A DNA stretch of 33,460 bases, taken from Bacteroidota bacterium. Its GTDB lineage: Bacteria; Bacteroidota; Bacteroidia; Bacteroidales; JAIFNL01. The position numbers and the translations under genes are program-made. The notes below the pieces were generated by a model. It did not search any database and was not told the origin of the DNA. It was given only the letters and a program-made list of their open reading frames with translations. The stretch is taken from assembly GCA_020047755.1 (NCBI GenBank), contig JAIFNL010000286.1, positions 1 to 33,460 of the forward strand. The letters run 5' to 3'. Shown piece by piece: positions 1 to 33,460 of this stretch; position 1 is the stretch's first letter, and the number at the start of each line of letters is the position of its first letter.

Positions 1-470
1 CTTACAAAAAACATATGATTCCTTGCCAAATAAGTGCCGTAGATTACGACATGGGGCAGCACGAAATTGCCTACAAAGACAACAAATACCGCAATATTGG
101 CGGGCACGGCTCGCAAGAATGGAACAACGGCTGGATTTATCGCAACGATGGCGTGGACATTGCCAAAGATGCGCAAACTTCTGAATTTTATGTAAGCTCA
201 TTTGAACAAGGCGAATGGATTCAATTTACTGCAAATGTGAGCGAAACTAAGGCTTACAACTTGAAATTAGTGGTTTTAGCTGATGCAAAACCTTCTCAAA
301 TTTCTGTTGAATTTTCTGACCAAAAAAATCCATTATTGATTTCTATTGAAAAAAATAATTCATGGCAAATTGTTGAAAAACAAAAGGTTAATTTGAAAAA
401 AGGAGTACTTTCAATTAAAATTAAAATTAAAAAAGGTACATTAAATTTGAAATCTTTAGAATTTTTATAA
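1..470 (+). CDS. C-terminal part of a secreted glycan-active protein with a CBM6-like module (5' end outside window)
   Basis: The reading frame is open from the window edge (first full codon at 3), so the ATG at 15 is probably an internal Met, not the start. The visible ~155 residues look like a carbohydrate-binding module of the CBM6 type: a YDMG strand near the start, then NNGWIYRNDGVDI and GEWIQFTANV, followed by a beta-rich end. The same signature (NDGWIYRNNGVDIE) occurs inside the GH5 enzyme of this cluster, so the two modules are paralogous. There is no T9SS sorting tail after the module; the protein ends KSLEFL. The catalytic part must lie upstream; given the neighbours a glucanase is likely, but that is inference. 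A hairpin with a T run follows the stop. Confidence 0.75.
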   Translation, partial: YKKHMIPCQISAVDYDMGQHEIAYKDNKYRNIGGHGSQEWNNGWIYRNDGVDIAKDAQTSEFYVSSFEQGEWIQFTANVSETKAYNLKLVVLADAKPSQISVEFSDQKNPLLISIEKNNSWQIVEKQKVNLKKGVLSIKIKIKKGTLNLKSLEFL

Positions 471-481
471 TTTTGTCAGTC

Positions 482-510
482 TAAGTGTTTTTGATACACT
501 TACTTTTTTA
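482..510 (+). terminator. Probable intrinsic terminator after the CBM6 gene
   Basis: A 7-bp perfect stem (482-488 with 496-502) and a 7-nt loop are followed by a run of seven T. It sits 12 nt past the stop codon. The stem is short and AT-rich, so strength is uncertain. Confidence 0.5.
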
Positions 511-682
511 TACTGATTTGCAGGTTCTTTAGTAGAAAATAGTTAAAACATTGAATTGTTGAATTTATTTAAAATTCTTTGATTTTGTTGTTTTTACAAT
601 TTTTGCAATCAAAGATTTAAAAGATAGAAAGTGAGCAAAAATTCAAAGTTTTTTGTAATGTTTTAATAATAACTATTTGAAA

Positions 683-769
683 ATGAGGAAAATATTTTTG
701 ATACTAGGTTTGAGCAGTTTTCTTTTTACTGCTTGCAATTCGGGTTCTGATAGCTCGAACCTCGAAGAT
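683..769 (+). pseudogene. 5' fragment of GH16 lipoprotein (signal peptide), separated from its catalytic domain by a frameshift
   Basis: The ATG at 683 opens MRKIFLILGLSSFLFTAC, a lipoprotein signal peptide with lipobox FTAC, and continues NSGSDSSNLED. After that codon the frame runs off into unrelated sequence and stops at 839. The frame one base over immediately gives YELVWSDEFE, the standard N-terminus of a GH16 domain. One extra T near 769/770 would restore LED-YELVWSDEF as a single protein. The fragment and the body entry that follows are therefore one gene with a single-base lesion, real or a sequencing error. Upstream (576-584 with 607-615) there is a 9-bp inverted repeat of unknown role. 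Confidence 0.8.
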
Positions 770-1566
770 ACGAACTTGTTTGGAGCGATGAATTTGAAAC
801 CAATGGCTTGCCCGACACAAACAACTGGAGCTACGATGTAGGCGGGAACGGTTGGGGCAACAACGAACTGCAATTTTATACCAAAGCGCGTACCGAAAAT
901 GCCAGAGTTGAAAACGGCAAGCTCATCATCGAAGCCAGAAAGGAAAAAATGGAAGGCAATAAATACACTTCTGCCCGTTTAGTTTCTAAAGGCAAAGCCG
1001 ATTGGACGTACGGAAAATTTGTGATTCGCGCAAAAGTACCAAAAGGAAAAGGCGTTTGGGCTGCCATTTGGATGTTGCCTACCCAATGGGATTTAGGCTC
1101 AGGAAATTGGCCTGATGTAGGTGAAATTGACATTATGGAATATGTAGGACACTCTCAGGATACTGTTTTAGGTACAATTCATTGCGCGGCTTTTAATGGA
1201 ATGCTTCACACTCAAAAAGGCAAAAGCATTGTAGTTCCAAACGTAGAAGAAAATTTCCATGATTATATTCTTGAATGGACTGACGAAAAAATTGAAATTT
1301 TTGTTGATGACAAAAAGTTTTTTGAATTTCCGAAATCAGAAAAATGGGAAGAATGGCCTTTTTTCAGGGATTTTCATTTGGTTTTAAATATTGCCATTGG
1401 TGGAACTTTAGGTAAAAAAGTTGACGATAAAATTTTTCCGCAAAAAATGGAAATTGAATATATAAAAGTATTTCAAAAACAAAACAGCTCGTTGCCCGAA
1501 TGTTGTAAAAATAAAGAGGCAAAATCAAAAGAAAAATGTAAAGAAAAATGCAGAGATTTTAAATAG
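754..1566 (+). CDS. GH16 beta-glucanase (laminarinase-like), catalytic body of the frameshifted lipoprotein gene
   Basis: Family GH16 endo-glucanase, by family knowledge acting on beta-1,3 or mixed-linkage glucans. The body reads ELVWSDEFE, then WSYDVGGNGWGNNELQFYT, and the catalytic motif GEIDIMEYVG, whose nucleophile and acid/base glutamates are at 1123-1125 and 1138-1140 with the Asp at 1129-1131. It ends with WPFFRDFHLVLNIAIGG and EIEYIKVFQK, completing a single-domain GH16 fold, then a short Lys/Cys-rich tail (CCKNKEAKSKEKCKEKC) that is not a T9SS domain. The frame has no ATG before the domain; an in-frame TAG lies at 751 and a TTG at 808. The natural start is the ATG at 683 through the frameshift. 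It is clearly paralogous to the second GH16 at 7170-8975. With its signal restored it would be a cell-surface lipoprotein. Confidence 0.88.
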   Translation, partial: LEPRRYELVWSDEFETNGLPDTNNWSYDVGGNGWGNNELQFYTKARTENARVENGKLIIEARKEKMEGNKYTSARLVSKGKADWTYGKFVIRAKVPKGKGVWAAIWMLPTQWDLGSGNWPDVGEIDIMEYVGHSQDTVLGTIHCAAFNGMLHTQKGKSIVVPNVEENFHDYILEWTDEKIEIFVDDKKFFEFPKSEKWEEWPFFRDFHLVLNIAIGGTLGKKVDDKIFPQKMEIEYIKVFQKQNSSLPECCKNKEAKSKEKCKEKCRDFK

Positions 1567-1587
1567 TGTTTTCTTTCAAGTACTAAA

Positions 1588-1665
1588 ACCGTTCGACCGA
1601 CTTGTCGGTCTGTCGGTTAGGCTGTTAGGAAATCATCGGACAGACCGGACAAGCCGGTCGAACCG
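1588..1665. repeat. Compound GC-rich palindrome (REP-like) between GH16 and GH3
   Basis: Two arms of about 30 bp (roughly 1589-1618 and 1634-1665) are imperfect reverse complements. Each arm also holds its own hairpin: GACCGA/TCGGTC (6 bp, 4-nt loop) on the left and GACCGG/CCGGTC (6 bp, 5-nt loop) on the right. The tract is much richer in G+C than the surrounding intergenic DNA. It could be a REP-like element or an unusual terminator; no long T run follows. Confidence 0.65.
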
Positions 1666-1690
1666 ATTTGGCGTAAATTGTTTGATTATT

Positions 1691-1718
1691 AACGAACTAC
1701 TAACAACAATAGTTCGTT
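1691..1718. promoter_or_regulatory. Perfect 9-bp inverted repeat upstream of the GH3 gene
   Basis: AACGAACTA (1691-1699) pairs exactly with TAGTTCGTT (1710-1718) across a 10-nt spacer. It lies about 140 bp before the GH3 start. It could be an operator for cluster regulation or an RNA hairpin; no regulator gene is visible in the window. Confidence 0.3.
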
Positions 1719-1854
1719 AAATATGAATCTAATAAATTGAAAAATAATTGTTTAGATAAAAAAAAATTCTCTTGAATACTGAAAATCATTCATTTTCAAA
1801 TTTTCAAATTGAAAAATTAACGAATTATTGTAACAACAAACTAACACTATAAAT

Positions 1855-4176
1855 ATGAAAAGGAGCTTATTAAAAATGAGTTTTTATTTAACATTATTTG
1901 CTTTTGTTGCTTTTTCGTGCAATTCGAAAAAAACAGAACAAAAGGATAAGGCTGCAAATACAAATTCAAACATCGAACAGCGAGTAAATGACCTTTTGGG
2001 GTTGATGACTCAAGAAGAAAAATTAGGACAATTAGCACAATATTCTAACCCTTATCAGCAAACAGGAGATGGCAAAAGTTCTGAGCATAACGATAATTTT
2101 GACGAGATGATTAGAAAAGGACAGATAGGTAGTTTCTTGAATGTTACAGGCGTTGATGAAACACTGCGTTTACAAAAAATTGCAGTGGAAGAATCGCGTC
2201 TGAAAATTCCATTAATTTTTGGATTAGATGTGATTCATGGACTTAAAACGATGATGCCAATTCCTTTAGCTGAAGCGGCAAGTTTCGATAGAACTGCCAT
2301 GGAAAAAAGCACACGTATTGCCGCCATTGAAGCTGCTGCTGTTGGCTTGCATTGGACATTTGCGCCCATGGTTGATATTTCGCGCGACCCACGTTGGGGG
2401 CGAATTATGGAAGGTGCTGGCGAAGACGTTTTTTTAGGAGTAGAAGCTGCAAAAGCCAGAGTAAAGGGTTTTCAAGGCGACAACTTAGCCGATGCCAATA
2501 CGATTGCCGCTTGTGCTAAGCATTTTGTAGGTTATGGTGCCGCAATTGCCGGACGCGATTATAACGGCGTTGATATGTCTGACAGACTGATGCGTGAGGT
2601 TTATTTGCCTCCTTTTAAAGCTGCGGTTGATGCCGGAGTTGCTACATTTATGTCAGCTTTTAATACACTTGGCGGCGTTCCTGCTTCAGGGAGTAAATAT
2701 CTTCAAACAGATATTTTACGCGGCGAATGGGGTTTTGATGGTTTTGTTGTATCTGATTGGAATACAGCTGGTGAGCTATTGAATCATGGTTCGGCGGCTG
2801 ATGGTGCCGAAGGTGCTTATTTTGGCTTTAACGCTGGAGTTGATATGGATATGGAATCTCGCTTGTACGTTGCAAATATCGACTCACTTATTAAAATAGG
2901 AAAATTGAAACAAGAGCAGTTAGACGAAGCAGTTCGTAGAATTTTGCGAGTGAAATTCAGATTGGGATTATTCGATAATCCATATCAGTATAACGACAAA
3001 AAGAAAGAAGAAACGATGCTTTTAACTCCTGAGCATTTAGCGGCTTCGCGCGATATTGCTAAGCGTTCAATCGTTTTATTGAAGAACGAAAAAAATTTAT
3101 TGCCACTTTCAAAAGTAGGAAAAACCATTGCTGTTATTGGTCCATTGGCTAACGATAAGGACTCACCATTAGGAAATTGGCGAGCTCATGCCGTTCCCAA
3201 TTCAGCCGTTTCGTTGTTGGAAGGAATAAAAGCAGCTGTGCCTGAAAATACCAATGTACTTTTTGCAGAAGGAACAAAATTGATAAACAATGCAGGAGCA
3301 CATTTTTTTATGAATTTAGAAATCAATAAAACCGATAGAAGTGGTTTTGCAGAGGCAATTGCTACAGCTAAAAAAGCCGACGTAGTCGTGATGGCTTTGG
3401 GCGAAGTTGCTTATATGTCAGGTGAATGCAGAAGTTATGCCGATTTAGGTTTACAAGGTTTACAATTAGAGTTATTGAAAGAAATCAGAAAAACAGGTAA
3501 ACCAATCGTTTTGACGCTCTTTAATGGTCGCCCAATGGTTTTAACCGATGTAGTTGGCGAAACCGATGCTATTTTAAATTGTTGGTTATTAGGTTCTGAA
3601 TCGGGAAATGCTATTGCCGATGTACTTTTTGGCGATTACAATCCATCGGGCAAATTACCGGCAAGTTTTCCGTATCATGTGGGTCAAATTCCTATTTACT
3701 ATGAGCATTTTTCTACAGGTCGCCCAAGTTTAGATGCTGGTGGTGGTTTTGCAACTATGTACCGCGATATTCCTAATGACCCACTTTTTCCTTTTGGTTT
3801 TGGCTTGAGTTATACCACTTTTGAATATTCTGGTTTAAAAATTAGTTCGGCAAAACCAAAGTTTGGCGAAAAAATTAAAATTACGGCTACTATCAAAAAT
3901 ACAGGTAATTACGATGGCGAAGAAGTAGTACAGCTTTACATACACGATGTGGCTGCACATGGAGTTGCTCGCCCTGTGAAGCAATTGAAAGGCTTTGAGA
4001 AAGTATTGATTAAGAAAGGTGAAACCGTAGAGGTGAAATTTGAATTAACTGCCGAGGATTTAGCTTTTGTACGTTTAGATAATTCTTGGGGAGCTGAAGC
4101 TGGCAAATTCAATGTATTTGTTGGCAGCGCATCAAATGATTTACGTTTGAAAGGTGAATTTGATTTAATAGAGTGA
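1855..4176 (+). CDS. GH3 beta-glucosidase lipoprotein (BglX type)
   Basis: A 773-residue family 3 glycoside hydrolase that removes terminal beta-linked glucose from oligosaccharides. The N-terminus MKRSLLKMSFYLTLFAFVAFSC is a lipoprotein signal with lipobox Cys22. The (beta/alpha)8 domain follows (LGLDVIHG-type motif as FGLDVIHGLKTMMPIPLA; AKHFVGYGA), with the expected nucleophile Asp301 in GFVVSDWN. The second domain carries the candidate acid/base Glu524 in YMSGECRSYADLGLQ. A C-terminal fibronectin III-like domain runs from about residue 665 (FGFGLSYTTFEYS onward). Length and domain order match periplasmic BglX-type enzymes. Here a strong terminator follows at once, so it appears to end its own transcript. 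The most likely role in this cluster is finishing laminari-oligosaccharides; the exact linkage preference cannot be read from sequence. Confidence 0.95.
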   Translation: MKRSLLKMSFYLTLFAFVAFSCNSKKTEQKDKAANTNSNIEQRVNDLLGLMTQEEKLGQLAQYSNPYQQTGDGKSSEHNDNFDEMIRKGQIGSFLNVTGVDETLRLQKIAVEESRLKIPLIFGLDVIHGLKTMMPIPLAEAASFDRTAMEKSTRIAAIEAAAVGLHWTFAPMVDISRDPRWGRIMEGAGEDVFLGVEAAKARVKGFQGDNLADANTIAACAKHFVGYGAAIAGRDYNGVDMSDRLMREVYLPPFKAAVDAGVATFMSAFNTLGGVPASGSKYLQTDILRGEWGFDGFVVSDWNTAGELLNHGSAADGAEGAYFGFNAGVDMDMESRLYVANIDSLIKIGKLKQEQLDEAVRRILRVKFRLGLFDNPYQYNDKKKEETMLLTPEHLAASRDIAKRSIVLLKNEKNLLPLSKVGKTIAVIGPLANDKDSPLGNWRAHAVPNSAVSLLEGIKAAVPENTNVLFAEGTKLINNAGAHFFMNLEINKTDRSGFAEAIATAKKADVVVMALGEVAYMSGECRSYADLGLQGLQLELLKEIRKTGKPIVLTLFNGRPMVLTDVVGETDAILNCWLLGSESGNAIADVLFGDYNPSGKLPASFPYHVGQIPIYYEHFSTGRPSLDAGGGFATMYRDIPNDPLFPFGFGLSYTTFEYSGLKISSAKPKFGEKIKITATIKNTGNYDGEEVVQLYIHDVAAHGVARPVKQLKGFEKVLIKKGETVEVKFELTAEDLAFVRLDNSWGAEAGKFNVFVGSASNDLRLKGEFDLIE

Positions 4177-4197
4177 TTTTTTGGTTAATAATGGTTG

Positions 4198-4226
4198 GAG
4201 GCACGTCCAAAGCGTGCCTCTTTTTT
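4198..4226 (+). terminator. Strong intrinsic terminator after the GH3 gene
   Basis: GAGGCACG (4198-4205) pairs perfectly with CGTGCCTC (4213-4220) across a 7-nt loop, followed by six T. Because this hairpin precedes the GH5 gene, any longer reading of GH5 starting at 4195 is wrong. Confidence 0.9.
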
Positions 4227-4278
4227 AAATTTCTATTCTATATTAAAATTTCAAAATCTTTCAAAAAAACAACAACTT

Positions 4279-4476
4279 ATGAAAAAATATTTCTACCCAA
4301 AAACTTTTCTACTTTCCTTATTTATTTCTGTCTTTTTTCAACTAAATAGTTATGCTCAGCTTCTTACTGTGAGCGGACAGAAAATTGTGAACAGTTCCAC
4401 AAATCAGGAAGTGATTTTGAACGCCATCAATTTTGGCAACAAGCGCCCGACCAACATACTTGGAAAAAAAAATTGA
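4279..4476 (+). pseudogene. 5' fragment of the GH5 gene (signal peptide and first strand), cut off by a deletion and frameshift
   Basis: The ATG at 4279 opens a Sec signal peptide (MKKYFYPKTFLLS ... QLNSYAQ) followed by LLTVSGQKIVNSSTNQEVILNAINFGN, the usual first strand of a GH5 domain. After FGN the frame continues KRPTNILGKKN and stops at 4476. The frame one over reads QAPDQHTWKKKLNTLIG and continues as the GH5 body. From memory of the family, FGN should be followed by about 17 residues beginning W(L/M)LxEGYMM before the QH motif; only about four are encoded here. The lesion is therefore an apparent deletion of roughly 40 nt that also shifts frame, near 4440. Confidence 0.8.
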
Positions 4477-6899
4477 ATACCTTGATTGGAACTCAAAAAA
4501 CAAACGAATTTTACGATGCGTGGTTAGCCAATCACGTAACGGCTGCTGATATTAATCAGATAAAAGCTTGGGGGTTCAATTCGGTACGTATTCCTTTGCA
4601 TTACGAGTATTTTGTCAATTTGGGCACGCCCGATGTTTGGAACGACAAGGGATTTCCTTTGCTCGACAATGTCCTTTCTTGGTGCCGAAGTGCTGGCATT
4701 TATGCAATTATAGACCTACACGCTGCGCCTGGTGGGCAAAGTAACAACAATATTAGCGACTACGACAACACAAAACCAGCTTTGTGGGAAAGTAATGCCA
4801 ATAAATCAAAAACCGTAAAACTTTGGCGAAAACTTTCGGAAAGATATAAAAATGAAACAATTGTAGCCGGCTATGATTTAATTAATGAGCCAGCTTGGGA
4901 TTTGACTGGAGGAGTGGCTTTGCGCCAACTTTATGGCAGACTGACCGATACCATTAGAACTAACGGCGACAATCATATTTTATTCATCGAAGGTAATTGG
5001 TATTCAAACGATTATACTGGACTTACGCCTGCTTGGGACGCAAACATGGTGTATGTTTTTCATAAATACTGGTCAACAAATTCAAGTGCCGACATTAAAT
5101 TTGCGCTCGATATGCGCACTACTCAAAATAGACCTATTTGGTGTGGCGAGCATGGCGAAAACAGCAACACGCATTTTACCAAAACTGCTGAATTACTCAA
5201 AGCTTACAACATTGGAACTTCTTGGTGGCCTATGAAAAAATTTGAGAGCATCAACGATTTTGCCGATGCTAAATATCCGTCGGGATATCAAGATTTGCTC
5301 AATTATTTTGCCGGAACTAATCCTAACCTTGACCCCACAACGGCATTTAATATTTTAATGCAATTAGCTGAAAATGTGAAACTTCAAAACTGTAAAGAAA
5401 ATACTGAAGTTTTACGTGCTGTTTTCAAGCAGCCTCAAAATCGAAATACAGAAGCTTGGACTTTGAATCAAATTCCAGGTAGAATTTATGCGCCTGAATA
5501 CGATATGGGGCTCGAAGGTTTTGCGTATTCTGACCAAGCTTCGGAAGATTTGCACGTTACAACCAGCAAATATACAGCTTGGAACGACGGTTGGATTTAT
5601 CGCAACAATGGAGTTGATATCGAAACTTGTACCGACCAACTTTCAAACGGTTACAGTATTGGCTGGTTTTACCAGTTTGAATGGATGAAATATACCGTAA
5701 ATATTCAAAAAAAGGGAACTTATACCGTAGAATTTAGAGTAGCCAATGGAAGTGGAACAACTGGCACTTTGCAAATACAAAATGCCCAAGGAACAGAAGT
5801 TTTAGCTACTGCAACTATTCCAAATACAGGCAGTTACAAAACTTGGGCTACTGTTTCGTGCACCGGAAATTTCAATGCTTCGGGTACGCAAGCCATTAGA
5901 ATAGCCAATGCTGCCGGAAATTACAATGTGGCTTCGGTCAATTTTGTATTTAGCGATACTACTTCTTCGGTAGCAAACAATCCGGTACCAATTTACACGC
6001 ACACTGTTACGCTGAAAGGAAACAACAATTTGTATGTAAGTGGTTCGGGTACAGGAAGTTTAATGGTTTGCACTAAAACGAGCGTTGGCACAACCGAGCA
6101 ATTTACTCTTGTTGATGCCGAAAACGGACAGTATGCTTTAAAAGCGGGCAATGGAAAATACGTAACTCTCAATACTTCAGACAGTAAACTTTATTGCAAT
6201 GGAACAACTATTGGCGAAACCCAAAAATTTACACTTACCAATTTGTATGGAGTTTATTCAATAAAAGGCTCTAATGGTTTGTTTGTTTCGTCGGAAAATG
6301 GCGCAACAAGCGGAATGACTTGTACTCGTACTTCGCCTGCTGGTTGGGAATTTTTCAACTGGGCTATTGTTTCTTCAACTTACACAATTCCTGTTAGTTA
6401 TATCTTTTTGAATAGAAATGAGGCAAACGTTGAAATTGGAAAAACGATACAATTATACCCAACTGTGTTTCCCGAAAACGCTGCAAACAAGGCTGTTACT
6501 TATACTTCGAGCAGCAAAGCAGTTGCCACAGTTAGCTCAACGGGCTTAATTACAGGCGTTTCGGCTGGTACAACTACCATCACGGTAACAAGTGCCGATG
6601 GTAAAAAAACAGCTACTTGCAAAGTTTCGATAAATTTGACCGATATTCCTGAAATTTCGCCACTTGCAAGTATTAAATTATTTCCAAATCCTGCACAAAA
6701 TAAATTGATAGTCAGTTCGTTATTAGAAAAAGAAGCCACACTAGCTATTTACGATTTGCGTGGCAAATTGCTTATAACTAACTCTTTGATTAACAGCGAA
6801 CAAACTATTGACATTTCGGAACTTGCTAACGGAATGTATGTTGCAAAAATAACAGAATCGGACAACGTTAAAGTTATTAGATTTATTAAAAACAACTAA
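4443..6899 (+). CDS. GH5 glucanase with CBM6, fascin-like, Ig-like and T9SS sorting domains (body of a disrupted gene)
   Basis: This is the main frame of the GH5 gene whose start is at 4279. Domains in order, residues counted from 4473: GH5 barrel to about 300, with FNSVRIPLHYEYF, the acid/base Glu139 in DLINEPAWD and the likely nucleophile Glu226 in WCGEHGEN; a CBM6 (about 345-500) with NDGWIYRNNGVDIE; a fascin/beta-trefoil-like module (about 505-640) with repeated GNxxYVS and FTL strands; a Big_2-type Ig domain (about 645-730, ending TTITVTSADGKKTATCKVSI); and a type A T9SS sorting domain (LFPNPAQNKLIVSS to the C-terminus). This predicts an enzyme secreted across the outer membrane and sugar-bound through two modules. 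The family includes beta-1,3- and beta-1,6-glucanases; which applies here is not resolved. The upstream deletion removes conserved barrel residues, so the gene as given is probably inactive. Confidence 0.88.
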   Translation, partial: APDQHTWKKKLNTLIGTQKTNEFYDAWLANHVTAADINQIKAWGFNSVRIPLHYEYFVNLGTPDVWNDKGFPLLDNVLSWCRSAGIYAIIDLHAAPGGQSNNNISDYDNTKPALWESNANKSKTVKLWRKLSERYKNETIVAGYDLINEPAWDLTGGVALRQLYGRLTDTIRTNGDNHILFIEGNWYSNDYTGLTPAWDANMVYVFHKYWSTNSSADIKFALDMRTTQNRPIWCGEHGENSNTHFTKTAELLKAYNIGTSWWPMKKFESINDFADAKYPSGYQDLLNYFAGTNPNLDPTTAFNILMQLAENVKLQNCKENTEVLRAVFKQPQNRNTEAWTLNQIPGRIYAPEYDMGLEGFAYSDQASEDLHVTTSKYTAWNDGWIYRNNGVDIETCTDQLSNGYSIGWFYQFEWMKYTVNIQKKGTYTVEFRVANGSGTTGTLQIQNAQGTEVLATATIPNTGSYKTWATVSCTGNFNASGTQAIRIANAAGNYNVASVNFVFSDTTSSVANNPVPIYTHTVTLKGNNNLYVSGSGTGSLMVCTKTSVGTTEQFTLVDAENGQYALKAGNGKYVTLNTSDSKLYCNGTTIGETQKFTLTNLYGVYSIKGSNGLFVSSENGATSGMTCTRTSPAGWEFFNWAIVSSTYTIPVSYIFLNRNEANVEIGKTIQLYPTVFPENAANKAVTYTSSSKAVATVSSTGLITGVSAGTTTITVTSADGKKTATCKVSINLTDIPEISPLASIKLFPNPAQNKLIVSSLLEKEATLAIYDLRGKLLITNSLINSEQTIDISELANGMYVAKITESDNVKVIRFIKNN

Positions 6900-7169
6900 A
6901 ATTATCTTCTTTTTTGAGAAATTTTGAAATTTAGTTTTAAATATAAAAGGTTATTAATTTAATTAATTTTGATGTATTTGAAGCAATGATAATATTTTAA
7001 AAATCAAAGTATAAATTAAAATTTGATGTAGAAAAATAGGTAGAAATGAAATTGTTTTTTACCTGTTTTAAATGTAAAGAAACCATTATAAATAATTCTA
7101 CAAATTGAAATTTTGAAATAATTATAATTTTAATTTGAGTATAAACATTATTTAAACGATTGATAAAAA

Positions 7170-8975
7170 ATGAAAAAACAATTACTATACTTCGTTTTTC
7201 TTTTTATTTATTCTTTTGCTCAAGGGCAAAATCTTGAATTGGTTTGGAGCGATGAGTTTGATTATAGCGGCTTGCCCAGTTCTACAAAATGGAGTTACGA
7301 TGTAGGCGGCGGCGGCTGGGGAAATAATGAGTTGCAATATTATACCGAAAACCGTACCGAAAATGCGCGTGTCGAAAGTGGAAAACTCATTATCGAAGCC
7401 AGAAAAGAAAGTTTTGGCGGAATGAATTATACCTCAGCACGTTTGGTTACTCGCAACAAAGGCGACTGGAAATATGGAAAAATAGAAGTAAGAGCAAAAG
7501 TAGCCGGAGGACGAGGTTCTTGGCCTGCTATTTGGATGCTTCCAACCAATTGGGAATATGGCGGTTGGCCTGCTAGTGGCGAAATTGACATTATGGAATA
7601 TGTGGGCTATGACCCAACTAAAATTCATGGAACTGTTCATACAAAGGCATTTAACCATTCCATTGGCACACAAGTGGGCTTGTCGTATGCACTAAGCGAT
7701 GCGGCAACCGCATTTCACGTGTATTCGATGAATTGGACTGAAACAAAAATTGAACTTTTTGTGGATAATGTGAAATATTTTACATTTAATAGCAGTTCCG
7801 ATTGGGAAAAATGGCCCTTCGACAAATCTTTTCATTTGCTTCTGAATGTGGCTGTTGGCGGTAATTGGGGTGGTGCACAAGGCGTGGACGATGCCATTTT
7901 TCCTACACGTATGGAGGTGGATTATGTACGTGTGTATAAAGAAGCTTCGCCTGTTGAAATACTTGGAAGTGAATTTGTTAGAGCAAACGAAACTGCGCTT
8001 TCTTACAGTGTGGGAAATATTGTAGGTGGTAGTTACAATTGGACTGTGCCTGCCGATGCCCAAATTACTGCAGGACAAGGAACTAACGCAATTACAGTAA
8101 ATTGGGGAGCAACCGAAGGCGAAGTGAAATTGCTTTTTTCAAAAGACAATGTTCCTACAAATTATTCAAAGCCAGTGAAATTAATACAAATTCCTGATGG
8201 AAATAATTTAATGGTAGAGGATTTTGAGGACAAATCTATTCAAAACATTACTGCATCGCCAAATACAGCTAACACATTTATTTTCAGTGCTAAAGATGGA
8301 AGTTTAAAGGTAAAATACAACATTCAAAATGCAGCTGCGCCTCCGTATTTTGAGCTAGATTTTGACCGCCCTGTGGATATGAGCAATCACCCAGAATTTG
8401 CTTTCGATATGAAGACCAAAAATTTAAGTAATTCCGTAATTGTAAGAGCCGATTTAGTAGATGTTGCCGGCAGAAAAACAGATGCTACGCCAGTTTATAA
8501 CATTTATAGTGTGAACAAAGACGGAGACTTCCACACTTACTCGCGCGATTTTAGTTCGTATTGGTTTACAAATGAGCCTTATAATGGAGTGGTTGATAAA
8601 TCAAAAATCAAAAAAGTGATTTTTTATGTTAATTATGGCTTTTTTGGAGTTAATAACAAACAAGATTCTGTTTGGTTTGATAATGTGCAAGTTAGAAAAT
8701 CAACGGTAGGTATTGAAAATTTGAGTTTCGATGAAAAACTTTTTAGAGTTTTCCCAAATCCCGCACAAGATTTTTTACAAATAGAAATTTCTGAATTTAT
8801 TGAAAATGAAATACTTGAAGTAAGTTTATTGTCAATAGAAGGAAAAACAATAATTTCTAATCAATACACACAAAAGAACAGTTCAATTAATACCGCATCA
8901 CTTAATTCAGGCATTTATTTTTTGAAATTGAAATACAACAATAAATCGTACGTCAAAAAAATAGTGAAACTTTAA
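7170..8975 (+). CDS. Secreted GH16 beta-glucanase with accessory domains and T9SS sorting tail
   Basis: An intact 601-residue protein. A Sec signal peptide (MKKQLLYFVFLFIYSFAQGQ) leads straight into a GH16 domain (about 22-260) starting LELVWSDEFD and carrying GEIDIMEYVG with catalytic Glu138, Asp140 and Glu143; it ends MEVDYVRVYKEA. Next comes a PKD/Ig-like segment (about 262-345, NWTVPADAQITAGQGTNAITVNWG), then a jelly-roll-like module (about 348-510, MVEDFEDKS to VWFDNVQVRK) resembling galactose-binding or CIA30-type folds, and finally a type A T9SS sorting domain (FRVFPNPAQDFLQIE to KKIVKL). It is the most complete enzyme of the cluster and could hydrolyse laminarin outside the cell. It has its own 270-bp upstream region and a strong terminator, so it is probably monocistronic. 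Confidence 0.95.
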   Translation: MKKQLLYFVFLFIYSFAQGQNLELVWSDEFDYSGLPSSTKWSYDVGGGGWGNNELQYYTENRTENARVESGKLIIEARKESFGGMNYTSARLVTRNKGDWKYGKIEVRAKVAGGRGSWPAIWMLPTNWEYGGWPASGEIDIMEYVGYDPTKIHGTVHTKAFNHSIGTQVGLSYALSDAATAFHVYSMNWTETKIELFVDNVKYFTFNSSSDWEKWPFDKSFHLLLNVAVGGNWGGAQGVDDAIFPTRMEVDYVRVYKEASPVEILGSEFVRANETALSYSVGNIVGGSYNWTVPADAQITAGQGTNAITVNWGATEGEVKLLFSKDNVPTNYSKPVKLIQIPDGNNLMVEDFEDKSIQNITASPNTANTFIFSAKDGSLKVKYNIQNAAAPPYFELDFDRPVDMSNHPEFAFDMKTKNLSNSVIVRADLVDVAGRKTDATPVYNIYSVNKDGDFHTYSRDFSSYWFTNEPYNGVVDKSKIKKVIFYVNYGFFGVNNKQDSVWFDNVQVRKSTVGIENLSFDEKLFRVFPNPAQDFLQIEISEFIENEILEVSLLSIEGKTIISNQYTQKNSSINTASLNSGIYFLKLKYNNKSYVKKIVKL

Positions 8976-8981
8976 ATTGTA

Positions 8982-9028
8982 AACTTTCCAAAAGTTCTCG
9001 AAACGAAAACTTTTGGAAAGTTTTTTTT
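8982..9028 (+). terminator. Strong intrinsic terminator after the second GH16
   Basis: A perfect 15-bp stem (8982-8996 with 9008-9022) and an 11-nt loop are followed by a run of eight T starting within the stem. It closes the glucanase cluster and abuts the convergent gene. Confidence 0.9.
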
Positions 9029-9029
9029 G

Positions 9030-9512
9030 TCAATTCTCAATTCCTGCAAAATCGGAATAACCACTGTAATTAATTAAACCGGTAAAAATATCTTTCTTTA
9101 CAGTAACTTCTACCGTTCGTTCATCGCTGCCCCAATGCGTGATAGGGCATTCATAATTGCTCGAAAAACCTACTTGTTCGTGCAGCATCAAATTGTTTCC
9201 ATTGTCGATAACTCCCACTCTGTATTCGCTCCATTCCAAATTTGGAATTTCGAGTGTGAAAAACTCGTGCGCTCCAGGTGCAAGCGTTTTGCCGTTTTGC
9301 AAAATATTTGCACCCCAATTTTCGGTTGGCGTAGTGTGGTTTGCTGCCGAACCTCGCGCTCGCAATTGTATGCTGTAAATGGTATATTCCGAAGCGCTCG
9401 AATTGATAAATTTGACGTAAAGCGTCTCTTTTTCTGTGGTTTCTTCCTTTTCGCAGCCTAAAAATACAGAAAAAGTAAAAAGTAAAACGACTGCAATGAA
9501 TTTGTTTTTCAT
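9030..9512 (-). CDS. Lipoprotein of unknown function, predicted surface-exposed
   Basis: I do not recognise the family. Starting at the ATG at 9512 (a second in-frame ATG three codons upstream is less likely because it only adds MHD), the protein is 160 residues: MKNKFIAVVLLFTFSVFLGC is a lipoprotein signal with lipobox FLGC. The next residues EKEE fit the K-(D/E)2 lipoprotein export signal described for Bacteroidota surface lipoproteins. The mature part has beta-rich strands (LYVKFINSSASEYTIYSIQLRARG, HEFFTLEIPNLEWSEYRVGVIDN) and one further Cys. It is convergent with the glucanase cluster, so it is not part of its transcript. A carbohydrate-binding or adhesion role would be a guess. Confidence 0.8.
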   Translation of the reverse strand: MKNKFIAVVLLFTFSVFLGCEKEETTEKETLYVKFINSSASEYTIYSIQLRARGSAANHTTPTENWGANILQNGKTLAPGAHEFFTLEIPNLEWSEYRVGVIDNGNNLMLHEQVGFSSNYECPITHWGSDERTVEVTVKKDIFTGLINYSGYSDFAGIEN

Positions 9513-9600
9513 ATCGTGCAAAATATTTAGAATAATGAATAGTTTTCTTTTCTTAACGATAAAAACGCATTGTTTAGTATTTAACTTGTGCCTTCAAAAT

Positions 9601-9673
9601 TAATAGTCTATTTTATTTGCTAAGTACTTAAAAATAAGTAGATAACAAGGTATTTGTTCAAAAAAAATAGTAC
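9601..9673 (-). repeat. Dispersed intergenic repeat, copy A
   Basis: About 73 bp that align, in inverted orientation, with 20165-20240. A 23-bp block is identical (9616-9638 here, 20202-20224 there), and flanking blocks (TAAT at the start, ATAACAA, AATAG near the end) also match. The centre is the perfect palindrome TAAGTACTTA. The copy lies in the spacer between the lipoprotein gene and yitT. Confidence 0.75.
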
Positions 9674-9710
9674 AGATGTTTATTTTTTATTTGTTACGAA
9701 ACAAAAAATG

Positions 9711-9758
9711 AAAATTTGGCAATTTTAGAACTTTTACATTTTCAAATTGCCAAATTTT
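9711..9758 (-). terminator. Probable terminator downstream of the YitT-family gene
   Basis: A perfect 15-bp inverted repeat (9711-9725 with 9744-9758) and an 18-nt loop. Read on the minus strand it is followed by a T-rich stretch (CATTTTTTG) and lies 27 bp past the yitT stop. Confidence 0.6.
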
Positions 9759-9784
9759 TAAATTTAAAAATTACCAGATTACTT

Positions 9785-10708
9785 TTATAATTCGTGTTCT
9801 TGCAACCGCTTAAATCCTTCGCCCAAAATTTCGCTAGCATCTACAACTGCAATAAAAGCGTAAGGGTCTATTTTGCTAATGAAAGACTTCAAAATCTCTA
9901 ATTCTCTGCGATTTACCACCGTAAAAATCATTTGTTTTTCTTTGTTGCTGTACATTCCTTCGGCTTGAATAAAAGTTCCACCTCTTTTCAAGTCGTCGAG
10001 TATTTTATTTTTTATATCTTCAAACTTATCCGAAATAATAAATAAAGCCCTTTCAGCACTTGTACCTTCGAGTATAATGTCAATAACTTTTCCGGTAATA
10101 AAAATAACAATCCACGAGTACAAAGGTATTTTCCAATCTTGAAAAACAGCTAAGCCAATGAAAACCACAGCCGAATCTACGTAAATCATCAATTGTCCGA
10201 GCGACATTTTGGTATATTTGGCAATAATCATGGCTACAATATCCGTTCCGCCGGAAGTTGCACGCGATTTGAAAATAAGCCCCAAGCCAATTCCAATAAC
10301 TACGCCGCCAAAAATACTCGAAAGCAAAATATCGTCGGCTAAGCCAAGTGGGTCATTTGTACCTATATACGAGGTTAAAACATCTACAAACACGGCAGTA
10401 AAAATAAAACCGACCACTGTTTTGACACCAAAACGAGGACCTAAAATTTTGATTCCCAAAATAGTAAGTGGTATATCCATCGAAAGCGCAAACAATCCGA
10501 TAGGCACGCCATTAGGCATAAAATCAAACAACCCAACTGTAAGGTAATGAACCACAATCGAAATTCCATAGACTCCACCTGGTACAATTTTATAGGGAGT
10601 AATGAAAAAAACGAAACCTGTTGCTAGTATAAATGCGCCTAATACAATTAAACTGTAAGCTACAAACCATTGTTTTGAGAATAATTTTTCTTGTGTTACA
10701 AAAGCCAT
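9785..10708 (-). CDS. YitT family membrane protein (DUF161/DUF2179)
   Basis: A 307-residue protein with the YitT family layout: five or six hydrophobic membrane segments in the first ~200 residues (for example WFVAYSLIVLGAFILATGFVFFI and the glycine-rich SIFGGVVIGIGLGLIFKSRATSGGTDIVAMI), then a soluble C-terminal DUF2179 domain (about 220-300) with RGGTFIQAEGMYSNKEKQMIFTVVNRRE. The SGGTDI motif after the fourth segment is characteristic. The family's transport substrate is not established. The gene is transcribed alone from a good promoter at 10785-10815 and ends before a terminator-like hairpin. The ATG at 10708 is the only sensible start. Confidence 0.92.
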   Translation of the reverse strand: MAFVTQEKLFSKQWFVAYSLIVLGAFILATGFVFFITPYKIVPGGVYGISIVVHYLTVGLFDFMPNGVPIGLFALSMDIPLTILGIKILGPRFGVKTVVGFIFTAVFVDVLTSYIGTNDPLGLADDILLSSIFGGVVIGIGLGLIFKSRATSGGTDIVAMIIAKYTKMSLGQLMIYVDSAVVFIGLAVFQDWKIPLYSWIVIFITGKVIDIILEGTSAERALFIISDKFEDIKNKILDDLKRGGTFIQAEGMYSNKEKQMIFTVVNRRELEILKSFISKIDPYAFIAVVDASEILGEGFKRLQEHEL

Positions 10709-11019
10709 TTTATTTCTTTTGATTTTAAATTAATAATTTGAAAATTAATTAGTTAAGATGAAATTTCTTTTCTATTTTATTTGGCAAAGATACTTTTATT
10801 GGTTCAATAAGCAAATCATTTTGTGGCACATTCTGCAAATTTTGGAATTATATTTGTATTTTTGTTGTTTAAAAAAAGATTGATAAAATTATTTTTTAGA
10901 GTTCTTTTTTGCCTTATTTTTTAGAGAAAAAATAAAGTATAATTTATTTTTTTTCTTTTAAAATAGAACTTTAAAAATACGTTTTATTAAATTAATTTCT
11001 AACTAAATAACTAATTAAA
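10709..11019. other. Divergent intergenic region between yitT and the lipocalin-like gene
   Basis: This 311-bp AT-rich spacer holds the minus-strand yitT promoter. On the plus strand a TATATTTG (10849-10856) fits the phylum's -7 box, but no TTTG lies at 18-20 bp, so it is only a candidate for the downstream lipoprotein. Nothing else is evident. Confidence 0.5.
10785..10815 (-). promoter_or_regulatory. Bacteroidota-type promoter for the YitT gene
   Basis: On the minus strand: -33 TTTG (10812-10815), 19-bp spacer, -7 TATCTTTG (10785-10792), 77 bp before the ATG. This matches the TTTG / TAnnTTTG consensus of the phylum's primary sigma factor. Confidence 0.6.
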
Positions 11020-11463
11020 ATGAAAAAAAATCTCGTGTTTTTTATTGCTTTTATTGCATTGATAGCTAATTTTTCATGCTCAGAACAAGCTGAAGATAAG
11101 AAAGATGCTTCTGAAAAATTCTCTCATCTCATAGGTTCTTGGCAACTAAGCGACATTGTGTTTTTAACTCCAGCTTCTTCGGAAGAAACAAAAAGATTGA
11201 TGGAAGAGGGACGTATAAATATTCTGCAACAAGTTGTGAAAATGACTTTTAAAAATGATTTTTCGGTAATAGAAAACGTAAATGGTAAAATTCAGCAAGG
11301 CTCTTGGAGCGTGCAAAATGATAGCATTGTAAATGTGAAATTTATAGGTCAAGAAGTTGATAACCAGATGATTTTACGTAAATTTGACGAAAACCAATTG
11401 CAATTTGTTATTGGAAACCCAGACGATAGAAGTTTATATGTTTTTAAGCATGTTGATTTATAA
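11020..11463 (+). CDS. Lipocalin-like lipoprotein, function unknown
   Basis: A 147-residue lipoprotein: signal MKKNLVFFIAFIALIANFSC with lipobox NFSC at Cys20, then an acidic linker (SEQAEDKKDASEK). The mature part begins HLIGSWQLSDIVFL, typical of the small lipocalin-like beta-barrel proteins common in Bacteroidota, and continues with alternating strands (KMTFKNDFSVIENVNGKIQQGSWSVQNDSIVNVKF). Such proteins are usually annotated as lipocalin family; a ligand is not known. It stands alone between divergent yitT and the dGTPase gene, with long AT-rich spacers on both sides. Confidence 0.8.
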   Translation: MKKNLVFFIAFIALIANFSCSEQAEDKKDASEKFSHLIGSWQLSDIVFLTPASSEETKRLMEEGRINILQQVVKMTFKNDFSVIENVNGKIQQGSWSVQNDSIVNVKFIGQEVDNQMILRKFDENQLQFVIGNPDDRSLYVFKHVDL

Positions 11464-11639
11464 TTTTTTGATAGAAAAATAACTATTCATACTAAAAAAT
11501 TAGTTTATTCTAAAAACTTTTATATTTTTAATTTTTTGTGATTATTTATTTTTTCGCAAAGTTGAAAATTTAAAAGTTTTTATTTTGAAAAACACAGCAA
11601 AAAACGAGAACTATTTTAGTTTTCTTCAAAAAAAAAGAG

Positions 11640-11647
11640 TATATTTG
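11640..11647 (+). promoter_or_regulatory. Candidate -7 box upstream of the dGTPase-family gene
   Basis: TATATTTG matches the TAnnTTTG consensus 52 bp before the ATG at 11700. The -33 region is only T-rich (TTTT), so support is moderate. Confidence 0.4.
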
Positions 11648-11699
11648 TAAAATTAGAAATTTTTGATTCTTGCTTTGTTTTACCTTTTTATTTTTTGCT

Positions 11700-12797
11700 A
11701 TGAAAAATCCTTTTTCAAACGAACAGTATCTTAAACGAACAAAAGAAATTAGCGAAGATACTCGCGGTGCCTATTTTCGAGACCAAACTGCAATTATTCA
11801 CTCCTTGGCTTTCAGACGATTAAAACACAAAACTCAAGTATTTTTTGCCCCTCAAAATGACCACATTTGTACACGCATCGAGCACGTTTTGCATGTGGCA
11901 ACTATTGCAAAAAGTATTTGTAAAGGGCTGAATACCAATGGTTGGGAGCTTGATGTAGAAATGGCTTTTGCTATGGGCTTGGGGCACGATTTAGGACACG
12001 CGCCTTTTGGGCACGATGGTGAGTGGATTTTGAACAAATTGCTTGGCGGAAATGGAGCATTTATTCACGAAATAAACAGTTATAGAATCGTTGAACATAT
12101 AGCAAACAATGGCAAAGGCTTAAATCTGACTTATGCCGTAAAAGACGGAATAATAACTCACAACGGCGAAAAATACGAACAATACCTGATGCCAAGAGCC
12201 GAGTTAGTAGATTTGGAAACAATTAAAAGCAGAAATAATATTCCGGCATCTTTAGAAGCTTGCATTGTTCGATTTTCGGATAAAATAGCCTATCTTGGGC
12301 GCGATATTGAAGATGCACTTACGCTTAAATTAATTCAAAAAACATCAATTCCTGAAAATGTAAAAAAATACTTAGGTACATCTAATAGTAATATAATCAG
12401 CACATTAGTTGATGATATTATTGCAAATTCAGCAAAAGAATCGAAAATAGGCTTTTCCGATGAAAAATTTGAAGCCATTAAATATTTGCGTGATTTTAAT
12501 TACCGAAATATTTATTTGAGCCCCGACAAAAATAGAAATGCCGAAAAGGCAAAAAATATTATCGAAAAACTTTTTTACTATTTGAATGATTTGATTCTTA
12601 AAAATCATTATGATTTTGAGAAATATAAAGAAAGCAGATTGTTGATAGATAGTGAATTTGGTAACTACTTAGAAAAAATGCAAGAAAAATATGGGGATTC
12701 AATTTCTTCAGAGCAAATTGTTACAGATTATGTGGCTGGAATGACTGATTTTTACGCAATTGAGGCTTTTAAACAAATAAGCTTTCCTAATTTTTGA
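11700..12797 (+). CDS. dgt: dGTP triphosphohydrolase family HD protein
   Basis: An HD-superfamily enzyme of the dGTPase family, which by family knowledge hydrolyses dNTPs to nucleoside plus tripolyphosphate and so trims dNTP pools. I choose the ATG at 11700 (MKNPFSNEQYLKRTKEISEDTRGAYFRDQTAIIHSLAFRRLKHKTQVF), because the 10 residues added by a TTG at 11670 are hydrophobic and unlike the family N-terminus. Metal ligands are visible: His in RIEHVLHVA and the His-Asp pair in GLGHDLGHAPFGHDGE, with the further Asp in IVRFSDKIAYLGRDIEDAL. Length (365 residues) and the SLAFRRLKHKTQVF motif fit the broad Dgt-like group rather than the longer E. coli enzyme. Substrate specificity cannot be assigned. 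A terminator follows and separates it from the convergent FKBP operon. Confidence 0.92.
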   Translation: MKNPFSNEQYLKRTKEISEDTRGAYFRDQTAIIHSLAFRRLKHKTQVFFAPQNDHICTRIEHVLHVATIAKSICKGLNTNGWELDVEMAFAMGLGHDLGHAPFGHDGEWILNKLLGGNGAFIHEINSYRIVEHIANNGKGLNLTYAVKDGIITHNGEKYEQYLMPRAELVDLETIKSRNNIPASLEACIVRFSDKIAYLGRDIEDALTLKLIQKTSIPENVKKYLGTSNSNIISTLVDDIIANSAKESKIGFSDEKFEAIKYLRDFNYRNIYLSPDKNRNAEKAKNIIEKLFYYLNDLILKNHYDFEKYKESRLLIDSEFGNYLEKMQEKYGDSISSEQIVTDYVAGMTDFYAIEAFKQISFPNF

Positions 12798-12805
12798 GAC
12801 AAAAA

Positions 12806-12860
12806 AAAACTTTCTAACTTTAACGGATTTTTCTCCTTCGAGTAAGAAAGTTTTCTTTTT
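12806..12860. terminator. Shared terminator between dgt and the FKBP operon
   Basis: AAAACTTTCT (12806-12815) pairs with AGAAAGTTTT (12845-12854) across a long 29-nt loop. A T-rich run follows on the plus strand and an A run precedes it, so it could act in both directions between convergent genes. Confidence 0.6.
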
Positions 12861-12867
12861 ATATAAA

Positions 12868-13341
12868 TTAATTGTAAGTATCAATTAATTCAATATCAAA
12901 TATTAAAGTAGCATAAGCAGGAATAGAACCACTTGAACCTTGTGAGCCATAACCTATCGATGACGGAATAATTAATCTGGCTTTTCCTCCTACTTTCATG
13001 TAAGTCAATCCTTCGTTCCAACCTTGAATTAAGTTTCCAAGTACAAAAACAGGGATTGTTGTTTTGCCATCAGTTGTATCGAAAACAGTTCCATCTTTTA
13101 GAAGTTTTCCGGTATATTTTACTTTTACATACATTCCCAAGCGTGGAGTTGTGCCTGTTCCGGCTTTGGTTTCGATATAGTACAACCCGCTAGCTTTAGG
13201 TTCTACGGTTATGTTATTATCTTTAATGTATTGTTCCAGAAGCAATTCCTCTTCTTCTCTTAAATTCTCTTTTTCGCATGAAAGAAACAAAAGAGTGAAA
13301 AATATTGCTAATAAAAGTGGATAAATTAATTTATTTTTCAT
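12868..13341 (-). CDS. FKBP-type peptidyl-prolyl isomerase lipoprotein (single domain)
   Basis: A 157-residue prolyl isomerase that by family knowledge speeds cis-trans Xaa-Pro isomerisation in envelope proteins. The signal MKNKLIYPLLLAIFFTLLFLSC has its lipobox Cys at 22; an acidic helical linker (EKENLREEEELLLEQYIKDNN) precedes the FKBP domain (about 64-157). The domain carries VKVKYTGKLLKDGTVFDTT, GWNEGLTYMKVGGKARLIIPSSIGYGSQG and IPAYATLIFDIELI, that is, most of the active-site framework. It is the last of four co-directional genes (DHH phosphoesterase, then three FKBP genes), 71 bp after its neighbour. It is the most canonical FKBP of the three. Confidence 0.94.
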   Translation of the reverse strand: MKNKLIYPLLLAIFFTLLFLSCEKENLREEEELLLEQYIKDNNITVEPKASGLYYIETKAGTGTTPRLGMYVKVKYTGKLLKDGTVFDTTDGKTTIPVFVLGNLIQGWNEGLTYMKVGGKARLIIPSSIGYGSQGSSGSIPAYATLIFDIELIDTYN

Positions 13342-13412
13342 TTAATTTTATTGTTAAAATTATTAAGATATTTGCTAATTTGTAGATGCAAACGAATACA
13401 AAAAGGTTGCGT

Positions 13413-14252
13413 CTATTTTATTTCTAAAAGCTCTATTTCAAAAATTAGTGTTGTAAAAGGAGCGATTAGCTCAGAATAGCCTTTTTTTCCGTAAGCTAAG
13501 CCCGATGGAATAATTAAGCGAACTTTGTCGCCTTTTTTTAAACCTTTACAGCCCTCTTCCCAGCCCTCAATTACCTGATTTCCACCTAAAACAAAACCAA
13601 ATGGCTCGTTGCGTTTTATCGACGAATCAAAAATAGTTCCATCGAGAAACATTCCTGTATAATGAACTATCAATGAGTCTTTTAACTCAACGGCTTTGCC
13701 ATTTCCACTTTTTATAGGGATAATGTACATTCCGCTTTCTGTGGGTGTTTGCGTTATTTCATTTTTTTCGATGTAATCGTCAAGAAGCATTGTTTCGGCA
13801 GCTTTGCCTTGTGCATCAAGTTGTTGTTGCATTTTTTCCATTTGCTCGGGCGATAAAATTTCATTTAAGCGTATGTAAAATTTTAATTTACTCGATTTTT
13901 CTATGAATTCTGGAAATTTATCGGCTTGCACTGTGTTGCGGATAAAACTCTTCGCATCTATCAGAAATTCAGCACTATCACCTTTGTGCATTAGTGCGAA
14001 GGCATCTTCTATACTTCCGCCTTTGTGCGAGGGTTCGGTTAGTTTTACTCTGAAAGAACCGTTGAACAGAACAGAATCGTCTTCGGTTGTATATTTCAAA
14101 AAGATAACTAAACCATCGCCTAATTTTGGGCGTTGTGCCGTTGGGTTTTCTTCTACAAAGCGATATTGCAAGCCGCTTTCGTGTTCTTTGAAACCATTGC
14201 TATTGCACGAAAATAAACTTGCTAAAAGTAATAAATAAATAATTTTTTTCAT
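13413..14252 (-). CDS. FKBP-type prolyl isomerase lipoprotein with two FKBP-like domains
   Basis: A 279-residue lipoprotein (signal MKKIIYLLLLASLFSC, Cys16). The C-terminal half (about 165-279) is a normal FKBP domain: LIVHYTGMFLDGTIFDSS, VIEGWEEGCKGLKKGDKVRLIIPSGLAYGKKGY and IAPFTTLIFEIELLEIK. The N-terminal half (about 20-150) has the FKBP outline (SGLQYRFVEEN, GDGLVIFLKYTTEDDSVLFN, ALMHKGDSAEFLIDAKSFI, KLKFYIRLNEIL) but lacks the aromatic and GYG active-site residues, so it is probably a non-catalytic substrate-binding domain. A helical linker (SPEQMEKMQQQLDAQGKAAE) joins them. It lies 25 bp after the upstream FKBP gene, consistent with cotranscription. Confidence 0.92.
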   Translation of the reverse strand: MKKIIYLLLLASLFSCNSNGFKEHESGLQYRFVEENPTAQRPKLGDGLVIFLKYTTEDDSVLFNGSFRVKLTEPSHKGGSIEDAFALMHKGDSAEFLIDAKSFIRNTVQADKFPEFIEKSSKLKFYIRLNEILSPEQMEKMQQQLDAQGKAAETMLLDDYIEKNEITQTPTESGMYIIPIKSGNGKAVELKDSLIVHYTGMFLDGTIFDSSIKRNEPFGFVLGGNQVIEGWEEGCKGLKKGDKVRLIIPSGLAYGKKGYSELIAPFTTLIFEIELLEIK

Positions 14253-14277
14253 TGGAGTTCTAAAATTTTAATCTATT

Positions 14278-14811
14278 TTAATAATGAATTTTCCGTAAAA
14301 CTTCTATGTCGTAAACTATTATAGAACGAGGAGGTATTTTGTCAAAATCGCCCAATAAGCTATGAGCCATGAAGGGTAAAATAATAAAACGAGCTTTGTC
14401 GCCCACGTTGAGCAATAAAATGCCTTCTTCCAAGCCGGCTTCAACTCCGCCTTGTCCAACTCTAAACGACTTAGCACCCAACGAATCAGATGAATAGCAC
14501 AAGCTCCCATCGAGTAATTCTACTTTGTAATTGAGTTCTACTACCTCTCCGGCATTAATTTTTTCCCCGCTTCCTTTTTCGTAAATCATGTAGCGCAATC
14601 CGGCTTTTGTTTCTTGCATTTTCCAATTTCTGCGCTTTACGTAGGCATCGATTCGGTCTTTATCTATTTTTATTAATCCACGATTTGCTTTTTCTAAAGG
14701 AGTTTTATATTTTTTAAACTCCTCTTTCGGAATCATGCTTGGCTTTTTATTTTCTTCGCTACACGAAAAAGCTAAGAAAGTAATGAAAAAATAAAATAAA
14801 AGTCGATTCAT
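14278..14811 (-). CDS. FKBP-type prolyl isomerase lipoprotein, GldI-like
   Basis: A 177-residue lipoprotein (signal MNRLLFYFFITFLAFSC, Cys17) with a helical linker and one FKBP domain (about 75-177). It differs from canonical FKBPs: the segment GLEEGILLLNVGDKARFIILPFMAHSLLGDFDKIPPRSIIVYDIEVL, not GYG, replaces the usual AYG loop. That pattern, the size and the position next to a DHH phosphoesterase resemble GldI, the FKBP lipoprotein needed for gliding and T9SS function in Flavobacterium. I infer a GldI-type role in outer-membrane or T9SS protein folding; T9SS use in this organism is supported by the sorting domains upstream. Whether the organism glides cannot be told. Confidence 0.88.
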   Translation of the reverse strand: MNRLLFYFFITFLAFSCSEENKKPSMIPKEEFKKYKTPLEKANRGLIKIDKDRIDAYVKRRNWKMQETKAGLRYMIYEKGSGEKINAGEVVELNYKVELLDGSLCYSSDSLGAKSFRVGQGGVEAGLEEGILLLNVGDKARFIILPFMAHSLLGDFDKIPPRSIIVYDIEVLRKIHY

Positions 14812-14867
14812 TATATTTTTTTATTATTTTGTTTTTTTTTCTTAAAAAATAAATTGAGTTAAAAGAC

Positions 14868-15896
14868 TTAACTTTTAAGCAACTCTTCTTTATAAATAGG
14901 TAATAGATTGATTAGTTTTTGAGCCGTTTCATCTACCGATAAATCAAATTCTTTGCCACCAGCTGCATTTCTGTGCCCGCCTCCGTTAAAATATTTTCGC
15001 GAAAGCATATTTACATCAAAACTGCCTTTTGAGCGGAGCGACATTTTTACAAAACCTTCATGCTCCATAATAAATACCGAAAAAATTATATTTTCGATGG
15101 AGTGTGGTAAATTAACAAAACCTTCTGAATCACCTATTTGATAACCAAATTTTTCTTTTTCTTCGTTGGTTAAAATAATATAAGCCGTTCTATATTCGGG
15201 CAAAACAACCATTTTTTCACTTAATAAATAGCCCATCAATCGTGTGCGATTAATGGAATAAGTATCAAAAAGTTTGCCTTTAATGTAGTCTTTATCAACT
15301 TGTTGCTCCAGCAAATTTGCTACCGCTAAATAAGTTTCGGGTGTAGATGAGTTGAAGGCAAAGCAGCCAGTATCGGCTATTATTCCTGCCAAAATACTTT
15401 CGGCTGATGCTGTTGGAATTGATTGCTTTTCAGATAATTCCATCATAACTGCAAAAACCAACTCAGATGCCGAACTTACCGACGTATCAGAAAAAGCAAT
15501 GTCAAATTCGTTGCTTGGTTGAGGGTGGTGGTCTATAATCACTTTGGTGCAAGTTGCTTTTTCGAGCGATTCTTGCATTTTTCCAACCCTATGAAAACTG
15601 TTGTAATCGAGGCTAAACATCAAATCGGCTTTTTCGATTATTTGCTGGCAATTTTCTGTATCTTTCTCAAAAACAAGTATTTTGTCAGCTCCTCGCATCC
15701 ATTTCAGGTTCTCGGGAAATCGATTGGGCATTATTATTTTTATGTTTTCCTTACTTTGAGCAAGAAAGTGATAAAAGCCTAAATTTGAGCCAATGCAATC
15801 AGCATCAGGATTTTGATGCCCAGTAAGAACAATTGAATTTGCATTCTCGATGGCTTTTTTTAGCTTATTTATTTCTGAAATGGGTAGTTTATTCAC
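14868..15896 (-). CDS. DHH/DHHA1 phosphoesterase (NrnA-like oligoribonuclease / pAp phosphatase)
   Basis: A 342-residue DHH-family enzyme. By family knowledge NrnA-type members degrade nano-RNA and dephosphorylate pAp. Motif I reads TGHQNPDADCIGS, the second Asp motif LMFSLDYNSFHRVG, the DHH motif VIIDHHPQPS and the fourth ADTGCFAF; the DHHA1 end carries MSLRSKGSFDVNMLSRKYFNGGGHRNAAGG. All metal and substrate motifs are present. The start is a GTG at 15896 (MNKLPISEINKLKKAI); no ATG fits upstream of motif I. It heads a minus-strand run with three FKBP lipoprotein genes, 56 bp before the first of them. Confidence 0.93.
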   Translation of the reverse strand: MNKLPISEINKLKKAIENANSIVLTGHQNPDADCIGSNLGFYHFLAQSKENIKIIMPNRFPENLKWMRGADKILVFEKDTENCQQIIEKADLMFSLDYNSFHRVGKMQESLEKATCTKVIIDHHPQPSNEFDIAFSDTSVSSASELVFAVMMELSEKQSIPTASAESILAGIIADTGCFAFNSSTPETYLAVANLLEQQVDKDYIKGKLFDTYSINRTRLMGYLLSEKMVVLPEYRTAYIILTNEEKEKFGYQIGDSEGFVNLPHSIENIIFSVFIMEHEGFVKMSLRSKGSFDVNMLSRKYFNGGGHRNAAGGKEFDLSVDETAQKLINLLPIYKEELLKS

Positions 15897-15984
15897 TTTT
15901 CTTAATTAAAATTTGATGGGATTTAAAATCTGTTTTTTTACCTAAATTTTTAACGAATTTTTTTTGTGCAAACAAAACAGTTCA

Positions 15985-16028
15985 ATAAAAAAGTTTCAAT
16001 TTCAAGCTATTTTTGAAATTGAAACTTT
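15985..16028 (-). terminator. Strong terminator downstream of the PPK2 gene
   Basis: A perfect 16-bp inverted repeat (15990-16005 with 16013-16028) with a 7-nt loop. On the minus strand the stem runs directly into a T run (six T), 45 bp after the PPK2 stop. It also separates PPK2 from the DHH gene downstream. Confidence 0.85.
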
Positions 16029-16072
16029 GGGCAAAGATAAACAAAAATTGAAAAATGCGAATTTAATTATTG

Positions 16073-16822
16073 TTAATAAATTTCAGGAATAAATGTTTGC
16101 TCTGTCATTGGTGGGCGTACATAGCCTTTTTGTTTTTCACGTGGTGGAAGTGTAACTGTCTTTAATTCAACATTTTGATATGGAATTTGTCCCATTAAAT
16201 GTACGATGCAATTTAAGCGTGCACGTTTTTTATCGTCGGCTTCCACCACAAACCATGGCGAAACTTTTGTGTCGGCATAAGCAAACATGTCGTCTTTGGC
16301 TTTTGAATATTCAACCCAGCGTTTGCGCGACTCTACGTCCATATCGCTCAACTTCCACGATTTGGCTTCACTTACTGAAAACCAGTATTTTATCAAAATT
16401 ATGCCCGAACGAATCAACATTTGTTCAAAACTTGGGCAGGCTCTTAGAAAATCCCAATACTCTTCTTCGGTGCAAAAGCCCATAACTCGCTCTACACCAG
16501 CACGATTGTACCAACTTCTATCGAACAAAACCATTTCGCCAGCAGCTGGCAAATGCGCTACGTAACGTTGAAAATACCATTGAGTTTTTTCGCGTTCGGT
16601 GGGGGTTCCAAGTGCTACTACTCTGCAAATACGAGGATTTAAGCTTTCGGTTATTCGTTTTATGGTTCCGCCTTTTCCGGCAGCGTCTCTTCCTTCAAAA
16701 ATTACTACTACTTTTAGCCCTTGTTGTTTTATCCACATTTGCATTTTAACTAATTCTATTTGAAGTCTTTCGAGTTCTTCTTCATAAAATTTTTTCGACA
16801 GCTTTTCTTTTTTTTCTGACAT
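16073..16822 (-). CDS. ppk2: Polyphosphate kinase 2 (PPK2 family)
   Basis: A 249-residue PPK2, which transfers phosphate between polyphosphate and nucleotides. The P-loop is VVIFEGRDAAGKGGTIKR, Walker B and lid follow as MVLFDRSWYNRAGVERVMGF, and the domain ends with IPYQNVELKTVTLPPRE. It has one PPK2 domain, the size of class I-type enzymes; whether it prefers GDP, ADP or AMP is not resolvable. I take the ATG at 16822 (MSEKKEKLSKKFYEEELERLQ); a TTG ten codons upstream is open but adds an unlikely tail. The gene is monocistronic, bounded by a 438-bp spacer upstream and a strong terminator downstream. Confidence 0.94.
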   Translation of the reverse strand: MSEKKEKLSKKFYEEELERLQIELVKMQMWIKQQGLKVVVIFEGRDAAGKGGTIKRITESLNPRICRVVALGTPTEREKTQWYFQRYVAHLPAAGEMVLFDRSWYNRAGVERVMGFCTEEEYWDFLRACPSFEQMLIRSGIILIKYWFSVSEAKSWKLSDMDVESRKRWVEYSKAKDDMFAYADTKVSPWFVVEADDKKRARLNCIVHLMGQIPYQNVELKTVTLPPREKQKGYVRPPMTEQTFIPEIY

Positions 16823-17260
16823 TGTGCTTAGATTGAAGTTTTTTTTTAACAAAAAGGATTAACCTTCAAATTTGTAAGTTCCTATGCTTTACCTATTTTT
16901 TATAAAATATTTTTCTCGGCATTTTATTTTATCCTAAAAATTATTTTGAGAAATATTTTTTTTAGTTTGGTAAAACAATTTAAAGTTAAATTTCTTAAAC
17001 TTACTATTCGAGGGTTGAAATTTAAAAATTCAATTTATGAAATTTATTTTAAAAAAGCAAAAAAATAATGCTTGAATAATAAAAACGTTCGTATTTTTAA
17101 TTTTTTCTTTTTATTTTTGTACAAAATATTAAAGATAATTGTTTTAATAATCACTTGAATATTAATTTGTTATATTCTATTTTTGAAAGAGCAAACTTTT
17201 TTTGAGTGTTTTTAAAATTAATGTTTCAGTTAAAAATAATTTAAACTTTGTATTAAAAAA
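16823..17260. other. Divergent intergenic region between ppk2 and ndk
   Basis: A 438-bp, extremely AT-rich spacer. TATTTTTG at 17112-17119 fits the -7 promoter box for ndk but lacks a -33 TTTG. No clear promoter is visible for ppk2. I see no RNA gene, conserved ORF or strong palindrome. Confidence 0.5.
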
Positions 17261-17677
17261 ATGGGAAATTTAACTTTCACAATGATAAAGCCTAGAGCCG
17301 TAGAACAAGGCTTTACTGGCGAAATTATTCAGCAAATCACTGCTGCCGGATTTAAGATTAAAGCCATGAAAATGACTTTGTTAAGCAAACATGATGCTGA
17401 AAGATTTTATGCAGTTCACGCCGAAAGACCTTTCTTTGGAAGCTTAGTTAGTTTTATGAGTTCGGGTCCAATTGTGGCTATGATGCTCGAAAAAGACAAT
17501 GCTATTGCCGATTTTCGCAAATTGATAGGTGCTACTGACCCTTCAAAAGCTGAAGAAGGTACAATTAGAAAAAAATATGCCGAAAGCGTAGAATCAAACG
17601 CTGTTCATGGCTCGGATAGCGATGAAAATGCAATGATTGAAAGTAATTTCTTTTTTGCTGATAGAGAAAAATTTTAA
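17261..17677 (+). CDS. ndk: Nucleoside diphosphate kinase
   Basis: A 138-residue cytoplasmic enzyme that equilibrates NTPs and NDPs through a phosphohistidine. The N-terminus [24 protein letters not shown] is standard, and the phosphorylated His116 sits in [41 protein letters not shown] is the nucleotide-binding segment. Full length, ATG start, with a strong terminator 22 bp after the stop. It faces DUF721 and recF convergently. Confidence 0.97.
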
Positions 17678-17698
17678 GCGATAATTTATTAGTTTGTT

Positions 17699-17735
17699 AG
17701 ACCTCAAAAATTATAAATTTTTGAGGTCTTTTTTG
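17699..17735 (+). terminator. Intrinsic terminator after ndk
   Basis: A perfect 13-bp stem (17699-17711 with 17717-17729) with a 5-nt loop is followed by a run of T. Confidence 0.9.
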
Positions 17736-17766
17736 TTAAAATAAATTTGGTAGGTTTTTTATCTAA

Positions 17767-18057
17767 CTATCTGATTATTATTTCAGTAATTATTTCTTTT
17801 CCCATGCGCTCGTTTAAGGCTTTGGCTATGGAGGTGCGCATCATGTTCAATTCGCTGCGAATAACCGATGATTTCATATACACAAACAGTACATTATTGT
17901 GCAAGCGCACTTCTTTTGTGGCATTGGCTATGGTAAGTCCCAGCAACTCATTCCAATGGTCGTGAATTTTTACTTCATCAAGTTTTCCTTGAAGTTTGAG
18001 CGTTTTGATGTATTCTTGCAATACTTCACCTAAGGTTTGTGCGTTGCTTCGTCTCAT
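17767..18057 (-). CDS. DUF721 (DciA-like) protein
   Basis: A 96-residue small protein of the DUF721 family. The pattern is typical: basic N-terminus MRRSNAQTLGEVLQEYIK, the W in IHDHWNELLGLTIANATKEVRLHNNVLFVYMKSSVIRSELNMM, then a helical end. DUF721 includes DciA, which supports loading of the replicative helicase in many bacteria; the short Bacteroidota form is probably equivalent but this is inference. It follows recF by 61 bp on the same strand, linking it to replication and repair. Confidence 0.9.
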   Translation of the reverse strand: MRRSNAQTLGEVLQEYIKTLKLQGKLDEVKIHDHWNELLGLTIANATKEVRLHNNVLFVYMKSSVIRSELNMMRTSIAKALNERMGKEIITEIIIR

Positions 18058-18118
18058 TTTTTATGCTATGAATTAGTATGGAATTTGATTATAAAATAAT
18101 AATTGAACAATTGAATTT

Positions 18119-19219
18119 TCAAAAGTTTATTATCTTGTATTTGAAGTTGTTACTTTCCAAAATTTCTTTTATTCTGTTTTCGTTGGTGTCGGTAATGAAA
18201 ATTTGACCAAAAAGCAAATTATTCTTTTCCGAATTATTTAAACCCACAGTTTCTATTAAATTTTTAACACGTTCTGAGTCTAGTTTGTCGAAAATGTCAT
18301 CTAAAAGTAGAATAGGTTTTATGTTGGTTGTTTTGTAAATATATGAATATTGTGCCAATTTTAAAGCCAAAAGAAAACTTTTTTGTTGCCCTTGTGAACC
18401 TACTTTCCTGAGCGAATAGCCTGAATGCTTGAACGATAGCTCGTCGCGGTGTATGCCTTTGCTGGTATATTGCAGGATTCTATCTTTCTCTATGTTTTCG
18501 ATAAGTAGCTCATAAAGAGGTTTTTCGCTTAGCTTTGAAGTGTATTCTAAGCTAACTTTTTCGCTATTGCCCGAAATGAGGTTGTAATATTCTTGGAAAA
18601 CAGGAATTAATTCTTCGATAAAAAGTTTGCGTTTTTTAAAAATTTCATCGCCTAAATTGGAAAGTTGTACGTTGTAAATGTCGAGCATTTCGGCGTTGAA
18701 ATTTCGTTTGTCGGCAAAATCGCGCAAGAGTGTATTGCGTTGTAATAATATTCTATTGTATTTGAGTAAGTTAGTAAGATAGATGCGGTCAAATTGCGAA
18801 ATAACGCCATCGATAAATTTGCGGCGTTCTTCGCTGCCATCGGTAATTAAAGTGCTGTCGGCTGGCGAAATGAGTACCAAAGGAATGAGTCCGATGTGGT
18901 CGGCTAGCTTTTTGTAGATATTTTTATTGCGTTTAAATACCTTTTTTTGGTTTCTTTTTAAGCTGCAAACAATGTGTTCTTCGTTTTGGTTTCTGGAATA
19001 AAGCGCATCGATGAGAAAAAAATCTTGCTTAAAACGGATATTTAGCGCATCGCTAAAGCTCGAAAAGCTTTTGCAAAACGATAAATAATACACTGCATCG
19101 AGAAAATTGGTCTTCCCAACTCCGTTTTTTCCTACAAAAACATTCACTCCCGATGATAATTCGAGAGAAAGTTCTGAAATATTTCGATAATTAAAAATAG
19201 ATATTTTTTCTAAATACAT
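18119..19219 (-). CDS. recF: DNA replication/repair protein RecF
   Basis: A 366-residue SMC-like ATPase that helps load RecA at gaps. Walker A is FVGKNGVGKTNFLDAVYYLSFCKSF, the ABC signature region is RKVGSQGQQKSFLLALKLAQ and Walker B is PILLLDDIFDKLD. MYLEKISIFNYRNISELSLEL is the usual RecF start. Length matches the family. It is followed by DUF721 and divergent from the TPR gene; a TAACTTTG -7-like box (19277-19284) lies 58 bp upstream. Confidence 0.97.
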   Translation of the reverse strand: MYLEKISIFNYRNISELSLELSSGVNVFVGKNGVGKTNFLDAVYYLSFCKSFSSFSDALNIRFKQDFFLIDALYSRNQNEEHIVCSLKRNQKKVFKRNKNIYKKLADHIGLIPLVLISPADSTLITDGSEERRKFIDGVISQFDRIYLTNLLKYNRILLQRNTLLRDFADKRNFNAEMLDIYNVQLSNLGDEIFKKRKLFIEELIPVFQEYYNLISGNSEKVSLEYTSKLSEKPLYELLIENIEKDRILQYTSKGIHRDELSFKHSGYSLRKVGSQGQQKSFLLALKLAQYSYIYKTTNIKPILLLDDIFDKLDSERVKNLIETVGLNNSEKNNLLFGQIFITDTNENRIKEILESNNFKYKIINF

Positions 19220-19276
19220 AAGCTTTTCAGGCTCTTACAAGATTTTATCAATATGAACGAAAAAAATTATTGCGTG

Positions 19277-19333
19277 CAAAGTTACATTTTTCGGTTAATT
19301 TTTTTTATGTTTCTAATAAAACTTTTACATTTG
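19277..19333. promoter_or_regulatory. Divergent -7 boxes for recF and the TPR gene
   Basis: On the minus strand TAACTTTG (19277-19284) and on the plus strand TACATTTG (19326-19333) fit TAnnTTTG. Neither has a clear TTTG at the expected distance, so both are tentative. Confidence 0.4.
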
Positions 19334-19453
19334 CGGGAATTTTTTCAACAAATTTTTTTTTACTTGAAAGAACAAGAAGCAAATAAATTGAAAAGAATGA
19401 TTTTTTCTTTTTTTTGTGATAAAATAAAATAACAAATTACAAAATTTATATCA

Positions 19454-20152
19454 ATGACAAAAATTTCAAAAGAGCAAATAAAGATTGATACTCAGCCTCT
19501 TCAAATTAATGAAACTCTTAGCAAAGCAGAGCAATACATTGAGAGAAATCAAAAAATTTTAATTATCGTAGCTGCAAGTATTTTAATAGCAATAGCCGGT
19601 GTGTTTGCTTATTTCAACTACTATTTGAAGCCGCTCGAAGCTGAAGCGCAAGAGCAAATTTGGGGCGCGCAGCAATATTTTGAAGCCGATTCGTTCAAAT
19701 TAGCTTTGAATGGCGATGGAAACCAAGCTGGTTTTCTTGATATTATTGACGATTACAGCTCTACCAAGGTGGGAAATTTGGCATATTATTATGCAGGTAT
19801 TTCTTATTTGTATTTAGGTCAGTACGACGAAGCCATTAAGCATTTGAAAGAATTTTCTTCTGACGATAAGCTTATAAGTGCTGTTGCCATTGGTGCTACT
19901 GGCGATGCTTACATGGAAAAAGGGCAAACTGACGAAGCCATTTCTTTTTACTTGAAAGCCGCTGAAAGCAATGAAAATGACTTTACAACTCCTGTTTATT
20001 TACACAAAGCGGGCATTGCGTATGAAATTTTGGGCAAAAATAAAGAAGCTCTTGAGCTTTTTGAGCAAATAAAAGCAGATTATAAAAAATCGCAAGAAGC
20101 CAGAGATATTGATAAATACATCACAAGAGCAAAATTGAATTTAAAGAAATAA
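19454..20152 (+). CDS. Membrane-anchored tetratricopeptide protein (YfgM/BamD-like layout)
   Basis: A 232-residue protein: about 32 cytoplasmic residues, one membrane segment (ILIIVAASILIAIAGVFAYFNYYL), then a periplasmic TPR region (about 60-232) with repeated helices such as GNLAYYYAGISYLYLGQYDEAIKHLKEF, ATGDAYMEKGQTDEAISFYLKAAE and HKAGIAYEILGKNKEALELFEQI. This single-pass N-in layout resembles YfgM, the SecYEG-associated chaperone subunit; the assignment is by architecture only. It lies between recF and ribH, an arrangement I recall from other Bacteroidota. Confidence 0.85.
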   Translation: MTKISKEQIKIDTQPLQINETLSKAEQYIERNQKILIIVAASILIAIAGVFAYFNYYLKPLEAEAQEQIWGAQQYFEADSFKLALNGDGNQAGFLDIIDDYSSTKVGNLAYYYAGISYLYLGQYDEAIKHLKEFSSDDKLISAVAIGATGDAYMEKGQTDEAISFYLKAAESNENDFTTPVYLHKAGIAYEILGKNKEALELFEQIKADYKKSQEARDIDKYITRAKLNLKK

Positions 20153-20164
20153 TTTTAAGCCCGA

Positions 20165-20240
20165 GTGCTATTTTATTTTTGAGTAAAGCCTTTGTTATTT
20201 GCTTATTTTTAAGTACTTAGCAAAATTAAATATACAATTA
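20165..20240 (+). repeat. Dispersed intergenic repeat, copy B
   Basis: Inverted counterpart of 9601-9673, with a 23-bp identical block at 20202-20224 centred on the palindrome TAAGTACTTA (20210-20219). It starts 12 bp after the TPR stop and precedes a terminator. Confidence 0.75.
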
Positions 20241-20273
20241 TTTTGGTCTCTACTTATAATTCATTGTTCGTAG

Positions 20274-20308
20274 AAAAGCCGACTTTCTTAAAAAAAGTCG
20301 GCTTTTTT
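20274..20308 (+). terminator. Intrinsic terminator after the TPR gene
   Basis: A perfect 13-bp stem (20274-20286 with 20294-20306) with a 7-nt loop and six T at its end. Its right arm shares a 17-bp direct repeat with the ribH promoter. Confidence 0.88.
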
Positions 20309-20332
20309 ATTTCTTTTTTTTAGAAAATGTTT

Positions 20333-20362
20333 TTTGTTTTCTTAAAAAAAGTCGTATTTTCG
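20333..20362 (+). promoter_or_regulatory. Promoter for ribH
   Basis: -33 TTTG (20333-20336), an 18-bp spacer and TATTTTCG (20355-20362, one mismatch to TAnnTTTG), 80 bp before the ATG. No FMN riboswitch is seen in the short leader. Confidence 0.5.
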
Positions 20363-20442
20363 CACGGAAATATGCCAGAAAACAAATAAATATTTGTTGC
20401 AAGCTGTTTTTTTTTTGAATGTGTATATAATAAAATATAGAA

Positions 20443-20961
20443 ATGGCTACATTACTCAAGAATCTTTCTAATTATGACCCAAATACAGTGCCCGAAGCTA
20501 CTGATTTGAAGGTTGGGATAGTAGTTTCGGAATGGAATACCCAAATTACGGAGGCTCTTTACAAAGGAGCTTACGAAACCTTGATAAAACATGGGGTAGA
20601 TGCAAAAAATATTTACAAGCGTTATGTTCCGGGAAGTTTCGAACTTACTTTGGGCGCGCAATTTTTTGCCGAATACAGTAAGGTGGACACCATAATTGTG
20701 TTGGGTTGCGTAATTCAAGGTGAAACTCGGCATTTCGATTTTATTTGCCAAGGTGTAGCAAATGGAATTACTGATTTGAATATCAAATACAATATGCCGA
20801 TTATTTTTGGCGTTTTAACTACCGATAACTTGCAGCAAGCCCTCGACAGAGCTGGCGGAAAACATGGCAACAAAGGCGATGAAGCGGCAGTAACGGCTAT
20901 CAAAATGGCATCGTTGCATTACAATTTTCAGGATTATATGAATGTGGAAAAGGAAAAATAA
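20443..20961 (+). CDS. ribH: 6,7-dimethyl-8-ribityllumazine synthase
   Basis: A 172-residue enzyme for the penultimate step of riboflavin synthesis, joining the ribityl-amino-uracil and dihydroxybutanone phosphate. Motifs: VGIVVSEWNTQITEAL, YVPGSFELTLGAQFFA, IVLGCVIQGETRHFDFICQGVANGI with the catalytic His, and PIIFGVLTTDNLQQALDRAGGKHGNKGDEAAVTAIKMASL. Complete. No other rib gene is nearby, so the pathway is scattered in this genome. Confidence 0.97.
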   Translation: MATLLKNLSNYDPNTVPEATDLKVGIVVSEWNTQITEALYKGAYETLIKHGVDAKNIYKRYVPGSFELTLGAQFFAEYSKVDTIIVLGCVIQGETRHFDFICQGVANGITDLNIKYNMPIIFGVLTTDNLQQALDRAGGKHGNKGDEAAVTAIKMASLHYNFQDYMNVEKEK

Positions 20962-21276
20962 TAACGTAACTTGAAAGTAACTGAAATTCTAAAAAAAGTA
21001 AAATTACGCAATTTTTTTTTAAAATTAGAATAGCAAATTGTCAAATTGCACATTTTATCACAGAAAAGAAAAGTTGAATTTGGTTTTTTTGAAATTTTTA
21101 AATATAAAAATTCATCTTTTTTGATATTTTAATAAAATAATATTATATTTTGATTTTTTCTATTGTTTAAATGTAATAATTGAGCTTGAAAAATTACGTA
21201 ATTTAGAGGTTTCAATTAACTTACTTTGATTACGCAATTTTTTATTTTAATGAAAAAAATTTAACTAAAAATTTTC
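20962..21276. other. AT-rich spacer with a 15-bp direct repeat, before the DUF2339 gene
   Basis: A 315-bp gene-free stretch. ATTACGCAATTTTTT occurs identically at 21003-21017 and 21229-21243, and the related ATTACGTAATTT at 21193-21204. No clear promoter or terminator is visible. Confidence 0.6.
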
Positions 21277-23613
21277 ATGCAAATAGCTGTACCTGTTTTA
21301 CTTGTAATTATTCTTGCCATTGTAATAGTGATGGTGGTTTTGATTATTTTTCAGGGTGAAACAAATAGAAAAGTAGAAAAGCTAAACAAGCAATTTACTA
21401 AATTGAATGCTGAAATATCTCGAAATCAGCGAGATAGAGAACGACGCATAACAAAAAACAACAATGTACTAAAAAATTATAAGCAAAGCTTAAATGCCGA
21501 TTTTCGTATTTTACAAACCGAAGAACAGCAAGAAAATATTCGCAAGCAAATACGCAAAACCAGCAAATTGCCTGAGAAAATAGAAGCTTTGTCTGAAAAA
21601 ATAAAGCAAAGCCGCTACTCAAAAGAAGAATTTTTTGGCGAATCGATTATCAACAAGATAGGAATTGTAGTGCTTGCTTTGGGAATTGCTTTTTTTGTGA
21701 AATATGCAATTGAAAGTAGTTGGATTAATAATACTGGAAGAGTTTCGGTAGGAATATTGAGTAGTACTATATTAATTGCTATTGCTCATTTTTTGCATAA
21801 AAATTATAGAGCATTTAGTTCAGTTTTGCTTGGTGGTGGAATGGCTGTTTTGTATTACACTATTGCCATAGCTTATGACGATTATAATATTGTATCTGAG
21901 CTTATTGCATTTGTATTTATCTTTCTTGTTACTGCTTTTACCGTGGGTTTGTCGATAGCTTACAATAGGCTAGAGCTTGCTTTTTTTGCTACACTTGCTG
22001 CTTTTACTGCTCCTTTGCTTGTACGATTTAGTGTGGACAGTTATCTTATACTTTTTTATTATCTTTTGGTCATAAATATTGGAATTTTGATTTTGGTGTA
22101 TTTCAAAAAATGGCTGATTTTAAATATTATGGCATTTTATGGAACCATCGGTTTTGTTGGTGCTTGGTATATTTTACTTTATCTGGAAGAAAAACCAATT
22201 CCTCATTTAGCTGCTTTTGCATTTTTAACCGTTTTTTATGTCCTTTTTGTAAGCATGCATTTGGTTTACAACATCAAACACAAGCAGCGTTTTTTGCCAC
22301 TTCAGCTTTCTATGATAGTGGTTTCCAATTTAATGTACTACACCGGAATGATTGTTATTATTCGCCAAACCCTACCAGAATACGATGGTTTGTTTACTGC
22401 AATTATGGGTTTGTTCAATTTTATTTATTTTTTAATTTTGTATAAAAAAAACGAAATAGATGTAAATGTATTGAACTTGTTGCTTGGTTTGGTTATTTTA
22501 TTTGCCGCATTAGTTCCGCCGGTTCAAATGGTTGGCAAAACAATAACATTGGTTTGGGCTATTCAAATGGTGTTAATTCTTTGGCTTTCGCAAAAAGTTA
22601 ATTTTAATGTAATGAGGCTCAGTTCTTTAGGTTTGTTGTTGCTTATGCTCACAAGTTTAACCATCGACTTGTGGCGAATTTACATCAACGCGTCGTCTTT
22701 GTCCAATTCTATGCCTATTTTGCTTAATAAAGGCTTCATTGTCAGTTTTTTTTCATCGGTAATGTTAGGAATTTATGCCTTTATAATAAGCAAATCGCCC
22801 AATAAAAAGTTTGTATTTATTCCTACATCTATTTTGAAAATAATTGTAGGTGCAATAATGTTGATTACTTTTTATTTATCATTTTTACTCGAAATTAGAT
22901 ATCAAGTAATGCAGCGTGTTGAGTATGAAAATTCGATAAAAATTTACCTTGGAATTTATAATTTTGCGTTTATGTCGTTGGCTTCTTTGCCCGCACTTTT
23001 TATTCAACGATGGAAATTGAATATGCTCTCGTGGTATGCTGGTTTTTTTGCTTTTTTTGTGTATATGCTTTTTTATCAGCCACTTTTTATTGATGTTCGA
23101 GATTCTTTTTTGCTACAATCGGGTGCCAGTTTTCATGCTTATGCTTCTCATTTTGTTATAATTGCAATTTTATTGCTTATTGTTTTTATAGCACTTAGAG
23201 CCGCCGTAGTTTGTAAACGAATAAAGTCGCGTATGGCAGTGTTTTCGCTTTGGTTTTCGGTGTTTATGTTTATGTTTGTGTTTAGTTCTGAGCTGGATAG
23301 CATTTATTTAGTCAATAATTATCGAAGTGGCTTTTTACTTTCGGAATATGTTATAAAAGTTCATACTATGCCTTATACTTTGTTATGGGGAAGTATTTCA
23401 TTTCTGCTCATTTCATTGGGTATGTTCATTTCATTTCAAGGCTTGCGAAATATTGCTTTGGTGCTATTTTTTCTTACGGTTTTGAAAATGTTTGCTTATG
23501 ATATTTTTCGAATTTCAAAAACAGAGCAAGTTATTGAATTTCTATTCATGGGAGTTATTTTGTTGCTTGCCTCATTTATGTATCATAAATCAAAATACAC
23601 ATTGACTCGTTGA
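21277..23613 (+). CDS. DUF2339 polytopic membrane protein
   Basis: A 778-residue protein with an N-terminal membrane segment (VPVLLVIILAIVIVMVVLIIF), a charged coiled-coil stretch (about 30-115, rich in K, E, Q and R), the conserved region FFGESIINKIGIVVLALGIAFFVKYAIESSWINNTGRVSVGIL, and then about twenty further hydrophobic segments to the end. This is the DUF2339 layout. The family's biochemical role is unknown to me. It is followed after 96 bp by a DUF3999 gene, a pairing seen in other bacteria that suggests a joint envelope function. Confidence 0.9.
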   Translation: MQIAVPVLLVIILAIVIVMVVLIIFQGETNRKVEKLNKQFTKLNAEISRNQRDRERRITKNNNVLKNYKQSLNADFRILQTEEQQENIRKQIRKTSKLPEKIEALSEKIKQSRYSKEEFFGESIINKIGIVVLALGIAFFVKYAIESSWINNTGRVSVGILSSTILIAIAHFLHKNYRAFSSVLLGGGMAVLYYTIAIAYDDYNIVSELIAFVFIFLVTAFTVGLSIAYNRLELAFFATLAAFTAPLLVRFSVDSYLILFYYLLVINIGILILVYFKKWLILNIMAFYGTIGFVGAWYILLYLEEKPIPHLAAFAFLTVFYVLFVSMHLVYNIKHKQRFLPLQLSMIVVSNLMYYTGMIVIIRQTLPEYDGLFTAIMGLFNFIYFLILYKKNEIDVNVLNLLLGLVILFAALVPPVQMVGKTITLVWAIQMVLILWLSQKVNFNVMRLSSLGLLLLMLTSLTIDLWRIYINASSLSNSMPILLNKGFIVSFFSSVMLGIYAFIISKSPNKKFVFIPTSILKIIVGAIMLITFYLSFLLEIRYQVMQRVEYENSIKIYLGIYNFAFMSLASLPALFIQRWKLNMLSWYAGFFAFFVYMLFYQPLFIDVRDSFLLQSGASFHAYASHFVIIAILLLIVFIALRAAVVCKRIKSRMAVFSLWFSVFMFMFVFSSELDSIYLVNNYRSGFLLSEYVIKVHTMPYTLLWGSISFLLISLGMFISFQGLRNIALVLFFLTVLKMFAYDIFRISKTEQVIEFLFMGVILLLASFMYHKSKYTLTR

Positions 23614-23709
23614 AAAATAACCGAATTACTTTATTTGGATATTTTTTTGTAATTATTTGTTTTTCAAAAATGTCTTATTAGTTAGTATAGTAATAAAATA
23701 TAAAATTTA

Positions 23710-24936
23710 ATGCGTGTAAACTATTTTTTATTCGTTTTTCTTTTCATTTGCCAAAGTCTTTTTGCACAGGAATTTAGGTGGCATGCAACAATCGAAAGAG
23801 TAGATACTTCAGGGTTTTATAACATTTATTTGAATCCCGATGTAACTTCAAAATTGCGTTATGAATTGCCCGATATTAGGCTTTATGATGCTCAAAACAA
23901 CGAAGTTCCATATATTTTGCGATTAGATAGAAAACATAACTATTCGACAAAGCTAAGCAAATTGCCTATTGTCAAAAACAAATACCACGCCCGCAAAGGC
24001 ATGAGAGAAATTTTAGTTGAAAATAAGCGTAAGGAAGAAATTTCTAATTTTATACTTACTTTAGAAAAAACTCAAGCAATTGTTTCGGTAAAAATATTGG
24101 GGAGTTTAAATAAAAAAGACTGGTATATTTTAAAAAATTCGTCGCTTTTTCATATTGAAGAGAAAAATGAAAAACAGGTTCAAATTTTAATTCAAGACAT
24201 TCCAATTACCAGTTTTATTTATTTCAAGCTAGAATTGACGGGCAATAGCAAAGAAAAATTGGCACTGAAAACCGTTTTTTTTCGAAAACACATTACTACC
24301 CAAAAAAACTATATGCAGCTTATTTCGCCAGCTTTTAGCCAAGATAACACACTTATTAGAGGAAAAAGCATAGTTACAATCAAATTTAAACAACCCGAAT
24401 TTATTGATAAATTGCGCTTTGTCTTCAAAGATAGTGATTATTTTTTAAGAAAAGCAAGTCTTTTGAAAATAGATACAGTAGGCGAAAAAAAATTTAATTT
24501 GCAGCAATACGATAGGCACAATTATAAATTTGTTATTACCTCAAGTACTCCCAATGAAATTTCATTTACAAATTTTAAAGCTCAGCAAATCAAATTAGAG
24601 ATTGATAACCAAGATGATGCGCCATTAGAATTAATCTCGGTGCGAGCTTTTCAGCAAAACGCTTACCTTATAGCGCACTTGGAAGCTGGCAAAACGTATG
24701 ATTTGTACTTTGGAAGTAGTAGAGTATCAGCACCTTTGTACGATTTGAACTATTTTACAGATAGCATTCCATTAGCACTAAGCATGGTAGAGGTTGGAAA
24801 AGTGTTTCCAAATTTGAACAACCAGAATTTATCAAAACGTTTTCAAGTACCTGTTTATTTACTTTGGATTTTAGCTATTGGTTTGGCTGTTTTTTTAAGT
24901 TTTATGGTTTTCAAAATGTTTAAAATAATCAAATAG
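23710..24936 (+). CDS. DUF3999-like envelope protein
   Basis: A 408-residue protein with a Sec signal peptide (MRVNYFLFVFLFICQSLFAQ), a long beta-rich periplasmic part starting EFRWHATIERVDTSGFYNIYLNPDV and LPDIRLYDAQNNEVPYILR, and one C-terminal membrane helix (VYLLWILAIGLAVFLSFMVFKMF) ending in a basic tail. The layout and the position right after DUF2339 match DUF3999; the segment SNFILTLEKTQAIVSVKILGSLNKKDWYIL resembles a discoidin-like sandwich. Function is unknown. It precedes an ABC permease by 11 bp. Confidence 0.8.
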   Translation: MRVNYFLFVFLFICQSLFAQEFRWHATIERVDTSGFYNIYLNPDVTSKLRYELPDIRLYDAQNNEVPYILRLDRKHNYSTKLSKLPIVKNKYHARKGMREILVENKRKEEISNFILTLEKTQAIVSVKILGSLNKKDWYILKNSSLFHIEEKNEKQVQILIQDIPITSFIYFKLELTGNSKEKLALKTVFFRKHITTQKNYMQLISPAFSQDNTLIRGKSIVTIKFKQPEFIDKLRFVFKDSDYFLRKASLLKIDTVGEKKFNLQQYDRHNYKFVITSSTPNEISFTNFKAQQIKLEIDNQDDAPLELISVRAFQQNAYLIAHLEAGKTYDLYFGSSRVSAPLYDLNYFTDSIPLALSMVEVGKVFPNLNNQNLSKRFQVPVYLLWILAIGLAVFLSFMVFKMFKIIK

Positions 24937-24947
24937 TTATCAAAAAA

Positions 24948-27377
24948 TTGTATTTCAATTATCTTAAAATAGCAATTCGCAATATTTTGAGGCATAAAAT
25001 TTATGCTTTTATAAATATTTTGGGCTTGGCGCTTGGAATGGCTGCAAGTATTATCATATATATTATTGTAAGTCAGCATTTAAACTACGATAGGCATTTC
25101 TCCAAAGCCGATAGAATTTACAGAGTAAACGTGTCTTCGAGGTTTGAAAACCAAACACGAAAAGTGATTAAAACCCCCATTTTACTTGCCGAAACCTTGC
25201 CTATTTATAGCAAAAATATAGAACAAACAGTGCGAATTATCAAAGGAAGCCACAAATTGGTGAGCTACCAAAAAAAGCATTTTACGTTGAGTGATTTTTA
25301 TTATGCCGATGAAAATTTTATTGATTTGTTTGATGTAGAGATAGTTAAAGGAAATAAATTGAACCCTCTCCACGACTCGGCATCGATAGTTATTACTCAA
25401 GAAATAGCCGAAAAATACTTTGGAAAAGAAAATCCGATTGGCAAAGTGATGAGTCTCGACAATGGTTGGAAATTTACGGTAACTGCTGTTTGTAAGTCAT
25501 TTGCCCGAAATACGCATTTTAAATTTGCTGTTTTGGCTGATTTGAAAGTAGTTATGAAACAAATAAAAACCACGATGGGCTTTCAAAAAAACTACCAAAA
25601 TTGGCAAAATGATATGGTTACGACTTATTTTTTGCTCAAAAAAGGTGGCAATTTGGCGGAAGTAGAAAAAAGTTTGGATAAAATTATAAAAACAGAAATA
25701 TATCCTCACATTCAAGAATTTACCGGACTAACTCCGCAAGAATACAAGGCGCACAATAATTATTATTTTTTTCAGTCGCAGGCTTTATTCGATATTCATA
25801 CCGGCGAAAGTATCGAAGGTGAATTTGAGCCGACTTACTCCACGTTTTTTATTACTGTTTTTGTGAGTATTGCCTTGATTATATTGATATTAGCTTGCAT
25901 CAATTTTATGAATTTAACTACTGCTCGTTCCTCCACGAGAGCGGTAGAAATTGCAATGCGAAAAGTAGCTGGAGCAACACGCAAGCAGTTGATTTTTCAG
26001 TTTTTAACAGAAAGTATTCTTCTTTCTTTTATTTCGTTTATTTTTGCTTTAGTGATTATCGAATTTATTTTTAGCCAAGGCACTGACCCTATTTCGCCTT
26101 ATACCGATTACCAATTTCTTCCTTTTGCCCTGATATTTAGTCTTTTGGTAGGTGTTTTTGCTGGTTCTTATCCTGCTTTTTATCTTTCCAATATCTCGAT
26201 AATCAATAGTTTGCATGGAAAAGCTTCCTTAGGTATAAAATCATTGAAAATGCGCCGATTTTTAGTTGTTTTGCAGCTGAGTATTACTTTTATTATCTTG
26301 ATTAGCAGAGGAGTAATTATTCAGCAAATTGATTTTTTTTACGAGAAAAATTTTGGATTTGAAAACGATAGAATTTATGTATTAAAGCGTGCTTATGTTT
26401 TGGATAGTCTTAAAAATGAGTTTATTAGCCAATTGAAACAGAACAAAAATATTGTAGATGCTTCTTTTTTGAATGCAATACCTGGTGAAGATGAAGTAAT
26501 GTTTCCTGTAGTACTTAGCAACGACACTACTAAAATAAAATATTTGAGCGAACTGGTTGTTGATAAAAGATTTAACTCTACATTTGGTGTTAAAATTCTT
26601 CAAAAATTAGATACTGTTGGGCTTAATTCCGAACAACAAAAATATTTATCACTTAATGAGTCGGCTGCCAATTTGTTGAATATTAACGATTTGAAAGATA
26701 CTATTTCGATTAACTATTTTTTTGCTAATTCTATGTTCAAAGGTTTTAGAGTAGCTACAATAGTGGAAGATTTTCATTTTCAGACACTTTATAACAAAAT
26801 TAAACCTACTATCTTGCGTTTGGGGTCAGAAAATAGTTATTACAAATACTTGGCAATTCGCATTAAAAAAGAAAATTCAAAACAGACAATTCAATTTATC
26901 CATCAAAAATGGAATGAATTTGTACCGGATAATATTTTTGAAATTTTTCCATTGCAGCAGCAAGTTGTAGAACTTTATCGCAAAGAACATAATACAGCGG
27001 TGTTGTTCATTCTTTTCTCGATATTGGCTGTAATTATTGCCACTATGGGAATTTTTGGGCTTACTGCTTTTTCTGTAGCCAAACGAACTCGCGAGATAGG
27101 AATTAGAAAAGCATTTGGAACGCCCATTTTGCGAATTATTTATTTGCTTTCGGTCGAGTTTATTACTTGGCTTCTGTTTTCGTTTGTAATAGCTTCACCT
27201 TTTGCGTACTTTATTATGTCGGCTTGGCTCGATAGATTTGCTTACCATGTAGAAATTGATTTGTTTATTTTTGTGCAAGTAGGTGTTTTTATGTTTATTG
27301 TTACTATTATTACTGTTATTTTATATTCTTTCAAAGCTGCTCGCAAAAATCCCGCTATTGCTTTGCGCTACGAATAA
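24948..27377 (+). CDS. FtsX/MacB-type ABC transporter permease, TTG start
   Basis: An 809-residue permease with two repeated halves: a membrane helix (FINILGLALGMAASIIIYIIV), a MacB-like periplasmic domain (about 50-280), then three helices with the FtsX motif TARSSTRAVEIAMRKVAGATRKQLIFQFLTESI; a second half repeats this, ending SVAKRTREIGIRKAFGTPILRIIYLLSVEF and AARKNPAIALRYE. Family members export or mechanically couple substrates using a separate ATPase, which is not in the window. The start YFNYLKIAIRNILRHKIYAF matches the family N-terminus and begins with TTG at 24948; the first in-frame ATG is 31 codons inside the first helix, so TTG is the likely start. The substrate is unknown. Confidence 0.93.
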   Translation: MYFNYLKIAIRNILRHKIYAFINILGLALGMAASIIIYIIVSQHLNYDRHFSKADRIYRVNVSSRFENQTRKVIKTPILLAETLPIYSKNIEQTVRIIKGSHKLVSYQKKHFTLSDFYYADENFIDLFDVEIVKGNKLNPLHDSASIVITQEIAEKYFGKENPIGKVMSLDNGWKFTVTAVCKSFARNTHFKFAVLADLKVVMKQIKTTMGFQKNYQNWQNDMVTTYFLLKKGGNLAEVEKSLDKIIKTEIYPHIQEFTGLTPQEYKAHNNYYFFQSQALFDIHTGESIEGEFEPTYSTFFITVFVSIALIILILACINFMNLTTARSSTRAVEIAMRKVAGATRKQLIFQFLTESILLSFISFIFALVIIEFIFSQGTDPISPYTDYQFLPFALIFSLLVGVFAGSYPAFYLSNISIINSLHGKASLGIKSLKMRRFLVVLQLSITFIILISRGVIIQQIDFFYEKNFGFENDRIYVLKRAYVLDSLKNEFISQLKQNKNIVDASFLNAIPGEDEVMFPVVLSNDTTKIKYLSELVVDKRFNSTFGVKILQKLDTVGLNSEQQKYLSLNESAANLLNINDLKDTISINYFFANSMFKGFRVATIVEDFHFQTLYNKIKPTILRLGSENSYYKYLAIRIKKENSKQTIQFIHQKWNEFVPDNIFEIFPLQQQVVELYRKEHNTAVLFILFSILAVIIATMGIFGLTAFSVAKRTREIGIRKAFGTPILRIIYLLSVEFITWLLFSFVIASPFAYFIMSAWLDRFAYHVEIDLFIFVQVGVFMFIVTIITVILYSFKAARKNPAIALRYE

Positions 27378-27444
27378 CTTTTCAGGTAGTTTGAGCTAGC
27401 CGCTAAATCGAAAAATTGCATTACTTTTTGTTTTTTTTTGGAAA

Positions 27445-27477
27445 ATAAAATTTGTATTTTTGTAATACAAATTTTAT
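27445..27477. promoter_or_regulatory. Perfect 13-bp AT-rich inverted repeat between the ABC permease and nagB
   Basis: Arms 27445-27457 and 27465-27477 pair exactly with a 7-nt spacer. A TATTTTTG (27455-27462) sits inside it. It could be the permease terminator or an operator over a second nagB promoter. Confidence 0.4.
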
Positions 27478-27559
27478 CTTTGTTGCGACATTTTCTTTAA
27501 AATACAAAGCTCAGATTAATAAAAAAACAATCAAAAGTTTAAAAACTTTTTAAAATATT

Positions 27560-27589
27560 TTTGAAAGTTGTAGATAATTTATACTTTTG
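27560..27589 (+). promoter_or_regulatory. Bacteroidota-type promoter for nagB
   Basis: -33 TTTG (27560-27563), exactly 18 bp, -7 TACTTTTG (27582-27589), 70 bp before the ATG. Confidence 0.65.
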
Positions 27590-27659
27590 TGCATATAAAA
27601 AACTACAATTTTCCCATTTTTCAAATAAAGAGAATAAATAAAGCTAAAATATTCAAAAT

Positions 27660-28463
27660 ATGAGACTTATAATTCAAGAAACTTACGAACAACTTTCGCA
27701 ATGGGCAGCAAATTACATTGTAAAACAAATCAATAAATTTGAGCCAACCACCGAAAAACCTTATGTAATTGGTTTACCTACGGGTTCTTCGCCACTGGGA
27801 GTTTACAAAAAATTGATTGAACATTACAAAGCCGGAAATGTTTCGTTCCAAAATGTAATCAGTTTCAATATGGACGAATACGTGGGCATTCCAAAAAATC
27901 ACCCGCAAAGTTATCATACCTTTATGTGGGAAAATTTCTTCAAACATATCGATATTCTTCAAGAAAATACTAACATTTTGAATGGAAACGCATCTGATTT
28001 AGAAGCAGAATGCCAACGCTTTGAAAACAAAATCAAAAGTGTAGGTGGAATTCAGCTTTTTATGGGCGGAATAGGTCCCGATGGGCATATTGCGTTCAAT
28101 GAGCCTGGTTCGTCGCTCAGTTCGCGCACTCGCCTAAAATCACTCACTGCCGATACACGTGTAGCCAATTCGCGTTTTTTTGAAAATGACATCAACAAAG
28201 TTCCAAAAACTGCTCTAACTGTGGGAGTTGGAACAATAATGGACGCAAAAGAAGTACTCATTTTGGTAAACGGTTTGAACAAAGCAAGAGCCTTGCGCCA
28301 TGCAGTAGAATCGGGCATTTCGCAAATGTGGACTATCAGCGCGTTGCAACTGCATTCGCGCGGAATTATCGTTTGCGACGATGCCGCCACGTATGAGCTA
28401 AAAGTAGGTACCGTTCGGTATTTCAACGAAATAGAAAAAGAGAATTTAGTTTTATCTGTTTGA
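27660..28463 (+). CDS. nagB: Glucosamine-6-phosphate deaminase
   Basis: A 267-residue isomerase/deaminase turning glucosamine-6-phosphate into fructose-6-phosphate and ammonia. Motifs: [16 protein letters not shown] (phosphate loop), [13 protein letters not shown] with the catalytic Asp, [30 protein letters not shown] with the active His and Glu, and [22 protein letters not shown]. Length fits the short bacterial form. It stands alone, without nagA or a transporter next to it, so it may serve amino-sugar recycling generally. A strong promoter and terminator frame it. Confidence 0.97.
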
Positions 28464-28511
28464 TGTAATTGAACTGTAATAAAGTAAAATAAACAACTGA
28501 TTATTAACTAT

Positions 28512-28553
28512 AAAAGCCGCATTTACTCAAGGTAATTGCGGCTTTTGTTTTTT
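28512..28553 (+). terminator. Intrinsic terminator after nagB
   Basis: AAAAGCCGCA (28512-28521) pairs with TGCGGCTTTT (28537-28546), followed by GTTTTTTT. Confidence 0.88.
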
Positions 28554-28589
28554 TATAAAATTCGTTTTTCAACTTTGATTTTACACAAT

Positions 28590-28618
28590 AAAAAAAGCCC
28601 CACAAGGGGGCATTTTTT
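28590..28618 (-). terminator. Intrinsic terminator for the small lipoprotein gene
   Basis: GCCCC (28597-28601) pairs with GGGGC (28607-28611) with a 5-nt loop; the flanking A and T runs make it usable in both directions. It lies just past the minus-strand stop at 28646. Confidence 0.8.
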
Positions 28619-28645
28619 CTTTAAAAAAGCAATGCGAAACGCAAA

Positions 28646-28900
28646 TTACTTTTTCTTTCCTTTAGTAGCAGCAGCAATAGAATCTGCTTTTGCTTGTTCT
28701 AAGGCAGCAGCAATAGAATCTGCTTTTACTTTTTCAACAGCAGCGATTGAATCTTGTTTAGCTTGTTCAACTTTTGCAATTGAATCTTGTTTCAACGAAT
28801 CAAGTCTAGCTTGTTCTGCAGCTTGCTCTTCTGCACTTGGACCACATGCAACAAATCCTAAGAAAGTTGCTAATACTGTTAATTTTAAAATCGATTTCAT
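28646..28900 (-). CDS. Small repeat-containing lipoprotein (DSIA repeats)
   Basis: An 84-residue lipoprotein starting at the ATG at 28900 (MKSILKLTVLATFLGFVAC, lipobox Cys19). A longer reading from 28927 would run through the -7 promoter box and is rejected. The mature part is low-complexity and helical, with four related units built on (K)xDSIA: KQDSIAKVEQA, KQDSIAAVEKV, KADSIAAALEQA, KADSIAAATKG, and a basic end GKKK. It could form a charged single helix or coiled coil at the membrane, loosely like Lpp-type spacers; function is unknown. It has one of the best promoters in the window and a terminator, suggesting strong expression. Confidence 0.85.
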   Translation of the reverse strand: MKSILKLTVLATFLGFVACGPSAEEQAAEQARLDSLKQDSIAKVEQAKQDSIAAVEKVKADSIAAALEQAKADSIAAATKGKKK

Positions 28901-28926
28901 AATTATTTTTAAATTTATATATGCCA

Positions 28927-28956
28927 CAAAAGTAAAATAGAAAAATCACTCACAAA
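28927..28956 (-). promoter_or_regulatory. Bacteroidota-type promoter for the DSIA-repeat lipoprotein
   Basis: On the minus strand: TTTG (28953-28956), exactly 18 bp, TACTTTTG (28927-28934), 27 bp before the ATG at 28900. It is a close match to consensus. Confidence 0.7.
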
Positions 28957-29589
28957 AGAAAAATGATATTTTTTTTTCAAAAATTGGAAAAAAAAATTGT
29001 TTCACTTGCTTTAAAATAAAATATTTTTCATAATAATCTAATAACAAGTAGATTGTGAAAATTGACAAAAAAAAAGAATTGTTAATTTTTTTAAAAATTG
29101 AGCCATTTCAATTTCAAAAAAATATGCTTTAACTCAAAAACATGCCAATAAAAGTTTTTTTTTGCTAATCATTTAAAAATTAAATGATTAACTGTAATAG
29201 ACGTACACTAAATTTCAATAAATAACTGATAACAAACAAAATAGCAGATTATAAAAAAACTAAAATAACATAAAAAAACGTACTCTGGTTTGTAAATTTT
29301 CAAAAAACACGAGAAAAAAGGTGATTTTGTAAATTGCTCAAATTAAGTAATTTATCTTTTTTTGCAATTATTACCAACTTACATTGATTAAGAAATACTA
29401 TTTTTGCGCAGGATAATTTGAATGGTTTATTCAAAATTATAGAAAAATGCAAAGGATTCATTTGAAGCAACAAAAAAATAGCTATGTATTAGAAATTATA
29501 CTATAACTATTTTATTTTCAAAGACTTTGGAATTATTCAAATTCCTTATAATATAGAACAACTATTTATTTTCAATAAAATTTTAAAAG
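28957..29589. other. Long AT-rich intergenic region upstream of the TonB receptor
   Basis: A 633-bp gene-free stretch. It holds a perfect 11-bp palindrome (29166-29176 with 29180-29190), a TATTTTTG -7-like box at 29399-29406 that may start the receptor transcript, and a 19-codon reading frame at 29447-29506 (MQRIHLKQQKNSYVLEIIL) that is too short to call. I looked for a cobalamin riboswitch box and saw none. Confidence 0.5.
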
Positions 29590-31515
29590 ATGAAAAGAAA
29601 TTTAAAAAAAATCGCATTTTTAGTTATTTTATTCATTTCAAGCAATTTATACGCACAAAAAGATACTATTGAGTTAGAGGAAATTTACATTCATTCGAGT
29701 AGAATGCCGATTTTGTATTCGGAAAGTTCGAGAATTTTGAGCATTATTTCGCGCGAAGAAATAAAACTTGTGCCTGCCCAAACGGTGCAAGATATTTTGC
29801 AATACATTGCAGGTGTAGATGTTAGACAACGTGGAGCGGAAGGTGTGCAAGCCGATTTGAGTATTAGGGGTGGCTCTTTTGAGCAAGCGTTGGTGCTTTT
29901 GAATGGTGTAAAAATTAACGACCCACAAACGGGGCATCACAATTTGAATATTCCTATAGATATAGAAAGTATTGAGCGCATTGAAATTTTAGAAGGCGCA
30001 GCAGCGCGAGTTTACGGGCAAAATGCTTTTTCAGGTGCTATCAATATTATTACCAACCCCACAAACTCGTCCAATCTAAAAATAAATGGCTTTGGTGGTA
30101 GCTATGGTTTGTACAAAATAGGAATTGCTGCAAATTTGGCGTCTGCTGGTCTGAATCAACATTTGTCGTTTTCGAGCAAATCGTCTGATGGATACATCGA
30201 AAATACCGATTTTCAGGACAAAAATCTGTTTTATCATTCGCAAATAGATTCAAAATATGGTTTTTTCAACCTGCAATTGGGATACTTAGAAAAGTTTTTT
30301 GGTGCCAATAGTTTTTATACACCTCGCTTTCCAAATCAATATGAAGAAGTTAATTCGAGCTTTGGCAGTTTGAAATATAGCAAAAATTCAAAAAACTGGA
30401 AATTTGCTTCTACTTATTTTTGGCGACGACACAAAGATTATTTTTTGCTTAAGCGCGACGACCCTAGTTTTTATGAAAACAATCACTTAACCGACGTTTT
30501 TGGGAGCGAATACAGCGTAAGGCATATTTCTAAATTTGGCACCAGTGCTTTGAACCTCGAATATCGCAAAGAGAAACTCTTGAGCAGCTCTATGGGTGAA
30601 AAATTAGATGAAGCGATTGCGGTAAAAAATAGAGATGCAAATTATTTGAAACATTACGAAAGAGATGTTTTTTCGTTGTCGCTCGAACATGCTTACACGT
30701 TGAAAAAATTTCACACCGCCGGAGGTTTTATTTTAAATTGGAACAACGATTTTGGTTTTTCGGCATACCCTGGAATCGACTTTAATTACGAACTATCTGA
30801 ATATTTTAAAGTTATAGCTTCCATAAATACCTCTTTCCGAACCCCATCGTTTACCGAACTTTTGTACAACGATGGCAATAGTATAGGTAATAAATTGCTA
30901 AAACCCGAAGAAGCCCTTAGTTTTGAAGTGGGTGCAAAATGGAATAAAGGCATTTTTAAAACACAAGCATCAATTTTCAGAACATTGGGAAAAGAAATAA
31001 TCGATTGGACAAAACCAGTAAACGATTTAACGCAAGCTTGGTTTGCGCAAAATATTTCGAGCTTGCAAACCAGTGGAATTGAAGCCGAATTTTCCTTATT
31101 TCCGAGCCGAAGCAACCCCAAAGCGTTTGTGCGTACATTGAGGTTTGCTTATACCTATTTGTGGCAAGAGGCTTCGATAGACGAAAATTTTGACTCGCGC
31201 TATGTTTTAGATTTTTTGAAACACAAAGCAACCTTTAGCTTACAACACAAAATTTATAAAAAACTGAGTGCTTCGTGGCAAATTTTAGCCCAAGATAGAG
31301 AAGGTGGATTTGTTCAATTCACTGACAGTAAATTTGTTGAATATGAAATATATGCACTCGTAAATGGAAGAATAAGCTGGGAAAATAAATTTGCAACTCT
31401 ATATTTTGATGCCAATAATTTGCTAAATACAACTTATTACGACTTTGGTAATATTCCTATGCCAAGCAGGTGGTTCAAAATAGGAGCTAAAATTTCGATA
31501 CTGAACGACAAATAG
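29590..31515 (+). CDS. TonB-dependent outer-membrane receptor (BtuB-like)
   Basis: A 641-residue receptor with a Sec signal (ending SSNLYAQ), a plug domain (about 35-160: SSRILSIISREEIKLVPAQTVQDILQYIAGVDVRQRGAEGVQADLSIRGGSFEQALVLLNGVKINDPQTGHHN and RIEILEGAAARVYGQNAFSGAINIITN), then a 22-strand-type barrel to SRWFKIGAKISIL. It lacks the carboxypeptidase-like domain of SusC-type receptors and has no SusD neighbour, so it resembles the small BtuB/siderophore class. A ligand cannot be inferred: no riboswitch, Fur box or partner transporter is visible. It is probably monocistronic. Confidence 0.93.
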   Translation: MKRNLKKIAFLVILFISSNLYAQKDTIELEEIYIHSSRMPILYSESSRILSIISREEIKLVPAQTVQDILQYIAGVDVRQRGAEGVQADLSIRGGSFEQALVLLNGVKINDPQTGHHNLNIPIDIESIERIEILEGAAARVYGQNAFSGAINIITNPTNSSNLKINGFGGSYGLYKIGIAANLASAGLNQHLSFSSKSSDGYIENTDFQDKNLFYHSQIDSKYGFFNLQLGYLEKFFGANSFYTPRFPNQYEEVNSSFGSLKYSKNSKNWKFASTYFWRRHKDYFLLKRDDPSFYENNHLTDVFGSEYSVRHISKFGTSALNLEYRKEKLLSSSMGEKLDEAIAVKNRDANYLKHYERDVFSLSLEHAYTLKKFHTAGGFILNWNNDFGFSAYPGIDFNYELSEYFKVIASINTSFRTPSFTELLYNDGNSIGNKLLKPEEALSFEVGAKWNKGIFKTQASIFRTLGKEIIDWTKPVNDLTQAWFAQNISSLQTSGIEAEFSLFPSRSNPKAFVRTLRFAYTYLWQEASIDENFDSRYVLDFLKHKATFSLQHKIYKKLSASWQILAQDREGGFVQFTDSKFVEYEIYALVNGRISWENKFATLYFDANNLLNTTYYDFGNIPMPSRWFKIGAKISILNDK

Positions 31516-31729
31516 TGTCTTTTTTTTACTATTTTATATTTTAAAAATTGAAATTACGCAAACTAATTATATATTTTAACATTCTATTCAAAAAAAAATC
31601 AAATAAAAAACAGTGAAATTAATTTATTCAAATTATTGTATATCAAAAAAATAATATAACAATAAAATGTTAAATACGTTTTAATAATATTACGAAATTG
31701 TTAAATGCAAAAAAAAAGTTTGAAAAAAT

Positions 31730-31759
31730 TTTGCACTTCAAAAATTAGCTTTACATTTG
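31730..31759 (+). promoter_or_regulatory. Bacteroidota-type promoter for the acidic small lipoprotein
   Basis: -33 TTTG (31730-31733), exactly 18 bp, -7 TACATTTG (31752-31759), 31 bp before the ATG. A near-consensus promoter. Confidence 0.7.
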
Positions 31760-31790
31760 CGTACTCTTTAACTATAAAATTATATAAAAA

Positions 31791-31985
31791 ATGAAAAAAG
31801 TAAGATTATTTTTATTGGCTTTAGCTGCAGTTAGCTTTATGTCATTCTACGCTTGCAATAGCGCATCAACAGAAGAAGCTACAGAAGAAGCTGCAACAGA
31901 AGAATCAGTAGAAGCTACTGACGAAGCTACTGACGCTGCTGCTACTGAAGAAGCTGCAACTACAGAAGAAACTAAAGCTGAATAA
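31791..31985 (+). CDS. Small acidic low-complexity lipoprotein
   Basis: A 64-residue protein: lipoprotein signal MKKVRLFLLALAAVSFMSFYAC (Cys22) and a mature part of about 42 residues made almost only of E, A, T, S and D (TEEATEEAATEES, TDEATDAAATEEAATTEE). It would be a strongly acidic, probably disordered surface or periplasmic tail. No function is known to me. It has a near-consensus promoter, and the hairpin 20 nt downstream could end its transcript. Confidence 0.8.
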   Translation: MKKVRLFLLALAAVSFMSFYACNSASTEEATEEAATEESVEATDEATDAAATEEAATTEETKAE

Positions 31986-32002
31986 TTAGCAAAGTTTTTT
32001 TA

Positions 32003-32326
32003 ATGAAAGCGGTAAAATTAGCTATTAAGTTAATAGCGGTAATTAGTTTTACCGCTTTTTTTGCGTGTAATAGTAACCCTTCGGGCGAAAACGACACGCA
32101 AAATACTGATTCTATTGAAGTTACAAAACAAAACACCAACAAAAATACCAATTCAGAGCCTAAAGAAACAACCGAAAAAACTACCCCAAAAGATTATACA
32201 GCCAAATACATTTGCCCTATGCACTGCCCCAAAAGCGGAGGTGATAAGCTGGGCGATTGCCCAGAATGTGGCATGGAACTTATTGAAAATCCAACAACTA
32301 AAAAGGTCATTTCGAAGAAAAAATAA
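32003..32326 (+). CDS. Heavy-metal-binding-domain lipoprotein
   Basis: A 107-residue lipoprotein: signal MKAVKLAIKLIAVISFTAFFAC (Cys22), a disordered polar linker of about 45 residues rich in N, T, K and E, then a heavy-metal-binding domain YICPMHCPKSGGDKLGDCPECGMELIEN. This matches the Cys-Pro-Met-His and CPxCGM motif found in copper/zinc efflux proteins and P-type ATPases; an extra Cys follows the His. A role in periplasmic metal binding is inferred from the motif. Its first 20 codons form a terminator-shaped hairpin, so expression may depend on read-through from the gene 17 nt upstream. Confidence 0.88.
   Translation: MKAVKLAIKLIAVISFTAFFACNSNPSGENDTQNTDSIEVTKQNTNKNTNSEPKETTEKTTPKDYTAKYICPMHCPKSGGDKLGDCPECGMELIENPTTKKVISKKK
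32006..32062 (+). terminator. Terminator-shaped hairpin inside the signal-peptide codons of the metal-binding lipoprotein
   Basis: Outer stem AAAGCGGTAAAA (32006-32017) with TTTTACCGCTTT (32047-32058), 12 bp perfect; inner stem GCTATTA (32021-32027) with TAATAGC (32031-32037), 7 bp with a 3-nt loop; then seven T (32056-32062). It starts one codon into the downstream CDS. Confidence 0.75.
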
Positions 32327-32462
32327 ATTTTGACAATTGCTAATTGTTTGAGTTTAAGTCAGAATTAAAATGAAATACTATCCATAACAAGAATTTAAAA
32401 AAGAACTTGATTGTTTCGATTAATTGCATTATTGGGATATTTTAAAATCGTAAAATACAACT

Positions 32463-33460
32463 ATGAATTTAGAACAATTAGCCACTCAAATAGCTCAGGT
32501 ACACGAAACGTTGTACAAAAAAGCGACTTCGGCAGTTAATGTTTCATTGACTCTTCGCAATTGGTTTATAGGATATTACATTGTGGAATACGAACAAAAA
32601 GGCGAAGACAGAGCTAAGTATGGGAAAAAATTAATTCGTACACTTTCCAACAAATTAAAAGGCAAAATAAGCGGCATGTCGTTTACAAATTTGAATATGT
32701 ACCGAAAATTTTATCTGGTATATCCCCAAATTATTCAGGCATTGCCAGAACAATTGAACAACTTAATTATTCGGACAGCGTCCGAACAATTAAGCTCTCA
32801 AAAAATTCAGCCATTAGCAGAACAAAACAATGCCCCAATAATTCGGGCGGCGTCCGAACAATTCTATATATTTGAAAACAAAGTGATTAATGTTTCAGTA
32901 TCTGAAAAATCAAACACAATTGTACCTCCGGCGAAAACACTTACAAAATTATCTTATTCGCATTTAGAGGAATTGATTAAAATTGAAAACCCTTTAAAAA
33001 GAGCGTTTTATGAAGTGGAATGTATCAATGGAGTTTGGAGCACGCGCGAATTGGAGCGACAAATTAATTCGCTGTATTACGAGCGAATGGGCTTGTCGAT
33101 GGACAAAGAAAAACTTAGCCAAATTGCCAACCGAAATGCCGAAACCATTCAACCTATTGATATTATCAAAAATCCATTTACTTTTGAGTTTCTCGGTTTG
33201 CCCGTAAGCATGTTGTTGGAAGAAAATCAATTAGAAAAAGCACTAATTGACAATTTAGAGCAATTTTTGCTGGAACTTGGCTACGGATTTTGTTTTGAAG
33301 CTCGGCAAAAGCGTATTCTTATTGACGATGAGTATTTTTATATCGATTTGGTTTTTTATCACCGCATTTTGAAATGCCATGTACTAATAGAAATAAAAAC
33401 CGAAAAATTTACGCACGAAAATATTGGGCAACTCAATGTATATCTGCAATATTACAAAGA
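32463..33460 (+). CDS. DUF1016 (YhcG-like) PD-(D/E)XK nuclease, 3' end outside window
   Basis: The frame from the ATG at 32463 is open to the window edge (332 codons). The N-terminal DUF1016 domain is recognisable: TLRNWFIGYYIVEYEQKGEDRAKYGKKLIRTLSNKL and GMSFTNLNMYRKFYLVYP. A variable middle carries two copies of a translated repeat (IIRTASEQL, IIRAASEQF). The C-terminal part, SYSHLEELIKIENPLKRAFYEVECINGVWSTRELERQI to FCFEARQKRILIDDEYFYIDLVFYHRILKCHVLIEIKTEKF, holds the nuclease motif: Asp in IDLVFYH and ExK in EIKTEK. Such genes are often found in accessory regions and near restriction systems; the role is not established. Only the last few dozen residues are missing. Confidence 0.9.
   Translation, partial: MNLEQLATQIAQVHETLYKKATSAVNVSLTLRNWFIGYYIVEYEQKGEDRAKYGKKLIRTLSNKLKGKISGMSFTNLNMYRKFYLVYPQIIQALPEQLNNLIIRTASEQLSSQKIQPLAEQNNAPIIRAASEQFYIFENKVINVSVSEKSNTIVPPAKTLTKLSYSHLEELIKIENPLKRAFYEVECINGVWSTRELERQINSLYYERMGLSMDKEKLSQIANRNAETIQPIDIIKNPFTFEFLGLPVSMLLEENQLEKALIDNLEQFLLELGYGFCFEARQKRILIDDEYFYIDLVFYHRILKCHVLIEIKTEKFTHENIGQLNVYLQYYK
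32762..32863. repeat. Two in-frame palindromic repeats within the DUF1016 gene
   Basis: A 27-bp unit occurs at 32765-32791 and 32837-32863 with three mismatches, 72 bp apart and in the same reading frame. The first copy extends to a 33-bp palindrome (32762-32794) with 15-bp arms, one mismatch and a 3-nt centre. Confidence 0.8.

Follow-up and report, generated by a model that had tools for sequence, protein, structure and literature searches.

A candidate leaky terminator inside the signal-peptide codons of a metal-binding lipoprotein gene in a Bacteroidales genus

We found that the start of a gene for a small lipoprotein with a heavy-metal-binding domain (HMBD) contains a hairpin and T-tract with the form of an intrinsic terminator, a few bases downstream of a gene for an acidic lipoprotein. 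The hairpin is not due to chance. It is probably a fixed, leaky operon-internal intrinsic (Rho-independent) terminator that keeps the acidic lipoprotein well above the metal-binding lipoprotein; we infer the termination itself, the level of read-through and the dosage ratio from the sequence.

A terminator-like structure at the start of the HMBD gene

The window (the whole 33,460-nucleotide stretch of DNA that was analysed) contains the following features at this locus.

31730..31759, + strand: putative promoter of the Bacteroidota type, TTTG-N18-TACATTTG, preceding the acidic lipoprotein gene (direct reading)
31791..31985, + strand: gene for the acidic lipoprotein (64 aa), the first of the two (open reading frame; neighbour conservation)
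32003..32326, + strand: HMBD lipoprotein gene, 107 aa (open reading frame; PF19335 profile match)
32006..32017, + strand: outer stem 5' arm AAAGCGGTAAAA, codons 2-5 (Lys-Ala-Val-Lys), identical in three species
32021..32037, + strand: inner stem-loop of 7 bp, GCTATTA-AGT-TAATAGC, whose pairing is not conserved (codon 8 is ATT, GTT or GCA)
32035..32042, + strand: alternative 5' arm AGCGGTAA, identical in three species, pairs with TTACCGCT at 32049-32056
32047..32058, + strand: outer stem 3' arm TTTTACCGCTTT, codons 15-19, identical in three species
32056..32062, + strand: T7 tract, codons 18-20

Reading from the ATG of the HMBD gene (32003-32005), the order is AAAGCGGTAAAA, TTA, GCTATTA, AGT, TAATAGC, GGTAATTAG, TTTTACCGC, T7, GCG and TGT, and the stem and T7 lie wholly inside codons 2-20. 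The 12-bp outer stem is perfect, AAAGCGGTAAAA being the exact reverse complement of TTTTACCGCTTT, and in the inner stem GCTATTA (32021-32027) pairs with TAATAGC (32031-32037). The initial annotation, which had described a perfect 12-bp outer stem, a 7-bp inner stem and seven T in the first 20 codons, was correct to the letter. The first three T of T7 also belong to the outer stem, where they close its base by A-U pairing to AAA at 32006-32008, and U32059 is a potential partner for the G of the AUG. The alternative arm AGCGGTAA forms with TTACCGCT a shorter 8-bp terminator (-10.9 kcal/mol) that shares the outer 3' arm.

As in intrinsic terminators, a stable G+C-containing stem of 12-15 bp (-21.3 kcal/mol) is followed by T7 on the coding strand, at a position shortly downstream of a stop codon, in this case that of the acidic lipoprotein gene (31985). 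From this stop it is 20 nt to the start of the hairpin and 73 nt to its end; the latter distance is ordinary for a terminator, for which species medians range from 37 to 91 nt (PMC12207403). The RNA fold has an energy of -25.8 kcal/mol over 100 nt (z -3.7; 0 of 200 shuffles were as good) and -23.1 kcal/mol over the 64 nt from the ATG (z -4.5). The predicted 3' end of the transcript is at about 32059-32063. A bidirectional terminator was rejected, the minus strand being without a T run.

The HMBD gene product begins MKAVKLAIKLIAVISFTAFFAC and consists of a signal peptide, a lipobox at C22, an acidic/Asn-rich linker and a metal-binding domain at residues 68-96, with a match to PF19335 (heavy-metal-binding domain) that has an E-value of 1.5e-8 (34.9 bits, against a Pfam gathering cut-off of 23.6). 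A misassigned start codon is the usual reason why terminators appear within genes. We rejected this explanation for the HMBD gene, which has no other in-frame ATG, GTG or TTG before codon 73 and whose signal peptide can be aligned with those of relatives, including relatives from other families. The intergenic gap between the two genes is 17 nt and contains no small ORF. The HMBD gene itself is not followed by a clear terminator (-0.8).

The TTTG-N18-TACATTTG element matches the Bacteroidota promoter consensus (PMC7366714), and in an alignment its -7 element TAnnTTTG is kept in all three members of the genus. By eye, there is no TAnnTTTG between the two genes in the window or in G001, another species of the genus. 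We presume that 31730-31759 is the sole promoter of the pair, its function being read from its sequence.

Other genes at the locus were noted in passing. The acidic lipoprotein weakly resembles the NCBIfam PG1828 family lipoprotein (21.1 bits, against a cut-off of 50). Just downstream of the HMBD gene, a DUF1016/YhcG PDDEXK nuclease gene (32463-33458; PF17761 and PF06250) is cut by the end of the window; this neighbour is not conserved, since in G002, the third species of the genus, the HMBD gene is followed by one on the opposite strand. The minus strand at 28646-28927 encodes a further small lipoprotein, which carries repeats of the DSIAKVEQAKQDSIAAVEKVKADSIAAA type.

Rarity of the hairpin

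The background consisted of 955 genes called across 1.35 Mb of the window's genome, 933 of which were scored for a hairpin and U-tract lying wholly within their first 75 nt. The HMBD gene ranks first of the 933 with a score of -21.3; the next gene scores -13.6, and the start of this runner-up is probably misassigned. When the HMBD protein was re-encoded synonymously, using either genome codon usage or gene-start usage, 49 of 20,000 draws (0.25%) reached -21.3. In the same 1.35 Mb, 152 stems of 12 perfect base pairs have a T-rich tail, and four of these are inside a gene on the same strand. Two of the three intragenic stems other than that of the HMBD gene probably reflect wrong start calls, and none of the 152 except the HMBD hairpin is close to the start of a gene with a certain start codon. 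At L084 (3781-3830) and L177 (1330-1430) a terminator-like perfect stem lies near the first-ATG start of a gene, and a later start fits the protein better; thus, first-ATG calls at these two places put the terminator of the preceding gene inside the gene.

Part of the signal comes from the protein. The HMBD signal peptide is the most hairpin-prone among 72 putative lipoproteins (the median of its synonymous versions is -7.4, versus -0.2), so the signal is partly in the amino acids, where K-A-V-K is mirrored by F-T-A-F, and partly in the codons. The strength of the hairpin is within the range of this genome's ordinary post-stop terminators: 195 of 948 genes have a terminator of -10 or below within 120 nt of the stop codon, and 35 of 948 have one of -20 or below. 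Each of the three genus genomes has the 53-nt hairpin once, for which reason we rejected a mobile or repeated element. The arm AAAGCGGTAAAA by itself is mildly over-represented in the 1.35 Mb of sampled contigs (6 occurrences on both strands, versus 1.1 expected).

Conservation within the genus

The genus comparison comprises three species, namely the window's genome (G000), G002 and G001, and no further members are present in the genome collection that was searched. Both G002 and G001 keep the acidic lipoprotein, a gap of 18-21 nt, and the HMBD lipoprotein, whose protein sequence identity to the window is 86% in G002 and 69% in G001. Codons 1-20 are identical in all three species except for codon 8 (ATT/GTT/GCA), which is in the apical inner stem-loop, and the first synonymous change in the genus is at codon 21, immediately past T7. 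Across the three species, codons 2-20 comprise 18 that are identical and none that differs synonymously, compared to 29 identical and 21 synonymously changed codons in the remainder of the gene (Fisher p = 6e-4); this bears out the earlier claim that the same bases are constrained both as DNA and as protein. For comparison, the corresponding codons of the acidic lipoprotein's signal peptide include 11 identical and 5 synonymous (p = 0.016), and in the adjoining TonB-receptor gene all three species share the codon at only 47% of the positions that have the same residue. Gene starts are conserved generally, with a codon identity of 0.74 in codons 2-22 and 0.64 in the rest (80 gene pairs between G000 and G002); a few other genes match the conservation of the HMBD gene over the first 22 codons.

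The inner stem is perfect in the window's genome alone, has one G-U pair in G002, and is mostly lost in G001. Because G001 retains the outer stem and T7, these two elements form the conserved unit. The outer stems are identical in all three species and have zero compensatory changes, so that pairing as such is not proven by this comparison.

The gene pair in other families

By searching 393 genomes across the order, we found that three other families also have the acidic lipoprotein followed by the HMBD lipoprotein, at a distance of 1-18 nt. The upstream gene was seen directly in four genomes (G017, G063, G167 and G085) and apparently in a fifth, G259, where the HMBD gene (L042) has no ATG and seems to start at a GTG a few bases past the acidic gene, which is possibly another route to low HMBD output. 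In the other-family pairs the signal-peptide codons contain no strong terminator; their hairpins range from -4 to -11 kcal/mol and are not significant against synonymous shuffles (p from 0.03 to 0.84). Since other families keep the pair without a significant hairpin, the operon functions without it, and the sequence comparison indicates that the gene pair is old and that the hairpin was gained in this genus. The initial annotation had proposed that free synonymous change destroying the stem in homologues would count against its interpretation: within the genus the outcome is favourable, such change being absent over codons 2-20, and outside the genus the hairpin is missing.

Proposed function and alternative explanations

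In the explanation that we favour, a single promoter 5' of the acidic lipoprotein gene would drive both genes. Most polymerases would halt at about 32060 and leave the acidic lipoprotein gene with a short mRNA that the hairpin protects, and the few that read through would supply the metal-binding lipoprotein. In the read-through mRNA, the hairpin beginning at the G of the AUG would slow the initiation of translation as well, so the second gene would be turned down twice. The setting of the terminator would be fixed, with neither metal nor ribosomes switching it. By energy modelling, the hairpin occludes the HMBD start codon: opening the region from -15 to +15 around the AUG costs 15.5 kcal/mol, the ninth highest value among 935 genes (median 5.0), as compared to 5.1 kcal/mol for the acidic lipoprotein gene. 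As for terminators that set stoichiometry, the two genes are kept together and the second has no recognisable promoter; the hairpin departs from them in location, being in codons 2-20 of the HMBD gene instead of between genes. It is possible, although doubtful, that the amino acids of the signal peptide were themselves selected to hold a nested two-armed terminator that ends the upstream mRNA and gates its own gene's start.

The initial annotation had offered both a low level of read-through and attenuation as roles for the terminator. Low read-through fits the anatomy best, and attenuation, by ribosomes or by metal, gained no positive evidence. In an attenuator, a ribosome starting at 32003 would melt the hairpin and allow read-through, with translation or metal switching the second gene on. 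The hairpin does sit within translated codons, and trailing ribosomes in E. coli are able to prevent terminator hairpins (PMC5021804), but we think this role improbable on several grounds. The start region is occluded by the hairpin itself. The second 5' arm at 32035-32042 would be left uncovered by an initiating ribosome and forms the shorter terminator, so that termination would persist with a ribosome on the start codon. The U-tract is about 57 nt past the AUG, which gives little time for initiation and translation of at least seven codons, and in E. coli a terminator located in a translated leader was still able to reduce expression by a factor of about 18 (PMC5021804). When progressively longer stretches of exposed RNA were folded, no antiterminator appeared, and the local and nested terminator folds were the only ones; nor does the locus have a leader peptide or an Rfam match. 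The lack of an Rfam match also led us to reject a riboswitch.

A purely post-transcriptional role, in which the hairpin protects the 3' end of the processed acidic lipoprotein mRNA or blocks the HMBD start codon with little termination, would account for the occluded start region (ninth of 935 genes), and such a hairpin would stop 3'-5' exonucleases. T7 would be superfluous for either task; it is nevertheless conserved, and synonymous change sets in right at its end, so we give this role little credence. We are similarly sceptical that the hairpin has no function as nucleic acid, being the by-product of a hairpin-prone signal peptide (Lys-rich and then Phe-rich, AAA...TTT) under protein-level selection and general conservation of gene starts. 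That general conservation exists, and 6% of synonymous encodings reach -15 kcal/mol, but the observed strength is reached by 0.25%, and the absence of any synonymous change in 18 codons among three species contrasts with 42% in the remainder of the gene. Furthermore, GCG, which makes up 8% of Ala codons in this genome, is present in both 5' arms, and signal peptides usually vary more than mature parts.

Comparison with known systems

Terminators normally avoid coding sequence. In a full-text literature search with partial coverage, we found no described case of an operon-internal terminator located wholly in the signal-peptide codons of the downstream gene, which is weak support for novelty. 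The proposed double use of sequence is credible and falls within a known class of regulation. If the hairpin terminates transcription, about 55 bases would serve both as a working lipoprotein signal and as the stop signal of another gene. Early codons would then be open to selection for dosage control between operon neighbours, and terminator predictors that mask coding sequence would miss such cases.

The HMBD lipoprotein itself resembles other Bacteroidota lipoproteins with this domain (PF19335), having a domain score above the cut-off, a lipobox and the metal-ligand motif CPMHCP...CPECGM. The upstream neighbour differs between groups: most of the Flavobacteriia and Saprospiria HMBD loci that we examined have a different, larger gene there, and this Bacteroidales group has the acidic lipoprotein. 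With leader-peptide or translated-leader attenuators of the pyrL type (PMC5021804) the locus shares a terminator in translated RNA that is potentially ribosome-sensitive; unlike them, it has no leader peptide or antiterminator, and its alternative fold is a second terminator.

The closest likeness to the fixed leaky terminator that we propose is in cellulolytic Clostridia, where operon-internal intrinsic terminators set the stoichiometry of ABC importers and place the substrate-binding protein above its transporter (PMC9045158). There, too, a stem-loop and U-tract follow the first gene, mostly with no promoter between the genes; the first gene encodes the highly expressed substrate-binding protein, and leaky termination lowers the second (PMC9045158). 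The Clostridia terminators occupy long intergenic regions, whereas in the window the gap is 17 nt, the terminator lies inside signal-peptide codons, and its termination is predicted.
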